A stretch of DNA of 64,000 bases, from the NCBI GenBank assembly GCA_017621655.1, contig JAGASS010000033.1, positions 1 through 64,000 of the forward strand. Direction: 5' to 3'. This DNA is from Clostridia bacterium (GTDB lineage: Bacteria > Bacillota > Clostridia > Oscillospirales > CAG-272). Below the pieces are notes generated by a model. That model ran no database searches. It saw nothing but the letters and a program-made list of their open reading frames with translations, and was not told the DNA's origin. Positions 1 to 64,000 of the stretch are shown here, piece after piece. The translations under genes were made by a program, and so were the position numbers. Each line of letters starts with the position of its first letter. The first letter of the stretch is position 1.

Positions 1-524
1 ACTTCCTCTGTCTTGTCCGTTATATTCTCGGTGTCAGATACTCGATCACCTGTATATGTGAAGTATCTATTTGTCAATCCGCTGAAATAACATTCAAGCT
101 CATTACTTTTGTTTTTTTGATAATACCGTGTGTCAAGTTTGATTTTGCCGTCTTTGTCTGTGGTCTTTGGTATTCTTGACATATCGCACCTGAACAGGAT
201 ATGAAAACCGCTTCCGCTCGGTGATCGTTCGATATATGTCCCCTCAAAGAGTTGCAGTATCTCATTTTGGAGAGGGTTTGACTTTGTGTGTCCGTCCGCT
301 CCGTCAATGTCAATTCCACAGATACCGTCCGCAAACATAAAGCCCATACCGTCATACTTTTTACAGGCTGAAAATGCCGTTTGATAATCGCTCCAACTCT
401 GCCGATTATTGCTCATAGCCTTACCGCCTGTTTTGGCATTGTATGGTATCTTTGTCGGTCTGCCGTCTTTGTCGGTTTCATATTGCCAACATATCCACAC
501 ACTTTGAGATTTTAAGTCAGTCAA
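1..524 (-). CDS. Partial primase-polymerase of an integrative element (N-terminal part)
   Basis: This frame runs leftward off the window edge, so the C-terminal part is missing. It has no ATG start. The only start candidate after the last upstream in-frame stop is TTG at 524, which overlaps the TGA stop of the upstream small gene and has a GGTGAG ribosome-binding site just before it. The translated part includes VWICWQYETDKDGRPTKIPY, then MGFMFADGICGIDIDG, SPSGSGFHILFRCD and GLTNRYFTYTG. These match the N-terminal primase/polymerase domain of replication proteins on phages and integrative elements of Bacillota (family knowledge). The acidic GIDIDG and the SGSGFH segment look like its catalytic core. 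The likely role is initiating replication of the excised element. The element context with two small DNA-binding genes and an integrase supports this. Confidence 0.7.
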   Translation of the reverse strand, partial: MTDLKSQSVWICWQYETDKDGRPTKIPYNAKTGGKAMSNNRQSWSDYQTAFSACKKYDGMGFMFADGICGIDIDGADGHTKSNPLQNEILQLFEGTYIERSPSGSGFHILFRCDMSRIPKTTDKDGKIKLDTRYYQKNKSNELECYFSGLTNRYFTYTGDRVSDTENITDKTEE

Positions 525-727
525 ACATTTCTCACCGCCTTTTTGCTTTCCTCTGTGAGCTGTTCAACCAAAAGGGGATAGTTAATCAAGCATTTGTTTC
601 CGCACATTATATGAGGGATTTTTCCTTGTTTTTGGAGCAACCTCAAAGCGTGCTCGGAGAGTATTCCTGTTTTTGCCGTTTCACGTATAGTCAAGAATTG
701 AGGGGTAGTATCAAGCATTGGCTTCAC
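521..727 (-). CDS. Excisionase-like helix-turn-helix protein
   Basis: This 68-residue protein has the arrangement of the excisionase/MerR-like helix-turn-helix family (HTH_17). FLTIRETAKTGILSEHALR forms the turn region, followed by KQGKIPHIMCGNKCLINYPL, a wing with the usual basic and NYPLL ending. Such proteins bind element ends to direct excision or act as small regulators (family knowledge). Its stop overlaps the TTG start of the primase by three bases, and its start overlaps the end of the upstream 62-residue gene, so the three genes form a translationally coupled cassette. The excisionase role is inferred from fold and position; it may instead be a transcriptional regulator. Confidence 0.65.
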   Translation of the reverse strand: MKPMLDTTPQFLTIRETAKTGILSEHALRLLQKQGKIPHIMCGNKCLINYPLLVEQLTEESKKAVRNV

Positions 728-896
728 CTCTCACAATTCGATCAATAGCAGAGAAAACAAGTTTTTTCTTGTCCTCTGACAGTTCTTCTCTTAACCACTT
801 GCAAAAGGTAAATTCAGATATGCCGATTTCCTTTGCAACCTCATAATGACAGAGGCGGTTTTTCTTAATCAACATTCTTACATCTAAATTGTACAT
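711..896 (-). CDS. Small helix-turn-helix protein of the integrative element
   Basis: This is a small protein of about 61 residues starting MYNLDVRMLIKKNRL. The ATG at 896 is chosen because AAAGGA lies about eight bases upstream; an in-frame ATG six codons earlier has no such site. The stretch YEVAKEIGISEFTFCKWLRE reads as a helix-turn-helix, and a short basic C-terminal helix follows. Proteins of this size and pattern sit next to replication genes in many Clostridia integrative elements (family knowledge). It overlaps the next gene by 17 bases and is the first gene of the leftward cassette. It faces the rightward integrase operon across a 140-bp gap, so it may repress one or both promoters there (inference). 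Confidence 0.6.
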   Translation of the reverse strand: MYNLDVRMLIKKNRLCHYEVAKEIGISEFTFCKWLREELSEDKKKLVFSAIDRIVRGEANA

Positions 897-1036
897 ATTT
901 TTAATTCCTTTCATAAAATCAAAGGCTGTGCACTTCCTTTTGTAACTTAATTATAAACTAAAACAATAACTATTGACATTGTAAAAATGTTGTGCTATAA
1001 TATATGATGAAAGGAAACATTTTGAGGTGATAATAT
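897..1036. promoter_or_regulatory. Divergent control region of the element
   Basis: The gap between the leftward cassette and the rightward integrase operon contains a consensus rightward promoter: TTGACA at 974-979, a 17-base spacer and TATAAT at 997-1002. The next gene then has GAGGTGA seven bases before its ATG. On the opposite strand TATAAT lies at 950-955, with a poor -35 that would overlap the rightward -35. The two promoters therefore share sequence, and one bound regulator could control both directions (inference). Confidence 0.65.
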
Positions 1037-1957
1037 ATGCAACACAGATTTCGTGCACACTATTCAAAGCAAACAACAGAATTTCATATCATTTTAGATA
1101 TAGACTATGAGCTATACGAAGAAATGAGCGATAGTACAAGATCATTCTACGGATATAACGAAAAAACAGGAAGAATTATTCCTGATGATTGGAATGTCGA
1201 AAGAGGGGATATTCACCCTGATTTCCGCTTTTTCTTTGGAGATTTTCTTGCCTATACTGATAAATCTTTTGATGATACTGAAAAGATTTTTGACTTAATT
1301 TCAGATCTGTTTCACGGTCTAACCGAAAGTGGAATAAATCAGTTGAAAACGTGTCATTTACACAAAGCAAAACTCGATTACATAGAATATCTTTCATACA
1401 ATAATTTCAGCCTTGATTTTTTGGAGCGTTTCGCTAACAGTAAAGGAATACACTTTAACAGAACGCTTACCACAAAAAGCGGACAGCGTTTGAGTGTGGA
1501 CAGCGATATAACAGATATTTGGTATGTGTATGAAAGTCAATCAATAGAAGATATTATCTTTTCAAGCGTTCATTTTGCATTAGAAAACGGATATAAATTT
1601 GCACAATGTCAACATTGCGGAAAATGGTTTTTTAAGAGTAGCAACAGAAAAGACAGCAATACAAAATACTGTAAAAGAAATAGCCCTGTTTCTGATTACT
1701 CACATTTGAGTTGTGAACAGGCTGTACGGAATATAATTCAGCAATGTACAAGAGTTAAAAACCGTATTGAAACAAAAATACAGCTTGCAGAAAAAGGCAC
1801 ATACTCATATTTCATTATTGATTTTCAAAATCAATGTGAAGTATATAAAGACAAAATCAAAGAATGTCCCACAGTTAAAAACTTAACTGATTATATGTCC
1901 TTTTTGGAAAGAGTAGAAAAAGAGAGGGAGTGGCTAAAAAATGGCAACGATAAATAA
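1037..1957 (+). CDS. Zinc-motif protein of unknown function (DUF6076-like)
   Basis: This 306-residue protein has no signal peptide or membrane segment. Its one clear motif is a zinc-ribbon-like set of cysteines: C191-Q-H-C194-G, C212 in KYCKRNS and C226. The N-terminal two thirds are acidic and aromatic-rich and I cannot assign them. The CxxCG...YCKR...C pattern recalls the DUF6076 family seen in Bacillota mobile elements, but this is a resemblance from memory. The gene overlaps the integrase by 17 bases and sits behind the consensus promoter at 974-1002, so it is cotranscribed and probably translationally coupled with the integrase. A role as regulator or partner in recombination is possible but unproven. 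Confidence 0.6.
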   Translation: MQHRFRAHYSKQTTEFHIILDIDYELYEEMSDSTRSFYGYNEKTGRIIPDDWNVERGDIHPDFRFFFGDFLAYTDKSFDDTEKIFDLISDLFHGLTESGINQLKTCHLHKAKLDYIEYLSYNNFSLDFLERFANSKGIHFNRTLTTKSGQRLSVDSDITDIWYVYESQSIEDIIFSSVHFALENGYKFAQCQHCGKWFFKSSNRKDSNTKYCKRNSPVSDYSHLSCEQAVRNIIQQCTRVKNRIETKIQLAEKGTYSYFIIDFQNQCEVYKDKIKECPTVKNLTDYMSFLERVEKEREWLKNGNDK

Positions 1958-3080
1958 ACGTGGAAACACATTTCAAATTGTGGTATCGCTCGGACTTGAT
2001 ACGAACGGAAAGAAGATCAGGAAAACTACCACATATAAACCGCCCGAAAACACCACACCGAAAAAGGCTGAAAAGCTCGCACAGGAATTTGCTGTTGAAT
2101 TTGAGCGTAAATGCAGAGGGCTGTCCTCGTTAAACGAAAATATGCGTTTCTCTGAATTGGCTGAATGGTACATAGACAACTACGCAAAGAATAAGTTAAA
2201 ACCGATTACGGCTTATACTTATGAGGGACAAATAAAAAATCACTTATTGCCTGAATTGGGAAATATGAAATTAAAGGATTTCACCCCTGCAAAGATTACA
2301 GCCTTTTTCAAAACACGCACATATCAGCCTGCAACCTGTCGCAAAGTATATGTTATTTTGCAAAGTGTGTTTGCTCGTGCTGTAGAGCAAGGCTTCATCA
2401 AAGAAACGCCCTGCACAAAGGCGGTTATATTACCGAAAGCAGAAACACCGAAAGAAAAAAAGCCTTTCCTTGACGAAAATCAAGCAAAAGACTTGTTAAA
2501 AATGGTTGAGGATAACACACAGTTCAACCGCATTATAAAAGTATTGTTATTTACAGGTATGCGTTCAGGTGAGTGTTTAGCTCTCCGTTGGCAAGATATA
2601 GACTTTGAGAACAGGACAATACACATTGAAAATACCTTGACAGATGTAGGCGGTAAGCATTGGCTACAACCACCGAAAACAGCAACAAGCAACAGATACA
2701 TTGCTTTATCTGATATATTGGCTGAAATATTCATAGAGCAAAAGAAACATAATGACGAAAAGCAGAAAAATCTCGGCAAACTCTACAAATATCCTGAAAT
2801 GGTATTCACATCTGAAAGCGGAAATTATGTTGACAGGTCAGGACTTAACACACAATTCAGACGATTTGTAAAAGGTACGGACTTTGATTTTATATCCCTG
2901 CATAGTTTACGCCATTGCAACGCAACGCTATTGATAAACAGCGGTATTGACTTAAAAATCGTTAGTGAGTTGCTCGGTCATTCAGATGTATCAACCACAG
3001 CGAATGTATATGCAGATGTTTTGAAAAGCTCAAAGGCAAAAGTTGCTGATTTGATTTCCTTAAAACTGAATGGAAATTGA
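1941..3080 (+). CDS. int: Tyrosine integrase of the integrative element
   Basis: This is a 379-residue site-specific recombinase of the phage/ICE integrase family. Residues 1-60 form the small AP2-like arm-binding domain (NKRGNTFQIVVSLG), residues about 68-155 the SAM-like core-binding domain, and 175-379 the catalytic domain. All catalytic residues are present: R208 in GMRSGECLALRW, K246, H321 and R324 in HSLRH, H347 in LLGHSDVSTT and the nucleophile Y357 in ANVYADV. It should integrate and excise the element that lies to the left. The gene points rightward and ends just before a repeat-rich junction, as expected for an integrase next to its attachment site. The protein looks intact and full length. 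Confidence 0.93.
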   Translation: MATINKRGNTFQIVVSLGLDTNGKKIRKTTTYKPPENTTPKKAEKLAQEFAVEFERKCRGLSSLNENMRFSELAEWYIDNYAKNKLKPITAYTYEGQIKNHLLPELGNMKLKDFTPAKITAFFKTRTYQPATCRKVYVILQSVFARAVEQGFIKETPCTKAVILPKAETPKEKKPFLDENQAKDLLKMVEDNTQFNRIIKVLLFTGMRSGECLALRWQDIDFENRTIHIENTLTDVGGKHWLQPPKTATSNRYIALSDILAEIFIEQKKHNDEKQKNLGKLYKYPEMVFTSESGNYVDRSGLNTQFRRFVKGTDFDFISLHSLRHCNATLLINSGIDLKIVSELLGHSDVSTTANVYADVLKSSKAKVADLISLKLNGN

Positions 3081-3105
3081 TGTCCGTGATGTCCTTTTGA
3101 TGTCC
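3079..3105 (+). repeat. Three GATGTCC direct repeats after the integrase
   Basis: GATGTCC occurs at 3079-3085, 3088-3094 and 3099-3105, beginning inside the integrase stop codon, with centres 9 and 11 bases apart. An inverted relative, CGGAC, follows near 3177. Short tandem repeats beside an integrase often serve as arm-type binding sites for its N-terminal domain (family knowledge). That role is inferred here. Confidence 0.45.
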
Positions 3106-3250
3106 GAAAATACAAAAGGCTATTGCAATTTACAAAAAGTTATGATACAATAATCAAGGAAAAGCCTTATAATATCGGACTTTTCAAAACGATACAAAAC
3201 ACTATAAAACAGCGTTCTTATTTCTCGAAGAGATAATTTACATTATTTCA

Positions 3251-3279
3251 AAAGGTCTCACCTCGGTGAGGCCTTTTTT
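3251..3279 (+). terminator. Rho-independent terminator after the integrase region
   Basis: The stem AAGGTCTCACC pairs with GGTGAGGCCTT through one G-U pair and is followed by a T run. It would stop rightward transcription coming from the integrase. Confidence 0.75.
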
Positions 3280-3398
3280 CGTCCACTGCACTCCTCGCGC
3301 TACGCTCGCCGTGCCTTGCCCTCCACCGTCGCATAGTCGCCGCGCGTCGCTCGATACACTCGCTTCTTCGGCTCCTTGCTTTGGGCGGTTTCGCTTCA

Positions 3399-3423
3399 AG
3401 AAAACAATTATCAATTGTTTTCT
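3399..3423. repeat. Perfect 11-bp inverted repeat
   Basis: AGAAAACAATT at 3399-3409 and AATTGTTTTCT at 3413-3423 are perfect inverted copies around a 3-base loop. The repeat sits in the GC-rich segment between the two candidate attachment repeats. It could be a recombinase or regulator site; no function can be assigned. Confidence 0.5.
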
Positions 3424-3467
3424 TTTCTCTACCCAGTTCTCCAAGAGATAATTTCTTATCAACTTCA

Positions 3468-3500
3468 AAAGAGCTTCGCAAAAGCGAAGCTCTTTTTATT
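3468..3500 (+). terminator. Rho-independent terminator
   Basis: GAGCTTCGC at 3471-3479, loop AAAA, GCGAAGCTC at 3484-3492, then a T-rich tail. It insulates the XRE regulator promoter from the element. Confidence 0.8.
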
Positions 3501-3512
3501 TTCGTTTTAACA

Positions 3513-3540
3513 TTTACATTTTCAATTTTTATGCTATAAT
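3513..3540 (+). promoter_or_regulatory. Promoter of the XRE regulator
   Basis: TTTACA at 3513-3518, a 16-base spacer and TATAAT at 3535-3540 preceded by TGC, which makes an extended -10. The regulator starts at 3633 behind AAAGGAGG. Confidence 0.65.
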
Positions 3541-3632
3541 ATATCTATCCCCTCTCTACTCCCCAACTAAACCAACGGTAGGTGTACTTTTAACGCATAA
3601 TTTGCTACACTATTCTCGAAAGGAGGTCGCTT

Positions 3633-4238
3633 ATGGACCAGATTAAGATCGGAAGGTTTATCGCCGAAAGAAGAAAAAAGGTAAACTTAACACAAGCACA
3701 GCTTTCTGAAAAGCTGAACATCACAGACAAAGCGATTTCCAAATGGGAACGCGGCAAGGCGATGCCCGACGTTTCTATCATGCTCGAGCTATGCGGCATT
3801 TTGGAGATCAGCGTAAACGAACTGCTAAGCGGGGAGGAAATAAGTATGGAAAAGAACAATGAGAAAAACGAACAGCTTCTTCTTGATATGGCAAAAGAGG
3901 TTGAACAAAAGAACAAAACGATATGGACTACGATGTGGGTAATTATGAGCGTAAGTATAATTGCACTTCTATGTGGCTTGGCAGCTTGCGCCTATCTTAT
4001 ACCCGAGGGGCCTTGGCAGGTCGTCGCTATTCTTGCGATAGCCGTCATATTTATGATCCCCTGCTTCTATGCGCTCAAGCTCGAAGTTAGCGTAGGCGCC
4101 TACAAGTGCAAAAACTGCGGTCACGAGATAGTACCTACCTACACGCAGGCGCTTAACGCGATGCACATGGGCACAACACGTTACCTCAAATGTCCCGAAT
4201 GCGGAAAACGTACCTGGTGCAAAAAGGTATTGAAGTAA
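3633..4238 (+). CDS. XRE-family regulator with membrane segments and zinc ribbon
   Basis: This 201-residue protein begins with a classic Cro/C1-type helix-turn-helix (residues 5-60: LTQAQLSEKLNITDKAISKW, then GKAMPDVSIM). A charged coiled-coil-like stretch follows, then two membrane segments (about 101-122 and 130-148) and a C-terminal zinc ribbon with C159/C162 and C187/C190. The layout indicates a DNA-binding protein tethered to the membrane, with the ribbon on the same side as the helix-turn-helix domain if both membrane segments cross. Such proteins are common in Clostridia and mostly uncharacterised. The start follows a strong AAAGGAGG site. The gene converges on two membrane-protein genes, one of which also ends in a zinc ribbon, so they may be functionally linked (inference). 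Confidence 0.85.
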   Translation: MDQIKIGRFIAERRKKVNLTQAQLSEKLNITDKAISKWERGKAMPDVSIMLELCGILEISVNELLSGEEISMEKNNEKNEQLLLDMAKEVEQKNKTIWTTMWVIMSVSIIALLCGLAACAYLIPEGPWQVVAILAIAVIFMIPCFYALKLEVSVGAYKCKNCGHEIVPTYTQALNAMHMGTTRYLKCPECGKRTWCKKVLK

Positions 4239-4246
4239 AATAATTA

Positions 4247-4283
4247 ACACCCGCTTGACGTGCCGTCAAGCGGGTGTTTTTCA
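4247..4283. terminator. Bidirectional terminator between convergent genes
   Basis: ACACCCGCTTGACG and CGTCAAGCGGGTGT form a 14-bp perfect stem around TGC, with T-rich sequence on the right and A-rich sequence on the left. It serves both the XRE regulator and the leftward membrane gene whose stop lies at its edge. Confidence 0.85.
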
Positions 4284-4988
4284 TTCATCATATTTTGATC
4301 GGTAGCCCGAATACTTTTGCTTCTTTTCTATCTTTTCGACCATCTTTTTGTATGATCTTATCCTCAGATGTCTGATTAAGAACAAGACAAGAAGAATCGC
4401 CGTATAAACAGCCGCGACTTTCTTCGGGAGGCCTGAGTACATCGGCAGAATAAACCATACCGTAAACGGCGCGGCAATACCAAACGTCAGATAATTCTCC
4501 GTCGGCATAAACGTTCCGTCATGGAAAAACCAGGTGATCGACGAGTAGAAGGTAACGAAGAAGGCGTAAACTGCGCAAAGCAGCTCGTAAACGCAGCCCT
4601 TCGAATGCGCCTCTGTGCCATCGTCAAATTTTGCCCAGTACCAATTCTTCATCGCCAAAGCAATGAAGAAAAATGCAACCGCAACAGCTACGGAACCAAG
4701 GAAAGCAAGCCAGCTCTTCTTCAAAACAACGTAGTCACGCATCGTCTTTTCGGGATCGTGCGGTATTCGGTTCTTTGCTACAAGTCTAGTCAAAAGGCGT
4801 CCGAGAAAATACAGCCCGGCTATAACTGCAATAAAACCAGGGATCATCGGAATATGCAAAAACGGCGGCAGATAGCCGAAAAACAGAGCGTACATAATAG
4901 GCGCAAAAAAGCATATCAAACTTAATTTTGCCAAGATGTCATCCGGTCCGAAATTAAACTCTGGTAAATATGATTTATTTTCTTCCAT
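4281..4988 (-). CDS. Multi-pass membrane protein of unknown function
   Basis: This 235-residue protein is strongly hydrophobic, with about six predicted membrane segments (around residues 22-42, 47-65, 95-115, 133-155, 170-185 and 192-208). It ends in a basic and lysine-rich tail (SYKKMVEKIEKKQKYSGYRS). I recognise no family or catalytic motif. Its ATG overlaps the TGA of the upstream gene as TGATG, with GGAGG eight bases before it, so the two are translationally coupled and probably work together. It ends at a bidirectional terminator shared with the membrane-linked XRE regulator. Confidence 0.75.
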   Translation of the reverse strand: MEENKSYLPEFNFGPDDILAKLSLICFFAPIMYALFFGYLPPFLHIPMIPGFIAVIAGLYFLGRLLTRLVAKNRIPHDPEKTMRDYVVLKKSWLAFLGSVAVAVAFFFIALAMKNWYWAKFDDGTEAHSKGCVYELLCAVYAFFVTFYSSITWFFHDGTFMPTENYLTFGIAAPFTVWFILPMYSGLPKKVAAVYTAILLVLFLIRHLRIRSYKKMVEKIEKKQKYSGYRSKYDE

Positions 4989-5644
4989 CAGTTATCCTCC
5001 GAATCGGCATCCTTACCGTATTCGTATTCTATCAGCTTGTTTTTGACCTCAATTTCATTGCCTGTAATGTAATTATACCCGCAAACGTTACAGAATTTCC
5101 AGCCCTCGTGTCCCTGAAGGCCGCAGATAACGCAAACGCGTCTGCCGTCCTCCTCGGTCGGAAAGCGGAAGGCATAGTTTGCTCCGTCAAGACGAAAAAT
5201 AACGTCGCCCTTGTTGTAAACATCAAGATGCTGGAGGTATTTCGCCTCGGCTGTCGATATCTTTTTCTTCTTATCCTTTTTTGAGAAGGGCGTATCAATT
5301 ACAAGATACAGCGAATTGAAGTCTTTGTTTTGCTCCTTCGTATTACCTAAATGTCCCCAAAAGGTCTTTACAATAGGTGTCTTAACAATACCGATATAGG
5401 ATCTGTCGCGAAGCTTCCACGGTATACCCATAATTAAAAACGGTGCAGCCAGAATTACGATCGACGCAATTATTCTCCTTAACGGCTTGACTCGTTCAAA
5501 CGTCTCGTCACCGACAATAAATACCTGCCAAACAGCAAAAGCCATAAGAGCAAGAAAGACGAGTATTCTGATTCCGTATCTGATGAAACGTTTTTTGCGT
5601 GCGTATTTTCTTACGTCATCGGGAATAGTTACAAATCTATCCAT
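4988..5644 (-). CDS. Membrane protein with C-terminal zinc ribbon
   Basis: The protein has about 218 residues. The start at 5644 (MDRFVTIPDD) is preferred because AAGGAGG lies six bases upstream; the in-frame ATG at 5650 touches that site. Two membrane segments lie near residues 24-45 and 59-75. A soluble domain follows and a zinc ribbon CVICGLQGHEGWKFCNVCGY sits near residue 170. The tail is acidic. I do not recognise the family. The soluble domain may resemble PH-like or SHOCT-type membrane-associated domains, but I cannot support that. The coupling to the next gene and the shared zinc-ribbon feature with the facing regulator are the main clues. Confidence 0.75.
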   Translation of the reverse strand: MDRFVTIPDDVRKYARKKRFIRYGIRILVFLALMAFAVWQVFIVGDETFERVKPLRRIIASIVILAAPFLIMGIPWKLRDRSYIGIVKTPIVKTFWGHLGNTKEQNKDFNSLYLVIDTPFSKKDKKKKISTAEAKYLQHLDVYNKGDVIFRLDGANYAFRFPTEEDGRRVCVICGLQGHEGWKFCNVCGYNYITGNEIEVKNKLIEYEYGKDADSEDN

Positions 5645-5662
5645 ACTCATCCTCCTTATGTA

Positions 5663-6829
5663 TTATAGCGTTTTAATGAACCTCTCAATTCTTTCCAGGG
5701 CTTCTTTGATATGCGCAAGGGAGTAAGCATAGGAAATTCTAGCAAAGCCCTCGCCGCATTCTCCGAACGCAGTACCGGGAACGATAGCTACCTTACCCTC
5801 GTAAAGAAGACGCTCGCAGAATTCCTCGCTCGACATTCCAAAAACGCCGACGTTCGGGAAGACGTAGAACGCGCCCTCCGGCTCAAAGCAAGGTATACCC
5901 AGTGCGCGAAGTCCGTCAACGAGGTATCTTCTTCTCATATCGTACTCGCCGACCATATATTCTATGTCGGGATCCCCGTTTTTGAGTGCCTCGATAGCGG
6001 CAAACTGGCTCGTTGTCGGGGAGGACATTATTGCGAACTGATGAAGCTTAAGCATCTGCTTGGTTATCGGCTGAGGTGCGGCGGTATAACCCATTCTCCA
6101 GCCCGTCATAGCGTATGCCTTAGAGAAGCCGTTGACGACCACTGTTCGTTCTCTCATATCGGGAAGTGACGCGATAGAAACGTGCTTCTTACCTCCGTAG
6201 GTCATCTCCGCATATATCTCGTCGGAAAGCACCATAATGTCGGTGTCGCGCAGTATATCGGCTATCTCGGATAGCTCATCTTCCGTCATTATCGCGCCTG
6301 TAGGATTATTCGGAAACGGCATAACGAGAAGCTTCGTTTTAGGCGTTATCGCCGCCTTAAGCTTTTCGGGAGTGAGCTTGAAATTGTCCTTTTCCTCGGT
6401 AACGACAGGCACGGGAACTCCCCCTGCCATCTTTACAAGCGGATCGTAGCAGACGAAGCAGGGGGTCGGAATAATGACCTCATCGCCGTCGTTAAGAATT
6501 GCACGGAATGCGATGTCTATTGCCTCCGAGCCGCCGACGGTAACGATTATTTCGTTTTCGTTATAATTGAGATCAAATCGGCGCGCAAGGTACGAGCATA
6601 TCTCTTTACGCATCTCAAGTAGTCCTGCGTTAGAGGTATAATACGTCTTTCCCTGCTCCAAGCTCGTTATTCCCGCCTCGCGTATGTGCCAGGGGGTAAC
6701 GAAGTCGGGCTGACCGACGGTAAGCGCTACGACGTCTGTCATCGAGTCGAGCATATCAAAGAACTTACGTATTCCCGACGGCTTTAGCTCCTGCGCCTTT
6801 CTTGATAATAGCTGTGAGTAATCTTTCAT
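5663..6829 (-). CDS. PLP-dependent aminotransferase, class I/II
   Basis: This is a 388-residue fold-type I aminotransferase. The PLP-binding pattern is complete: GGSEAIDIAF (phosphate loop, about 99-108), the PTPCFVCYDP aromatic stacking region, NPTGAIM (N175 region), SDEIYAEM (D203 and Y206) and the Schiff-base lysine K237 in GFSKAYAMTGWR with R245 binding phosphate. It belongs to the aspartate/alanine/aromatic aminotransferase group, in which exact substrate cannot be read from sequence. Its ATG overlaps the TAA of the upstream AsnC-type gene as TAATG and it lacks a good ribosome-binding site, so it is translated by coupling. The neighbour suggests control by amino-acid supply and a role in amino-acid synthesis or degradation. 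Confidence 0.92.
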   Translation of the reverse strand: MKDYSQLLSRKAQELKPSGIRKFFDMLDSMTDVVALTVGQPDFVTPWHIREAGITSLEQGKTYYTSNAGLLEMRKEICSYLARRFDLNYNENEIIVTVGGSEAIDIAFRAILNDGDEVIIPTPCFVCYDPLVKMAGGVPVPVVTEEKDNFKLTPEKLKAAITPKTKLLVMPFPNNPTGAIMTEDELSEIADILRDTDIMVLSDEIYAEMTYGGKKHVSIASLPDMRERTVVVNGFSKAYAMTGWRMGYTAAPQPITKQMLKLHQFAIMSSPTTSQFAAIEALKNGDPDIEYMVGEYDMRRRYLVDGLRALGIPCFEPEGAFYVFPNVGVFGMSSEEFCERLLYEGKVAIVPGTAFGECGEGFARISYAYSLAHIKEALERIERFIKTL

Positions 6830-7305
6830 TACAGGATATTCTCTCTTTCGTCCTTATGGTCGGACTTATAAATTACGCCCTTGTCCTTGTATTTTTTGAG
6901 AACAAAGTGCGTTGCAGTTGAAACAACGGATTCGAGGGGCGCAAGCTTATAAGCCACGAAATACGCGACCTCCTTCATCGTCTTGCCCTCGATAATAAGC
7001 ATAATATCGAAGCCGCCCGACATAAGATGAACGCTCTGTACCTCGGGATAATTTATAAGTCGCTCGGCAAAGCGGTCAAATCCGCGGTCACGCTGGGGAG
7101 CGATTTTAAGTTCAATTACAGCGCTAACGTATTCGCGGTCTGTCTTGTCCCAGTCGATCATTGCCTTATATCCAAGGATAACTCCGTCCTTTTCAAGCTG
7201 TCTAATCGTTGCTTTTACTTCCTCGACGTCCTTTTTACAAATACCTGCGATCTGTTCGGGTGTAAGACTGCAATCGTTTTCAAGAAGTGTGAGTATCTCG
7301 TTCAT
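6829..7305 (-). CDS. Lrp/AsnC-family transcriptional regulator
   Basis: This 158-residue protein has the Lrp/AsnC layout. An N-terminal winged helix-turn-helix occupies residues 1-50 (SLTPEQIAGICKKDVEEVKA, then LEKDGVILGYKAMIDW). A C-terminal RAM/ACT-like domain (about 60-140) carries the PEVQSVHLMSGGFDIMLII core. Members bind amino acids and regulate their metabolism (family knowledge). It is the first gene of a two-gene operon with the aminotransferase, which is the probable target. A leftward -10 TATAAT lies at 7338-7343 and GAGGAA precedes the ATG. The -35 is poor, which fits a regulated promoter. Confidence 0.92.
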   Translation of the reverse strand: MNEILTLLENDCSLTPEQIAGICKKDVEEVKATIRQLEKDGVILGYKAMIDWDKTDREYVSAVIELKIAPQRDRGFDRFAERLINYPEVQSVHLMSGGFDIMLIIEGKTMKEVAYFVAYKLAPLESVVSTATHFVLKKYKDKGVIYKSDHKDERENIL

Positions 7306-7396
7306 AATAGATTCCTCGCTTTAGAATAATTTAATTCATTATATCACAACGCCTTTGATTTGAACAGTATTTTTACGAAATTTCCGTGAAAAATAA

Positions 7397-7425
7397 TTGA
7401 AAAAGGGGGATATATATGGTAGAAT
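7397..7425 (+). promoter_or_regulatory. Promoter of the UxaC-like gene
   Basis: TTGAAA at 7397-7402, a 17-base spacer and TAGAAT at 7420-7425. It is divergent from the AsnC promoter about 60 bases away. Confidence 0.6.
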
Positions 7426-7451
7426 GATAAAAATAACGTTTGGAGAGAACA

Positions 7452-8597
7452 ATGCAGGACATTTTTTTACCGTCTACCTTGATATACGACAGCGAATTTA
7501 ATATAGATATTCTACGTGAAAACAAGCCGTATCGCAACATCGGTCAGCTTCTTATGAGCATGAAAAGCGTCCGTGACGCGCTACGCCTTTGCGGCGCGGA
7601 AGAACGTATTCTGGACGGAAACGCGTCAGATTACGAATGCTTTACCGCGACCTGCTCGTCGATGGAATATCTCGTCGGACATAACGTCTATAACGGCGTA
7701 AAACGGCTTTTAGAGGATGTTTTCGGCGTATACGAGCAACTGTCGCCATTTAACTGCGAAGAGCTTTGGGTGGTATTAAACACCTATATCGACGATAATG
7801 GCTTAACCCCGAATTCCCTGCTTTCCTCGCTCGGAGTTGAAAGCTTGTCGCTCCGTGTTTCGCCGTTTGAGGATTTCAATATATCCTCGGTGGATATTGA
7901 CCTTTATTCGGTAAGCGACCTTTCGGATATTATCTCGCTCGTTACGGCTGATAAGAACACCGAAAACGATTGTGAAAGCTTTATAAGCAAAATCGCATCG
8001 GCAATTACAGAACGCGCGGAGAGTGGCTCATTTAGCGTTTTCTTCAGATTAGGCGATGATTACGAGTTTGAACGTATGAGTCGCAAGCACGAGGTGTACG
8101 AGATATACACCTCGCTCAAAAGCGGAAAAACGGTGCCGATTTCGGCACAAAACGGGCTTAAAACTTACGTTTTAACGTCACTTTTCGGCACTTTTTGTAC
8201 CCTGAATTGCAATGTTTTGACGGATCTATACTGCAAGGCGCGAGAGCTTCGCCTCCTGCTCGATTATCTCCGACTCAACAAAAAGCTTCCGACGAGCATG
8301 CTAATAAGGGCCAATGACCCAACGGATGTCGTTAATATCTCACTTGAGTTTTCAAGCCGCAACGAATACGGACTTCCTTCAATAATTCCCGTATGTCAGT
8401 CTTTGAACGAGCTTGCAAAGGTATTCCCGATAGGGCTTGCTCTTGAGTATCAGAACCGTATTACAGACGCCGTATCGGTTGCGACTCTTGTATCAAGCCG
8501 AGAAGCATCCTATCAAGCGCTATCGCTTATTTCCGACCCTGATTCATTACTTCTCGATCTTGCCTACGCAAATATCAAAAACCGCATGAGAATATAA
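7452..8597 (+). CDS. Divergent glucuronate isomerase (UxaC) homologue lacking the metal site
   Basis: The protein has about 381 residues. The ATG at 7452 is chosen because GGAG lies six bases upstream; an in-frame TTG at 7440 precedes that site. Remembered UxaC sequences align along much of its length. PYRNIGQLLM matches RFKNLYDIWL, DGNASDYECF matches TGDASDYEKF, FGVYEQLSPFNCEELW matches FGIDELLSPKNADEIW, and SSREASYQALSLI matches DSRSFLSYTRHEYFRRIL. However, the HxH metal motif of UxaC (DYHCHL) is replaced by DSEFNI, and the later YHIGA and GSGWWFND active-site segments are absent. The protein is also shorter than the usual 465 or so residues. It is probably a non-catalytic relative of the amidohydrolase-fold uronate isomerase. 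A regulatory or binding role is inferred. It is monocistronic and ends at a terminator. Confidence 0.6.
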   Translation: MQDIFLPSTLIYDSEFNIDILRENKPYRNIGQLLMSMKSVRDALRLCGAEERILDGNASDYECFTATCSSMEYLVGHNVYNGVKRLLEDVFGVYEQLSPFNCEELWVVLNTYIDDNGLTPNSLLSSLGVESLSLRVSPFEDFNISSVDIDLYSVSDLSDIISLVTADKNTENDCESFISKIASAITERAESGSFSVFFRLGDDYEFERMSRKHEVYEIYTSLKSGKTVPISAQNGLKTYVLTSLFGTFCTLNCNVLTDLYCKARELRLLLDYLRLNKKLPTSMLIRANDPTDVVNISLEFSSRNEYGLPSIIPVCQSLNELAKVFPIGLALEYQNRITDAVSVATLVSSREASYQALSLISDPDSLLLDLAYANIKNRMRI

Positions 8598-8626
8598 AAA
8601 AAGCCCGCAGTTGCGGGCTTTTATGC
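8598..8626. terminator. Bidirectional terminator
   Basis: AGCCCGC, loop AGTT, GCGGGCT flanked by A-rich sequence on the left and T-rich sequence on the right, between two convergent genes. Confidence 0.8.
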
Positions 8627-9496
8627 TTTTTTGAGCGTGACACAAATAAGCTCGGGATTATTGTTTATTCTGAACGGGAAAGACGAGCTTCCAATTCCAC
8701 GGCTTATCACCATCGTAGTGCCGTTCATTATGTGAACACCCGACGTATATTTCGGAAAAACGCCCTGATTCGGTGCGTACAGACCGCCGATAAACGGTAT
8801 CCTTATCTGTCCGCCGTGCGCGTGTCCCGAGAAAACGAGGTCTATGTTATAATTTGAGTATATAGAAAACAATTCGGGTCGGTGCGATAGAAGCACTGTA
8901 TAACTGTCTCCGACAGGAGAAAGCTTATCGAGCTTCTCGCGCATTACCGACTTGTTTTTTTCTTTTGGAAGCCCCTCGAAGCTTGGGTCGCAAACGCCAA
9001 GAAGCTTTATGCTTTCACCGCCTACTGTAAGTGTAACCTCATCGTCATTCAGTATAGTAACGCCGAGCGCCTCGATCCTCGCCATAAGTATCATATACTT
9101 ATCGAGCACCGCTTCGTGATTTCCCGTTACGTAATAAACGGGCGCGACCTTTACCGCCTTTTTCATAAACGAAACCGATGAATCGATCTCGTCATCATTA
9201 TCTTTTGCGCACAGGTCGCCCGTCACGACGATAATATCGGGCTTGCACGCCTTAATTTTATTTATAAGTCCGTTATGTCCGTTTCCAAAATCAGCGCTGT
9301 GAAGGTCACTCACCTGTACTATTCTATATCCGTCGAAGCTACTCGGCAGGCGATTCGATCTGACTGTATATTTTGTCACCTCAATGACCGTATTTTCAAA
9401 GTGAGAATAGACGGCAAACAACATAAAAAGTGCCAAAAAAATGCGCAGAAGCTTCTTAAGCTTATTCTTAGGACTTTTCTTAGGTTTTTTCTTCAT
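8621..9496 (-). CDS. Membrane-anchored metallophosphoesterase (YkuE/YaeI-like)
   Basis: This 291-residue protein has a basic N-terminus and one membrane anchor (about residues 16-33), followed by a calcineurin-like phosphoesterase domain facing outward. The metal-binding blocks are all present: VSDLHSADFG (D64, H66), VTGDLC (D94), TGNHEA (N126, H127), LLSHRPELF and SGHAHGGQIRIP near residue 230. This is the YkuE/YaeI subgroup; members are linked to cell-envelope phosphodiester or lipid substrates (family knowledge), but the substrate cannot be read here. The ribosome-binding site is weak. It follows hslO in the same direction, separated by a terminator hairpin. Confidence 0.88.
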   Translation of the reverse strand: MKKKPKKSPKNKLKKLLRIFLALFMLFAVYSHFENTVIEVTKYTVRSNRLPSSFDGYRIVQVSDLHSADFGNGHNGLINKIKACKPDIIVVTGDLCAKDNDDEIDSSVSFMKKAVKVAPVYYVTGNHEAVLDKYMILMARIEALGVTILNDDEVTLTVGGESIKLLGVCDPSFEGLPKEKNKSVMREKLDKLSPVGDSYTVLLSHRPELFSIYSNYNIDLVFSGHAHGGQIRIPFIGGLYAPNQGVFPKYTSGVHIMNGTTMVISRGIGSSSFPFRINNNPELICVTLKKA

Positions 9497-9513
9497 AAGT
9501 ACCTATACAAATT

Positions 9514-9548
9514 AAGGGAAAGACGGTCTGCCTTTCCCTTGTTTTTTA
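9514..9548 (-). terminator. Terminator hairpin after hslO
   Basis: AAGGGAAAG at 9514-9522 pairs with CTTTCCCTT at 9532-9540. The T run is stronger on the plus strand, so on the leftward strand it may only attenuate. Confidence 0.55.
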
Positions 9549-10424
9549 CTTTGATGCTTTTATCAGTATACGCGAGATGTCGGCTGATGTGAAATCGTAC
9601 TTTTCACGGCAGAACTGACAGCTGACAGACGTAACGTCGTCCTTCGCCATATCCTCAAGCTCCTTAACACCTGCGGAAATAAGCGCTTTTTCGACCTTGC
9701 TTCTGCTGCAGTCGCACTTGAAGGAAATATCGAACTCGTCGAGTATCTCCATCTGGAATTCGTTAAGAACGTTTACGCAAATGTCCTCGGGCTGCATTCC
9801 TCTAGCGAGCATTGTCGTTACCGGCTTTAGTCCGTTTAAGCATCTTTCGACGGCTTCGATAGTATCGTCTCCTGCCGCCGGAAGAAGCTGGATTATAAAT
9901 CCGCCTGCTACAGCAATAGAATTATCGGGATTGACGAGTACTCCGAGGGCGCAAACCGTCGGTATCTGCTCGCTTATTGCATAATAGGACGTTATATCCT
10001 CGGCAATTTCTCCTGTTGCTATCGGTATCTGTCCCGTATATGGGTCACCCGTACCGAAGTCCTTCATTACCGAAAGGTATCCGTCAGTACCGACGGCTCC
10101 GCCTACGTCGAGCTTGCCGTTTTCCTTAAGAGGAAGGTCAACATCGGGATTCATTACATATCCCTTTACGTTACCGAGGTAATCGGAAACGCATATTATC
10201 GAGCCGCAGGGACCTCCTCCGTTAATACGAAGCGTAACGGTGCCCTTTTCCTCCTTCATCATCTGCCCCATAAAGGACGTACCTGTAAGGAGTCTGCCAA
10301 GCGCCGCCGAGCATACCTTCGACGTACCGTGTATTCTCGCGGCAGTCGCAACTATATCTGTCGTATCCGACGCCATCATTATGACGGTGCCGTCTGCAGA
10401 GATTGAACGAACGAGCTTGCCCAT
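9546..10424 (-). CDS. hslO: Redox-regulated chaperone Hsp33
   Basis: This 292-residue protein has the Hsp33 fold from its first strand (MGKLVRSISADGTVIMMASD). The C-terminal redox switch has the four zinc cysteines as CDC near residue 237 and CQFC near residue 270, 30-35 residues apart as in the family. Hsp33 is a cytosolic holdase that is activated when oxidation releases the zinc. The length matches the family norm. It is the second gene of a two-gene operon with a 102-residue unknown protein, whose stop lies one base from this ATG. Confidence 0.95.
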   Translation of the reverse strand: MGKLVRSISADGTVIMMASDTTDIVATAARIHGTSKVCSAALGRLLTGTSFMGQMMKEEKGTVTLRINGGGPCGSIICVSDYLGNVKGYVMNPDVDLPLKENGKLDVGGAVGTDGYLSVMKDFGTGDPYTGQIPIATGEIAEDITSYYAISEQIPTVCALGVLVNPDNSIAVAGGFIIQLLPAAGDDTIEAVERCLNGLKPVTTMLARGMQPEDICVNVLNEFQMEILDEFDISFKCDCSRSKVEKALISAGVKELEDMAKDDVTSVSCQFCREKYDFTSADISRILIKASK

Positions 10425-10425
10425 A

Positions 10426-10734
10426 TTATTTGCGGTTAAGCTTCTCGAGCCAGATAAGTCCGATGTCTATAGCGTCGTAAAGGCCGTTCTTCTCGAACTG
10501 CTTTGCAAGACGGTCAGCGGGGCTCTTGCTCTCGTCGGTGCTCATTACCTGAACGATAACGAGGTCGGGGATCTCGATTCCCGCATCGGTCTTCTTCGTC
10601 GTTACGACCATGAGGAAAAGCACGTAATCGTCCTTCATGTCGCCGTAGCAGTACATATTATCTTTTCTTACAAGCGGCTTATCCTTATAAACAAGGAACT
10701 CACCGTTGATTCCATTACCCTGATAATCAGTCAT
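10426..10734 (-). CDS. Small soluble protein of unknown function, upstream of hslO
   Basis: This protein of 102 residues has no membrane segment or signal. The middle is a beta-rich core (DDYVLFLMVVTTKKTDAG, then IPDLVIVQVMSTDES) followed by a helical end (SPADRLAKQFEKNGLYDAID). I recognise no family. It starts behind CGGAGGATAAAA and is the promoter-proximal gene of the hslO operon, with its stop one base from the hslO start. The tight linkage suggests a role connected with redox or protein-folding stress, but this is inference only. Confidence 0.75.
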   Translation of the reverse strand: MTDYQGNGINGEFLVYKDKPLVRKDNMYCYGDMKDDYVLFLMVVTTKKTDAGIEIPDLVIVQVMSTDESKSPADRLAKQFEKNGLYDAIDIGLIWLEKLNRK

Positions 10735-10779
10735 TTTTATCCTCCGTTAAACCAATCGTGGCATTATTTCGTAAAGTAT

Positions 10780-10808
10780 ATGATACCATAAATTCGTGCT
10801 CATGTCAA
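10780..10808 (-). promoter_or_regulatory. Promoter of the hslO operon, overlapping the xer stop codon
   Basis: On the leftward strand TTGACA lies at 10808-10803, with a 17-base spacer and TATCAT at 10785-10780. The -35 includes the TGA stop codon of the upstream recombinase gene, so transcription of that gene would run through the promoter. Confidence 0.7.
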
Positions 10809-11806
10809 CTCTCGTTTTTACCGACCGTATTTTCGGTAAGAGAAGCAAGCGGATTCTGGCTCATCGCTCTTTCCATTTCGCTGTTTGAGACGTGAGTATA
10901 TATCTGCGTCGTATTAAGCTGCTCGTGACCGAGAATATCCTTAAGAACGCGTATATCGACCTTTCCCGTTTGGTACATAAGGGTTGCGGCGGTATGGCGA
11001 AGCTTATGCACCGAAAGACCTCTGTTATCAAATCCCGCTGCGTCAAGATACTTATATACGACGGTCTGCACCATCTGTTTACTTATGCGTGTGCGGCGAG
11101 AGCTTAAGAACAAGGCGTTTCTGTGTCCTCCCTGCGGATTTTTTTCTCTTACCTTTATGTAATTTTCGAGCGCAGATCGGCAGGCGTCGTTTAGATATAT
11201 CACCCTCTCCTTTGCGCCCTTACCCATTACGCGGAGCGAGCGCAGGTCGCGGTCAAGGTCGCCGAGGTTGAGTCCGACAAGCTCCGATAAACGCATTCCG
11301 CAGTTGAGAAACAGCGTTATTATACAGAAGTTTCTTTCCTTAAAGCGGCTTTCGTCGTCGCTGTTAACAGCGCGCAAAAGCTCGACGCTTTCGTCGGCAG
11401 TAAGGTGCTTCGGAAGCGTTTTCGGAATCTTCGGCGTGTCTATATTTGTAGTCGGATTATCCTTAAAGCGCATCGCGACGCCGCAATAGTAGCGGTAAAA
11501 GGATTTTAGCGACGAGAGCTTTCTCGCTCTCGTTCTTGCGTGGTTATCACGGTCGATGGCAACGAATGACAAAAATTCCATTACCTCGCTCTTCTTTACC
11601 GACGCGGCGAAGTCGTAGTCGAGATCGAAGATCGTCATATCGTCAAATTCCTCGCCCGAAAGAGGAAGCTTTTCCCTCTTCGCGCGCAGAAACTTAAAGA
11701 ACAGCATAAGATCGATTTCATACTGCTCTACCGTTCTCGGAAGCCGTCCACGGACAACAAGCATATACTGCGAAAATTCACTTACAAATTCGGGAAGCTG
11801 TGTCAT
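10805..11806 (-). CDS. XerC/XerD-type tyrosine recombinase
   Basis: This 333-residue recombinase has an N-terminal core-binding domain (residues about 5-115) and a catalytic domain. The active-site residues are visible: R in CGMRLSELVGLNL, HKLRH, LGHEQLNTTQIY with the tyrosine in YTHV. It lacks the arm-binding N-terminal domain of phage integrases and matches the 300-330-residue size of chromosomal Xer proteins. These resolve chromosome dimers at dif (family knowledge). It has a strong AGGAGG site and no mobile-element neighbours, so I read it as housekeeping. Whether it is the XerC or XerD equivalent cannot be decided. Confidence 0.88.
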   Translation of the reverse strand: MTQLPEFVSEFSQYMLVVRGRLPRTVEQYEIDLMLFFKFLRAKREKLPLSGEEFDDMTIFDLDYDFAASVKKSEVMEFLSFVAIDRDNHARTRARKLSSLKSFYRYYCGVAMRFKDNPTTNIDTPKIPKTLPKHLTADESVELLRAVNSDDESRFKERNFCIITLFLNCGMRLSELVGLNLGDLDRDLRSLRVMGKGAKERVIYLNDACRSALENYIKVREKNPQGGHRNALFLSSRRTRISKQMVQTVVYKYLDAAGFDNRGLSVHKLRHTAATLMYQTGKVDIRVLKDILGHEQLNTTQIYTHVSNSEMERAMSQNPLASLTENTVGKNES

Positions 11807-11982
11807 AAGTCCTCCTGATTTAGTACAATTATGAGTATATGATATAGCTAATAATTTACATTTTCATTGACAAAGTGTAAACTTTCTTCGATTTTCCTGC
11901 TTATTCACAAATCTATCACAAAATTATAGTATACTCATAGTCATAAATATATAAACCTCTCCGAAAGGATCACGTCAGCTTT

Positions 11983-12513
11983 ATGAAGTTCTTTTTCAAG
12001 GACAATTCCTACTCGATTTTCAAGATGTTTATAAACCAGATCGGTATGACCATATTCGGTATCGCGCTCTCCTTTGCGACGCCGGGAAACACGCTCTTCC
12101 TGCTTTCGAGCATTTTTGCTGCTTGCTTCTACATGGTCCTTCTCTACACGATGACCTGGGATATTGGATTTGAAGAGAAGATACGCATCGACGCAAAGCG
12201 CCTGAAGTACAATCGCTTCAAGGGTCTTTATATGTCCCTGGTCGCTAATATTCCGAACTTCATAATCGCAATTCTCATCATAGTCGGCAAATACGTTCCC
12301 GGCGCAGGCAGTGTTCTTGCAGTAGGAAGCGGTGCTGCCGCTGTTCTCGAAGGAATGTATATCGGAATCGTTAACGTTGTTTTCAAGTTCAATCCTTTCG
12401 CTTACCTATTGATCATACTTCCATCTCTTATCACCTGCTATTTAGCGTACATTGCAGGTGTTAAGGGATTCCGTATCTTCCCTGCTCCGAAGAATAAGTA
12501 CAGCAAAGAGTAA
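11983..12513 (+). CDS. Small multi-pass membrane protein, first gene of the VTC operon
   Basis: This 176-residue protein has four to five membrane segments (about 15-33, 36-56, 88-106, 108-130 and 138-158) and basic loops such as EKIRIDAKRLKYNRFKG. It ends in a short soluble tail. I do not recognise the family. It precedes the VTC, DUF4956 and Cthe_2159 genes in the same direction with only 39 bases to the next start, so it is probably part of that operon and may support the same envelope function (inference). Its start follows AAAGGATC at a long spacing. Confidence 0.75.
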   Translation: MKFFFKDNSYSIFKMFINQIGMTIFGIALSFATPGNTLFLLSSIFAACFYMVLLYTMTWDIGFEEKIRIDAKRLKYNRFKGLYMSLVANIPNFIIAILIIVGKYVPGAGSVLAVGSGAAAVLEGMYIGIVNVVFKFNPFAYLLIILPSLITCYLAYIAGVKGFRIFPAPKNKYSKE

Positions 12514-12552
12514 TTTCTTATTTTCGACTGATAACGGAAAGGAGGGCGACCA

Positions 12553-13305
12553 ATGGCGTTTCAGACTGTATTCAAACGGTACGAGCTGAAATATATGCTC
12601 ACTCTTGAGCAAAAGGAAATGTTCCTTGATACAATGTCACAGTACATGGCACCTGACAAATACGGGCGCAGTACGATACGCAATATATACTACGACGACG
12701 ATAGCTACCGTCTTATCAGGCGCTCGATCGAGCGACCTGCATACAAGGAAAAGCTTCGTATTCGCAGTTACGATCTTGCCTCCCCCGACAGCACGGTGTT
12801 CGTCGAGCTGAAGAAAAAGTTTGATAAGGTCGTATACAAGCGTCGGCTTGCTCTTCCTGAAACTGATGCTATGAGATGGATCGGGCGCGAAGAAGTTCCT
12901 ATCCCCGACACTCAGATCTCGCGCGAAATAAACTACTTTATCGATTTTTACGGAAACCTTAAGCCGAAGGTGTTTCTCTCATACGAGCGTGAGGCGTTCT
13001 TCGACAAGGACGGCGGCGATTTCCGAATAACCTTTGATGAAAACATTCTCGCAAGGACAACTGACCTTTCACTCTGTTCTCCGTCATATGGAACGCAGAT
13101 CCTTGAAAGCGGAAAGGTGCTTATGGAGCTTAAATGCTCGGGAGCCATTCCCTTATGGATGGTCGCGATCCTTTCAAGAGAGAAAATATACAAGACATCC
13201 TTTTCAAAGTACGGCACTGCGTACGGGACGCTGATCTTCCCCGAGATTTACATAAAAAATTCTGTAGATAACAAGGAGACAATTACTAATGGGCGCAATA
13301 TTTAA
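12553..13305 (+). CDS. VTC-domain protein (polyphosphate polymerase-like)
   Basis: This 250-residue protein has the VTC tunnel fold. The lysine- and arginine-rich strands that line the tunnel are present: FKRYELKYML at the N-terminus, YKEKLRIRSYD near 60, VFVELKKKFDKVVYKRR near 85, SYEREAF, LMELKCSGAIPLWM and KTSFSKYGTAYG at the end. In yeast this domain makes polyphosphate from ATP. In bacteria it is usually encoded with DUF4956 and CotH or Cthe_2159 genes, with unproved function (family knowledge). It starts behind GGAGGG and overlaps the DUF4956 start by 17 bases, a sign of tight coupling. Confidence 0.9.
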   Translation: MAFQTVFKRYELKYMLTLEQKEMFLDTMSQYMAPDKYGRSTIRNIYYDDDSYRLIRRSIERPAYKEKLRIRSYDLASPDSTVFVELKKKFDKVVYKRRLALPETDAMRWIGREEVPIPDTQISREINYFIDFYGNLKPKVFLSYEREAFFDKDGGDFRITFDENILARTTDLSLCSPSYGTQILESGKVLMELKCSGAIPLWMVAILSREKIYKTSFSKYGTAYGTLIFPEIYIKNSVDNKETITNGRNI

Positions 13306-13981
13306 GGGTATTTTTGACAATGGACTGACACAGACTATCGACGTTAAGGATTTTCTTCTTTGTATTGGAGTTTCGCTTGTTCTCGGTCTTATTATGGCTG
13401 TCGCATATATGATCAAAAACGAGCATTCCAACAGCTTTATAGTAACTCTTGCGCTTCTGCCTGCCGTCGTATGTGTAGTTATCATGATGGTAAACGGAAA
13501 TATCGGTGCCGGCGTTGCAGTTGCGGGTGCATTCAGCTTGGTTCGTTTCCGTTCGGCGCCCGGATCCGCAAAGGAGATCGTTGCTATCTTCCTTGCAATG
13601 GGTACAGGTCTTATATCCGGTATGGGATACCTCGGATTTGCGGGACTCTTTACCATTATTATGTGCGCGATGTTCGTTATCTACAATCTTGTTTCCTGCG
13701 GATATGCACGCAGAATGTCCGCTAATAAGATGATTACCGTTACAATTCCCGAGGACCTTGATTATACCGGTGCTTTTGACGATATATTCGCACAGTACAC
13801 AAAGAAAAACGAGCTTGTAAAGGTAAAGACCACGAACATGGGAAGCATGTTCCGTCTTACATACAACATCACTCTTCGCGATGCGTCGAAGGAAAAGGAA
13901 ATGATCGACCGCATACGCGAGCGTAACGGAAATCTTGAAATTATGGTTTCAAAGCAGGAAAACCGCATAGCGGAGCTTTGA
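13289..13981 (+). CDS. DUF4956 membrane protein
   Basis: This 230-residue protein has three to four membrane segments in its first 135 residues (DFLLCIGVSLVLGLIMAVAY, SFIVTLALLPAVVCVVIMMV, then two after the conserved core). The core GNIGAGVAVAGAFSLVRFRS followed by PGSAKEI is the DUF4956 signature. A soluble C-terminal domain of about 90 residues follows (ITVTIPEDLDYTGAFDDIF). The family has no proven activity and almost always lies beside VTC-domain genes. Here it overlaps the VTC gene by 17 bases and is followed 16 bases later by the binding lipoprotein. It probably forms the membrane part of this system (inference). Confidence 0.9.
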   Translation: MGAIFKGIFDNGLTQTIDVKDFLLCIGVSLVLGLIMAVAYMIKNEHSNSFIVTLALLPAVVCVVIMMVNGNIGAGVAVAGAFSLVRFRSAPGSAKEIVAIFLAMGTGLISGMGYLGFAGLFTIIMCAMFVIYNLVSCGYARRMSANKMITVTIPEDLDYTGAFDDIFAQYTKKNELVKVKTTNMGSMFRLTYNITLRDASKEKEMIDRIRERNGNLEIMVSKQENRIAEL

Positions 13982-13997
13982 TAATAAGGAGATTTTT

Positions 13998-16121
13998 ATG
14001 AAATTAAGGTCTATTGCGATCCTACTGTGCCTCGTTCTTATCTTTACGGGGTGCGACAAAAACGAAAGCAAGCGCGGTCCCGGTTATTCGGGATCTGAGA
14101 CGCAAGGAAGCGTTGCCGACCTTGGAGACGATAACAAGACCTTTGGCGAGAAAATAGAAAACACTGGTGCCTACGACGGCTATTTTGAGGGCGAATCTGC
14201 AAATATCGAGGTCGAGTGCATTTCGGGAACGAAAAACGCATACAAGCTCGAAGGTAATACTCTGACATTTACTTCAGTAAGCGAGCGCTCGGTATATTCA
14301 ATATCGGGTAAGTTCAACGGAAATATCGTTATTGATACGGGTGACGACTACAAGTTTGATCTTGAGTTTAACGGGCTTTCCCTCGTTTGTAATTCGACGA
14401 ATCCTATTTTGATAAAAAGCGGTGACGAGGTTGCCATCAAGGCAAAGAAGAGCACCAAAAACTATATTTACGATATGCGCGATGCCATCGACCCCGATAA
14501 CGATGCGCTTTACGCAGGGGCGATATATTCCTTTGTCGATCTTGAGATCGGCGGCAAGGGCGAGCTTACCGTAGTTTCCAAAAATAACAACGGCATTCAG
14601 ACAAAGGACGATCTTCAGGTCAAAAATCTTACACTTTTCGTTGCCTGCATCGACAACTCGCTTAAGGGCAACGACAGCGTTGAGATCGAAAGCGCAAATA
14701 CTACGCTTATCGCGTCGGGCGGTGACTGCATCAAGACATCAAACAGCGGTGTTTCCGATAAGGGGAATCAGCGCGGTACGGTTTCTGTCATCGGCGGTAT
14801 TCACACCCTTTATGCCGCTTGCGACGGTATTGACGCAGCTTACAACGTCACCGTTGACGACGAGACGACGGTTCTTAATATTTACACCGATAAGTATTCA
14901 AGCTATTCCAAAGAGGTTACGGCAACCTCCTCTGATACCAACTATATCCGATTCACGAGTAAGGATTATTATTACTCTGTCAAGTATTATAATTCCGATA
15001 CGGATTTCGTTTGGGTTAACGCCGAATATCATTCCAAGGTGTCCGGCGGCAGAAACACCTATTATTACTATTCATACCCGAAGATGAACGACTATGCAAA
15101 GCAGCAGTTCTTCATCTACGAAAGTGCCGATCAGCTCGGTCAGGATGAGGAATGTCTCGTTAAGTCCGAGTACCTCACGCCAAACAGCGGCGCTGACACA
15201 TTTGCGCTGACACCGACTTATGATGGGCTTTACTATGAGTGGACGAATTATACCACTCAGATCCAGGAAGGCGGCTTTGGCGGCGGCAGACCCGGTGGTG
15301 GTCCCGGCGGTATGGGTGACGGAAACTCCGACAAGGGCGATCATTCGACCAAGGGCATCAAGGCGGCAAACGAGATAGTTATTAATAACGGTACTGTAAA
15401 CGTTAAGTCGTATGACGATGCGATTCACGCAAACAATGATACTTCCCTTGAAAACGGCAATGATGCGCTTGGAAACGTAACCATCAAGGGCGGCTCTGTC
15501 ACCGTTTATTCAAACGATGACGGTCTGCATGCAGACGGTGCTCTTACTGTTAAAGGCGGCACTGTGACAGTTACAAACGCCTACGAAGGCATTGAAGGAA
15601 CGACTGTCGATATTTCGGGCGGCTACGTTTCGATTATTTCCAAGGACGACGGAATCAACGCAACGACTACGTCGGGAACTGCGGTTTCGATAAGCGGCGG
15701 TACACTTTATATTTACTGCTCGGGCGACGGCATCGATTCAAACAGCCGTACCTCCTATCAGGGAATCGTTTTCTCGGGCGGAAGAACAGTTGTGATATCT
15801 AATTCGGGCGGCAACTCCGCCATTGACAGCGAGCAGGGCTACAAGTACAGCGGCGGTTACGTCGTTGCCATCATGCCCCGCGGCGGAATGTCAAGCGAAG
15901 CGACGCACTGCCAGAACTTCTCGAGCGTCGGAAAATACGATACCGTTTCGGTAAGCAGCGGCTCTTACCTCGTTGTCGGCATTGACGGCGATACTGCTAC
16001 TATCAAAATGCCCGCGTCTTTCTCGGCAATGGTAGTCGTTCTCGGTGACACTTCCCCGTCCTTTAAGACGGCGTCTGATACCTCGCTCACGCTTGATTCA
16101 AACGGCGTAAATTGGAACTGA
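13998..16121 (+). CDS. Cthe_2159-type carbohydrate-binding lipoprotein
   Basis: This 707-residue protein begins with a lipoprotein signal (MKLRSIAILLCLVLIFTGC, cysteine at 19). The body has many Gly-Gly turns and DDGI/DDAIHANND-type motifs repeated along a right-handed beta-helix, as in the Cthe_2159 polygalacturonate-binding family. Blocks occur at residues about 75-300 and 445-690. A glycine-rich linker (GGFGGGRPGGGPGGMGDG, about 430) separates them. It is expected to be anchored outside the membrane and bind acidic polysaccharide or calcium (family knowledge). It closes the operon and ends at a strong terminator. No CotH kinase gene is present, although one often accompanies this set. Confidence 0.88.
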   Translation: MKLRSIAILLCLVLIFTGCDKNESKRGPGYSGSETQGSVADLGDDNKTFGEKIENTGAYDGYFEGESANIEVECISGTKNAYKLEGNTLTFTSVSERSVYSISGKFNGNIVIDTGDDYKFDLEFNGLSLVCNSTNPILIKSGDEVAIKAKKSTKNYIYDMRDAIDPDNDALYAGAIYSFVDLEIGGKGELTVVSKNNNGIQTKDDLQVKNLTLFVACIDNSLKGNDSVEIESANTTLIASGGDCIKTSNSGVSDKGNQRGTVSVIGGIHTLYAACDGIDAAYNVTVDDETTVLNIYTDKYSSYSKEVTATSSDTNYIRFTSKDYYYSVKYYNSDTDFVWVNAEYHSKVSGGRNTYYYYSYPKMNDYAKQQFFIYESADQLGQDEECLVKSEYLTPNSGADTFALTPTYDGLYYEWTNYTTQIQEGGFGGGRPGGGPGGMGDGNSDKGDHSTKGIKAANEIVINNGTVNVKSYDDAIHANNDTSLENGNDALGNVTIKGGSVTVYSNDDGLHADGALTVKGGTVTVTNAYEGIEGTTVDISGGYVSIISKDDGINATTTSGTAVSISGGTLYIYCSGDGIDSNSRTSYQGIVFSGGRTVVISNSGGNSAIDSEQGYKYSGGYVVAIMPRGGMSSEATHCQNFSSVGKYDTVSVSSGSYLVVGIDGDTATIKMPASFSAMVVVLGDTSPSFKTASDTSLTLDSNGVNWN

Positions 16122-16135
16122 ATCTTCAATAAATC

Positions 16136-16176
16136 AACCGCAGTCGGTACATCGTACTGACTGCGGTTTTCTTTTA
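16136..16176. terminator. Terminator of the VTC operon
   Basis: AACCGCAGTC and GACTGCGGTT pair, and inside them GGTAC pairs with GTACT around ATC. A T-rich tail follows. The hairpin lies between convergent genes. Confidence 0.85.
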
Positions 16177-17934
16177 TATTTTTCTGTTCAGAGTAAATTT
16201 CGGTTCGAAACGTCTTTCGAGCTTTAAGAAGATCGCGTCTGCGTCGATCAATGAGACAACATCCGAAAGAAGCTTTTTCTTTTTGAGCGTTTCCTCAAGC
16301 ACGTCAGCAAATATCCTGACTATCTCCATGCCGGGTTTTTCGGACATCGTGACATAAACTGAGTCTTTTCCGAAATGGAGCTTAATGACTCTCGCACTCG
16401 AGACCTCGGGAAAAGCAAGCTTGATCTTCAAAACCGTGATACCGTCCTCGTTTTTCGATACTGTCGAAAAAGCCGATGCGCGGTAGTAGGTACTGCCGAA
16501 CTGAAGTACGGTATCCGTCCATTTATCTAGGGTCACAGGTATGCGCTTGATGGCCTCTGTCTCTTCAACCTCAAGAAGCAGTGCGCTCCCATCCTTGACC
16601 AAAGTCATCGAACGAATGCCCGTCGCGTAGGTGTTTCTGAGTAACTGCTCTGCGATCGGCAATACTCCGCATGAAAGCGGATTTCCCTTCTTCTGTACGC
16701 CCTTCAGTGGATTCTTGGAATAATCGTCGGCGCTGTAGATCACGCCGATATTCTTTTTAATGTCATGCGGAAGCTTTGGCGGAAGGATTCGGCGCTTGTT
16801 GCCGCCGTTTTTCAGCTCGCGCAGCAGCTTTGAAAGATCCGTTGCTTTAGGTATCGGGCTGAAGCTTGGTGTGTCAAAATACTTAAATATAAGATCATAA
16901 TAACAGCTTTGCTGGAAGAGCTGCTCCAGACCGCCATTCGTTGCAATAACGATTTTCTGCTCCTTCAACACAAGGACGTCCTGACAGAACATTCCGTTGA
17001 ATAAGAAGCTTTTTCTGCCCTTGTCCGCCCAAACGTGATAGCCGTATTCAAACATTCCGTACTCGTCAGGTGTTTTTATCCATGGCATTGTCGACATCTT
17101 TACCCAGCTTTCGGATATTATTCGTTTACCGTCGTAAACGCCGTTATTAAGATAAAGAAGTCCGAGCTTCGCCATATCCTCGCGCGTTAAATATAATCCC
17201 CAGCCGCCGCATTCGATGCCTTCAGGCGAAAGCTCCCAATGGTACTTGGTTATTCCAAGCGGGGCGAACAGGCGATTTTTTAAGTATTTACAAAGTCCCT
17301 CGCCGCTGACCTCCTTGACGATACAAGAAAGAACGTAAGTATTAAGACTGTTATAATTAAACTTTTTGCCGGGTGACGACGCCGCGGTCGATTCAAAAAA
17401 CGCTTTAAGCCAATTCTTTTCAACAACAACACCCGATTCCGCAAAGGATGCTCCTGAGGTCATCGTTAAAAGATGACGCACGGTCAACGATCTGTAGCCG
17501 AGAATTGAGAGCTTCGGTACACGCTTTTCGATAAGCTTCGTCACCTTGCTGTCAAGAGAAAGCTTTCCTTCATCTATAAGCATTCCTATTGCCATTGCAG
17601 TTACAGATTTGCTGAGCGAATGACAGACGTGATAGTATTCCGGTCGATAAGGTCCAAGCTCTGCTTCGCAAATTATCTTGCCGTCCTTGACTATTGTAAC
17701 TCCGTGAAGATCAAGTCCACATTCGTTTACCGCCTCGTCAAGAAACGCAGAGACAACCGAGGAAGGAATGCCAACGCGCTCGGGCACGGCTCTCTCAAGC
17801 GGTTTTACGTTCTTCGTACCGATAGGACACAGCGGCTTTGACATAGTATAGCCAAGATGCGCTTTCATCGGCGAGGATCTGTCAAGAAAACGCCTTGCAT
17901 AACGAAGAAGATTTGCATTTACGAAAATATCCAC
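16174..17934 (-). CDS. Serine hydrolase of the beta-lactamase (class C) family
   Basis: The GTG at 17934 is chosen because AAAGGAGGG lies six bases before it; a TTG 24 bases upstream precedes that site. The protein is about 586 residues. The catalytic domain spans roughly 50-360, with the nucleophile motif S-L-S-K (about 106-109), the tyrosine motif in FNYNSLNTYVL and the third element near SFLFNGMFCQ. A C-terminal beta-rich region of about 200 residues follows, as in several EstB/Pab87-like hydrolases. No signal peptide is visible, so it is probably cytosolic. Members act as esterases, peptidases or amidases and the substrate cannot be assigned. The gene is monocistronic. Confidence 0.85.
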   Translation of the reverse strand: MDIFVNANLLRYARRFLDRSSPMKAHLGYTMSKPLCPIGTKNVKPLERAVPERVGIPSSVVSAFLDEAVNECGLDLHGVTIVKDGKIICEAELGPYRPEYYHVCHSLSKSVTAMAIGMLIDEGKLSLDSKVTKLIEKRVPKLSILGYRSLTVRHLLTMTSGASFAESGVVVEKNWLKAFFESTAASSPGKKFNYNSLNTYVLSCIVKEVSGEGLCKYLKNRLFAPLGITKYHWELSPEGIECGGWGLYLTREDMAKLGLLYLNNGVYDGKRIISESWVKMSTMPWIKTPDEYGMFEYGYHVWADKGRKSFLFNGMFCQDVLVLKEQKIVIATNGGLEQLFQQSCYYDLIFKYFDTPSFSPIPKATDLSKLLRELKNGGNKRRILPPKLPHDIKKNIGVIYSADDYSKNPLKGVQKKGNPLSCGVLPIAEQLLRNTYATGIRSMTLVKDGSALLLEVEETEAIKRIPVTLDKWTDTVLQFGSTYYRASAFSTVSKNEDGITVLKIKLAFPEVSSARVIKLHFGKDSVYVTMSEKPGMEIVRIFADVLEETLKKKKLLSDVVSLIDADAIFLKLERRFEPKFTLNRKI

Positions 17935-18047
17935 TTTTTTCCCTCCTTTTCTTTCCAACTTAATTATATCATATTTTTCGGCAATTTTTATTATTTTTAT
18001 TAAAATTAATAAAATAATTACATTCTGTTTTTTCTTGCCTTTTCCTA

Positions 18048-18076
18048 TTGATTTTTACCCACAATAGGGGTATAAT
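18048..18076 (+). promoter_or_regulatory. Promoter of the Mrp/NBP35 gene
   Basis: TTGATT at 18048-18053, a 17-base spacer and TATAAT at 18071-18076. The gene starts 37 bases downstream with AGGAGG. Confidence 0.75.
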
Positions 18077-18112
18077 ATAATATTGTAGATATAACATTTC
18101 AGGAGGCAAAAA

Positions 18113-18946
18113 ATGTCAGAATGTACACACGACTGCAGCACTTGTGCAAGCAACGGCAGCTGTTCTTCTCAGAAGGAAAGCTTGCTTGCGCCCGCAAATG
18201 CTCACAGTAAAATCAAAAGGGTTATTGGAATCGTCAGCGGCAAGGGCGGTGTCGGAAAATCGCTCGTCACCTCTATGCTCGCTATCACAATGAACCGCCG
18301 CGAGCTTATGACGGGAATTCTTGACGCGGATATTACCGGTCCGTCGATCCCCAAGATCTTCGGCGTAAACGGTCCCGTTAAGGGCGACGACAGAGGTATC
18401 TTCCCCGTCGTTTCCAAGATGGGAACAAAAATTATGAGCTTAAATCTTCTTCTCGATGAGGATACCACTCCCGTCGTTTGGAGAGGTCCCGTTATCGCAG
18501 GAACCGTTAAGCAGTTCTGGACCGACGTTTTCTGGGACGATGTCGACTATATGTTCGTCGATATGCCTCCCGGAACTGGTGACGTTCCGCTTACCGTTTT
18601 CCAGTCGCTTCCCCTTGACGGAATCGTTATCGTTACAAGCCCTCAGGAGCTTGTTTCGATGATCGTTGCAAAGGCGGTCAGAATGGCTAAGCTTATGAAC
18701 GTTCCTGTTCTCGGCATCGTCGAGAACATGAGCTACCTCTCCTGCCCCGACTGCGGAAAGCAGATCAAGTTATTCGGTGAGAGCCACGTTGAGGACGTTG
18801 CAAACGAATACGGTCTTAAGGTGCTTGCAAGGGTACCGATCGATCCCTCGCTTGCAAACCTTTGCGACAAGGGTGCTCTTGAGCTTATGGAATGCGACGC
18901 TATGGAAGCGGCTGCTGATTTCATCGAAGAAACTCTTAAGGTATAA
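18113..18946 (+). CDS. mrp: Mrp/NBP35-family Fe-S carrier ATPase
   Basis: This 277-residue P-loop ATPase has the deviant Walker A motif SGKGGVGKS at 42-50, the DADITGPSIP block and the DMPPGTGD switch near 155. A C-terminal CPDCG pair (about 207-210) binds the bridging iron-sulfur cluster. A cysteine-rich N-terminus (C4, C8, C11, C17) resembles the NBP35-type extension. It is expected to bind and transfer Fe-S clusters to apoproteins (family knowledge). It is monocistronic with a good promoter and a terminator. Confidence 0.93.
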   Translation: MSECTHDCSTCASNGSCSSQKESLLAPANAHSKIKRVIGIVSGKGGVGKSLVTSMLAITMNRRELMTGILDADITGPSIPKIFGVNGPVKGDDRGIFPVVSKMGTKIMSLNLLLDEDTTPVVWRGPVIAGTVKQFWTDVFWDDVDYMFVDMPPGTGDVPLTVFQSLPLDGIVIVTSPQELVSMIVAKAVRMAKLMNVPVLGIVENMSYLSCPDCGKQIKLFGESHVEDVANEYGLKVLARVPIDPSLANLCDKGALELMECDAMEAAADFIEETLKV

Positions 18947-18950
18947 AATA

Positions 18951-18980
18951 AAACGGCTCGTTCGAGCCGTTTTTATTTTT
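18951..18980 (+). terminator. Terminator of mrp
   Basis: AAACGGCTC, loop GTTC, GAGCCGTTT followed by a T-rich tail, five bases after the stop codon. Confidence 0.85.
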
Positions 18981-18987
18981 GAATATT

Positions 18988-19017
18988 AAAGCTCCCGAGC
19001 AGATGCTCGGGAGCTTT
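18988..19017 (-). terminator. Terminator of the parvulin gene
   Basis: AAAGCTCCCGAGC at 18988-19000 pairs perfectly with GCTCGGGAGCTTT at 19005-19017. The position just after the leftward stop codon fits termination of that gene, though the T tail on that strand is short. Confidence 0.7.
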
Positions 19018-19022
19018 CGTTA

Positions 19023-20726
19023 TTACATTTTTCCGCCGAGAGCGAGGAACTTCGCTTCGAGGTCATACTCGAGAGCGTACTTTTCCTCGAGATCCTCGAG
19101 GTGATTCTGATACTCCTCATTTCTCAGAGCTGTATCAGCAGTTACCTTCCAAGCAACCTCGCCTTCACCTACATAGTAGATGAGGTGGTAGCCATACTCG
19201 GTCTTAACAAGCTCAACATCGCCTTCCTTACGAGCTTCGTCGTAGATCCATGCGTCGAACTCTTCAACAGTAGCGTCCTTGAGAGTGTTCTCAATGAGTC
19301 CGCCTTCTTCTGCGCTACCGGTATCATCGGAATGCTCCTCAGCAAGCTTCTTGAAAGCGTCAAGAGTCTTATCGCCCTTGTTATACTCTTCAAGTACCTT
19401 GTCTGCCTTTTCCTTAGCTGCCTTATATGCCTTTTCAAGAGCAGCACCCTTAAGTCCATCTTCGATCTGGAACAGGATGTGGTGTACAGTCTGAGTGTTG
19501 TACTCGTCGATATAAACACCGTTCTCGATCATATATACAGTGTAAGAATAGGAAAGGTTGCTCGAAGAAGTATTCTTCACTTCAAGAACGTAGGAATCGC
19601 CTGCAACGCGGTCTTCGCTGTATGCCCACGCATAGTATTCCTTGGTATCAGCTGCCTCCGCCTTGGTAGTGTTATAGAGAACGCCCTCGGAAACGAACTT
19701 ACCGATAAGCTCATTCTTTTCTTTTTCAGCATCAACTACTGCCTTAGCGCCGGTGGTTGTGCCGCTGGAAGAAGCCGCATCCTTCTTTGCCTTTTCAAGC
19801 TCGTAGATACCGTCCTTGAAGGACTCTAAGGTAGTATGCTTATCCTTGAATTCCTTTGCGGCTGCCTGTGCCTTTGCCTTAGCAGCTTCCTTCTGCTCGG
19901 CAGTAGCGTCCTTAGCATAGGTCTCGGTGAAGGTGTAGTATACGTAGTCTATCTTCTTGAAGGAATCGGGATTCTCATCGCGGTAATCGAGAAGCTTATC
20001 TTCATCGTTGATGAACTTGTCCTCGATGCTCTCAGCGTAATCCTTAACGTATGCTGCTGCGAGAGACTCGATCTTGAGGTATCTTTCAACAGCTGCCTGA
20101 TTTACACCGGGGGTATATGCAGTCTTAAGGTAAGCGTTAACACTGCCTGCGCCGCTTTCAAGAGCGTACTTCTTAAGCTCCTTCATGTAGTTTTCGATCT
20201 CTTCAAGGTCCTTTTCGGTAAGCGCTTCGTCGATCGTTACTGCATGTCCTTCCTTTTCGGAAAGTGCTGCAAGCTGTGCGGAAGCGAGTGCTACATACTG
20301 AGAAAGTCTCGACTCAGCAAGATCACAGAAGAACTTATAGAAGGTCTTGCCCTCGATAGTAGTCTTAGGATTCTGGTTGAGAAGCGATACTGTAGGGTCG
20401 TAGCCGTAGTTGCTTACTACATACGAATAATACTGTCCGAGAGAATCGTAAACCAGGTATGCGTACATTGCGCCGTCTACCTCGATATACTCGTTCTCAG
20501 CAACTTCGTACTTTGCAAGATTCGGTACGGGTGTGGGAAGATTTCCGATAATAATCGTAACAACAAGTGCTATTGCAATAACTGCTGTTATTCCCCATGT
20601 GAGAAGCTTCTTCTTACGCTTTTTCTTTTCCTGAAGCTGGATGATCTGTCTTTTTGAGAGTCTTGCAGTTCCGTTTTCATTTACGTTCTGCGATCTCTCG
20701 TCTCTTACGCGGCTGCCCTTGCCCAT
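19023..20726 (-). CDS. Membrane-anchored parvulin-type foldase (PpiC/SurA-like)
   Basis: This 567-residue protein has a basic cytoplasmic N-terminus and one membrane anchor (about residues 41-61). A long helical SurA-N-like chaperone region follows, and then a parvulin domain. The parvulin core is clear: VHHILFQIEDG (about 415), an alpha-helical insert, FKKLAEEHSDD, EEGGLI and VELVKTEYGYHLIYYV (about 525-540). It should act outside the membrane as a peptidyl-prolyl isomerase and foldase for secreted proteins, like PrsA. Here it is anchored by a helix rather than a lipid, since no lipobox is present. It is preceded by a long structured leader and a strong promoter. Confidence 0.88.
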   Translation of the reverse strand: MGKGSRVRDERSQNVNENGTARLSKRQIIQLQEKKKRKKKLLTWGITAVIAIALVVTIIIGNLPTPVPNLAKYEVAENEYIEVDGAMYAYLVYDSLGQYYSYVVSNYGYDPTVSLLNQNPKTTIEGKTFYKFFCDLAESRLSQYVALASAQLAALSEKEGHAVTIDEALTEKDLEEIENYMKELKKYALESGAGSVNAYLKTAYTPGVNQAAVERYLKIESLAAAYVKDYAESIEDKFINDEDKLLDYRDENPDSFKKIDYVYYTFTETYAKDATAEQKEAAKAKAQAAAKEFKDKHTTLESFKDGIYELEKAKKDAASSSGTTTGAKAVVDAEKEKNELIGKFVSEGVLYNTTKAEAADTKEYYAWAYSEDRVAGDSYVLEVKNTSSSNLSYSYTVYMIENGVYIDEYNTQTVHHILFQIEDGLKGAALEKAYKAAKEKADKVLEEYNKGDKTLDAFKKLAEEHSDDTGSAEEGGLIENTLKDATVEEFDAWIYDEARKEGDVELVKTEYGYHLIYYVGEGEVAWKVTADTALRNEEYQNHLEDLEEKYALEYDLEAKFLALGGKM

Positions 20727-20893
20727 TGTTAAACTCCGTTCTCCGACGTCAAAAATATTTTTTCACCCGTTTCGCCTTTTATCGTCGGTTCAGACGAAAC
20801 GAAATCCGCTTGGACTCCGAGGGGATTGGGCATCCCTTCGTGTTACAAACTTCGATGCGCTTTTGCGCATTTGTCGGGTCATCCCGACAGACA
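20727..20893 (-). promoter_or_regulatory. Structured 5' leader of the parvulin gene
   Basis: The leader of about 165 bases contains three hairpins in transcription order. TGTCGGG/CCCGACA around a 4-base loop lies at 20889-20872. ATGCGC/GCGCAT around a 4-base loop lies at 20870-20855. A longer CGTTTCG/CGAAACG pair lies at 20801-20768. No terminator-like T run is visible. I do not recognise a known riboswitch class. The compactness suggests cis-regulation or mRNA stabilisation (inference). Confidence 0.45.
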
Positions 20894-20899
20894 AGGTTT

Positions 20900-20928
20900 A
20901 TTTTACCATACTTTCCCCGAATAGTCAA
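20900..20928 (-). promoter_or_regulatory. Promoter of the parvulin gene
   Basis: On the leftward strand TTGACT is at 20928-20923, with a 17-base spacer and TAAAAT at 20905-20900. It defines the start of the structured leader. Confidence 0.75.
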
Positions 20929-20993
20929 GCACATTTTTCAACTTAAAGATTTGTTTATACTTATTTTATTTTTCGTTAAATCTTTTTTATCTA

Positions 20994-21022
20994 TGGACAA
21001 AATCGCTTTTGTGTGATATAAT
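20994..21022 (+). promoter_or_regulatory. Promoter of the MBL-fold gene and possibly gltX-glnS
   Basis: TGGACA at 20994-20999, a 17-base spacer and TATAAT at 21017-21022. No terminator is visible before gltX, so it may also serve the two synthetase genes. Confidence 0.65.
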
Positions 21023-21053
21023 GGTTAAGTTAATTATTCCAAGAGGAAATACT

Positions 21054-21673
21054 ATGAAGATATTTAAGTATTCCGTCGGTGCTTTGGGCACGAACGCTTA
21101 TATAATTCTCGACGAAAAAACGATGGAGGCAATGCTTGTCGACCCGGGAGACGAGCCGGACAAGCTTCTGAATGCACTCGAATCAAAGGGCGCGCATCTT
21201 ACTTATATTATTTTGACGCACGCGCATTTCGATCATATTCTGGCGATTCCGAAGATAAAGGAAAAAACGGGTGCTTCCCTGCTTGTCCATAAGGACGACG
21301 CGCCGATGCTTGCCGATAATTCCCTTAATCTTCTTTCAAGGTTTTCAGTAAGAGACATGGCTTTCCCTTCCCCCGACCGTCTTTTGACCGACGGAGATAC
21401 GGTCAAGCTCGGCGACAGCGAGATCGGAATAATTCACACACCGGGTCATACGCTCGGGTCTATCTGCTTATCGGTCGGTGATGACCTGATCAGCGGCGAC
21501 ACTTTATTCCGTGAGAATATCGGACGTTACGATTTCCCCGGCGGTGACTTTGACACGATAATGGATTCATTACAAAGATAAAAGCGCTTGATGTCAAGGG
21601 TAAGATATATCCCGGTCACGGAATGTCAACGACCCTTGAGCACGAGCTTACATACAACACTTATTTGATTTGA
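21054..21673 (+). pseudogene. Frameshifted MBL-fold hydrolase (glyoxalase II-like)
   Basis: The first frame starts at ATG 21054 behind AAGAGGAAA and gives about 175 residues. It has the MBL signature LTHAHFDHILAIP, then TPGHTLGSICL and SGDTLF. It stops at TAA 21579-21581 right after DSLQR. A second frame resumes without a gap as IKALDVKGKIYPGHGMSTTL and ends at 21673, supplying the last metal histidine (PGHG) and the normal C-terminus. One extra base near 21578 would join both halves into a family-length protein of about 206 residues. No -1 slippery heptamer is visible. The cause could be a real mutation or a sequencing error. Family members hydrolyse thioesters such as hydroxyacylglutathione-like substrates. 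Confidence 0.75.
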
Positions 21674-21688
21674 GAAAGGAAAATATAG

Positions 21689-23374
21689 ATGGATTATCAG
21701 CTTTTAGCAGACCTTCTCTATCCCGAAATTACCGAAACGCCCGAGGATATTGAAGCAAAATATCCCCGCCGTGAGCTTCCCGAGGGAGCTAAGGTGACGC
21801 GTTTCGCGCCCAGCCCTACGGGATTCGTACATTTCGGCGGACTTTTCCCGTCGACCGTTGCCGAGCGTCTTGCTCATCAGTCGGGCGGCGTCTTCTATCT
21901 TCGTATTGAGGATACCGACGCAAAGCGCGAGGTCGAGGGTGCGGCAGAGGGACTTATAAAGACTCTTGCAACCTACGGCGTACATTTTGATGAGGGAGCT
22001 ATCCTTGATGAAAACGGCAAGATCGCCGACAAGGGTAACTACGGTCCTTACAAGCAGAGTCAAAGAGGCCCGCTTTACAGAGTTTTCGCAAAGAAGCTCG
22101 TAAGCGAGGGCAAGGCGTACCCCTGCTTTACTACCGAGGAGGAGCTTGACGAGCTTCAGTCGGTAAACAAAAAGGAAGAGATCAAGAATACCGACTGGCA
22201 GGCAGAGGCGGAAAGCCGCCGTGCTGAAATGCTCGCCCGCCGTGATTTTACTATCGAAGATGTCAAGGAGCATCTTGCTGCAAATCACCCCTTCGTTATC
22301 AGAATACTTGCAAATGGCGATCCCGATAAGAGAATGAAGTTCACCGACCTCGTTAAGGGTGCTATCGACGTACCCGAGAACGACGAGGATTTCGTGCTTC
22401 TCAAGAGCGACGGAATCCCGACCTATCACTTTGCTCACGCTGTCGACGACCATCTTATGGGAACGACGCACATAATCCGCGGTGAAGAGTGGCTTCCCTC
22501 TCTACCGAAGCACATTCAGCTCTTCAACTATCTCGCCTTCAAGCTTCCGAAATATATGCACATCTCGCAGATAATGCGTCTTGACGAGAACGGCAATAAG
22601 AAGAAGCTTTCTAAGCGCGATATGGGCGCGAATATGGATGACTATACCGAAATGGGTTACTGTCCCGAGGCAGTCTGTGAGTACGTTATGACGCTTCTCA
22701 ACTCGAACTACGAGGAGTGGCACATGCAGAATCCCGATAAGCCCTATACCGATTTTCCCTTCAATATCAAGAAGATGTCGGTCTCGGGTTGCCTTTTCGA
22801 CTTTGAGAAGCTAAACGACGTTTCGAAGAACATAATCTCCCGTATGTCGGCAGATGACGTTTACGAAAAAGTAGTTAATTGGGCAGAAAAGTTTGACTCC
22901 GAGTTTGCAGACGAGCTCAAGAGCGCTCCCGAGATGTCGAAGAGCATTCTCGCTATCGGTCGCGGCGGAAAGAAGCCGAGAAAGGACCTTACGACCTGGC
23001 GCGACGCTAAGCCGTATATGGGCTTCTTCTATGATAAGTATTTCACCGTTATCGACGAATATCCCGAGAATTTTGACAAAGCGGACATCAAAAACACACT
23101 CGTCAAATTCTCCGAGACATACGATTATGCCGACGATATGAACACATGGTTTGATAAGGTGAAGCAAATTGCTGATTCGCTCGGTTACGCGTCAGATATG
23201 AAGGCGTACAAGGCAGATCCCGACGCATTCAAGGGAAGCGTTGCCGACATCAGTATGTTCATCCGCGTTGCGGTCACAGGCAAGATGAACTCTCCCGACC
23301 TTTACACCGTAATGCAGATAATCGGCAAGGAAAAGACCCTTGACAGAATCAGCAGCATGATAAGCAAGCTCTAA
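21689..23374 (+). CDS. gltX: Glutamyl-tRNA synthetase
   Basis: This 561-residue class I synthetase has the HIGH-type motif FAPSPTGFVHFGGLF (about 39-53) and the KMSKS-type motif KKLSKRD (about 309). The zinc-insert region and the C-terminal anticodon-binding helices lie between and after these. It charges tRNA-Glu, or possibly also tRNA-Gln in non-discriminating forms. Since glnS follows, it is probably discriminating (inference). It is longer than the usual 480-500 residues, mainly through a longer N-terminus and insertions. It starts behind AAAGGAAA and is 13 bases upstream of glnS, so both are cotranscribed. Confidence 0.95.
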   Translation: MDYQLLADLLYPEITETPEDIEAKYPRRELPEGAKVTRFAPSPTGFVHFGGLFPSTVAERLAHQSGGVFYLRIEDTDAKREVEGAAEGLIKTLATYGVHFDEGAILDENGKIADKGNYGPYKQSQRGPLYRVFAKKLVSEGKAYPCFTTEEELDELQSVNKKEEIKNTDWQAEAESRRAEMLARRDFTIEDVKEHLAANHPFVIRILANGDPDKRMKFTDLVKGAIDVPENDEDFVLLKSDGIPTYHFAHAVDDHLMGTTHIIRGEEWLPSLPKHIQLFNYLAFKLPKYMHISQIMRLDENGNKKKLSKRDMGANMDDYTEMGYCPEAVCEYVMTLLNSNYEEWHMQNPDKPYTDFPFNIKKMSVSGCLFDFEKLNDVSKNIISRMSADDVYEKVVNWAEKFDSEFADELKSAPEMSKSILAIGRGGKKPRKDLTTWRDAKPYMGFFYDKYFTVIDEYPENFDKADIKNTLVKFSETYDYADDMNTWFDKVKQIADSLGYASDMKAYKADPDAFKGSVADISMFIRVAVTGKMNSPDLYTVMQIIGKEKTLDRISSMISKL

Positions 23375-23387
23375 AGAGGAAAGTAAA

Positions 23388-25052
23388 ATGGACGAAAATT
23401 TCAAGACAGAAGGCAATTTTATACACGAAATAATTGATAGCGACCTCGCTGAAGGCGTAAACGACACAGTTCACACGCGTTTCCCGCCCGAGCCGAACGG
23501 ATACCTTCACATCGGCTCCGCAAAGGCGATATACATCAACTATTCGACTGCAAAGAAGTACGGCGGCAAGTTCAACCTCCGTTACGACGACACCAACCCT
23601 GCAAAGGAGGACACCGAGTACGTTGACTCGATCTATGAGGATCTTACCTGGCTCGGTGCTAATCCCGACGGCGGCGTTTTCTACGGCTCCGATTACTTCG
23701 ACAAGTGCTATGAGTATGCAGTTAAGCTCATCAAGGACGGCAAGGCGTACGTTTGTGACCTCTCCGCTGATGAGATGAGAGAATATCGCGGAACTCTGAC
23801 CGAGCCGGGCAAAAACAGCCCCTACCGCGACCGTTCGGTTGAAGAAAACCTTGAGCTGTTTGAAAGAATGAAGAACGGCGAATTCCCCGACGGCTCACGC
23901 ACGCTCCGTGCGAAGATAGACATGGCGTCGCCCAATATGAATATGCGCGACCCTGCTATCTACCGTATCGTTCATACGAGCCATCACCGTCAGGGCGATA
24001 AGTGGTGCATCTATCCCCTTTACGACTTCGCTCATCCTATTCAGGATGCACTTGAGGGAATTACCTATTCCCTTTGCTCGATAGAGTTCGAAAATCACCG
24101 TCCGCTTTACGAGTGGGTCGTTGACAACGTAGACGTCTTTTCTCCCAAGCCCAAGCAGAGAGAGTTTGCGCGTCTTAACGTGACATACACCGTAATGAGT
24201 AAGAGATACCTCCGCAAGCTCGTTGAGGAAAAGCTCGTTGACGGCTGGGACGATCCCCGTATGCCTACTATCTGCGGTCTGCGCAGACGCGGATTCACGC
24301 CGTCTGCCATATTCGATTTCGTTCGCCGCGCAGGCGTTGCGAAATCTTACAGCATAGTTGATATTGAGCTTCTCGACTACTGCATCCGCGACGAGCTTAA
24401 CAGAACGGCTGAAAGAAGAATTGCAGTTCTTGATCCCGTCAAGGTCGTTATCACGAACTATCCCGAGGACAAGACCGAATATTTCGAAGTCTCGAACAAC
24501 CCGAACGACGAAAATGCGGGAACGAGAAAAGTTCCGTTCACAAGAGAGCTTTACGTTGACAGAAGCGACTTTGCCGAGGTTCCGCCTCCCAAGTTCTTCC
24601 GTCTCAAGCCAGACGGCGAGGTTCGTCTTATGGGCGCTTATATTATTAAGCTCAATGAGATCGTTAAGGACGAAAACGGTAACGTAGTAGAGCTTCGCTG
24701 CACCGCCGATCTTGAAAGCGGAAACGGAAATCCTGTCGACGGCAGAAAGATCAAGGGTACTATTCACTGGCTCTCGACCTCCTATGCGTCGGACGCAACC
24801 GTTATGCTTTATGACAAGCTCTTCACGATCGCAAACACGGGTGACATTCCCGAGGACAAGACCTACGACGATTATCTCAACCGCGATTCCGCGGTTAAGG
24901 TTGAGGGCGCAAAGGTTGAGCCGTGCCTTATGGACGCAAAGCCGGGAACAAGCTTCCAGTTCGTTCGTACCGGTTACTTTACGCCCGATTCGAAGAATCC
25001 CGGAACGTTTATCAGAACCGTTACCCTAAAGGACGGATTTAAGATTCAGTAA
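23388..25052 (+). CDS. glnS: Glutaminyl-tRNA synthetase
   Basis: This 554-residue class Ib synthetase has the GlnRS-type HIGH motif RFPPEPNGYLHIGSAKAI (about 26-43) and the KMSKS-type VMSKRYLRKLV (about 267). The C-terminal beta-barrel anticodon domain follows (LYVDRSDF, LKPDGEVRLMGAY). The length matches the family. It attaches glutamine to tRNA-Gln directly, so this organism need not rely only on GatCAB for Gln-tRNA. GlnRS is patchy in Clostridia and is generally of transferred origin in bacteria (family knowledge). It forms a two-gene unit with gltX. Confidence 0.96.
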   Translation: MDENFKTEGNFIHEIIDSDLAEGVNDTVHTRFPPEPNGYLHIGSAKAIYINYSTAKKYGGKFNLRYDDTNPAKEDTEYVDSIYEDLTWLGANPDGGVFYGSDYFDKCYEYAVKLIKDGKAYVCDLSADEMREYRGTLTEPGKNSPYRDRSVEENLELFERMKNGEFPDGSRTLRAKIDMASPNMNMRDPAIYRIVHTSHHRQGDKWCIYPLYDFAHPIQDALEGITYSLCSIEFENHRPLYEWVVDNVDVFSPKPKQREFARLNVTYTVMSKRYLRKLVEEKLVDGWDDPRMPTICGLRRRGFTPSAIFDFVRRAGVAKSYSIVDIELLDYCIRDELNRTAERRIAVLDPVKVVITNYPEDKTEYFEVSNNPNDENAGTRKVPFTRELYVDRSDFAEVPPPKFFRLKPDGEVRLMGAYIIKLNEIVKDENGNVVELRCTADLESGNGNPVDGRKIKGTIHWLSTSYASDATVMLYDKLFTIANTGDIPEDKTYDDYLNRDSAVKVEGAKVEPCLMDAKPGTSFQFVRTGYFTPDSKNPGTFIRTVTLKDGFKIQ

Positions 25053-25083
25053 TCTCATCTTCTCAAATACAGCTTCAGCAAAC

Positions 25084-25113
25084 ATCGGCAGAGAAATTGC
25101 TTCTTCTGCCGAT
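25084..25113 (+). terminator. Weak terminator hairpin after glnS
   Basis: ATCGGCAGA at 25084-25092 pairs with TCTGCCGAT at 25105-25113 and is followed by TTATG only. The tail is short, so termination may be partial. Confidence 0.5.
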
Positions 25114-25160
25114 TTATGCTATCATGAGTTGACGGAAACAGTGTTGAAAGGTGTGATAAA

Positions 25161-25694
25161 ATGTATATATGGGTAGCGGTTAACGTAGATGAGCAGGTGC
25201 GAGAGATCCGAAACAAGGCAGAAAGCTATATAAACGAACGGGAATTATCCTCTCCAACGTTTGCTCTACCGTTCCACATATCACTCAAAATTTCCTTTTA
25301 TATACAAGATGACAAGTTCAAAAATGTTGTTTCTGACTTGCGTGGATATTTCAAAACGTTAAAGCCGTTCACGATACTGACAAAAGGAATTGAACAGTCG
25401 GGAACGATCGTTTGGATAACAATGCAGGATAATACTGACCTTACTTGTATACATAAAAATCTTGACGATATGCTATACGAAAAACACGGAATAGAGCAGC
25501 ATCCGTTTGATAAATCTTTTCTGTTTCACACGTCTGTGTGCATAATGAATAATGAAGATCAGGCACGCCTTGCGTTCGATGCGACCAAAGACATAAATGT
25601 ACCAAAGGAGCTCAAAGCGGAATCGTTTATTATCGGCTGCTCTGAAAGCGGCAAAGCAGGAACCTTCAAAATGATCGAAGAAATAGTTGTATAG
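25161..25694 (+). CDS. 2H phosphoesterase superfamily protein (2'-5' RNA ligase-like)
   Basis: This 177-residue protein has the two HxS motifs of the 2H superfamily: HIS in PFHISLKISF near residue 38 and HTS in FLFHTSVCIM near residue 119. About 80 residues separate them and each sits at the end of a beta-strand as in the family fold. Members hydrolyse cyclic phosphodiesters in RNA or nucleotides (family knowledge); the substrate here is unknown. The start follows AAAGGTGTG. The gene stands alone, with a weak hairpin on its left and a stronger one on its right. Confidence 0.78.
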   Translation: MYIWVAVNVDEQVREIRNKAESYINERELSSPTFALPFHISLKISFYIQDDKFKNVVSDLRGYFKTLKPFTILTKGIEQSGTIVWITMQDNTDLTCIHKNLDDMLYEKHGIEQHPFDKSFLFHTSVCIMNNEDQARLAFDATKDINVPKELKAESFIIGCSESGKAGTFKMIEEIVV

Positions 25695-25724
25695 TATTTA
25701 GGGCAGGTTCCTATGATCTTACAA

Positions 25725-25760
25725 AATACCCCGACAGAAATTATAATCTGTTGGGGTATT
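25725..25760 (+). terminator. Hairpin after the 2H phosphoesterase gene
   Basis: AATACCCCGACAGA at 25725-25738 pairs with TCTGTTGGGGTATT at 25747-25760 through a 14-bp stem with one G-U pair. The T tail is poor. Confidence 0.65.
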
Positions 25761-25790
25761 GTCATTTGTGAAAACTGTATTTAGTTTGAT

Positions 25791-27059
25791 TTACAAGCTT
25801 TCGTACTCTGCGCCGAGGAGCGAATATAGCTGTGGGAAATAGCGCATTATCTGCCATACTGATATTCCGCCGAGAGAATATTTATCGACGAGGTCAAGCC
25901 GTGCCCGAACGCTTCTTGCGTTCTCGAACCAGACGACGTGCTCGACGCCGTTTTCATCGTAATAGTTGAAATACGGCGCTTGCGACTCCTCGTCGAACAT
26001 TATTGTCGCGCCCTTATCGTATGCAAGCTGAAACGCGGCGGTCGTAGAGAGTCCCTTTGCTTCGGTCTCGCCTTTGACGTAGGGAAGCGGCCAATCGTAT
26101 CCGTAATTCGGCACTCCAAGCAGTATTTTTTCGGGTGGGATAACACTAACGGCGTACCTAACGACCTCTTCTACGTTTCTTATCGGCGCGACGGCAAGAG
26201 GCGGTCCGAATTGATAGCCCCATTCGTAGGTCATAAGAATTACGTAATCGGCAACCTCGCCGATTCCTGCATAATCGTGTCCTTCGTAGAGAAGCCCGGG
26301 TTGAGTATCGGAGGTTTTAGGTGCGAGCGCGACGAATAACGGCAGACCCACCTCGTTCATCGCGGCTTTGAGTCGCGTCAAGAAGTTTACGTATCCCTCT
26401 CGGTCCTCGCGCGGAATAAACTCGAAGTCAATTTCGATTCCCTCGAAGCCCTTATTCTGCGCGGTATTTATAAGCTCCTCAATAAGTACGTCCTGGAGGT
26501 CTGTATCGTCGAAAAGATTTCCCGAAAGGGTGTTGTTGAATACGCCCTCGTCGGTCAGGGTTGATAGGAGCATTATCGGTGATACTCCGTAGCTTTTTGC
26601 TACCTCGATGATCCGTTCATCTTCAGGTACTATAAGAGTACCGTCGTCGCGGAAGCCGTAGGTAAACACCGTCAGGTAGCTTAAAAACGGCAGTGCTTTT
26701 CTTAGCTCGCTTTCTGTTATAAACGGGTATGCGTAGCCGTTTACCACTATCTCGTTTTCGCTCGGCTCTTCTATGTATAGCGTTTGCCCCGGGAATATCA
26801 GCGGATTTCCGTTCAGCGACGGATTGCTACGAAAAAGCGCGTTTACCGTCGTGCCGTTATCCTCTGCGATAGAATATAAAGTATCGCCCTCCTTTACCGT
26901 GTATGCCCTGCCGCTATTGTTTATCACAAGATCCTCGCCGATAACGAGATACCTTCCCTTTTTAATGCCGTTATCGGCTTCTATACGGCTTATCGGCACG
27001 TTGTACCTACGCGACAGGTTATATAGTGTGTCGTCTTTTTTTACTGTGTGTATTATCAT
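25791..27059 (-). CDS. LysM-GH18 peptidoglycan hydrolase (SleL/YaaH-like)
   Basis: The ATG at 27059 (MIIHTVKKDDTLYNLSRRYN) is chosen for its AAAGGAGG site. The protein is then about 422 residues. Two LysM domains come first (about 2-45 and 50-95, each beginning HTVKKDDTLY or YTVKEGDTLYSIAEDNG). They are followed by a GH18 domain with the catalytic-strand motif EGIEIDFEFI, where the second E is the proton donor. There is no signal peptide, which is typical of spore cortex-lytic SleL/YaaH enzymes loaded into spores (family knowledge). These are N-acetylglucosaminidases acting on cortex fragments. Its presence suggests a spore-forming ancestry. Confidence 0.88.
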   Translation of the reverse strand: MIIHTVKKDDTLYNLSRRYNVPISRIEADNGIKKGRYLVIGEDLVINNSGRAYTVKEGDTLYSIAEDNGTTVNALFRSNPSLNGNPLIFPGQTLYIEEPSENEIVVNGYAYPFITESELRKALPFLSYLTVFTYGFRDDGTLIVPEDERIIEVAKSYGVSPIMLLSTLTDEGVFNNTLSGNLFDDTDLQDVLIEELINTAQNKGFEGIEIDFEFIPREDREGYVNFLTRLKAAMNEVGLPLFVALAPKTSDTQPGLLYEGHDYAGIGEVADYVILMTYEWGYQFGPPLAVAPIRNVEEVVRYAVSVIPPEKILLGVPNYGYDWPLPYVKGETEAKGLSTTAAFQLAYDKGATIMFDEESQAPYFNYYDENGVEHVVWFENARSVRARLDLVDKYSLGGISVWQIMRYFPQLYSLLGAEYESL

Positions 27060-27209
27060 ATTATCCTCCTTTGGTTTCGATACAGTATATGATCGGAAGA
27101 TAATTGTGACAAAATGTAAAATTTCATTATTATATTGATTTATCGGAAATAATATGCTAAAATTATACTGTAATTTTGCATCATCGCGCATCATATACTG
27201 TTAGCGGTG

Positions 27210-27755
27210 ATGAAAATGAAAGCAAACGTAAAATATTATCTCTTTTACGCCGGAATTTTTTTGATCGGCGCGTCTATCTCGGCAGGATTGTTTTTTGCAT
27301 ACGAAGCGGAGCTTTTTCCTTGCAAGCAGATGAGCGTTTCGGAGAAGTTTTCTTTTTCCGAGCTTGTCGGACTTGCCTCGGCGATCCTTAAGCCGCTGAC
27401 GCTTCTCTTTCTTTCGGCATACACGCTCTATGCCTGTGCAGTCAGCAGCATAACGACGCTCTACGTCGGTGCGATATTCGGGCGTATGACTATACGCTAC
27501 TGCATGTCGGAGCACGTCGCATTTACGCACGGTGCGGCACTTATCATTACGCTCTTTGTCGGCGCTGTCTTCGTTATAATCTCAAAGGAAGCAACGTTAT
27601 TACGCGGTGCTATGAGGACGGTCTCGCCCGACCCTCAAAAAATGGTCAAGAATCCTTCTTGCGTCAATATGTTCAAGACCTATTTATCGACTGCGCTTAC
27701 TTCTATCGCGGTTTCCGTCGGTACATATCTGCTATTACTGTACTTCAAAATATAA
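27210..27755 (+). CDS. Multi-pass membrane protein of unknown function
   Basis: This protein of about 181 residues has four to five membrane segments (around 10-30, 53-73, 75-95, 108-125 and 158-178). GTG at 27207, ATG at 27210 and ATG at 27216 are all possible starts; no ribosome-binding site is clear. The loop between the last two segments carries SPDPQKMVKNPSCVN. I cannot name the family; the spacing is faintly like SpoIIM-type proteins, which I cannot support further. It runs divergently from the LysM-GH18 gene and precedes a YesL-like membrane gene 21 bases on, so the two are likely cotranscribed. Confidence 0.7.
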   Translation: MKMKANVKYYLFYAGIFLIGASISAGLFFAYEAELFPCKQMSVSEKFSFSELVGLASAILKPLTLLFLSAYTLYACAVSSITTLYVGAIFGRMTIRYCMSEHVAFTHGAALIITLFVGAVFVIISKEATLLRGAMRTVSPDPQKMVKNPSCVNMFKTYLSTALTSIAVSVGTYLLLLYFKI

Positions 27756-27776
27756 ACCTCAAAGGACGTCAAAAAA

Positions 27777-28814
27777 GTGGCACTTAATAACTCGAACAAA
27801 AAGAAAAAGCATATTCTTTACAATATGTTCAACCCTCGCGGCAACGGCAAGGGAATAACGAAGGAAGAAGCGGCAAAGCCGAAGACTATCGGCAGATTTT
27901 TCCGCTATTTCTCGACTAATTTCAATATGATGTTTGCCCTGAACATATTTGTTTTTCTCGGCAACTTCCCTATTCTCTTCGGGCTTTTCGCCTTGACGGG
28001 AAACTTGAACATAAACACGACTGCGCCTTCTTCTTCCCTTTTTGCCCCGATATACGGTGCGATAACCGCAGGTGAGGTAAATAATCCCGTTTCAGCCGCG
28101 CTTATGGGTGTTCACGGCGTACAGACGCAGGTCTCGATGATGACTCCTCTAACAAAGGTGTTCTTCGCCCTTACTCTTCTTGCGGTCTTCACTTTTGGAA
28201 TAGTAAACGCTTGTATTGCATACGTTATGAGAAACATCGTTAAGGGTGATTCCACGACGCTCATTTCCGACATCAAATACTGCATTAAGCGCAACTGGAA
28301 GCAGGCGCTTCTTCTCGGTATTATCGATATCGTTATGATCGCGGTCATCGCCTACGACGTTATGTTCTTCTTCCTTAGCGGCTCGGGCATAGTTGCAAGC
28401 TTCCTGTTTGGCATGATGCTTATCGTCGCGATGCTCTATATCATGATGAGAAACTATATGTATATTCTTCTTGTCACGTTTGACCTGCCGATCAGAAAAA
28501 TACTCAAGAATTCCTTTATATTTGCGCTTCTCGGCTTCAAGCGAAACATCGTCGCTTTCCTCGGCGGTGCGCTCGTTTGGGTGCTTGACTATTTGATAAT
28601 GACGGTCATGTTCCCCATAGGTCTTGTTCTTCCTGTAATATTCTTGGTATCTCTTACGACGTTTATGGGAATATACGCCGCTTATCCGAAGATAAAGGAA
28701 GTTATGATCGATCCTTATTACGTCAGTGATGACGTAGGCGCTAAGGAACGCACAGAAGACGGCGATGACGAGGAAAAGGAGCTTCCCGAGCCGATATTCA
28801 AAGACAGAGGTTAA
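27777..28814 (+). CDS. YesL/DUF624-like membrane protein
   Basis: This 345-residue protein starts at GTG 27777 behind AAAGGA. After a basic N-terminus (NNSNKKKKHILYNMFNPRG) there are six membrane segments. The pattern FNMMFALNIFVFLGNFPI, a small loop, VNACIAYVMRNIVKGD and IKRNWKQALLLGIIDI matches DUF624 proteins such as YesL. These often accompany carbohydrate transport or polysaccharide-degradation genes but have no proven function (family knowledge). An acidic cytoplasmic tail ends the protein. Nearby genes do not show a sugar-transport role here. Confidence 0.78.
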   Translation: MALNNSNKKKKHILYNMFNPRGNGKGITKEEAAKPKTIGRFFRYFSTNFNMMFALNIFVFLGNFPILFGLFALTGNLNINTTAPSSSLFAPIYGAITAGEVNNPVSAALMGVHGVQTQVSMMTPLTKVFFALTLLAVFTFGIVNACIAYVMRNIVKGDSTTLISDIKYCIKRNWKQALLLGIIDIVMIAVIAYDVMFFFLSGSGIVASFLFGMMLIVAMLYIMMRNYMYILLVTFDLPIRKILKNSFIFALLGFKRNIVAFLGGALVWVLDYLIMTVMFPIGLVLPVIFLVSLTTFMGIYAAYPKIKEVMIDPYYVSDDVGAKERTEDGDDEEKELPEPIFKDRG

Positions 28815-28817
28815 AAT

Positions 28818-28849
28818 AATGCCGTATCGCCTTTTTGCGATACGGCATT
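28818..28849 (+). terminator. Hairpin just before the pseudouridine synthase ribosome-binding site
   Basis: AATGCCGTATCGC and GCGATACGGCATT form a perfect 13-bp stem around a 6-base T-rich loop. It is followed after one or two bases by GGAG and the ATG at 28861. The T tail is almost absent, so it may be a stability or attenuation element rather than a full terminator. Confidence 0.55.
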
Positions 28850-28860
28850 TGGAGATTTAT

Positions 28861-29844
28861 ATGAAAATTCTCGAAATCGGAAAAAACGACGCAGGTCAGC
28901 GCCTTGACAAGTTTTTAAGCAAGGCGGTAAAAAACATGCCGCCATCGCTTATGTACAAATCGATAAGAACGAAAAAGATCAAGGTAAACCGCAAGCGCGC
29001 CGAGATAAGTCAGATGCTGAACGAGGGCGACACCGTTCAGCTTTTTCTGCCGGACGAGCTGTTCAATACCGAAAGTAATATTGAAAGCACACTTTCTCAT
29101 ATTACGCCTATCTTCGGCATAGTTTACGAGGATGACAACATCATCCTTTGCGACAAGCCATCCGGGCTTTCGGTCCACTCCGACGAAGACAACGATACAA
29201 ACAATCTGATTACTCAAGTTCAGGCGTATCTATATAAAAAAGGAGAATACGATCCATCGTCCGAGCAGTCGTTTGCCCCTGCGCTCTGCAACCGAATCGA
29301 CCGCAATACCGCAGGAATCGTTATTGCTGCGAAGAATGCCGAGGCACTGCGCGAAATGAACGCGGTCATCAAGGAGCGCAAGCTTATAAAAAAGTATCTT
29401 TGCGCCGTAAACGGAATCCCCGAAAGAAAAAACGAAACGCTCAAGGGCTATCTTATCAAAAACTCAAACACCAATACCGTCAACGTCTTTTCAACCTACC
29501 GCAAAGGCGCAAAGGAGATCGTCACGCGCTATAAGGTGCTTGCGTCAAAGGACGGTGTCTCGCTTCTTGAGGTCGAGCTTCTGACGGGTAGAACTCATCA
29601 GATAAGAGCACATCTTTCCTCGATAGGTCACCCTCTTGTCGGCGACGGAAAATACGGCGTCAACCGCGATGCAAAGCGCGGCGGATACAAATATCAGGCG
29701 CTTTGCTCCTACTATCTCGAATTTGATACAGACGGATTCTTCTCGTATCTTAACGGACGTGCCTTCACCGTCAAAAAGGAAAGCGTTTATTTCCTTTCCC
29801 TCTTCGACGGTGTCAAGCTCCCGATTTTCGGGGGTAAAAAATGA
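28861..29844 (+). CDS. RluA-family 23S rRNA pseudouridine synthase
   Basis: The start at 28861 (MKILEIGKNDAGQRLDKFLS) follows GGAG and opens an S4 RNA-binding domain (residues about 10-65). The protein is about 327 residues. The catalytic motif CNRIDRNTAGIVIAAK near residue 145 holds the essential aspartate. LTGRTHQIRAHLSSIGHPLVGD near residue 242 is the second family motif. It isomerises uridines in rRNA, and RluC/RluD-type specificity is likely but not readable. Its end overlaps the lnt start by four bases (ATGA), so the two are coupled. Confidence 0.92.
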   Translation: MKILEIGKNDAGQRLDKFLSKAVKNMPPSLMYKSIRTKKIKVNRKRAEISQMLNEGDTVQLFLPDELFNTESNIESTLSHITPIFGIVYEDDNIILCDKPSGLSVHSDEDNDTNNLITQVQAYLYKKGEYDPSSEQSFAPALCNRIDRNTAGIVIAAKNAEALREMNAVIKERKLIKKYLCAVNGIPERKNETLKGYLIKNSNTNTVNVFSTYRKGAKEIVTRYKVLASKDGVSLLEVELLTGRTHQIRAHLSSIGHPLVGDGKYGVNRDAKRGGYKYQALCSYYLEFDTDGFFSYLNGRAFTVKKESVYFLSLFDGVKLPIFGGKK

Positions 29845-31379
29845 GTTATCTTATAATGCTCATCTGCGGCGTTCTTACCGCAATGCCGTATATATTCGAT
29901 TTTCTCTTTTTTCTGCCGTATTTCACGCTCGCACCGCTATTTATAATTGCGCTGAAAAAGAAGAGCGCGTACCGTCACGGGCTTGTATTTTCGCTCGGAT
30001 ATTTCGGTGTCGTTTATCACTGGTTCTGCTACCTTTACCCAATGGATTTCGCGGGGCTGAACGCCGTCGGAAGTGTTGCGGTGATCATAACGGCAGTCGT
30101 CGGAATGTCTCTTCTGCAGGGCGTCGGAACGGCTTTTGTGCCGATGATATTCCGATATGCGGTCAAGAACAGACACCCGCTTTTTGCGCCGTTTGCGGCG
30201 GCATCGCTTTGGGTCATAGCCGAATGGGGACAGAATTTTTTCTGGTTCGGTGTTCCGTGGGCGCGGCTTGCCGTCGGTCAGCATAAGATGCTTCCAATCG
30301 TGCAGAGTGCTTCCCTTATCGGTGCGCTCGGTGTCAGCTTTATTATCGTGCTTATAAGCGGATTTATTGCGCTTGCGATCTTGAACAAAGAGAAGATAAA
30401 ACGCGTTCGCGTTTACGCGCTCGTCGCGTCGCTCATATTCGTATGTAATCTTCTTCTCGGAACAGTGCTTCTGAATATCAAAAACGAGCCGAAAAACAGC
30501 TTCCACGCTGCCGCCATTCAAAGCAACATCGGTTCAACTGATAAATGGGCTGACGACTCGGTCTACAATTCCCTTTCGGTCTGCGAAAAGCTGACGCGCG
30601 AAGCGGTCAAGAAAAACGGCGCAAAGCTCGTCGTTCTCCCCGAAACGGTGCTTATCTGCGACCTGACGTACGAATCGTCACTTATTATGCGTCTGAAGGA
30701 GCTTTCGCGCGAGGTCAACGCTTATATCGCGGTCGGCGCGTTTTATTCAGAGGGCGACAAAACGTATAATTCAATGTATCTCTTCACGCCTGACGGTCGG
30801 CTTCTTAATACGGTATATTCAAAGTGTCACCTCGTTCCGTTCGGAGAGTATCTGCCGATGCCGAAGGTCATGAATGCACTTCTTCCCCATCTTACCGACA
30901 TCAATATGCTGAGCGATCCTCTGACAGCGGGAAAGGGTCCTATGATCTTTAAGACTGAGCTGGGAGATATAGGAACTCTCATCTGCTTCGACTCGATCTA
31001 CGAATCGCTTACGCTTTCTACAGTACGCGAGGGCGCGGAGATCATAATACTCGGCACAAACGACTCCTGGTATAAGGATTCCGCCGCTGTTTATCAGCAC
31101 AACGGACACGCGGTCCTTCGCGCAATCGAAAGCGGACGTTACGTTGTCCGTTCCGCAAACACAGGCGTTTCCTCTGTTATAACCGATAAGGGCAAGATCA
31201 TCTCGCTTCTCGGTCCTCTTAAAACGGGATACGTAACGGCAAACGTCAACACTTATTCGGAAAGAACGGTATACTCTTATATTGGAAACACCGTCGTTTA
31301 CCTGTCAATTTCATATATAATTTTCCTTTTCGGATATAAAATTATCGAAAATCGAAGAAAAGCATTGAAAACCGAATAA
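29841..31379 (+). CDS. lnt: Apolipoprotein N-acyltransferase
   Basis: This 512-residue protein has an N-terminal half with six to seven membrane segments, including the conserved FFWFGVPWARLAVGQHK and a Q-S-A-x-x-x-G stretch. An extracytoplasmic nitrilase domain follows, and a final membrane segment closes the protein. The catalytic triad is visible as E in VVLPETV, K in YSKCHLVPFGEYLP and C in TLICFDSIYES. Lnt N-acylates the lipid-modified cysteine of lipoproteins. It is classically a Gram-negative and actinobacterial enzyme but is reported in some Clostridia-like genomes (family knowledge). The window encodes at least two lipoproteins that could be substrates. Confidence 0.9.
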   Translation: MSYLIMLICGVLTAMPYIFDFLFFLPYFTLAPLFIIALKKKSAYRHGLVFSLGYFGVVYHWFCYLYPMDFAGLNAVGSVAVIITAVVGMSLLQGVGTAFVPMIFRYAVKNRHPLFAPFAAASLWVIAEWGQNFFWFGVPWARLAVGQHKMLPIVQSASLIGALGVSFIIVLISGFIALAILNKEKIKRVRVYALVASLIFVCNLLLGTVLLNIKNEPKNSFHAAAIQSNIGSTDKWADDSVYNSLSVCEKLTREAVKKNGAKLVVLPETVLICDLTYESSLIMRLKELSREVNAYIAVGAFYSEGDKTYNSMYLFTPDGRLLNTVYSKCHLVPFGEYLPMPKVMNALLPHLTDINMLSDPLTAGKGPMIFKTELGDIGTLICFDSIYESLTLSTVREGAEIIILGTNDSWYKDSAAVYQHNGHAVLRAIESGRYVVRSANTGVSSVITDKGKIISLLGPLKTGYVTANVNTYSERTVYSYIGNTVVYLSISYIIFLFGYKIIENRRKALKTE

Positions 31380-31422
31380 TTTTATTGTATAATAAAAGCA
31401 CCAAAATACAGGAGGAAACAAA

Positions 31423-32019
31423 ATGAAAAAGTTTCTCAAGAATTCAAACAGCGGCATAATCAGTCTAATAGAGATCATCGTCGGTGTGCTTCTGCTTATC
31501 AATCACAACGCAGTTATTTCCTATTTCATGATAATCGCAGGTGCGATACTCGCAGTTTCGGGCGTAGTTTCACTTATAAAGTACTTTATCGCGAAGCCCG
31601 ATGAAGCAAAAAGAGGCAGTCTTACAGGCGCGCTCGTTTCCCTTTCGATCGGTATTTTCCTTATAGTATGTAACAGCTTCATACACGAGCTTGTTCACTA
31701 TGTAACGCTCATCATCGGTGCTGCTATCCTTTATATGGGATACCAGAAGCTTGAAAACGCAGTTGAAAAGATCAGAAAGAAGCAGTTCTTCCTCGTTTCT
31801 CTTGTCAGCGCGCTTATCACTATCGTTATTGCAGCGCTTGTAATATTCAAGGTCGTTGAGGCGATCGTATGGATATTCATCGGCGTAGCGCTCATCGTTG
31901 AAGCAGCTATCGACCTTGCCGACATGATAGTTGGCGCGGTCAAGGGCAAGAAGGACGAAAAGAACGATAACGTGATCGAAGCTACAGCTGAAGAAAACAA
32001 AGCTCCCTCCGAAGAATAA
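31423..32019 (+). CDS. DUF308-family membrane protein
   Basis: This 198-residue protein is built from paired membrane helices (about 15-32, 35-55, 67-84, 88-106, 123-141 and 145-165), each pair with the IIVGVLLLINHNA or SIGIFLIVC pattern of DUF308/HdeD-type proteins. A charged C-terminal tail of about 30 residues (GKKDEKNDNVIEATAEENKA) lies in the cytoplasm. Function is unknown; some relatives help acid resistance (family knowledge). The start follows AGGAGG, 43 bases after lnt, and the gene ends at a strong terminator. Confidence 0.78.
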   Translation: MKKFLKNSNSGIISLIEIIVGVLLLINHNAVISYFMIIAGAILAVSGVVSLIKYFIAKPDEAKRGSLTGALVSLSIGIFLIVCNSFIHELVHYVTLIIGAAILYMGYQKLENAVEKIRKKQFFLVSLVSALITIVIAALVIFKVVEAIVWIFIGVALIVEAAIDLADMIVGAVKGKKDEKNDNVIEATAEENKAPSEE

Positions 32020-32028
32020 TCCAAACTA

Positions 32029-32060
32029 AAACAGCCGCGATCGCGGCTGTTTTTTATTTT
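32029..32060 (+). terminator. Terminator of the rluA-lnt-DUF308 unit
   Basis: AACAGCCGC, loop GATC, GCGGCTGTT followed by a run of six T. Confidence 0.88.
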
Positions 32061-32147
32061 CCCTCAAAACAAGAAGCGGTGCTGTAAAAATTTTGAAACA
32101 TTTGCAATATATTATTAATAATTATCTATAAATTTAAAAGAATTCTC

Positions 32148-32176
32148 TTGACATTTTGTACAAAATATGCGATAAT
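32148..32176 (+). promoter_or_regulatory. Promoter of the giant secreted protein
   Basis: TTGACA at 32148-32153, a 17-base spacer and GATAAT at 32171-32176. A second TTGACA begins six bases later, so a tandem promoter is possible. Confidence 0.65.
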
Positions 32177-32182
32177 ATCGTT

Positions 32183-32349
32183 GACATTTGATCAATTTCT
32201 TAAAATAGACGGGCAAAACCCGTCTTGTCGTGTTTGCTATAATCTTCCGAGCGCGAAAAAAGGGATTGGGGACCCCGATTTTCGGGCGAGGATGAATATA
32301 GAATTTTTCATGAAAAATTAAAAAATATTTGAAAGGAGAAAAAATTTTT
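32183..32349 (+). promoter_or_regulatory. Structured 5' leader of the secreted protein gene
   Basis: The leader of about 165 bases holds a GACGGG/CCCGTC hairpin near 32207-32224, then a G-rich segment with CCCGA/TCGGG around three T near 32275-32287. An AT-rich stretch and the ribosome-binding site GAAAGGAG follow. I considered a cyclic-di-GMP riboswitch because of a GGGCAAAACCC element, but the rest does not fit. Function is unknown. Confidence 0.4.
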
Positions 32350-35300
32350 ATGAAAAAACGCGCATTATCTCTTCTCTTAGCGTGTTTCATGGTAGTGTCC
32401 ACCTTCATAATCTCTCGTCCCGTTGTAGACGTACACGCGGTTGAGTACTATGAAGACGTTAACCAGTGGACGCTTCCTATGGACTGGTCTACGGGACTTA
32501 AGAGCCAGAATCCCAGCGCAGATCTTTACACCCACGATATGGGATTCAACTATGCAGAGATGGCAGATAAACCCTGGAAGTTTGCCTTCTACACTGACGT
32601 AGATGCAGGCACGGCTTACGTTGCTGAATCCACCGTTGCTGCAGATACGATTACAACCAACCCGGCTGTAAGCGGAAAAGGAAAGGGTCCGGCACCGTTC
32701 ATCGAAACCTTAAACAACAGATGGATATTTGTTGGAACAACGAATTACACAAACTGGTACGTATGTTCTACGGGACGTTGGCAGGATCCTTCTATTGCAA
32801 AGGGTGATAACTCCACTTACATGAAGTTCACCCACTACAATAAGTCCTATACTCCTGCAGTAGTATTTATCGCTCCTCAGGACGGTACTTATTCCTTCAG
32901 CGAGCTTGTTACCGGAGTAACCTTTACCGGTACAAACGGCGATGCTGCAACCCTGACTGCAACAGTTAGAAAGAACGGCGAGGTCATCGCTACCTTCTCC
33001 CCCACCTCCGATAACGCGTCTAAGACACTTACCGGAACGGTTGAACTCAAGAAGAACGAAGAGCTTGCCTTCGTATTCTCTCAGGACGTAAATAACTTTG
33101 TTGCATACGGTGCAGCAGATAAGACGCCCGTTCAGTTTAACCTTGGTACGACCGTCGTAAAGAGAATCGGCGATCTTACCACTTACCCCACTTATGAACT
33201 CCCCATGAACTGGCTTAACAGTACCGATACCGATGCTAACGGCTGGTCTACTACCAGACAGGGCGAATGGTTCCTTACTCATTCGAACAACCTTGACGGT
33301 ACTCCTTCTACGAGTCTTCGCTCTGATTGGACTACCGGAAGTGCACCCACCACTGTTCCGAGACCTTGGTTCGAAGGCGGCAAAAACGTTACAAGAACAA
33401 GCTGGTACATCAACCCTGAAAACCGTTGGGGTGGAACGACGATCTTTAATTCCGGCGTAGAAGGCGAGTATTTCCTTGTTATTCCTTCTGCGTCCTACAA
33501 TCCTTCGATCGTATTTACAGCTCCGTCAAACGGTGAGTATGAATTCAGCGCACTGTTTAACGGCGTAGAAGGCAAAATGGTAGACGCTAACAGCGTTGCT
33601 ATTGAGGTTCTTGCTACCGCTACCGTGCTTGACAATCAGCTCGATTCCTGCACAGTTAAAGAGGGCAGTCTCAACGGTTCGCTTGAAGGCACTGTTGTGC
33701 TCAAAGCAGGTCAGAAGCTTGTATTCACCTTCGATCTGACTACTTCTGCTGCTGTAGTGAATCACCAGGACTTCCTGCATATGACGGGTGCAACGGTAGA
33801 GAAGATCGGTGGTATTCCGGAAGATTACGCAACTGACGTAGAGCTTCCCATCATCTTCGATAAGAACGTTGCTTACACTCATACCGATAAGTTCGGTATG
33901 CTCGAGCTTCACGGATACAGAACCGGCGTTGGTATCTATGACGATACTATTAAGTTCGAGGTTCTTGATGACGGAAGATTTGTCGCTTGGGATACCGATA
34001 TCCGTCGTCCTGCATCCGGCGACTGGACAGCAGTATGGACCGGTACCGTAGACGGTAATCTGACCGGAATAGGCGGTCATTACAACAACTCTACGGTTCA
34101 GAGAATTGAAGGTTCCGCTTTCGAGTTTACTGCTCCGTACACCGGTGAGTTTAAGATCTCCGTAGGTTGTACTGCCGGCTGGTTCACCTCTCGCTTGAGC
34201 TACGCTAAGTATATGCTCAAGGATGCAGAAGGCAACATTCTCGATGAGGTAACGAACGAGGATGCTACCAGTTCTGACAGACTTGTCCCCAGAGTTGTTG
34301 AGGCAACTGTTGAACTCACAAAGGGAGAAAAAATTTACTTCATCCGTGAGACTATAGACAACCCCGACAATGCTAACATTAACCTTTCCTGCGAGGGTAG
34401 CATTACCCTTTCGATCATCGCTCTTGACCACAACTGTTCGGCTGATACCGTCACCTACCATCCTGCTGCTTCTGCAAGCTGTGCTGACGGTAACATCGAA
34501 TACTGGGCATGTCCTTGCGGCATCAACTACGCTGATGCTAACGCTACTACCGAGCTTCTCGGTGCTACCGTAATTCCCGGTACCGGTCACATCGCTTCCG
34601 ATAAGTACGAGAACGATGCTACCCATCACTGGAATCTCTGCGCAGGAGGATGCGGTCTTGTCATGGACAAGGAAGCACACAGCTTCGGCTACGACGGCAA
34701 GTGTACCGATTGCGGTTACGCTTGTAAGCACGAGGAAGACGGCGGCGTGATCAGCACTCCTAACTGTATATTCCCCGGTGTCTGCTCTATATGTAATTCC
34801 GCAGTTAAGCCCACCGACTCGAATAACCACGTTCTTGGCGATTCGGAAGTCGCTTACTACTCAAACGGCAACGGTACTCATAAGAAGGTTACCGTATGCT
34901 GTAAGGCAGAGCTTGCTGTAGATGAGAAGTGTGTATTCGGCGCTGACAACGTATGTGACAAGTGCGGATACGAAAGCGCAGTTCACAGCGACGTTGAAGA
35001 CGCATTTGATAACGCATTTAACGGCGGAAACAACGACGTTAACGTTACCGGTCCGAACGATTCTCTCCTCGACTACGTAACTAAGGTTACGGGAACCGAC
35101 GTTGAGGGCGTTCAGTACGCACACTTCAACATTCATCACGTTGACGGCAAGGTAACTCTCCGTCACCACTTCATCATCACTGCTGACAGCTATGCTATCA
35201 CCCTTAACGGTAAGGCAGTAACTCTTACTAACGTTGAAGGCACCAATATCTGGTACTTCGATACTACTCCCGTAGTTGGCAAGTACGACGTTGCTGATAA

Positions 35301-36306
35301 GATCTCTGTAAACGGTACCGTTACTTACGAAGTATCGCTTTACACCTACATCAGAAAGGCACTTGCTTCTGACGAGCTTAATGCTAACCAGAAGAACTAC
35401 CTCAAGGCACTCTACGATGCTAACGAGGATGCTAAGAAGACTCCGGCGACCACTCCCGTTTACGTTGCTCTGGCTAACCAGAGAGGCGATATGGGAACTC
35501 CCGCTAGACCTTCCAAAAACTGGATCGACATTTACGATATCACCGCGGGCAACATGAACACTCCGTATAAGAGCTACAGTGTTACCGCAGGTGCGATCTC
35601 CGGCTTCAAGTTCCGTAACTCCGCTACGTTCGGTGAGGTTCTCCTTATCGCGGGCGCTTACGACGGCGAGATCATTTCTATGGAGACCGGCGAGACCCTT
35701 TGGATAACTCACAAGGCAGCTCAGAACGCTCACTCTATCGAGCTTCTTCCTAACGGCGTGCTTGCAACTGCATCCTCCGCAGGAAACGCAGTTCATCTCT
35801 TCAACACTGCTCTTAGTGAAGATCAGGAGCCCACGATCTTCGCTCTTACCGATGCTCACGGCGTTCTTTGGGATCCCGAGTACAACGTGCTTTGGGCACT
35901 CGGTCGTACCCACCTCTGGGCACTCGATGTAACTATTAACGAAGACGGCACTGTCGCGGTTGTTAAGAACGAGACACTCAGCTATGAGATGGATATGGAC
36001 CACGGTCACGACCTCCAGCCCTTCTACGGAAATAAGGATTACCTCCTTGTTACCGGTTCGACTGTTATGCTCTACAATAAGAAGACAAAGACTCTCACTG
36101 AGCTCTACTACGAGGGACACAGTGTTAAGGGTATCGGCGTTCTTCCGGACGGCGACATCGTTTACATCTATCCCGATGATCTCTATGAGACTTGGAACTC
36201 CACTTGGATCAACCGCATTGATCGCGCTACCGGCGAGATCACTCAGATCCACTCCAACCAGGGACGTTTCTACAAGCTCCGCGTATTCAACTACGACTAT
36301 CAGTAA
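32350..36306 (+). CDS. Giant secreted multidomain protein with cysteine-rich repeats and a C-terminal propeller
   Basis: The start at 32350 follows GAAAGGAG and gives 1318 residues. A signal peptide (MKKRALSLLLACFMVVSTFI, cut near VHA) is followed by three related beta-rich modules (about 40-250, 255-475 and 480-685) that repeat a LPMNW or LPIIF opening, a V(V/I)FTAPSNGEYEFS-like strand and an aromatic closing strand. Next is a cysteine-rich region of about 190 residues with CPCG, CAGGCG, CTDCGYAC, CSIC and CDKCG. A linker and a WD/NHL-like propeller region end the protein (LLIAGAYDGEIISMETGETL, VLWDPEYNVLWALGR). The propeller recalls DUF6528. No LPXTG, S-layer or dockerin sequence is seen, so release or non-covalent attachment is likely. 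The function is unknown. Confidence 0.85.
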   Translation: MKKRALSLLLACFMVVSTFIISRPVVDVHAVEYYEDVNQWTLPMDWSTGLKSQNPSADLYTHDMGFNYAEMADKPWKFAFYTDVDAGTAYVAESTVAADTITTNPAVSGKGKGPAPFIETLNNRWIFVGTTNYTNWYVCSTGRWQDPSIAKGDNSTYMKFTHYNKSYTPAVVFIAPQDGTYSFSELVTGVTFTGTNGDAATLTATVRKNGEVIATFSPTSDNASKTLTGTVELKKNEELAFVFSQDVNNFVAYGAADKTPVQFNLGTTVVKRIGDLTTYPTYELPMNWLNSTDTDANGWSTTRQGEWFLTHSNNLDGTPSTSLRSDWTTGSAPTTVPRPWFEGGKNVTRTSWYINPENRWGGTTIFNSGVEGEYFLVIPSASYNPSIVFTAPSNGEYEFSALFNGVEGKMVDANSVAIEVLATATVLDNQLDSCTVKEGSLNGSLEGTVVLKAGQKLVFTFDLTTSAAVVNHQDFLHMTGATVEKIGGIPEDYATDVELPIIFDKNVAYTHTDKFGMLELHGYRTGVGIYDDTIKFEVLDDGRFVAWDTDIRRPASGDWTAVWTGTVDGNLTGIGGHYNNSTVQRIEGSAFEFTAPYTGEFKISVGCTAGWFTSRLSYAKYMLKDAEGNILDEVTNEDATSSDRLVPRVVEATVELTKGEKIYFIRETIDNPDNANINLSCEGSITLSIIALDHNCSADTVTYHPAASASCADGNIEYWACPCGINYADANATTELLGATVIPGTGHIASDKYENDATHHWNLCAGGCGLVMDKEAHSFGYDGKCTDCGYACKHEEDGGVISTPNCIFPGVCSICNSAVKPTDSNNHVLGDSEVAYYSNGNGTHKKVTVCCKAELAVDEKCVFGADNVCDKCGYESAVHSDVEDAFDNAFNGGNNDVNVTGPNDSLLDYVTKVTGTDVEGVQYAHFNIHHVDGKVTLRHHFIITADSYAITLNGKAVTLTNVEGTNIWYFDTTPVVGKYDVADKISVNGTVTYEVSLYTYIRKALASDELNANQKNYLKALYDANEDAKKTPATTPVYVALANQRGDMGTPARPSKNWIDIYDITAGNMNTPYKSYSVTAGAISGFKFRNSATFGEVLLIAGAYDGEIISMETGETLWITHKAAQNAHSIELLPNGVLATASSAGNAVHLFNTALSEDQEPTIFALTDAHGVLWDPEYNVLWALGRTHLWALDVTINEDGTVAVVKNETLSYEMDMDHGHDLQPFYGNKDYLLVTGSTVMLYNKKTKTLTELYYEGHSVKGIGVLPDGDIVYIYPDDLYETWNSTWINRIDRATGEITQIHSNQGRFYKLRVFNYDYQ

Positions 36307-36323
36307 GAAAGGAGTAAATAATA

Positions 36324-36455
36324 ATGGAAAAGAAATTTGAAATGCCTACTATCAACGTAGTAGTTTTTGAGAATGAAGACGTTATTACTACCTCCGGTCT
36401 TGACTTTGCTCTTGGTTCGTTTGCGTTCCCGGGCTTCAACCCCTTCGGCGAGTAA
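36324..36455 (+). CDS. 43-residue peptide with DVITTSG motif
   Basis: This small gene starts at ATG 36324 with AAAGGAG ten bases before it, 17 bases after the stop of the giant secreted protein. The peptide begins MEKKFEMPTINVVVFENED, has the core DVITTSG and ends in a Gly/Phe/Pro-rich tail (LGSFAFPGFNPFGE). I recall many short Clostridia ORFs with a charged start, a VVxFExxDVITTSG core and a variable hydrophobic tail, often next to large secreted proteins. Their role is unproven. The leader-plus-tail layout resembles a modified-peptide precursor, but no modification enzyme is seen here. It ends at a strong terminator, so it belongs to the secreted protein's transcript. Confidence 0.7.
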   Translation: MEKKFEMPTINVVVFENEDVITTSGLDFALGSFAFPGFNPFGE

Positions 36456-36468
36456 TAACAAAATGGAA

Positions 36469-36496
36469 AACCACCTGCTTCGGCAGGTGGTTTTTT
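36469..36496 (+). terminator. Terminator of the secreted protein operon
   Basis: AACCACCTGC, loop TTCG, GCAGGTGGTT followed by a T run. Confidence 0.9.
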
Positions 36497-36606
36497 AATG
36501 AATAGTGAATGATGAATGATGAATAATTTTCGGGCTGTCGTGGGCGCCAGCCCCTACCGCGAAAGCATCAAACGCTTCCGTAGGAGCTAATGGCACTATT
36601 TTCCCC
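36497..36606. repeat. MITE-like repeat remnant at the sigG break
   Basis: The segment opens with tandem TGAATGA-type units (36498-36527), then GGGCTG/CAGCCC as a hairpin (36532-36553) with the flank CCCTACCG. Such TGAAT-rich ends with a GC-rich hairpin are frequent dispersed repeats in Clostridia genomes (remembered resemblance). It directly abuts the point where the sigma-G similarity stops. Confidence 0.45.
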
Positions 36607-36907
36607 TCGGTACATTCATCGGCACGGCGTAGGTGGAAAATTTGACGTCGAGATCGGTATTAAAATTGTCGACCGCTTTGATCAGTCCGACGCATCCGAC
36701 CTGAAAGAGATCGTCTACGTTTTCTTTTCTGTTTGTGAAGCGTTGGACTATGCTGAGGACAAGGCGCAGATTTCCGTCGATAAGCTGTCGGCGCGCGTCA
36801 GTGTCTCCCGCCTTAGTTTTTAAGAGCAGTTCCCTTTTCTCTTCGTCGTTAAGTGTCGGCAGCTTTGCCGTATTCACTCCGCAAATTTCAACCTTACTGT
36901 AATACAT
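36596..36907 (-). pseudogene. sigG: Truncated sigma-G (RNA polymerase sporulation sigma factor) gene
   Basis: The ATG at 36907 (MYYSKVEICGVNTAKLPTL) follows GGAGGGG. The first 95 or so residues match SigG almost motif for motif: SKVEICGVNT, NGNLRLV in region 2.1, DDLFQVGCVGLIKAVDNF in region 2.2-2.3 and VKFSTYAVPM. After AVPM the normal continuation (IIGEIRRYLRD) is replaced by NVPRGK and a stop. Regions 2.4, 3 and 4 (about 160 residues) are missing. The break coincides with a repeat-like sequence. A functional sigma factor cannot be made from this copy alone. Another intact copy could exist elsewhere. The gene lies behind a terminator hairpin that overlaps its ribosome-binding site. Confidence 0.8.
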
Positions 36908-36956
36908 AAAACCCCTCCGCAAAATACTGTTTTAAGTATTGACGCGGAGGAGTTTT
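36908..36956 (-). terminator. Terminator of the UPF0210 operon, overlapping the sigG ribosome-binding site
   Basis: On the leftward strand AAAACTCCTCCGC pairs with GCGGAGGGGTTTT over 13 bp with one G-U pair, and AATACT/AGTATT forms an inner stem. The 3' arm contains the GGAGGGG that should serve the sigG start, and the T run ends at the ATG. Confidence 0.75.
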
Positions 36957-36990
36957 CATTATGCAGTTATTGCGCTTTAGGAATAATTTG

Positions 36991-38349
36991 TCAGTTCTTC
37001 AAGCTATGTATCGGCGCGGGGATTCTGCCGCCGCGTGCGATGAATTTTTCGCAGGAATAGGGGTTGACGTTGATGATCGGTGCATAGCCGAGCAGACCGC
37101 CGAAGTTGACAGTTTCACCGATTCCCTTACCCTCTACCGGGATTATACGTACAGCCGTAGTCTTGGTGTTTGCAACGCCTATCGAGATCTCGTCAGCGAT
37201 GATACCGCTGATGGTATCTGCCGTCGTATCGCCCGATACCGCGATCATATCAAGTCCGACCGAGCATACTGCCGTCATTGCTTCGAGCTTTTCGATAGTG
37301 AGCGCGCCCTTTGCAACGGCTTCGATCATTCCTGCGTCCTCGGAAACGGGAATAAATGCGCCCGAAAGTCCGCCGACGAAGCTCGATGCCATTACGCCGC
37401 CCTTTTTGACTGCGTCGTTAAGAAGCGCGAGCGCGGCGGTCGTACCGGGAGCACCTACGCTTTCGAGTCCCATTCCCTCGAGAATGTGCGCGACCGAGTC
37501 GCCGATAGCGGGCGTCGGTGCAAGCGACAGGTCAACGATTCCGAAAGGAACACCGAGGCGGTTTGACGCCTCACAAGCGACGAGCTGACCCATTCTAGTG
37601 ATCTTGAACGCCGTCTTTTTGATCAGGTCGGCAAGCTCCGAGAAGGAGCAATCGCCTGCGCGCTTTATAGCGCTTGAAACAACACCGGGGCCTGAGACAC
37701 CGACGTTAATAACGGTCTCCGGCTCGCCTACACCGTGGAACGCGCCAGCCATGAAGGGGTTATCCTCGGGAGCATTTGCGAATACCACGAATTTAGCGCA
37801 ACCAATGGATTCTCTGTCAGCAGTGAGCGATGCGGTCTTTTTGATTAGATGACCCATTCGCGCGACTGCGTCCATATTGATGCCCGCTTTGGTGGATGCT
37901 ACGTTCACCGACGAGCAGACTCTTTCCGTTTCATTAAGCGCATAGGGGATAACGTTAAGGAGCTTATCTGCGCCATTTGTCATTCCCTTCTGTACAAGTG
38001 CCGAATAACCGCCTATAAAGTTTACGCCGAGATCGGATGCGGCGCGGTCAAGCGTTTTTGCAAGGTTGAGGTAGCCGTCCTCCGATATGTTTCCACCGAC
38101 AAGAGATATAGGCGTGATCGAAATACGCTTGTTTATGATCGGGATACCGTACTGCTTTTCGATGTCGCAAGCAGTAGGAACAAGCTTTTCCGCGGTCTTC
38201 GTGATCTTATCGTAGACCTTTGCGCAAAGCTTGTCTTCATCCTCGCTTACGCAATCGTAGAGCGAGATTCCCATCGTTACCGTTCTTATATCAAGGTTTT
38301 CCTCGCGGATCATATTGATCGTTTCGAGGATATTTTTCATATCTATCAT
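36991..38349 (-). CDS. UPF0210 (DUF711, PFL) family protein
   Basis: This 452-residue protein is recognisable from its start ([20 protein letters not shown]) and from [12 protein letters not shown] and [11 protein letters not shown]. It is soluble. The family is conserved in Bacillota and archaea next to a small ACT-domain protein and has no proven enzymatic role; a fold related to glycyl-radical enzymes has been noted (family knowledge). The gene follows the ACT gene by nine bases with the ribosome-binding site GAGGTGG, so the pair is cotranscribed. It ends at a terminator that overlaps the ribosome-binding site of the sigG fragment. Confidence 0.9.
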
Positions 38350-38358
38350 TGAGCCACC

Positions 38359-38628
38359 TCAGATACTGTGCATTGAGTTGAAAATGTCCTCGTGCATCGT
38401 ATGTATTACGAGCCCGTTTTCTTCACCGAGTGCCGTCATCGTGTCGATAAACGACGAGAACGGAATCGTCAGCGTGCTTATATCGACCACCATTATCATA
38501 GCGAAATACTCGCTCAAAACCGACTGCGAAATATCAACGATATTCGCCTTATACTCAGCGCAAGCGGCACTTACCTTTGCGATAATGCCCATACTGTCGC
38601 GTCCTGTTACCGAAATTACTGCTTTCAT
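38359..38628 (-). CDS. ACT-domain protein (UPF0237)
   Basis: The start at 38628 (MKAVISVTGRDSMGIIAKVS) follows GGAGGAAA; it gives 89 residues, the family norm. One ACT domain is seen (strand, VTGRDSMGIIAKVSAACAEY helix, then ANIVDISQSVLSEYFAMIMV), followed by a second half for the partner fold. ACT domains bind amino acids to control partner proteins. In many Bacillota this protein is encoded with UPF0210, as here nine bases apart, so it probably regulates that partner (inference). Confidence 0.9.
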   Translation of the reverse strand: MKAVISVTGRDSMGIIAKVSAACAEYKANIVDISQSVLSEYFAMIMVVDISTLTIPFSSFIDTMTALGEENGLVIHTMHEDIFNSMHSI

Positions 38629-38680
38629 AGTTTCCTCCGAATTTTTAATACATATATAATACTCTTTTTCGAGTAAAAAA

Positions 38681-39460
38681 TCAATAGTTTTTCTGACGTA
38701 AAACTTCAAAACCTATCACAGTTGCCGCAGAAGCAGCTGAAAGCGACGCGTCAAAATCCCGTCCGTACTCGATACGGACTATGCTATCTGCTTTTTCGAG
38801 GATCGAGCGTGATATTCCGCGCTTTTCTCCGCCGATGACGAGAAGTATCGGGCGGGTAAGGTCCGCCTCGTATATCGGAACCGAATCCTCAATATCGGCG
38901 CAGACTACCTTGTATCCCTTGTCTTTGAAGACTTCAACGGCATTTTCAAAGGTCTCGTCGGAATAGACGTCGATAAGCTCCGATGCACCTGCCGATGCAC
39001 GGCATACTACTCCCGACGCGCTCATCCAATTCCGCTTGCCGAGGATAACGCCGTCTGCCCCCGCTGCGTAAAGCGAGCGAAGCGCGTAACCGAAGTTATA
39101 CGGATCCTCAATGCCCTCTATCATAACGTAAAATCCGTTATCCTTTATGTTAGCCGAGGCGGTGTTAAGAAGTGTGCGGTCGGTACATTCGGCAATTATT
39201 CCGCCGTGTGTATTGCCCGTTGCCATTTCGTCGATTGCTTCGGGCTCTGTAAGCTTTATTTCAAAGCCCTGCTCCTCTGCGCGATGCGTAAGCCAGGATA
39301 GCTCCTTTTTCTCCTTTTTCGCGCGGTCGGCAGAATAGTAGACGGTCTTTATTTTTCTATCGTTATTCCCTGCCTTTTCGCGCACCGAAATGAGCGTTCG
39401 CAGGGATACTATTCCCTCAAATATATTGCTTCCTACGAATCTTGAATATTCCTTCTTCAT
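38681..39460 (-). CDS. SpoU/TrmH-family RNA 2'-O-methyltransferase
   Basis: This 259-residue protein has the SpoU core: EGIEDPYNFGYALRSLYAAG (motif 1, with N and R), a middle strand, VIGGEKRGISRSILEKAD (motif 2) and LSAASAATVIGFEVLRQ (motif 3). This trefoil-knot fold transfers methyl groups from SAM to ribose of rRNA or tRNA. The N-terminal 90 residues look like an RlmB-type substrate-binding extension. Specificity cannot be read. It starts behind GGAGATCA. It lies 50 bases upstream of the ACT gene in the same direction. Confidence 0.88.
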   Translation of the reverse strand: MKKEYSRFVGSNIFEGIVSLRTLISVREKAGNNDRKIKTVYYSADRAKKEKKELSWLTHRAEEQGFEIKLTEPEAIDEMATGNTHGGIIAECTDRTLLNTASANIKDNGFYVMIEGIEDPYNFGYALRSLYAAGADGVILGKRNWMSASGVVCRASAGASELIDVYSDETFENAVEVFKDKGYKVVCADIEDSVPIYEADLTRPILLVIGGEKRGISRSILEKADSIVRIEYGRDFDASLSAASAATVIGFEVLRQKNY

Positions 39461-39472
39461 TTGATCTCCGCC

Positions 39473-39501
39473 TTGACAGTTACGTTTTACGATGCTATAA
39501 T
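39473..39501 (+). promoter_or_regulatory. Consensus promoter of the 179-residue membrane protein
   Basis: TTGACA at 39473-39478, a 17-base spacer and TATAAT at 39496-39501. Its paralogue at 51.4 kb has a similarly perfect promoter. Confidence 0.8.
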
Positions 39502-39527
39502 AATTAAAAAATTAATGAGGTCAGACA

Positions 39528-40067
39528 ATGAACGATACAGTGCATTTTGCCGAGTACACGGTAACTAAAAAACGCGAGGGGAAATATAGGCGTAACAGAA
39601 TACTCGCAATAATCGGATTTATTGCGTTCTTCGTTCTTGTTCTCATTATAATGCTTCTTATCATCGGGGCAGGCGCAGTAATCTGGTACGTTCCGCTTTC
39701 GCCGACAGCGATGTTTCTTGCTAAAAAGATCGTTTACGACCGTTACTTCAACACAGAATATAATTACTGTATTGCAGGCGGCACATTCATTCTTAACAGG
39801 ATCAACAGCGAAAGGTACAAAAAGGAGATCCTTCGCTTCAAGCTGTCTGATGCCGATATGATAGTCCCATACGTCGACGAATACAAGGAGAAAATAGATC
39901 GCCTTGCGCCGAAAACAAGAATAGAAGCGGTATCTAGCATGTCTGCTTCCGATATATACGCGATATCGGTAAATGATACGCTTGTGTTCGTTGAGGGCAT
40001 ATCAAAGACCGTGCGCCTTTTCAAGCTCTACAATAAGAATACGGAGATTACGAATACCGCGCTATGA
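39528..40067 (+). CDS. Small membrane protein, paralogue of the protein at 51.4 kb
   Basis: This 179-residue protein has a short cytoplasmic start (HFAEYTVTKKREGKYRR), one or two membrane segments (about 25-48 and 52-66) and a soluble domain of about 110 residues. The second half reads NTEYNYCIAGGTFILNRINS, RFKLSDADMIVPY and SKTVRLFKLYN. The protein at 51408-51956 has the same order (DYDYRIVGSELFFSIV, DLIRLEKIAPY, KMLKLIKLYN), so they are paralogues of one unnamed family. Function is unknown. The gene stands alone behind a strong promoter, and its stop lies inside a terminator hairpin shared with the convergent gene. Confidence 0.78.
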   Translation: MNDTVHFAEYTVTKKREGKYRRNRILAIIGFIAFFVLVLIIMLLIIGAGAVIWYVPLSPTAMFLAKKIVYDRYFNTEYNYCIAGGTFILNRINSERYKKEILRFKLSDADMIVPYVDEYKEKIDRLAPKTRIEAVSSMSASDIYAISVNDTLVFVEGISKTVRLFKLYNKNTEITNTAL

Positions 40068-40094
40068 AGCTTGCTTATGCAAGCTTCTTTTTGT
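40066..40094. terminator. Terminator hairpin formed from two convergent gene ends
   Basis: GAAGCTTGC, loop TTAT, GCAAGCTTC then a T run. The TGA stop of the rightward gene lies at the base of the stem, and the stop of the leftward gene (TTA on this strand) lies in the loop. Confidence 0.85.
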
Positions 40095-41643
40095 CAAAAT
40101 GACGAACAGTAAAAACTATTACTGCGGTCACAAGAGGATACGCAAATACTATGCAAACGATCGTTGCAAGCGTTTTTGAAAAAGGCGCAGTCGCTTTAAC
40201 GAGCGTACCGTTATCGGAAATGACGAGCTTCGTACCGTTTGCGTAAAGCTTAAAGCGCTTGTCCGCGTTGATATTGCCCTTAATATCGAGAAGCTTATTT
40301 CCTACCGAATACGAGTATTCATAGCTGCCGTCGCTATAGGTGCCGCAAGAAAGAGCGACGGGCTTCTTATTATAAGTCCAGCTCTCGGCAACAACTACCG
40401 TGTGCTTATTTTCAGGGGTAAGCACGACGAAGATGTCGTCTCCGTTTTCGACGTAACCCTTATCCACGAGAACAAGCTTTCCGTGATTGAGCACGCCCTC
40501 ACCGACCTCGGCTCTGTTTGAATATACACCGCCGCCGAGATTATAGGTTCCGACGTTATAGACTCCGCCACCGTATACGGCTTTACCGAGGTTAATTACG
40601 CCTGTGCTCTGCGTAAAGATACCGAGCTCGGAATTATATATATTTCCGCCCTTTTCGGATGCGACTCCGCTTGTAAGGAAGAAGCCCTCTCCCGTTACCG
40701 CGTTACCGCTGTTATAGACGTTTCCGCCGTTTTGGGCGGTATTTTCACTTAAAACCGAGCCGGAAAGCTCAAGCTCGGAGGTATTATAGATTCCTCCGCC
40801 CTCTCCATTTTCGCATACGTTTTTATTTATCTTTCCGCCCTTTATGACGGCTTTTCCGCTATTATAGACCGCGCCGCCCTTAGTAGACGCAGAGCATTCG
40901 GTTATCGATGCAGACAAATACTGCATTTCGCCGAAGTTATAGAGAGCGCCGCCGTTCGGCGCATTGCACTTCGAGACAGTTACTGCAACAAACGTTGCCT
41001 TGCCCTCATTAAATACGGCTCCTCCGTCGTTTGCAGAACAGTTTTCAATATTACCCGATGCCAGAGTAAGCGTTCCGGCGTTATATATAGCGCCGCCCGA
41101 TGACGAAGCGCGGCAGTTTTCTATCACGCCGCCGAACATAGTAAACTCGCCTTCGTTATAAACTGCAGCACCAGAGAGCGACGTCATAGCGTTTTTTATA
41201 ACAACGGAAGCGCACATTTCGAGCTTCGCGCCCTTCTCGACTCTGAAAACAGAGCCACTTCGAACGGCATTATCGCCGTCGAAAACAAGGTCTGACTTGT
41301 TTTCCTCTGCAATTTGATCGCCTAGAGTAAGACCGGTTCCCTCTCCACTCAAAACGAACATATTGCCGTCAAAGCTTCCCTTGATGCTTGCGCCTTCGCC
41401 GATAATAACGTAGCTTCCCGACGTAATGTTTATGCTCTTGGATAGGACAACGTCCTTGATGATCTTTATAACACCGTTTTTATAAACTACTCCGTCAGTT
41501 CCGAGCGCCGAAACGAGCTCCTCCGGCGTAGTTACCGTCCCGCCCGGCGCAGTTGCGCTTGCTTCAGCAGCAATTGCAGAATTAGGAACAGCCGATATTA
41601 TCAAAAGCGATATCAGTAATACTGAAAATATCTTTCTAAGCAT
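40075..41643 (-). CDS. Surface beta-helix repeat protein with C-terminal membrane anchor
   Basis: This 522-residue protein has a signal peptide (MLRKIFSVLLISLLIISAVP, cut near AIAAEA). From about residue 155 to 400 it repeats units of 21-24 residues with the pattern (S/N)GGA(V/I)YN.G......G.(I/V).(N/E)C.A. This Pmp-like repeat makes a right-handed parallel beta-helix. A beta-rich cap (about 405-475) and a final membrane segment with a basic tail (VTAVIVFTVRHFDKKKLA) follow, so it is displayed outside and anchored by a helix. Such proteins act in adhesion or sugar binding (inference). No catalytic residues are visible. It has its own consensus promoter. Confidence 0.85.
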   Translation of the reverse strand: MLRKIFSVLLISLLIISAVPNSAIAAEASATAPGGTVTTPEELVSALGTDGVVYKNGVIKIIKDVVLSKSINITSGSYVIIGEGASIKGSFDGNMFVLSGEGTGLTLGDQIAEENKSDLVFDGDNAVRSGSVFRVEKGAKLEMCASVVIKNAMTSLSGAAVYNEGEFTMFGGVIENCRASSSGGAIYNAGTLTLASGNIENCSANDGGAVFNEGKATFVAVTVSKCNAPNGGALYNFGEMQYLSASITECSASTKGGAVYNSGKAVIKGGKINKNVCENGEGGGIYNTSELELSGSVLSENTAQNGGNVYNSGNAVTGEGFFLTSGVASEKGGNIYNSELGIFTQSTGVINLGKAVYGGGVYNVGTYNLGGGVYSNRAEVGEGVLNHGKLVLVDKGYVENGDDIFVVLTPENKHTVVVAESWTYNKKPVALSCGTYSDGSYEYSYSVGNKLLDIKGNINADKRFKLYANGTKLVISDNGTLVKATAPFSKTLATIVCIVFAYPLVTAVIVFTVRHFDKKKLA

Positions 41644-41669
41644 AAAAACCTCCGTTAAAACGTGACTAT

Positions 41670-41698
41670 ATTATATCATCAATTCCGTTGGATGTCAA
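41670..41698 (-). promoter_or_regulatory. Promoter of the beta-helix protein
   Basis: On the leftward strand TTGACA is at 41698-41693, with a 17-base spacer and TATAAT at 41675-41670. CGGAGG precedes the ATG. Confidence 0.8.
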
Positions 41699-41875
41699 AG
41701 GAAATGACGCTTTTTAATAAATTAATTTCATTAATTTCATTAAATTAACAATTCATTAACCATTTTGGCTTAAAAGCGTGTATAATTATGATGGGGATGA
41801 TTGGAAAATCCATCACTCCACAAACGACAATCATATAGAAAACAATTATTCAATACTATAAAGGAGACAACTAAA

Positions 41876-43663
41876 ATGACAAAGAACGTTCACGTATTAA
41901 GTTGGATCGACGAGATGGCGGCTATGACTCAGCCGGACAAGATCGTCTGGATCGACGGTACCGAGGAGCAGGCAGAGGCGCTCCGCGCAGAGGCATGCTC
42001 GACAGGCGAGCTTACCAAGCTTAACCCCGAGCTTCTCCCTAACTGCTACCTCCACCGCACCGCAGTAAACGACGTTGCACGCGTTGAGGGACGCACCTAC
42101 ATCTGCACTCCCACAAAGGAAGAGGCAGGTAATATCAACAACTGGATGGAACCCTCCGAAATGTATGCAAAGCTCAAGAAGCTTTACACCGGCTCCATGA
42201 AGGGTCGTACTATGTACGTTATTCCCTACTCTATGGGAGTTGTCGGCTCCGATTTCGCAAAATACGGCATCGAGCTTACCGACTCTATCTACGTTGTTCT
42301 CAATATGCTTATTATGACTCGCGTTGGCGTTAACGTTCTCGAGGCACTCGGCGACAGCGCTGACTATATCAAGGGTCTTCATGCAAGAGCTGATATCGAC
42401 GAGGAAAACCGTTACATCACTCACTTCCCTCAGGACAACACCATCATGTCCGTTAACTCCGGATACGGCGGAAACGTTCTTCTCGGAAAGAAGTGCTTTG
42501 CACTCCGTATCGCTTCCTACCTCGGACGTAAAGAGGGCTGGATGGCTGAGCATATGCTCATCCTCGGCGTTGAGTATCCTAACGGCGACATCAAGTACGT
42601 TACCGCTGCTTTCCCCTCTGCTTGCGGTAAGACAAACCTTGCAATGCTCATTCCCCCCAAGATGCTCGCAGACAAGGGCTATAAGGTATGGTGCGTAGGA
42701 GACGATATCGCTTGGCTCCGAGTCAATAAGGAAGACGGCAAGCTTTATGCAGTTAACCCCGAGAACGGCTTCTTCGGCGTTGCTCCCGGTACTAACGAAA
42801 AGTCTAACCCCAACGCGCTTCACACCTGTATGCGCGACACCATCTTCACTAACGTCGTTCACAACACCGAGAACAATACCGTTTGGTGGGAAGGTCTTGA
42901 TAACAATCCTCCCAAGCCCGGTAATGCTATCGACTGGAAGGGCAATCCTTGGGACTGCACCAAGTACGACAAGAAGGATAAGTCGACCTGCGGCGCTCAT
43001 CCTAACTCCCGCTTCACCGCGCTTGCTAAGAACTGCCCCTGCATTTCGAGCGAGTTCAACTCCCTCAAGGGTGTTCCCGTTTCCGCTATCGTATTCGGCG
43101 GCAGACGCGCAAAGACTGCGCCCCTTGTATATCAGTCCTTTAACTGGCAGCACGGCGCCTTCGTCGGCTCAATCATGGCATCCGAGACTACCGCAGCTGC
43201 TTCCGGCGCTGTCGGCGTAGTTCGCCGCGACCCGATGGCTATGCGTCCCTTCGTTGGTTACAACATGGGTGACTATTTCCAGCACTGGCTTGATATGGGC
43301 AAGAACATCCCGAATCCTCCTGCGATCTTCCACGTTAACTGGTTCCGCACCGATGACGAGGGTCACTTCATTTGGCCCGGATTCGGTGACAACCTCCGCG
43401 TTCTCCTCTGGATCCTCGACCGTTGTGAGGGCAAGGTTGATGCTGTTGAGACTGCTATCGGTTACGTCCCGAACGCAGAAGACATCAATATCGAGGGTCT
43501 TTCCGACGTTACTCTCGACACCATCAAGGAGCTTCTCTCCGTTGATACCGCTTCCTGGAAGGAAGACGTTGAGAACATCAAGGAGTTCTACGCTCTCATT
43601 GGAGACCACGTTCCCGCTACTATGTACGAGGAGCTTGCAGCTCTTGAGAAGAGACTCGGCTGA
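41876..43663 (+). CDS. pckG: Phosphoenolpyruvate carboxykinase (GTP)
   Basis: The start at 41876 (MTKNVHVLSWIDEMAAMTQP) follows AAGGAGAC; the protein has 595 residues. It is the GTP-dependent type. FPSACGKTNLAMLIPP is the P-loop with the reactive cysteine. Also present are the VGDDIAWLR metal block, NPENGFFGVAPGTN and RRDPMAMRPFVGYNMGDYF near the C-terminus. It interconverts oxaloacetate plus GTP with phosphoenolpyruvate, CO2 and GDP. In anaerobes it often fixes CO2 towards oxaloacetate and succinate. The more common clostridial enzyme is the ATP type, so this marks the lineage. It is monocistronic, with TATAAT 14-20 bases before the leader of about 85 bases, and ends at a strong terminator. 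Confidence 0.95.
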   Translation: MTKNVHVLSWIDEMAAMTQPDKIVWIDGTEEQAEALRAEACSTGELTKLNPELLPNCYLHRTAVNDVARVEGRTYICTPTKEEAGNINNWMEPSEMYAKLKKLYTGSMKGRTMYVIPYSMGVVGSDFAKYGIELTDSIYVVLNMLIMTRVGVNVLEALGDSADYIKGLHARADIDEENRYITHFPQDNTIMSVNSGYGGNVLLGKKCFALRIASYLGRKEGWMAEHMLILGVEYPNGDIKYVTAAFPSACGKTNLAMLIPPKMLADKGYKVWCVGDDIAWLRVNKEDGKLYAVNPENGFFGVAPGTNEKSNPNALHTCMRDTIFTNVVHNTENNTVWWEGLDNNPPKPGNAIDWKGNPWDCTKYDKKDKSTCGAHPNSRFTALAKNCPCISSEFNSLKGVPVSAIVFGGRRAKTAPLVYQSFNWQHGAFVGSIMASETTAAASGAVGVVRRDPMAMRPFVGYNMGDYFQHWLDMGKNIPNPPAIFHVNWFRTDDEGHFIWPGFGDNLRVLLWILDRCEGKVDAVETAIGYVPNAEDINIEGLSDVTLDTIKELLSVDTASWKEDVENIKEFYALIGDHVPATMYEELAALEKRLG

Positions 43664-43674
43664 TAACAAAAAAA

Positions 43675-43710
43675 TGGACCGCATCGAAAGATGCGGTCCT
43701 TGTTTTATTC
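43675..43710 (+). terminator. Terminator of pckG
   Basis: GGACCGCATC, loop GAAA, GATGCGGTCC followed by a T-rich tail. Confidence 0.9.
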
Positions 43711-43719
43711 AAAAACAAA

Positions 43720-43742
43720 AGCCGAGCTGAATGCTCGGTTTA
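43720..43742 (-). terminator. Terminator of the 98-residue membrane protein
   Basis: CCGAGC at 43722-43727 pairs with GCTCGG at 43733-43738. In the leftward direction it is followed by a T-rich stretch. Confidence 0.7.
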
Positions 43743-44036
43743 ATCCTTTACGACAGTTACGCTTGACTTAAAATCTGCGGCATATCTTCCGTCGTCGGAT
43801 ACTGTTTCCGACGCGTAAAGCTTTTGGATCGCCTTATTGTAATGGCGTAGCGCAAAATACGCAGAAACGACAAGAAGCACGACTGAGATCACGATCGCAA
43901 CGATTGCGAGCACCCCGAACGATCTTTTCGCTCTGCTTTTTTTAATTTCTTTGTGGTCATAAGAAAGACGGTAGGTCGAGCCGCCGTAGGACGAATCAGA
44001 CGAAACGCTTTCGTGCTTTTGATTTTCAGAAGTCAC
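43740..44036 (-). CDS. Single-pass membrane protein of unknown function
   Basis: This 98-residue protein starts at GTG 44036 behind GGGGAA. A serine-rich hydrophilic N-terminal part (ENQKHESVSSDSSYGGSTYR) ends in a lysine cluster. One membrane segment (about 42-65, LAIVAIVISVVLLVVSAYFA) and an outer tail of about 30 residues follow. No known family is recognised. It stands alone between the pckG and trmL genes, with a terminator just behind it. Confidence 0.65.
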   Translation of the reverse strand: MTSENQKHESVSSDSSYGGSTYRLSYDHKEIKKSRAKRSFGVLAIVAIVISVVLLVVSAYFALRHYNKAIQKLYASETVSDDGRYAADFKSSVTVVKD

Positions 44037-44159
44037 AAAGATTCCCCTATAAGTTTATTTTCTAATCATATAATATCAGTAAATTATAAACTTTTCGTGT
44101 CCTCTTTGTTGATTTTTTTACCCGTCCTTGTAAATAAACAAAAAATTCGGCAAAAAATT

Positions 44160-44648
44160 TCAGATTTCAGAGAGAATTCCTGCCGTTTTCAGCGTTTCGA
44201 AGTTATCCTGTCGCAGTACCTCGTACGCCGCTATCGCAACGCAGTTTCCAAGGTTGAGAGAGCGAAGCGACGCCCTCATCGGAATGCGTACAGTATCGTC
44301 GGGACGCGTCTTTAAATAATCCTCGGGAAGTCCGCAGGATTCCTTTCCGAAAACGAGGTACGCTTCCTCGGGATACTTAATGTCGGTATAGCATTTTTTG
44401 CCCTTTTGAGAATAGAAAAAGAGGTTGTCGTTTTCGTGCTTAGTTAGAAATTCATCAAAGGAATCGTAATAGGTGATATCGAGCTTGTCCCAATAATCAA
44501 GCCCTGCTCTTTTCAGCTTTGCGCTCGTTATCTCAAACCCGAACGGGCGAACCAGATGAAGTGACGCGCCCGTAACGGCGCAGGTACGCGCTATATTGCC
44601 GGTATTCTGCGGAATCTCCGGCTCAATAAGACAAATATGTAATTTCAT
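44160..44648 (-). CDS. trmL: tRNA (cytidine/uridine-34) 2'-O-methyltransferase
   Basis: This 162-residue protein is the short, single-domain SpoU type. It opens LHICLIEPEIPQNTGNIART and has LVFGKESCGLPEDYL and IPMRASLRSLNLGNCVAIAAYEVLRQ, the three knot motifs with the invariant N-x-x-S-x-N segment. TrmL (YibK, CspR) methylates the ribose of the wobble base in tRNA-Leu isoacceptors. The length is normal. The start follows GGAGAAACC. The gene is leftward and 155 bases from the divergent secA. Confidence 0.94.
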   Translation of the reverse strand: MKLHICLIEPEIPQNTGNIARTCAVTGASLHLVRPFGFEITSAKLKRAGLDYWDKLDITYYDSFDEFLTKHENDNLFFYSQKGKKCYTDIKYPEEAYLVFGKESCGLPEDYLKTRPDDTVRIPMRASLRSLNLGNCVAIAAYEVLRQDNFETLKTAGILSEI

Positions 44649-44751
44649 TTCGGTTTCTCCAATTTTGATAGTTAGATTATACTATATTTTTATTTATATT
44701 TCAAGTATTAATAAATATTTACAATTACCCCTTTTAATATTGAAAAAAATA

Positions 44752-44760
44752 TGTTACAAT
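44752..44760 (+). promoter_or_regulatory. Extended -10 promoter of secA
   Basis: TGT followed by TACAAT (44755-44760) is an extended -10 with no clear -35. secA starts 43 bases downstream behind AAAGGACA. Confidence 0.5.
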
Positions 44761-44802
44761 GATTGTAATTATATTTGAATTTCCTCTCGAAAGGACATAA
44801 AT

Positions 44803-47550
44803 ATGGGACTTTTCAATTCTATCTTCGGCACTTACTCTCAAAGACAGATAAAGAAGATAACTCCGACCGTTAATAAGATCGAGGCACTTGCCGACAAATA
44901 CAAGGCAATGACCGACGCAGAGCTTCGCTCTATGACCGACGTTCTCAAGGGACGACTCAATAACGGTGAGACTCTTGACGATATTCTCCCCGACGCATTT
45001 GCGGTCATTCGCGAGGCGGACGACCGAGTTCTCGGCAAGCGTCCCTTCCGCGTTCAGCTCATGGGCGGTATCATACTCCATCAGGGTAGAATCGCCGAGA
45101 TGAAAACGGGTGAAGGTAAGACCCTTGTTGCTACCCTCCCCGCTTATCTTAATGCGCTCACGGGTAACGGCGTTCATATCGTAACGGTAAACGAATACCT
45201 TGCAGCTCTCGGAGCTGAGGAAATGGGACGTGTATACGGCTTCCTAGGACTTACCACCGGACTTATCATCCGCGATCAGACCAAGGACGAAAAGAAGGCA
45301 GCTTACGACGCTGACATAACCTACGGAACGAACAATGAGTTCGGCTTCGACTATCTGCGCGACAACATGGTCATCTACCGTGACCGTCTCTGCCAGCGCG
45401 GACACGCATTTGCTATTGTCGACGAGGTCGACTCTATACTTATCGATGAAGCGAGAACTCCTCTTATCATTTCGGGCGAGGGCGATAAGTCTACCGACCT
45501 TTACGATCGTGCAGACGCTTTCGTTCGTACCCTTAAACAGTACAAAATCAAGGAAATGGACGATAAGGTCTCGACCGACACGATCAACGCCGACTACATC
45601 GTCGACGAAAAGGCGAAAACCGCAACACTCACCGAAAGCGGTGTTCTCAAGGCAGAAAAGTTTTTCAATATCGAAAACCTTTCCGATCCGGAAAACACGA
45701 CGCTTTCTCATCATATCAACCAGGCGATCAAGGCACACGGAACGATGGTCCGCGACGTTGACTACGTCAACAAGGACGGACAGATAATCATCGTCGACAC
45801 CTTTACCGGTCGTCTTATGCCGGGACGCCGTTATTCCGACGGTCTTCATCAGGCAATAGAGGCAAAGGAAAAGGTAAAGATCGAAAAGGAAAACAAGACC
45901 TTGGCGACCATTACCTTCCAGAACTACTTCCGTATGTACAAAAAGCTCTCGGGTATGACAGGTACTGCGCTTACAGAGGATGCAGAATTCAGAGAGATAT
46001 ACTATCTTGACGTCGTTGAAGTTCCGACCAACAAGCCGATGATAAGAAAGGACCATCCCGACGTCGTATACAAGAACACGCGCGGAAAATACCGTGCCAT
46101 TGTCGAGCAGGTGATCAAGTGTCACGAAAAGGGTCAGCCGGTCCTTGTCGGTACTGTTTCGATCGAAAAGTCGGAAGAGCTTTCCAAGCTCCTCAAGCGT
46201 GAAGGAATCAAGCATACCGTCCTTAACGCTAAGTATCATGAGAAGGAAGCAGAAATAGTTGCTAACGCAGGTAAATTCGGTACTGTTACGATCTCGACTA
46301 ACATGGCAGGTCGTGGTACCGACATCATGCTCGGCGGTAACCCCGAATTCCTTTCCAAGCAGGAGATGATCAAGAACGGATATGACGAGGACGTTGTCGG
46401 TCTTGCAATCGGCTCTTCCCTCTCGGTATCCGACGAGGTGCTTGAAGCACGCAAGGTATACCGTGAGCTGTTTGAAAAATACAAGAAGGAGATCGAGCCG
46501 GAGGCAGAAAAGATCAAGGCGGCAGGCGGTCTCTATATAATCGGTACCGAGCGTCATGAAAGCCGACGCATCGATAACCAGCTCCGCGGACGTTCAGGCC
46601 GTCAGGGTGACCCCGGTGAATCGCGCTTCTTCCTTTCCCTTGAAGACGATCTTATGCGTCTATTTGGAAGCGAGAGAATTCTCGGCATGGTCGAGCGTCT
46701 GGGCCTTGAGGAAACTCAGCCAATATCTGCAGGCATTCTTTCTCATTCCATCGAGGACGCGCAGAAGCGTCTTGAGGCAAACAACTTTGCACGCCGTAAG
46801 CACGTACTCAGCTACGACGACGTAATGAATCAGCAGAGAACGATAATCTACAATCAGCGCCGCGAGGTACTTGACGGGGCAGATATGAAGGAAAAGATCC
46901 TTGCTATGATCGAAGAGGTCATCGTCAGCAAGGTTGATGAATTCGTCAATCCCGAGAATCCCGCCGAATGGAATTTCGACGCTCTCCGTTCCTACTTCCT
47001 CGGTACTCTTACCTCAAACGACGACTTCAGATTCAGCGATAGTGAGCTTGAAAGCGTTTCTACAGCAGACATTGAGGAGCTTCTTCTCAGCCGTTCCGAA
47101 AAGCTTTATGCCGAAAAGGAAGAAATGTTCGGCTCCGACATGCGTGAGATCGAGCGCGTAATACTCCTTCAGAACGTCGACAGAAAGTGGATGGAGCATC
47201 TTGACGCTATGGACGATCTCAAGGGCAGTATCGGTCTTAACGCCTACGCTCAGAGAAATCCGATAAACGAATACCGTATCCAGAGTGCCGATATGTTCGA
47301 CATGATGAACTCCGAGATCAAGGAGGACACCGTCAGAATGATCCTTTCCGTTCAGCCGAGACGTGAAATAAAGCGTGTTGAGGTCGCAAAGGTCAAAAAC
47401 GAGGGCTTCGTCGGATCGGGTGAGCCACTTAAGAAAAAGCCCGTCGTTCACAAGAAGAGCGAAAAGGTCGGACGTAACGATCCCTGCCCCTGCGGAAGCG
47501 GCAAGAAATATAAGAAGTGCTGCGGAAGAACTGAAGGAGACGACGAATAA
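44803..47550 (+). CDS. secA: Preprotein translocase ATPase SecA
   Basis: This 915-residue protein has every SecA block: [17 protein letters not shown] (Walker A), [20 protein letters not shown] (Walker B DEVD), [41 protein letters not shown] and [17 protein letters not shown]. The C-terminus ends in the zinc-binding SEC-C motif [13 protein letters not shown], which contacts SecB-like partners and ribosomes. It is the motor that drives export through SecYEG, acting at the membrane. The length fits. The next gene starts three bases after its stop and may be coupled. Confidence 0.98.
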
Positions 47551-47553
47551 ATA

Positions 47554-48891
47554 ATGAAATACCGTTTATTTCTGTTTGGTCTTTTCTTCCTTATAAATCC
47601 GTATTTCTGGGTATTTGATATTCTGCCCGACTTTATCGGTCTGCTTATCATGGCAAAGGCGATAAAGCCGATGACAGAAATATCGCCGTCTATGGAAGCG
47701 GCGTCAAAGGGCTTCAAAAAAGCCGCCGCGCTTTCAATTGCCCAGCTTGGTCTTACGATACCGATGATATCGATCGTTAATTCCGATCCGACGTTCAATA
47801 TGGTATTCTCTTTCTGCTTCAACATTCTGCGCATCATTTTCCTTGTTCCCGCGCTTCACGAGCTGTTTAACGGCTTTGCATATTTCGCTGACAGACACGC
47901 GGAAAAGGGACATACCGTTTCGGTAGCGAAAATGAAGGTCGTAAGGACAGTGATGCAGGTATATATTATCGTTCACGCCGTTCTTTCCGCCTTTCCCGAA
48001 ATAGTTTATTTCAAGGTCAACGATTCGGGAATGACCGCAGGCATTGAGGACATATATCCTCTGGCACCATACCGTCTCGGCGTAATGTTCCTCTGTGCGA
48101 TAATAGTTCTTCTTATCTCCGTCGCCTGGTACGTCGCGGTTGCAATATACTTCTCTTCCCTGCGTAAAAAAGCGGTATTCAATCAAGGAATAATCTCCGA
48201 TATTACTTCCTTTGTCAGAAGCGAGAAAAAGCGTATAATGTCGGCTCTGCGACCCGCAGTTACCTGCTTCATAATCGCCTGCTTCTGCGCTATCGGGTAT
48301 TATATCGACGGCAAGGCGGTAATTCCACCGTACTTTACGCCTATCCTCCATATCGCGGTCATATCGTGCCTCCGCAGGATAATTGACAAGAAGGTAACGC
48401 GTGCGTTTTCGATAGTCGCGGTGGTACTGGCATTTCCGCTTCAGCTGTTTTACGAGGTTTTTGCCACCGCATATCACGAGACGGCTTCGTTTGCATTCAG
48501 AGACGTTAAGTTCTACTTCATGTTCCCGCTTTGCTTGAACGTCATCTACACCGTCTTCCTTATACTCTCGTCTCTTTGCGTCGGAATCGCGCTTTACAGA
48601 GTAATAAGGCAGCATACGGGACTTTTCTGGGAAACCGCATACGTGACGCACAACTCAAAAGCGGCAAACGAAAAGCTGCGCCGTCAGCGTCTTTCAATTC
48701 TTTTGACCGTAGCTTGCTGTTTACTGTCGGTATTTAATACCTACACCTACAGTCATCTATACGATAAGCCGATATTTAACACCTTAGCTCTGGCTTTGGG
48801 CGTTGTGATCGCGATTTGCGCGTCGATTCTCTATACATCGATCCGCACGTCGGTCCTTGAGAAGTATTCGACAGAAAATAAAATGAATTAA
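47554..48891 (+). CDS. Polytopic membrane protein of unknown function, behind secA
   Basis: This 445-residue protein has about nine to ten membrane segments spread over the whole length, with a cytoplasmic loop near 117 (DRHAEKGHTVSVAKMK) and another near 220. The start is conserved-looking (MKYRLFLFGLFFLINPYFWV, then FDILPDFIGLLIMAKAIKP). I cannot name the family. It begins three bases after the secA stop without an obvious ribosome-binding site at normal spacing, so it depends on translation of secA. It ends at a strong terminator. A link to protein export is possible but not shown. Confidence 0.78.
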   Translation: MKYRLFLFGLFFLINPYFWVFDILPDFIGLLIMAKAIKPMTEISPSMEAASKGFKKAAALSIAQLGLTIPMISIVNSDPTFNMVFSFCFNILRIIFLVPALHELFNGFAYFADRHAEKGHTVSVAKMKVVRTVMQVYIIVHAVLSAFPEIVYFKVNDSGMTAGIEDIYPLAPYRLGVMFLCAIIVLLISVAWYVAVAIYFSSLRKKAVFNQGIISDITSFVRSEKKRIMSALRPAVTCFIIACFCAIGYYIDGKAVIPPYFTPILHIAVISCLRRIIDKKVTRAFSIVAVVLAFPLQLFYEVFATAYHETASFAFRDVKFYFMFPLCLNVIYTVFLILSSLCVGIALYRVIRQHTGLFWETAYVTHNSKAANEKLRRQRLSILLTVACCLLSVFNTYTYSHLYDKPIFNTLALALGVVIAICASILYTSIRTSVLEKYSTENKMN

Positions 48892-48920
48892 AAAAGAGAG
48901 CCATTGGCTCTCTTTTTTAA
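48891..48920 (+). terminator. Terminator of the secA operon
   Basis: GAGAGCC, loop ATT, GGCTCTC with flanking A and T runs, at the stop codon of the membrane protein gene. Confidence 0.88.
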
Positions 48921-49199
48921 TTACATTCTTTTATAACGGACGGTCAGGGAAGTCGACCACTGCAAGAAAACCGAACTTTTTGCCACGCTCTTTGTAGGGT
49001 GCGACGTCCTCGACGCACCGCCCCACTCACGCTCACTTCGTTCGCCATTTTACAAATCTCTGCCACACATTCGTAGTTCGTTCACTATTACATTACAATA
49101 GGAATGATATATTCGTGTACAGTGGATAATAGAGTATTGCGTTGTAAATACATAAACGTAGTACGGCGGGAGCAAGCCCCCGCCCTACTGTAATGAAAC
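48921..49199. repeat. Gene-free repeat region with two GC-rich hairpins
   Basis: No gene is visible here. The segment TAGGGTGCGACGTCCTCGAC forms GGTGCG/CGCACC (48999-49019), and GGCGGG/CCCGCC forms around 49165-49184 with GTAC and CTAC on its flanks. Both look like dispersed intergenic repeats of Clostridia genomes and share the (T)AGGG or CCCTAC edge with the repeat at 36.53 kb. Between them the sequence is AT-rich without signals I can name. Confidence 0.5.
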
Positions 49200-51311
49200 T
49201 TAATAAAAATCAAACACCGCGCGTCCTTCTTCAAGCTTAAGGCAAGCGTCGAAGCTCTTACCCGATTTCTTTGAAACGAAGCCCGAAAGCTTTTCGGTCC
49301 TGCCGTTTGTCAGAAGCTGTTTTACGGCTGAAATCGGAATTACTCTACCGCAGATACGCATACTGACGGCAAATTTACAGCCGTTTTCGCGGTACGAGCC
49401 GCAGCCGTAGCCGAAGTTCGTTCGTCTGACCTCGCCGCCGCAAAGCGGGCATTTACCGACCGTCTGCATAAAGAAGCCAATATCGGTATCGTTTGCAAAG
49501 CTATCTCCCTTACGGTCAAAGACCTCGGATATTTCCGCTTTAGCAAGCTCAACGCTGTCACCGACACTGCATTCGCCTCTGAACACGCGCTTGAGCGATT
49601 TACCAAGCTCGGCAGTCTTATACTTATCCATGCTTATCTGCATCGCTTTAAGCGACTCTATAAGGTATTCTCCGTCGGGCAGGATCGTATAAACGTCCTT
49701 ATTAAGCTTTATGTAGCCGCTCTTTCGGGCGTTATCGATAATTCCCGTTCTAGTTGCCTCGGTGCCAAGCTCGAGTCCTTCAAATATTGCCTTATATTCC
49801 TCGGTATCGTCTGCCTTTTCGGGATCTGAATTTTCCTGTGCCTTTTCCGCCTTGAAGGGATTTTTCAAGTAATTGTTGAGCGTTTCTATCGTGTAGTGCT
49901 TAGGTGGATTGGTCTCCTTTTCGACCGGCTCGAAGTTGATATTCACCGCGTCGCCCTTATTTAGCTGAGGCAGGACCTTGTCCTTTCCGCTGTAATCGTC
50001 GTACTTTGTCCAGCCGCGCTCAACGATGACAGTTCCCTTGAGTGCAAATTCCTCAAGGTCACCGACTGCTATCTTAATTTCGCTCTTATTTACAACGCAG
50101 TCCTCGGCGCAGAACACTGCGACGAATCGACGGAACACCGTCGAATACACCTGCATTTCCTTTTCACTCAGGCGCGATTTATCGGGGATCTTATACGTTG
50201 GTGTCAGAGCCGAGTGTGATTCGATCTTACTATCATCAAAGATCGTCTTTTTATCCTTGAAGGCAAGCGGATAACCGAGCTTTTTACAGTTTTCGATTAT
50301 CTTTCTTATCTTATCCTTTTCGGCCGTTGCAAGATACTCGGAGTTTGTACGCGGATATGTAAGATAACCCTCCTCATAAAGCTTCTGCACGATCTCAAGA
50401 CTTTCCGCCATTGACATCTTATATTTCTTACCGAGCACGTTCTGAAGCTTTGAAAGTGAGTAAAGCTTTCCGGGGGAAAGCGTGTCTTTTTTCTTTTTCA
50501 CCTCAGTTACAGTCGCACCGACGGCGTTATACTGATCGCAGAGGTTTTTCGCCTTGACAAACTCTGTCTTATCGAACTTCGTTTTCGACTGGAGTTCGAT
50601 TATCTCGCCGTTAGTTTCCGCTTTGCTTACAAGTGCGTAATACACGTCGGGCACGAAGTTTCTTATCGCCATATCGCGCTCGTATATCGCAAGCACTATA
50701 GGTACTATGACGCGTCCGACTCGCAGAAGCTTGCCGCTCTTAAGGGTAGCGTAGCGCGTAAGGTTCACGCCGTATAGCCAGTCGATAAATGTTCTTGCGT
50801 AGCCCTCGTTTGCAAGGTTATCGTATTCGTCCTCGCTCTTCATATCGCTAAGCGCCGCGGCAACCGTTTCGGGTGTCTGGTCGGGAAGCCAGAGACGAAG
50901 AAGCGGCTTCGGACTTTTAAGTGCCTTATTTACACAGGTGCGGACTATTATTTCTCCCTCTCGGTCAGCGTCCCCCGCGTTTACTATCTTTTCAACGTCG
51001 GGGCGGTTACAGAGGTCCTCGATTATCTTGAACTGCCTTATAACTCCGTCGTCGCGGTCACCGTTATCACCCTTGCGTAATTCATATCTGAATTCGCTTG
51101 GGAAGCAAGGAAGATTGTCCATGCACCAATACTTCTGCCCCTCGGGAAGAGGTCTATAGCTCTCAATATCACAAAGCCCGAAAAGGTGTCCGAATGCCCA
51201 GCTTACCAGGTATCCGCACCCCTCAAAATATCCGTTTTTCTTTTGCATTTGACCGATGCCTGCGCAGATATTACGCGCCAAGCTCGGCTTTTCGGCTATA
51301 ATAAGTATCAT
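49200..51311 (-). CDS. topB: DNA topoisomerase III
   Basis: This 703-residue type IA topoisomerase starts with the TOPRIM domain (LIIAEKPSLARNICAGIGQM and DADREGEIIVR, the DxDxE metal site). The gate and active-site tyrosine follow in YLTYPRTNSEYL near residue 345. A C-terminal zinc finger (CPLCGGEVRRTNFGYGCGS) and a basic tail end the protein. It decatenates and relaxes negatively supercoiled DNA. Copies also occur on conjugative elements, but no conjugation genes are near, so this one looks chromosomal. The ATG is only six bases from a -10 and has no ribosome-binding site, so a leaderless mRNA is predicted. Confidence 0.93.
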   Translation of the reverse strand: MILIIAEKPSLARNICAGIGQMQKKNGYFEGCGYLVSWAFGHLFGLCDIESYRPLPEGQKYWCMDNLPCFPSEFRYELRKGDNGDRDDGVIRQFKIIEDLCNRPDVEKIVNAGDADREGEIIVRTCVNKALKSPKPLLRLWLPDQTPETVAAALSDMKSEDEYDNLANEGYARTFIDWLYGVNLTRYATLKSGKLLRVGRVIVPIVLAIYERDMAIRNFVPDVYYALVSKAETNGEIIELQSKTKFDKTEFVKAKNLCDQYNAVGATVTEVKKKKDTLSPGKLYSLSKLQNVLGKKYKMSMAESLEIVQKLYEEGYLTYPRTNSEYLATAEKDKIRKIIENCKKLGYPLAFKDKKTIFDDSKIESHSALTPTYKIPDKSRLSEKEMQVYSTVFRRFVAVFCAEDCVVNKSEIKIAVGDLEEFALKGTVIVERGWTKYDDYSGKDKVLPQLNKGDAVNINFEPVEKETNPPKHYTIETLNNYLKNPFKAEKAQENSDPEKADDTEEYKAIFEGLELGTEATRTGIIDNARKSGYIKLNKDVYTILPDGEYLIESLKAMQISMDKYKTAELGKSLKRVFRGECSVGDSVELAKAEISEVFDRKGDSFANDTDIGFFMQTVGKCPLCGGEVRRTNFGYGCGSYRENGCKFAVSMRICGRVIPISAVKQLLTNGRTEKLSGFVSKKSGKSFDACLKLEEGRAVFDFY

Positions 51312-51317
51312 ACTGAT

Positions 51318-51346
51318 ATTGTATCACATTTACCGCCAAAAATCAA
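51318..51346 (-). promoter_or_regulatory. Promoter of topB, predicted to make a leaderless mRNA
   Basis: On the leftward strand TTGATT is at 51346-51341, with a 17-base spacer and TACAAT at 51323-51318. Transcription would start at or next to the A of the ATG at 51311. The two bases-to-start spacing leaves no room for a ribosome-binding site. Confidence 0.65.
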
Positions 51347-51351
51347 TCCCC

Positions 51352-51380
51352 TTGACAGCATGTAGCTGTAATGATATAAT
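51352..51380 (+). promoter_or_regulatory. Consensus promoter of the 182-residue membrane protein
   Basis: TTGACA at 51352-51357, a 17-base spacer and TATAAT at 51375-51380. It is back-to-back with the topB promoter, the two -35 boxes being five bases apart. Confidence 0.8.
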
Positions 51381-51407
51381 TAACTCAGTAATTTTGGGGA
51401 GAACACG

Positions 51408-51956
51408 ATGAACGAATTTTCAAACATAGCCGAGTATTCGGTTCAAAAAACAAGAAGTAAGCTATTTTACGTGGCGAAGGTGCTAACGCCAATAATAGTA
51501 GGCGTTGTACCGATCCTGTATTCAATTTATATGCTTCTTGCGTACGGATTCCCGCCATACCCATTTTTTATCATTTTTCTTTCCATTGTGTTAGTTGTTA
51601 TTTCATTAAATTATTTCCGCCGGATCGATTACGATTACCGTATAGTCGGAAGCGAGCTGTTCTTTTCAATCGTATATAACCGTAAAAAGCGCAAGGAGCT
51701 TGGCTCAATTGATCTGATACGGCTTGAAAAGATCGCTCCCTACGCCGGAAAATACGCCGATGAAGCGGAGGCCGCCGAGTACGATAAGGTATATGATTTT
51801 TCGTCCTCACCCAATGATCCTTACGTTTTTTACGCCGTCGAATACGATGAGGATAACAACACAAGGACCCTGTATCTTTTTAACGCATCGGAAAAAATGT
51901 TGAAGCTTATCAAGCTTTATAACCGCCGAGCAATAATAGATTACCCAAATGAATAA
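51408..51956 (+). CDS. Small membrane protein, paralogue of the protein at 39.5 kb
   Basis: This 182-residue protein opens with FSNIAEYSVQKTRSKLFY and has two membrane segments (about 24-45 and 50-68). A soluble C-terminal domain follows: YDYRIVGSELFFSIVYNRKK, LIRLEKIAPYAGKYAD, an acidic stretch and MLKLIKLYNRR. The same order of motifs is found in the 179-residue protein at 39528-40067, so the two form a family within this genome. It stands behind a perfect promoter and GGGGAGAAC. The function is unknown. The stop is followed at once by a hairpin that carries the next gene's ribosome-binding site. Confidence 0.78.
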   Translation: MNEFSNIAEYSVQKTRSKLFYVAKVLTPIIVGVVPILYSIYMLLAYGFPPYPFFIIFLSIVLVVISLNYFRRIDYDYRIVGSELFFSIVYNRKKRKELGSIDLIRLEKIAPYAGKYADEAEAAEYDKVYDFSSSPNDPYVFYAVEYDEDNNTRTLYLFNASEKMLKLIKLYNRRAIIDYPNE

Positions 51957-52000
51957 TAATCACCCTCGCAGCATAACAATTATCTGCGGGGGTGATTTTT
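51956..52000 (+). terminator. Terminator whose 3' arm is the next gene's ribosome-binding site
   Basis: AATCACCCTCGCAG (51958-51971) and CTGCGGGGGTGATT (51984-51997) form a 14-bp stem with one G-U pair around a 12-base loop, followed by T-T-T and TTG. The GGGGGTGAT of the 3' arm is the only ribosome-binding site for the TTG start at 52000. Confidence 0.75.
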
Positions 52001-52524
52001 TGAAAAGAGCATTGGCATTTACGGCACTGTGTGCCGTTATTCTTGTTTTATTCGTCTCATGCGGTGGCGGCAGGGCGACGAAAAGGTTGGATATAAGCTA
52101 CCCTTTTGATATACATGCGTATATAAAATTCGACGGCAGAAGCTACGAGGCGGATGTTACCGTAACGGGCGATGAGGATATTAAGATCACGTTTTGCGCC
52201 CCCGAAAGCTTAAAGAACACCGTTCTCGAAATGAAGAACGGAGAAGCTTTTCTCCACGTATCGGGCATCACCTTTCCCGTAAACGACGGCGGCTATTCGT
52301 CGGATAACGGTCTGTTACTTATTCGTCATCTGTTTTCCGTTACTGATAAAAACTATACCGACGCTTCGGTTATAAAAAGCGGCGGTATCAAATACAGCGT
52401 TGAAAACTACACGACGGACACAGGCAGAATCAGCGCGTATTTCGTCTCGGGCAAGCAAATTCCCGACAAGATAAGCGCTTCCCTTCGCGGACACGATATT
52501 GAGCTTGTAATTGTTAACGATTAA
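52000..52524 (+). CDS. Lipoprotein of unknown function
   Basis: The start is TTG at 52000 (read LKRALAFTALCAVILVLFVS), the only start that leaves a proper lipoprotein signal, with the cysteine in SCGGG at about residue 22. The mature part of about 150 residues is mostly beta-strand (YPFDIHAYIKFDGRSYEADV, ITFCAPESLKNTVLEM, IELVIVND). I recognise no family; the pattern is of a small LolA-like or other lipocalin-type domain, which I cannot confirm. It lies just downstream of the membrane protein at 51408 and behind a terminator-like hairpin that holds its ribosome-binding site. Confidence 0.72.
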   Translation: MKRALAFTALCAVILVLFVSCGGGRATKRLDISYPFDIHAYIKFDGRSYEADVTVTGDEDIKITFCAPESLKNTVLEMKNGEAFLHVSGITFPVNDGGYSSDNGLLLIRHLFSVTDKNYTDASVIKSGGIKYSVENYTTDTGRISAYFVSGKQIPDKISASLRGHDIELVIVND

Positions 52525-52542
52525 TTAAATTTGCTTTTTCTA

Positions 52543-52571
52543 TTGTATTCTCCCGAAAAATAAGGTATAAT
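52543..52571 (+). promoter_or_regulatory. Promoter of yajC
   Basis: TTGTAT at 52543-52548, a 17-base spacer and TATAAT at 52566-52571; yajC starts at 52605 behind GGAGG. Confidence 0.7.
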
Positions 52572-52604
52572 TACCTTGTATGTTAAAATTTGGAGGAAAT
52601 ATAA

Positions 52605-52898
52605 ATGTTAGGAACTATATTAATGCTCGTGCTTACGGTGGTTGTTTTCTATTTCTTCGCTATCCGTCCGCAGAAGAAGCAGGAAAAAGAAACGGCAGCA
52701 ATGCGTAACAGCATTGAAGTAGGTGATGAGATAATTACGATAGGCGGTATAATCGGAACTGTCATTATCGTCAAGGACGATAAGATGATGATCGAAACCG
52801 GTAACGACCGCACAAAGCTCACCATTCTCAAGAGCGCGGTAAGAACCGTTCTTCACGACGATGAGCCGACTACCGATTCCGGCGAGAAGCCGCAGTAA
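52605..52898 (+). CDS. yajC: Preprotein translocase subunit YajC
   Basis: This 97-residue protein has one N-terminal membrane segment ending in YFFAIRPQKKQEKE, the family signature. The conserved soluble core has RNSIEVGDEIITIGGIIGT, then IVKDDKMMIETGNDRTKLTI. YajC associates with the SecDF part of the Sec translocase. The start follows TTGGAGG. It is upstream of a TIGR04086 gene, a common arrangement in Bacillota, but a terminator hairpin lies between. Confidence 0.95.
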   Translation: MLGTILMLVLTVVVFYFFAIRPQKKQEKETAAMRNSIEVGDEIITIGGIIGTVIIVKDDKMMIETGNDRTKLTILKSAVRTVLHDDEPTTDSGEKPQ

Positions 52899-52914
52899 TT
52901 TTTCGGAATAAAAT

Positions 52915-52964
52915 TTCCCCTTTAAGAATATTCTTTGATAAAGGATATTTTTGAAGGGGTTTTT
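52915..52964 (+). terminator. Long-stem terminator after yajC
   Basis: CCCCTT and AAGGGG are the base of a long, partly G-U paired stem (AAGAATATTC against GGATATTTTT) and are followed by a T run. Confidence 0.7.
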
Positions 52965-52986
52965 ATTTTCCCCGAAGGAGAAGAAA

Positions 52987-53409
52987 ATGATTAAAACTGT
53001 AAACGCATCTCCATTGATCCCGGCACTCAAGGGCGCGGCAATATCGCTTCTTGTTTCACTGTTTGCTCTTTTCGTTTCGACATTTTTTCTTACCGAAAGC
53101 AAAAGTCTCGAGCTTATGACCTCGGTACTGCCTAAGGTCTTTCAGGTAATCTCTGCGATTATCGGCGGTTTTTTTGCGGGCAAGTTCTCTAAAGACAAAA
53201 GCTTTCTTTCGGGGATATTCAGCGGACTGATCTATAGTGTCATAATAGCGGTTGGTGCGCTTATTAATTCGGGATTCGAGCTTTACTACGTGCTTATCAG
53301 CACCCTGATCATCACTCTCGGCTCATTTATCGGTTCGCTTTTGAGCAGAGAAAGAGAAAAAAGCGGCGCGGCTAAAAGAAAGTCGATCATGAAAAAATTG
53401 CGTTCTTGA
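52987..53409 (+). CDS. TIGR04086-family membrane protein
   Basis: The start at 52987 (MIKTVNASPLIPALKGAAIS) follows CGAAGGAGAAG; the protein has 140 residues. Four membrane segments form the core (ALKGAAISLLVSLFALFVST, VISAIIGGFFAGKFSK, GIFSGLIYSVIIAVGALI and LIITLGSFIGSLLS), with the GG/GxFAGK pattern of the family. The C-terminus is basic. The role is unknown. The family often lies beside yajC (YrzE group), as here. Confidence 0.85.
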   Translation: MIKTVNASPLIPALKGAAISLLVSLFALFVSTFFLTESKSLELMTSVLPKVFQVISAIIGGFFAGKFSKDKSFLSGIFSGLIYSVIIAVGALINSGFELYYVLISTLIITLGSFIGSLLSREREKSGAAKRKSIMKKLRS

Positions 53410-53420
53410 TACAAAAATAC

Positions 53421-53449
53421 TTTACAACGTTACTTTAATGTGGTATAAT
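53421..53449 (+). promoter_or_regulatory. Promoter of the SPFH gene
   Basis: TTTACA at 53421-53426, a 17-base spacer and TATAAT at 53444-53449. Confidence 0.75.
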
Positions 53450-53478
53450 ATTTATATCACAGAAAAGGAGTGTTTTTT

Positions 53479-54423
53479 ATGATTCCGTTAATTATAGCAG
53501 CAGTTATAGTGGTTATTCTTCTTATCGCCTGTATCAAGATCGTTCCTCAGGCAACCGAGTACGTAATAGAATTTCTCGGTAAATATCAGAAGACCTGGTC
53601 AGCAGGTATTCACTGGAAATGGCCGATCATTCAGGTCGTTGCCAAAAAGGTAACGCTCAAGGAGCAGGTGCTTGACTCGCCTCCTCAGCCCGTTATCACC
53701 AAGGATAACGTTACTATGCAGATAGATACCGTTATTTTCTACGCTATCTACGATTCGAAGCTTTACTGCTACGGTGCGGTCAACCCCATTTCCGCGCTTG
53801 GAAACCTTGCGGCAACTACTCTTCGTAACCTCGTCGGTGAGCTTGAGCTTGACGATACTCTCACCTCCCGTGATACCATCAACGGAAAGATGACGGAGAT
53901 CCTCGACGAAGCTACCGATAAGTGGGGCATCAAGGTTCACCGCGTTGAGCTTAAGAATATCATTCCGCCTGCTGAAATTCAGAACGCGATGGAAAAGCAG
54001 ATGAAGGCAGAGCGTGACCGCCGTGAGACGCTTCTTGAAGCAGAAGGACACAAGGCAGCCGTTATCACTCGCGCAGAGGGTGACAAGCAGGCAATGATCC
54101 TTGCCGCAGAAGGTGAAAGAGACGCACGCATCGCAAGAGCAGAGGGCGAAGCGAAAGCAATTTTCCTTGCTAAAAAGGCAGAGGCAGACGGTCTTGCCGC
54201 ACTTAAAGAGGCAGGTGCTGACAGTGCCGTTATTGAGCTTAAGAAGTTTGAGGCGCTTATTGCTATGTCGAACGGTCGCGCATCCAAGATCATCGTTCCT
54301 ACTGACGTAGTAAATATGACAAAATCAAACGTAATGTTCTCCGAAACCTCCGGTCTCGGAGACGTTACAGATCCCGCGCCCGAGGAACCCAAAAAGCCGA
54401 AGACGGACCCTTGCTGCGACTGA
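53479..54423 (+). CDS. SPFH/band 7 family protein (QmcA/slipin-like)
   Basis: The ATG at 53479 is preferred over the GTG at 53470, which touches the AAGGAG site. The protein has 314 residues. An N-terminal membrane segment (IIAAVIVVILLIACIKIV) is followed by the SPFH domain (FLGKYQKTWSAGIHWKWP, MQIDTVIFYAIYDSKLYCYG, GELELDDTLTSRDTINGKM). A long charged helix comes next (MKAERDRRETLLEAEGHKAA), and the C-terminus is disordered and ends PCCD. SPFH proteins form membrane microdomains or protease-control cages; partners such as FtsH or NfeD are not adjacent. It is monocistronic and ends at a strong terminator. Confidence 0.93.
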   Translation: MIPLIIAAVIVVILLIACIKIVPQATEYVIEFLGKYQKTWSAGIHWKWPIIQVVAKKVTLKEQVLDSPPQPVITKDNVTMQIDTVIFYAIYDSKLYCYGAVNPISALGNLAATTLRNLVGELELDDTLTSRDTINGKMTEILDEATDKWGIKVHRVELKNIIPPAEIQNAMEKQMKAERDRRETLLEAEGHKAAVITRAEGDKQAMILAAEGERDARIARAEGEAKAIFLAKKAEADGLAALKEAGADSAVIELKKFEALIAMSNGRASKIIVPTDVVNMTKSNVMFSETSGLGDVTDPAPEEPKKPKTDPCCD

Positions 54424-54435
54424 TAAGTAAAATGA

Positions 54436-54468
54436 AAACTCCGAGCAAAGCTCGGAGTTTTTTTATTA
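54436..54468. terminator. Terminator between convergent genes
   Basis: AAACTCCGAGC, loop AAA, GCTCGGAGTTT, with a T run on the right side. Confidence 0.9.
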
Positions 54469-55257
54469 TCCAAACATTGTTTCGTTCACTTCGAGAAGCG
54501 AGGGGGCGACAAAATCGGGCTTGTCGCAGTCGTCTGCATTATCGACGTCCGACTGCTTTGTTTCGCCCGAAAGGACGAGGACGCTTGTTACGCCGTTACG
54601 CTTACCGAGCGCGATGTCGGTATAGAGGCGGTCGCCGAAGATGACCATATCCTCGGGTGCTGTCTCGGTTATCTGACACATCATATCAAGAGCCGATTTA
54701 TAGGGCTTTCCGAAGTATGTAGGAGTTACGCCCGTCGATGCGGTAACGAATGCGGAGATCGCGCCGCTGTCGGGAATGAATCCGTCCTCCGTCGGACAGT
54801 TAAAGTCGGGGTGAGTAGAGATATACTCCGCGCCGTTGCGCACGAGGCGGCAAGCGGTATCGAGCTTTGCGTAGGTAAGGGTCGTATCAAAGCTCGTTAC
54901 GACTATAGGTGCTTCCTCCGAAAGCTCGATTCCCGAGTTTACAAACTGAGTTTCAAGCTCGGGAGTGCCGACGAGGTAACAGCTCTTCCCTGCGCGGTTT
55001 CTCTTCAAAAACTGAATCGTTACGTCCCCTGCGGTAAGTATCTCGTTTCTGCTCGGCTCAAAGCCCATACGCGTAAGCTTTTCATAGTAAAAATCGGGGT
55101 TATGAGATGCGTTATTCGTGAAGAAAAGCACCTTATATCCGTTCTTACGGAGGTTCTTAATGAACTCGATAGCGTAATCAAAGACCTTTGCACCGAGGTA
55201 GATCGTTCCGTCCTGGTCGAAGACGAAAAGCTTTTTGTTTTTAAGTGTGTTTTTCAT
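54466..55257 (-). CDS. HAD-IIA family phosphatase (NagD-like)
   Basis: This 263-residue protein has HAD motifs I-IV: DQDGTIYLG (nucleophile and acid aspartates), VLFFTNNAS, and FGDRLYTDIALGKRNG with the metal aspartates. The cap of type IIA lies between motifs II and III (STHPDFNCPTEDGFIPDSGA). Members dephosphorylate sugar phosphates, p-nitrophenyl phosphate or glycolate-like by-products (family knowledge); the real substrate is unknown. It begins four bases after the rnhB stop and shares that leftward operon. Confidence 0.9.
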   Translation of the reverse strand: MKNTLKNKKLFVFDQDGTIYLGAKVFDYAIEFIKNLRKNGYKVLFFTNNASHNPDFYYEKLTRMGFEPSRNEILTAGDVTIQFLKRNRAGKSCYLVGTPELETQFVNSGIELSEEAPIVVTSFDTTLTYAKLDTACRLVRNGAEYISTHPDFNCPTEDGFIPDSGAISAFVTASTGVTPTYFGKPYKSALDMMCQITETAPEDMVIFGDRLYTDIALGKRNGVTSVLVLSGETKQSDVDNADDCDKPDFVAPSLLEVNETMFG

Positions 55258-55261
55258 AATT

Positions 55262-55849
55262 TTACTCCAATCTGAACGAGCGTCTGTGCTCGGGTGTTAT
55301 TCCGTATTTTTTAATTGCCTCGTAGTGTTCCTTTGTTGGATAGCCCTTATGCTTTGCAAAACCGTATTCGGGGTACTTTTTATCAAGCTCAAGGCAGGAG
55401 CGGTCACGCTCTACCTTTGCAAGGATCGATGCTGCCGCAATAGACGGGCTTTTAGCGTCTCCCTTAACTATCGCCTTAGCAGGTATCGTAAATCCGCGCG
55501 TCTGGTTTCCGTCGACGAGGACGAAATCGGGCTTCGGATCAAGCATTTCGATCGCACGGCGCATTGCAAGCAGTGCGGCGTTGAGTATATTCATTTCGTC
55601 TATTTCTGCCGCCGTTGCGTATGCGATACCGTAGCTTATCGCTTCCTCCTTGATCTTATCGTAAAGGACTTCTCTCTTCTTCTCGGTGAGCTTCTTCGAA
55701 TCGTTCAGCCCATCGATAACGAGTCCCTGCGGTAAGATGACTGCCGCCGCATATACGCTTCCCACAAGCGGTCCGCGCCCTGCCTCGTCTGTTCCGCAGA
55801 CTACTGCATATCCCTGCTCGACGGCTTCGTTTTCAAAAAAGTAATCCAT
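55262..55849 (-). CDS. rnhB: Ribonuclease HII
   Basis: The most plausible start is ATG 55849 (MDYFFENEAVEQGYAVVCGT), giving 195 residues; no ribosome-binding site precedes it. The core TDEAGRGPLVGSVYAAAVIL has the D-E catalytic pair, VDGNQTRGF carries the third acidic residue and AAASILAKVERDR the fourth block. RNase HII removes ribonucleotides from RNA-DNA hybrids. It lies between rbgA and the HAD gene. The region directly before it forms a terminator hairpin, so its expression may depend on read-through. Confidence 0.93.
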   Translation of the reverse strand: MDYFFENEAVEQGYAVVCGTDEAGRGPLVGSVYAAAVILPQGLVIDGLNDSKKLTEKKREVLYDKIKEEAISYGIAYATAAEIDEMNILNAALLAMRRAIEMLDPKPDFVLVDGNQTRGFTIPAKAIVKGDAKSPSIAAASILAKVERDRSCLELDKKYPEYGFAKHKGYPTKEHYEAIKKYGITPEHRRSFRLE

Positions 55850-55851
55850 AA

Positions 55852-55886
55852 TATAAAATACGGGGAACAAAACTTCATTCCCCGTA
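55852..55886 (-). terminator. Terminator hairpin between rbgA and rnhB
   Basis: On the leftward strand TACGGGGAA pairs with TTCCCCGTA around a 10-base loop and a T-rich tail follows. It lies two bases before the rnhB ATG. Confidence 0.75.
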
Positions 55887-55916
55887 CTCCTCTCTCATTA
55901 GGGTCGGCTTTACGCC

Positions 55917-56780
55917 TTATGGTTCTTCAAGTGTCATTCTGCCGATCTTACCGCCTCTGAATTCGTCAAGAAGCATAACGGCAGTTCTTTCAGTGTTTAC
56001 CTCACCACCGCTGATAAGAAATCCGCGTTTTCTTCCGATCGTTTCAAACAGATCGTAGTCTATCATATCCTCGTACTGCGACATATCGCCAAGCTTATAC
56101 CTAGCCGAAAGAAGCTCGGGATATTTTTTGCGCAGGCGTCCGCAAAGAATGATAGCCATTCTTTCCTGGTCAAGAATTTCATCTCTTATCGCGCCTGTCA
56201 CGGCAAGGTTTTCACCGACCGTCTGATCCTCAAACTTCGGCCAAAGCACGCCGGGTGTATCGAGAAGCTCGATTCCGTACTTCGTCGTTATCCACTGCTT
56301 GTCGCGTGTTACACCGGGACGGTCCTCGACCTTTGCGCGCCTTCCGCCTGCCAGACGGTTTATGAGCGAGGATTTACCGACGTTCGGTATTCCTGCGATC
56401 ATGACACGTAGGGTCTTGCCCGTCATTCCCTTGTTTTCGTATCGTGCAAGCTTTTCTGAAAGCAGACCTCGGATCTTATCTGGTATTTCATTAATTCCCG
56501 CACCGCTTGCGCTGTCTATAAAGAGGCAGGATTTTCCCTCTTTTTCATAGTAGCGCTTCCATCTGCTTATCGACTCGGGATCGGCGAGCGACGATTTACT
56601 GAATAGCGTAAGAACGGGCTTATTACCGACTATTTTATGTAACTCGGGATTCTTTGAGCTAACGGGAATACGCGCGTCGAGAATCTCGATGACCGCATCT
56701 ACCTGAGGCAGCATCTCCTTCATCATTCGGCGCGTTTTCGCCATATGCCCGGGAAACCATTGTATCAGCTCTGATGGCAT
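55917..56780 (-). CDS. rbgA: Ribosome biogenesis GTPase RbgA (YlqF)
   Basis: This 287-residue circularly permuted GTPase has the order G4-G5-G1-G2-G3. [12 protein letters not shown] opens it. The G1 loop is [14 protein letters not shown] near 127, G2 lies in DRPGVTRD, and G3 is [12 protein letters not shown]. The C-terminal RNA-binding domain contains the conserved [12 protein letters not shown]. It matures the large ribosomal subunit. The G4 position, normally NKxD, reads SKSS in LFSKSSLAD: the asparagine and the key aspartate are both replaced, so guanine specificity may be altered. It starts behind CGGAGAGAT, 12 bases after lepB. Confidence 0.94.
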
Positions 56781-56792
56781 TTTATCTCTCCG

Positions 56793-57371
56793 TTATTTTA
56801 CAGGTCCAAAACCGTCAAACGGCAGGAATCTGTATATGACCTGACCGATTATATATCTCTCGTCAATATAACCTACGTCGTAAAAACGGCTGTCAAGCGA
56901 ATTATTACGGTTATCACCCATAACGAACACGTGTCCTTCCGGAACGGTGATCTCGTCCTCCCCATAATCCCAATTGTGCATCAGATCGCTTCCGACGACA
57001 ATATACGGCTCTTCAAGAGGAAAGCCGTCTACGTATATCTTCCAGTTTTCACGGTCGAGACGGACCTTCTGTCCCTCCGTTGCGATAATACGCTTTACGA
57101 GCGGCTTATCAAGACCGTACGCTTCTGACTGACAGACGATAATATCGCCCTGCTTCGGCTCATAGAATATCTGACGTACCAAAAGCTTATCGCTATGCGA
57201 AAGCGTAGGGTACATTGAGTTTCCGTCCACAACCGCGATACGCGCTACGAACGAGAAAAGTATAAATACAGCTGCTACCGAAACAATAAATATTTCCAGC
57301 CATTCGAATATCGTCTGCGACGGTTTCTTCGGTTCGATTTCAATTTCTTTGTTATGATCAAAATTAATCAA
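56793..57371 (-). CDS. lepB: Signal peptidase I
   Basis: This 192-residue protein starts at TTG 57371 behind GCGGAAGATAAC. One membrane segment (about residues 26-48) anchors it. The catalytic serine is in GNSMYPTLSHSD near 75, and the lysine is in LVKRIIATEGQ near 114. The GDNRNNSLDSR box lies near 155. It removes signal peptides of exported proteins on the outer face of the membrane. It is part of the leftward operon from apgM to the HAD gene, 20 bases after the phosphoglycerate mutase stop. Confidence 0.95.
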   Translation of the reverse strand: MINFDHNKEIEIEPKKPSQTIFEWLEIFIVSVAAVFILFSFVARIAVVDGNSMYPTLSHSDKLLVRQIFYEPKQGDIIVCQSEAYGLDKPLVKRIIATEGQKVRLDRENWKIYVDGFPLEEPYIVVGSDLMHNWDYGEDEITVPEGHVFVMGDNRNNSLDSRFYDVGYIDERYIIGQVIYRFLPFDGFGPVK

Positions 57372-57390
57372 GTTATCTTCCGCCTTAAAT

Positions 57391-58587
57391 TTATTTTACA
57401 AGCATAGACATAAGATCATGTCCGCGAGGGATATAGTAATTCTTTTCAGCCGCGCTCTTTTCGCAGAAGCATTCAACACCGTCTGCTTCCTCGTTTGAAC
57501 GGTATATCATAAAGGGAACGGGATCAAGTGTATGCGTTCTCTTTGCGATCGGAGTAGGATGATCGGGGAGGATCATTATAGCATAGTCCTCACCGCAGGT
57601 CTTAAGATATTCGTATATCGGCTTAAGTATTCTTTCGCTTATATGACCGATGCTTGCTATCTTATTCTCGGTCTCTGCGCGGTGTCCGCATTCGTCGGGA
57701 CCTTCAACGTGAACGTAAACGAGGTCCTTTCCGCGCTTAAATGCGTCGATGGCGGCGTTCGCCTTGCCCTCGTAATTGGTTTTATAGTTACCCGTTGCGC
57801 CCTCGACGTCAACCGATTCCATTTCGGCGCAGATGCCGATTCCCTTTATGAGGTCAACTGCCGAAATGACCGTTGCGTTAAGCCCCCATTTTTCCTTAAA
57901 CGAGGACAGCGCCGGCTTCTCACCGGGACTCCATAGCCAAATAGAGTTTGCCGGCTTGAGTCCGCGCGCCTTACGCGCAAGATTTACGGGATGATCCTTC
58001 AGGACCTCGTAGCTATCGCGTATAAGAGTTGCGTACGGCTCGGGCGGCATTATGTCCCTGACCCCGTGACCGAGATGATCGTGAGGACGCTCAAACTCTT
58101 TGTATTCGGGCGGATCGTTCCATATCATACAGTGACGGTAGCTGACGCCCGGATAGAAAGCTCTCTTATCGGTCTTGAATTTCTCGTGAAGCGTTTTAAT
58201 AAGTTCTGCTGCCTCTTCCGTCGTTATCTCGTCGGCAGAATGGTCAAGCATTATTTTATCGTCATAGCTCTCCCCGTCCTCGGAAACTGTAACCACGTTA
58301 CAGCGAAAGGCGATGTCTCCCTCGTTCATCGTAAGACGCATCGACATTGCTTCAAGCGGCGAACGTCCCTTTGAATATATCGCAGGGTCATACGAGAGAA
58401 TTGCAAGATTCGCGGTATCGCTCTCGGGCACCATGTGCGACGGGACGTTAGACACCGTACCGACTGTCGACACCTTTGCAAGCGCATCAAGCGTCGGCTT
58501 ATCTGCACATTCGAACGGAGTTTTATTATCAAGCTCGGCAATAGGATAATCTGCCGCGCCGTCAGGGATAAGTACGAGATATTTCAT
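57391..58587 (-). CDS. apgM: Cofactor-independent phosphoglycerate mutase (ApgM type)
   Basis: This 398-residue protein belongs to the archaeal-type, metal-dependent phosphoglycerate mutases of the alkaline phosphatase superfamily. The DGAAD and nucleophile VPSHMVPESDTANLAILSYDP blocks are at the N-terminus, HVEGPDECGHRAE carries metal ligands, and ILPDHPTPIAKRTH and HTLDPVPFMIYRS are at the end. It interconverts 2- and 3-phosphoglycerate in glycolysis and gluconeogenesis without 2,3-bisphosphoglycerate. A leftward promoter, TTGTAT at 58649-58644 and TATAAT at 58626-58621 with a 17-base spacer, lies just before it. It leads the operon to lepB and rbgA. Confidence 0.93.
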   Translation of the reverse strand: MKYLVLIPDGAADYPIAELDNKTPFECADKPTLDALAKVSTVGTVSNVPSHMVPESDTANLAILSYDPAIYSKGRSPLEAMSMRLTMNEGDIAFRCNVVTVSEDGESYDDKIMLDHSADEITTEEAAELIKTLHEKFKTDKRAFYPGVSYRHCMIWNDPPEYKEFERPHDHLGHGVRDIMPPEPYATLIRDSYEVLKDHPVNLARKARGLKPANSIWLWSPGEKPALSSFKEKWGLNATVISAVDLIKGIGICAEMESVDVEGATGNYKTNYEGKANAAIDAFKRGKDLVYVHVEGPDECGHRAETENKIASIGHISERILKPIYEYLKTCGEDYAIMILPDHPTPIAKRTHTLDPVPFMIYRSNEEADGVECFCEKSAAEKNYYIPRGHDLMSMLVK

Positions 58588-58620
58588 GTTTTCGCCTTCT
58601 TTGGTGATACTATATCCTTC

Positions 58621-58649
58621 ATTATATCACATCATCGTAAATTATACAA
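58621..58649 (-). promoter_or_regulatory. Promoter of the apgM-lepB-rbgA-rnhB operon
   Basis: On the leftward strand TTGTAT is at 58649-58644, with a 17-base spacer and TATAAT at 58626-58621. A second TATAAT overlaps the -35. Confidence 0.7.
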
Positions 58650-58681
58650 GTAAAAATTTAATTATTTTATGGAAACAGATG

Positions 58682-58720
58682 ATAAAAAACTGCCGAAAAG
58701 CGATGCTTTTCGGCAGTTTT
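58682..58720 (-). terminator. Terminator of the rhamnosidase gene
   Basis: AAAACTGCCGAAAAG and CTTTTCGGCAGTTTT form a 15-bp perfect stem around CGATG; on the leftward strand a T run follows. Confidence 0.88.
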
Positions 58721-58725
58721 GAATT

Positions 58726-61173
58726 TTAATTCGGAACCTTTACGGAGTATCTTCCGCCATTTAGCTTAAACTCAAGTCTTTCGCCGTTACGTATTGCCTT
58801 AAGATCGTCCTTCGTCATCTCAAGGTCGCCGAAATACAGCACGTCCTTTTCCGACACGATACTCACTTTTGCACATACACCGTCGGGAATAACGAAATCG
58901 TATACAAAGCTTCCGTTTTCGTTTTTCCAACCGCTTTCTATTTTTCCTGCGCGGGAATTATAGGTAGCACGGGCAGAGTTGATTCTCTTTTGTCCTGACG
59001 GCAGGGTCTTGCGGAAATCGGGATTAGGCGCGAGAATAAAGGCGTTAAATGCAGGATCGTCGGGATCGGGATTGATACCGCAGATGCCGCTGTAGAACCA
59101 TTCCGCAACCGCGCCGTATGAGTAGTGATTAAAGGAATTCATCGAAACGTCGCCAAATCCCTTTTCCTTAGTGTAGGAATTCCATCTTTCCCATATCGTT
59201 GTCGCGCCCTGTCTTACCGAATAGAGCCAACTCGGGTCCTTTGTCTGAAGCAACAGCGAATAGCAAAGATCGTGCAGACCGACCTTTGAAAGAGTCTGAT
59301 TAAGTATACCCGTTCCTACAAAGCCGGTGCTTAATGTATAATCGTTATCTGTGATAAGCTTGCGAAGCTCGGATATAAACGATTCCTTCATTTCACCGTC
59401 GACCATATCGAAGGCAAGCGGAAGAAGATGCGAGGTCTGCGTTCTGACGGTCAACGCGCCGTCTTTTACATACTTTTCTTTCCAGTAAGCAATAATGCGT
59501 TCACGCAGGTCATCATAATGCTCCGCGCGGTCGTTTTTACCGATTATCCTTGAAAAACGGCTCATAAGAAGCGCGTCGTAGGCATAGTAGCAAACGCTTA
59601 TATATTTTGCGTCAGTCACGTCATAATTGAGCCAGTCTCCGAAGGTCGGCTTAGGACCGTCAAGACCGTATCTTTCGAGGTGCTTCATATAGTATTCCAT
59701 TGAATCGTAATGCTCGGAAATTATCGACTTATCGCCATACATCAAATAGAGTCGGTAAGGCACTATGATTGCCGCATCCCCCCACGCCGCATCTGCACAT
59801 TCAGGCCAACCGAGGAACGGTATAACGCAAGAATACGCGCCGTCTATCGTCGTCTGCGAATCTCTTGCGTCGCCGAGCCACTTGCGCATAAACCTTTCTA
59901 TGTCTGCCATGTAAGATGCCGCACCGCAGAATATCTGCGTATCGCCCGTCCAACCGAGGCGCTCGTCGCGCTGAGGGCAGTCGGTCGGAATAGACAGGTA
60001 ATTGCCTCTCATTCCCCAAACGGCGTTTGAATATAGGCGGTTTACCTCGTCGTTATCGCATTCAAACGTTCCCGTTTCGGCAATATCGGAGCCGACGACC
60101 TCGCCTTTTACGCTGTGAAGCGTAATATCGCGATCGGCAAAGATCTCAATGTATCTAAACCCGTAGAAAACGTGAGTGGGAGCGCATATTTCCCTCTCGT
60201 TTCCCGACGAAACAACGATATAACGAGCCAATGCGGAACGGTAGTTTTCGATATACAAGCTTCCCTTCGGACCGTCGTTACCGCGACTGCGGTCACCGCT
60301 GTCATTGAGCATCTCGGCAAACAGCGTCTCAACCCTCGTTCCGCGCTCGGCGGTAATCTCATATTTTGGCCAACCTACCATATTCTGTCCGAAGTCTATA
60401 ACGAGATGTTCTCCCGCCTTGATAAATATGTCCTTAGAGAAGTTTTTGTATTCGGACACCTTTTTGACTTCGCCCATATCGCTTCCGTTATCGACGGTGC
60501 CGTCATAAATATATCCGCATACCGCTGAAAGCGAAAGCTCGTCTCTTACGCGAACGTCATCACCTTCAAACGGTACGATCTCTCCTTCAAAGCCGTCGAA
60601 AAGAACAGCATTTTCCCAAGTGTAATAATCGGGATCGACTGACGGATGAGGAAGCGTCATATCGGTATACTGTCCATCCCATATATCGGCGCGGCGTATC
60701 TGTCCGCCGACCATCGTCTGCCAGCTTTCGTCAGAGGAAATAAGCACGCTTCTTCCGTCGCGGTAAAGTATCTCTATCTCACCTGCGAATGCGTTTGGCT
60801 TAAATTCGTACACGCCGGAGCTTATGCGTCCGTTCCACCATCCGGAGGCAATATCACAAACGAAAGTATTGTTCTCGCGGCACATTTCGGTTATATCGTA
60901 TTCCGATTCGAAAACTCTGCATCTGTAATCAGTCCAGCCGGGGAGCATCTCGTCGTTACCGACGCGCTCGCCGTTTATATACAGGCAGTAGACACCGAGT
61001 GCCGTCGTGCGCAGAATTACGCGGTCAACATCATCATTTAGAGAAAACTCTTTTTTAATATTCAGAATGCCGTCTCCCGGTTCAAGCGTAAGCGCACAGT
61101 TATTTTTACCGTTGATACGTTCGGTAAAAGAAGCAGAATGACCTTTTTTCGTAATAAACTTTGCGTTTTTCAT
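58726..61173 (-). CDS. Alpha-L-rhamnosidase (GH78)
   Basis: The start at 61173 (MKNAKFITKKGHSASFTERI) follows CGGAGGACA; the protein has 815 residues and no signal peptide, so it is intracellular. N-terminal beta-sandwich domains (about 1-370) are followed by an (alpha/alpha)6 barrel. The catalytic regions are present: IPTDCPQRDERLGWTGDTQI with the acid/base glutamate, GATTIWERWNSY and NSFNHYSYGAVAEWFY. A C-terminal beta-sandwich ends it. It removes terminal rhamnose from glycosides or oligosaccharides taken up by the cell. No transporter or rhamnose pathway gene is near. It is monocistronic with its own promoter. Confidence 0.92.
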   Translation of the reverse strand: MKNAKFITKKGHSASFTERINGKNNCALTLEPGDGILNIKKEFSLNDDVDRVILRTTALGVYCLYINGERVGNDEMLPGWTDYRCRVFESEYDITEMCRENNTFVCDIASGWWNGRISSGVYEFKPNAFAGEIEILYRDGRSVLISSDESWQTMVGGQIRRADIWDGQYTDMTLPHPSVDPDYYTWENAVLFDGFEGEIVPFEGDDVRVRDELSLSAVCGYIYDGTVDNGSDMGEVKKVSEYKNFSKDIFIKAGEHLVIDFGQNMVGWPKYEITAERGTRVETLFAEMLNDSGDRSRGNDGPKGSLYIENYRSALARYIVVSSGNEREICAPTHVFYGFRYIEIFADRDITLHSVKGEVVGSDIAETGTFECDNDEVNRLYSNAVWGMRGNYLSIPTDCPQRDERLGWTGDTQIFCGAASYMADIERFMRKWLGDARDSQTTIDGAYSCVIPFLGWPECADAAWGDAAIIVPYRLYLMYGDKSIISEHYDSMEYYMKHLERYGLDGPKPTFGDWLNYDVTDAKYISVCYYAYDALLMSRFSRIIGKNDRAEHYDDLRERIIAYWKEKYVKDGALTVRTQTSHLLPLAFDMVDGEMKESFISELRKLITDNDYTLSTGFVGTGILNQTLSKVGLHDLCYSLLLQTKDPSWLYSVRQGATTIWERWNSYTKEKGFGDVSMNSFNHYSYGAVAEWFYSGICGINPDPDDPAFNAFILAPNPDFRKTLPSGQKRINSARATYNSRAGKIESGWKNENGSFVYDFVIPDGVCAKVSIVSEKDVLYFGDLEMTKDDLKAIRNGERLEFKLNGGRYSVKVPN

Positions 61174-61204
61174 TTTGTCCTCCGTTTGTCGGGTCTTCAA
61201 CTTG

Positions 61205-61232
61205 ATTATATCATATGGGAAGAGTATGTCAA
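61205..61232 (-). promoter_or_regulatory. Promoter of the rhamnosidase gene
   Basis: On the leftward strand TTGACA is at 61232-61227, with a 16-base spacer and TATAAT at 61210-61205. Confidence 0.75.
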
Positions 61233-61288
61233 TGTCGTTTTTTAATTTCAAAATGCGTTTATATTTAACATTTTCTTCGTTTTCCCAC

Positions 61289-61317
61289 TTGAAAAATATT
61301 TTTGGATGTAGTATAAT
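61289..61317 (+). promoter_or_regulatory. Promoter of the LCP gene
   Basis: TTGAAA at 61289-61294, a 17-base spacer and TATAAT at 61312-61317. It is divergent from the rhamnosidase promoter. Confidence 0.75.
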
Positions 61318-61369
61318 GTAATATGGTTATTTTTGTTCAGATAACCGAAAGAAATTTTGAAAGGTAGTA

Positions 61370-62377
61370 ATGATATTGAGCGCAGTAAGAAACTTTGTAA
61401 TAACGCTCCTTATATCGCTTTTGATATTCGGCCTTGTGGCGTTCGGGATACTTCAGTTTGCCGACGGCGCATTATTCGGGCGCGGCGGAAATTCAAGTAA
61501 CGGCGGAAACGGTAACGGCGGAAATGTTACGACCACCGAGCCCGACCTTCCTCCCCCTCCCGACGGCTTTGATGCAATAAAGGGAAAGAGTATGACGGTC
61601 CTGTTTATCGGCACAGACTATCTCCCCGACGTTTATTATGATTATGAATACGTAGGTCAGCGTCCCGACGGCTTCGACGGTGAGCTAAGAGAGATCGAGA
61701 CGGACACTATTATTCTTGCCAGAATAAACAAGGAAACGGGCGAGGCGATCTTCTGCCCGATCCCCGCCATCACGCAAATAACTATCAACGGTCACTCAAC
61801 GACACTTGAAAAGCTTTATTATCAAAAAGGCATCTCGGCATTGCGCGAGCAGGTAACGGCGCTCACGGGATTGCCGATAGATTACCACGCGATAGTCACT
61901 ATCGACGGTCTTTCATACATTATCGACGATCTCGGCGGCATTGAGTTCCACGTTCCGCAGGACATGAATTACGTTGACCTTGAGCAGCAGATCGAAATTG
62001 ATCTGAAATCGGGAACTCAGGTCCTCGACGGTAAGAATGCAACCGATATGCTTCGCTATTGGTCATACAGCGACGAGGACGTAAGCCGACGCCGAGTCGG
62101 TTGTAACTTCCTTAAGGCGATAATCAAAAAGGTCATGACGGACATTCCGATGAACGATGCGGCAAGCGCGTTCTTCAAGTATCAGGAATACATAAGCACG
62201 GATCTCACGATCAATGCGCTGAATGAAAACGCAGACCTCATATTCGCTTATCCGAAGCTGACGGTGAGAGATTACACCTACCCGGGAACGACGACCGGCA
62301 AGGGTCTTGACGCGGTATTCACCCCGAACGTCTCGAAGGCAACGGAATTCTTTGACGCATATAAATTCAAGGGTTAA
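61370..62377 (+). CDS. LytR-CpsA-Psr (LCP) family cell-wall glycopolymer ligase
   Basis: This 335-residue protein has one N-terminal membrane anchor (about 10-33), a Gly/Asn-rich linker with PPPPD, and an LCP domain outside the cell (about 80-320). The core motifs are present: [48 protein letters not shown] and [17 protein letters not shown] with the arginines that bind the pyrophosphate. LCP enzymes transfer teichoic acid or other glycopolymers from undecaprenyl phosphate to peptidoglycan. The start follows GAAAGGTAG. It stands alone, 29 bases before glyQS. Confidence 0.92.
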
Positions 62378-62406
62378 GATACATTAGCACAGAAAGGACA
62401 CAAAAA

Positions 62407-63828
62407 ATGCTTAACACAGAAAAAACAATGGACAAAATAGTAGCTCTTTGTAAGGGCAGAGGTTTCATTTTCGCCGGATCCGAAATCTATGGCGGTCTTG
62501 CGAATACATGGGACTACGGCCCTCTCGGAGTCGAGCTTAAGAATAACGTAAAGCGCGCTTGGTGGAAAAAGTTCGTTCAGGAGAACAAGTATAACGTCGG
62601 TCTTGACGCCGCTATTCTTATGAACCCCCAGACTTGGGTAGCATCGGGACACCTTGCGGGATTTTCCGATCCCCTTATGGACTGTAAGGAATGTAAGGAG
62701 CGCTTCCGCGCTGACAAGCTTATCGAGGATTGGTGCGCTGAGAATAACTATACTCTTCCGAAGCCCATCGACGCTTTCTCGCAGGAGGAAATGAAGAACT
62801 TCGTTGAGGATAACAATATCCCCTACCCCACCTGCGGCAAGCATAACTTTACCGACATCCGTCAGTTCAACCTTATGTTCAAGACCTTCCAGGGCGTAAC
62901 CGAGGACGCTAAAAACACCGTTTATCTCCGTCCCGAGACCGCACAGGGTATCTTCACAAACTTTGTAAACGTTCAGAGAACGACGAGAAAGAAGCTCCCC
63001 TTCGGTATCGGACAGATCGGTAAGTCCTTCCGTAACGAGATCACCCCCGGAAACTTCATTTTCCGCGTTCGTGAGTTCGAGCAGATGGAGCTTGAGTTCT
63101 TCTGCAAGCCCGGAACCGACCTTGAATGGTTCAACTACTGGAGAAGCTTCTGCCACAATTGGCTTCTTGCTATCGGTCTTAAGGACGAGAATATTCGTCT
63201 TCGTGACCACGATCCCGAGGAGCTTTGCTTCTACTCTAAGGCAACGACCGACTTCGAGTTCCTCTTCCCGTTCGGATGGGGCGAGCTTTGGGGCGTTGCT
63301 GACCGTACCGATTACGACCTTACACAGCATCAGAACGTATCGGGTAAGGACCTTACCTATTTCGATCAGGAAACTAACGAGCATTATATTCCTTACGTTG
63401 TCGAGCCGTCTCTCGGCGTTGAAAGAACCGTTCTTTCGGTTCTCTGCGACGCTTACGACGAGGAAGTCGTTGACGCTGAAAAGAACGACGTAAGAACCGT
63501 TCTCCGTCTCCATCCGTTCCTTGCGCCCTTCAAGGCGGCGGTTCTTCCCCTCTCGAAGAAGCTCTCCGAGAAGGCGACTGAGATCTACGAGGAACTTTCC
63601 AAGTACTTCAGCGTCGATTACGACGACGCCGGCTCTATCGGTAAGAGATACCGCCGCGAGGACGAGATCGGAACTCCTCTCTGTATTACCGTTGACTTTG
63701 AAACGGTAGGCGATGCGGAAAAGGAAGGCGATAACTGCGTTACCGTCCGCGACCGCGACACTATGGAGCAGGTCCGTATCCCGATCACAGAGCTTCGTGC
63801 TTACATCGAAAAGAAGATCGAATTCTGA
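62407..63828 (+). CDS. glyQS: Glycyl-tRNA synthetase (alpha2 type)
   Basis: This 473-residue class II synthetase is the single-chain dimeric form. Motif 1 is near [15 protein letters not shown], motif 2 is [20 protein letters not shown] (about 200-220), and motif 3 with the ATP-binding arginine is [16 protein letters not shown] (about 335). The C-terminal HGTP anticodon domain ends it ([20 protein letters not shown]). It charges tRNA-Gly in the cytosol. It starts behind GAAAGGACAC, near the LCP stop, and ends at a strong terminator. Confidence 0.97.
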
Positions 63829-63832
63829 TATT

Positions 63833-63864
63833 AAAAAGTCGCACCTCGTTAGGTGCGACTTTTT
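63833..63864. terminator. Bidirectional terminator at the AraC-gene stop
   Basis: AAAAAGTCGCACCT, loop CGTT, AGGTGCGACTTTTT form a 14-bp stem. The T side overlaps the stop codon of the leftward AraC-type gene. Confidence 0.9.
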
Positions 63865-64000
63865 TATTTCTTTCTGAAATCTGACGGAGGCGCTTTATAA
63901 TACGCCTTAAATTCGCGGTTAAAGTGTGCCTGTGATTCATACCCGCTGTTAAACGCTATCTCTGTTATAGGCAGGTCGGTAAAACGTATGAGGCGCATTC
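63864..64000 (-). CDS. AraC-family transcriptional regulator, C-terminal part
   Basis: Only the last 45 or so residues are in the window and the gene continues to the right. They read MRLIRFTDLPITEIAFNSGY, then ESQAHFNREFKAYYKAPPSD and FRKK before TAA at 63864. The IxEIAFxxGYESQxHFxRxFKxxxxxxPxxFR pattern is the second helix-turn-helix of the AraC/XylS DNA-binding domain. Such regulators often control sugar use or stress genes; its N-terminal sensor domain lies outside. The T tract of the terminator covers its stop codon. Confidence 0.88.
   Translation of the reverse strand, partial: MRLIRFTDLPITEIAFNSGYESQAHFNREFKAYYKAPPSDFRKK

Follow-up and report, generated by a model that had tools for sequence, protein, structure and literature searches.

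A very short open reading frame behind the gene of a giant secreted protein raises two questions: whether it is a gene at all, and what a 43-residue product might do, either with its large neighbour or apart from it. The frame lies at 36324-36455 of the window, i.e., the whole stretch of 64,000 nucleotides analysed here, from a Clostridia bacterium of the order Oscillospirales. An initial annotation, made from the letters of the sequence, had described a tiny gene with a good ribosome-binding site, 17 bases after the large frame (which stops at 36306) and before a shared terminator, and each of these elements is indeed present. The transcription unit consists of the following parts:

32148..32176, + strand: sigma-A-like promoter TTGACA-17-GATAAT of the secreted protein-peptide unit (consensus scan, 11/12; a consensus match only)
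32207..32225, + strand: GC-rich hairpin in the 5' leader of the secreted gene, with a T-rich tract behind it (aligned with the upstream region of the secreted gene on contig C42)
32350..36306, + strand: large secreted protein with a signal peptide, a NEAT/Ig-like partner domain and a C-terminal DUF6528 propeller (ORF list; DUF6528 E 6e-10)
35236..35433, + strand: the partner domain, which the A4 profile finds exactly 8 times in the genome, each time with a peptide gene behind it (profile search, AlphaFold, Foldseek)
36308..36314, + strand: ribosome-binding site of the peptide gene, AAAGGAG (read from the sequence; conserved in other copies)
36324..36455, + strand: 43-aa LPP-like precursor peptide MEKKFEMPTINVVVFENEDVITTSGLDFALGSFAFPGFNPFGE (9 genome copies, pN/pS 0.24, family profile)
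36336..36347, + strand: FxxP element at residues 5-8, where the leader is predicted to bind the RRE (covariation with the residue of the genome's RRE that corresponds to Asp70)
36393..36395, + strand: codon for the predicted phospho-acceptor Ser24, nearly invariant within DVITTSG (conservation; analogy with LppA core Ser3)
36467..36494, + strand: shared intrinsic terminator with a 12-bp stem (listed on the minus strand by the scan; palindromic, with the T-tract on the + strand)

The large protein likely starts at ATG 32350 and not at TTG 32329, because the Shine-Dalgarno sequence and the MKKR signal common to the paralogues favor the former. The hairpin AGACGGGC..CCCGTCT recurs in the 5' leaders of two secreted genes, at 32207-32225 of the window and in locus L107 (3298-3679, minus strand), and is possibly a shared attenuator; the 5' leader has no match in Rfam. 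Beside the terminator of the peptide gene, a 108-aa ORF (36596-36922, minus strand) resembles the N-terminal part of a SigG/SigF-type sporulation sigma factor with an early stop and may, as judged by eye, be a truncated sigma-factor remnant. A short dispersed repeat of the GAATGATGAATGATGAATAAT type is located 3' of several peptide terminators, at 36500-36530 and in the flanks of the copies on contigs C20 and C42.

The frame at 36324-36455 is a real coding gene. Eight near-identical peptide copies (88-100%), one of them cut by a contig end, are present in the genome of the window, together with one further, diverged copy, MDEKFTSPECETIIFDNEDVITVSLGGDDVNLPEFGE. The copies of the window and of contig C20 encode an identical peptide and differ by 7 synonymous and 0 nonsynonymous changes. 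Pooled over nine copies and two species, pN/pS is 0.24, and the peptide genes are under purifying selection. Homologues, which the initial annotation had proposed to look for, thus exist and are selected as proteins, and the frame is more than a chance ORF because of its copies, this selection and its recurrence in other genomes. Profile searches of Pfam and NCBIfam match the peptide to no family, and a literature search with the motif strings returned nothing relevant.

With an improved profile, the family is found in 77 of 396 sampled genomes of the order, at one to eight per genome, and in only 4 of 398 genomes sampled across the phylum. Ruminococcus flavefaciens (L196) is a carrier that has been cultured. 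Its consensus is [YF]xxPxxE[VI][IV]xF[ED]xxD[VI]ITxSG, followed by a variable tail that is mostly acidic and Gly/Pro-rich and differs widely between species. Of 49 members, at least 90% have Ser24 of DVITTSG. The part that had been called a charged leader is more exactly a leader of the RRE type (FxxP/YxxP), and the site that is likely modified falls within DVITTSG. One input row of the A2 profile (MNKKFISPECDV...) is off by one residue relative to its locus, and in the A5 profile one row (MKKIYEQPELEV...) derives from an alignment that had been trimmed through an insertion; neither profile is materially changed. Cys-containing tails (GGCLTWSNQNGVACHYGLT) occur in the precursors L112 (G278), L111 (G276), and L122 (G320), and a radical SAM gene adjoins the Cys-tailed precursors in G278 and G276, suggesting different chemistry behind the same leader.

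Every copy in the window's genome that is not at a contig edge sits behind a large secreted protein; at the diverged copy, a small lipoprotein intervenes between the two. Across the order, a secreted protein defined by a strict rule (same strand, <150 bases away, at least 250 aa, hydrophobic N-terminus) stands upstream of 31/56 peptide loci as compared to 66/758 control genes (OR 13, p 1e-16), and many of the exceptions are, by inspection, contig edges or start-call artefacts. The gap between the secreted gene and the peptide gene has a median near 20 bases, with several overlapping stops and starts. The statement of the initial annotation that similar peptides lie beside secreted proteins in other Clostridia is borne out by these counts. 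The partners are not always propellers, as had been considered, since the proteins encoded upstream are diverse: in the own genome they include the DUF6528 propeller protein of the window, a GH2/CBM35 protein of 2203 aa and a metallophosphatase, and elsewhere SLH proteins. At L288 2-1009 (contig C23 of G170), a 335-aa SLH-domain secreted protein reads in frame into a family peptide at its C-terminus, an additional hint that peptide and secreted protein belong together, though a ribosome-binding site is present before the internal ATG. The lipoprotein preceding the diverged copy (L017 7049-9497, minus strand) ends in VNLPGITF and the peptide itself in VNLPEFGE; a small lipoprotein likewise precedes the peptide of L109, and L160 has a lipoprotein behind the peptide.

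The upstream proteins share a 68-residue beta-plus-helix segment near their C-termini. In the own genome, the profile of this segment (A4) has exactly eight matches, namely the eight genes with a peptide gene behind them (8/8), and the ninth peptide is at a contig end; the rows of the profile come mostly from this genome, so that the test concerns extra matches, of which none was found. The pairing of domain and peptide holds in G006 (4/4) and G007 (8/8), counting contigs that allow judgement. The sister species G004 and G005 have no such domain and no full-length peptide, with at most one partial peptide match, and outside the genus the pairing is partial or looser (G170, G373). The AlphaFold model of the domain (pLDDT 84) is a beta-sandwich, and its Foldseek similarity to NEAT domains is weak (best E 0.0055, TM about 0.4), the NEAT label being a description only.

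Processing enzymes, the other kind of neighbor that the initial annotation had suggested looking for, adjoin the peptide in relatives. In the own genome there is one cassette, on contig C42, away from the peptide of the window, with four genes:

C42:3680-4849: NTP_transf_5 protein (PF14907 E 1e-35)
C42:4819-5283: Sec11/SipW-like (archaeal-type signal-peptidase-like) peptidase (profile weakly matches SEC11A, TIGR02228)
C42:5280-5546: PqqD-type discrete RRE (PF05402 E 9e-16; related to lasso_PqqD models)
C42:5548-6252: HprK-like kinase (A3 profile; AlphaFold pLDDT 92.6; HprK and PEPCK among the top Foldseek matches)

The kinase profile has no match among PDB sequences, and a fold search was used instead. 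In A6 the Ser, His, and Asp of the peptidase never vary, and the own sequence has all three; an S24-like assignment of this small enzyme was dropped, as it is closer to Sec11 and the archaeal signal peptidase. The cassette is followed on C42 by a terminator and a promoter, and then by a secreted protein-peptide pair. In several relatives, the peptide adjoins the HprK-like kinase, the PqqD protein, the small peptidase, an ABC transporter and the NTP_transf_5 protein. An MsbA-like transporter belongs to the cassettes of G370, G043, G173, and G309, and no MsbA-like exporter lies within the C42 cassette. Two loci from another family of the phylum, outside the window's order (L177 of G772 and L178 of G805), have the gene order large protein-peptide-kinase-peptidase. 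The kinase is found in 67/77 genomes with the peptide and in 57/319 others (OR 31, p 2e-30, uncorrected for shared ancestry); the 10 peptide-positive genomes without a kinase match and the 57 kinase-positive genomes without a peptide match may reflect detection limits or real absence.

This set of enzymes is that of the LPPs (linear polyphosphorylated peptides), encoded by lppAKBSDN of Paenibacillus alginolyticus (Popov et al., 2026; PMC13381572). According to that paper, a single core Ser receives several phosphates from the LPP kinase, the peptidase depends on the RRE, and the final product and its role are unknown, no native product having been identified; secreted proteins and the order considered here are not mentioned in the main text. 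As described there, the LPP system shares with the present one the HprK-like kinase, the discrete RRE, the Sec11/SipW-like Ser-His-Asp peptidase and the NTP transferase, and an ABC exporter is found in the LPP cluster and, here, in relatives. Short precursors, a conserved leader of YxxP type, a variable tail and a conserved Ser at a similar downstream distance are also common to both. In contrast, of the published leader consensus YxxPxVLxHQxIxFETxxS only the aromatic-xxP, the F[ED] and a downstream Ser recur here: the HQ is missing, the P-to-F spacing is shorter, FET-x-x-S is not at the same place, and the own genome has Phe where the LPP leader has Tyr. Unlike those of the LPP system as described, the precursors here lie scattered, with as many as nine to one cassette, and are linked to secreted proteins; the hosts are an order of gut Clostridia and not Bacilli. 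The present system is LPP-like, yet it is not filed as an LPP member because its leader consensus differs.

Prochlorosin-type RiPP systems use one maturation set for many dispersed precursors. Their chemistry is different, and the coupling of every precursor to a secreted protein sets the present system apart. Two other precursor types were considered and rejected: the hydrophobic spacing before SG does not fit a double-glycine (C39) leader, and an AgrD- or subtilosin-like peptide does not agree with the lack of Cys. As far as the literature consulted shows, the many dispersed precursors and their coupling to secreted proteins are new.

Leader recognition gives a link between the peptides and the cassette. 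In the LPP crystal structure, the leader Tyr is hydrogen-bonded by Asp70 of the RRE (PMC13381572). The RREs of 44 genomes were aligned, the leader aromatic was read for those with a peptide sequence, and the Asp70 column was set by its spacing to the following aromatic (Phe74), not by alignment with LppB. A Tyr leader goes with Asp in 30/32 genomes and a Phe leader with a non-Asp residue in 5/7 (G000, G034, G056, G148, G372; Fisher p 0.0007, uncorrected for shared ancestry). The exceptions are G246 and G329 with Phe leaders and G348 and G158 with Tyr leaders; G140 has Ile in the leader and Thr in the RRE, and G291, with mixed Tyr and Trp leaders, was excluded. In the own genome (G000), all leaders have Phe and the RRE has Ala. 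This covariation is evidence that the RREs read these peptides, in the own genome as well.

The 43-aa ORF is quite probably the precursor of an LPP-like (linear, kinase-modified) RiPP system that is served by the C42 cassette and whose product would work with the secreted protein. The initial idea of a precursor of some exported or modified product gains support from both the secreted-protein association and the cassette. With the LPP work as a model for what each enzyme does, including phosphorylation and removal of the leader, the C42 cassette would run the cytosolic steps in trans: its RRE would bind the FxxP leader, the HprK-like kinase would phosphorylate Ser24 of DVITTSG, which is by analogy the likely phospho-acceptor, the Sec11/SipW-like peptidase would cleave off the leader, and the phosphate may receive a group from the NTP_transf_5 protein. 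Nine scattered precursors, each co-translated behind a secreted protein with the NEAT/Ig-like domain, would feed this one cassette, and the mature peptide would work with its secreted protein, most likely as a bound or attached surface partner. Taken alone, the joint action of the product and the co-translated protein is something we infer with about even confidence. That the kinase-modified, RRE-dependent peptide would be a dedicated surface partner or attachment group for a whole class of secreted proteins, made via one cassette and bound or joined by the NEAT/Ig-like domain, is a more tentative proposal, somewhat below even chances.

The modified peptide might instead act alone as a signal or inhibitor, the secreted protein being merely co-regulated. 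The products of LPP and lasso pathways are small, free peptides, the tails vary widely between species, and the clusters of G276 and G278 (with the radical SAM gene) have no visible secreted partner. This reading is nevertheless rather unlikely, as nine copies, eight of them with nearly the same tail, stand behind different secreted proteins that share one domain 1:1, and a free signal needs no nine dispersed copies coupled to stop codons. The strict gene order, the short or negative spacing and the shared domain, as well as the G170 SLH protein that continues in frame into the peptide, would also suit a secretion or anchoring accessory, such as a chaperone or a sorting adaptor, which the cassette only marks and from which no natural product is made. 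We give this possibility a similarly low weight: leader, RRE, and peptidase follow a processing logic that releases a core, and the peptides of the radical SAM clusters have Cys-containing cores.

A lasso peptide precursor is very improbable. Paeninodin-type clusters do combine a YxxP-type leader with PqqD, an HprK-like kinase and an NTP transferase, and the lasso peptides of the phosphorylated paeninodin type and the glycosylated pseudomycoidin type (PMC8498205) have a PqqD-type RRE, an HprK-like kinase, a nucleotidyltransferase and an aromatic-xxP leader in common with the present system. However, the B2 leader peptidase (PF13471, Transglut_core3) of those systems has no match in G000 and is absent in most carriers (two matches above cut-off among 25 genomes), no cyclase gene was seen in the cassettes inspected, the precursors are dispersed, and core positions 7-9 (GLDFALGSFAFPGFNPFGE) contain no Asp/Glu for a ring, assuming that the core starts at Gly25. 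The least probable reading, a chance ORF or a leader-type regulatory peptide (attenuator) without protein function, would agree with a frame that is short, unannotated and unmatched in Pfam and NCBIfam, but is ruled out by selection and conservation: the protein-level conservation, the low pN/pS, the spread among genomes of the order and the RRE covariation all contradict chance, and the frame follows the structural gene instead of preceding it.

The preferred reading, that of an LPP-like precursor working with its secreted protein, gives a peptide family first described in 2026 a link to the cell surface that can be tested. The position of the genes, the short distance between their reading frames and a domain common to the secreted proteins tie each precursor here to a particular secreted protein, which makes the role of the peptide testable, i.e., whether it travels with, binds or anchors that protein. 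The system, which is common in an order of gut Clostridia, also adds many unannotated precursors, and the Tyr/Asp versus Phe/non-Asp pairs offer a natural test of RRE-leader specificity. If the peptides are surface partners, RiPP chemistry would be used for cell-surface architecture, not for antibiosis, and one cytosolic cassette would make phospho(glyco)peptides from many precursors, each delivered with the protein encoded upstream of it.
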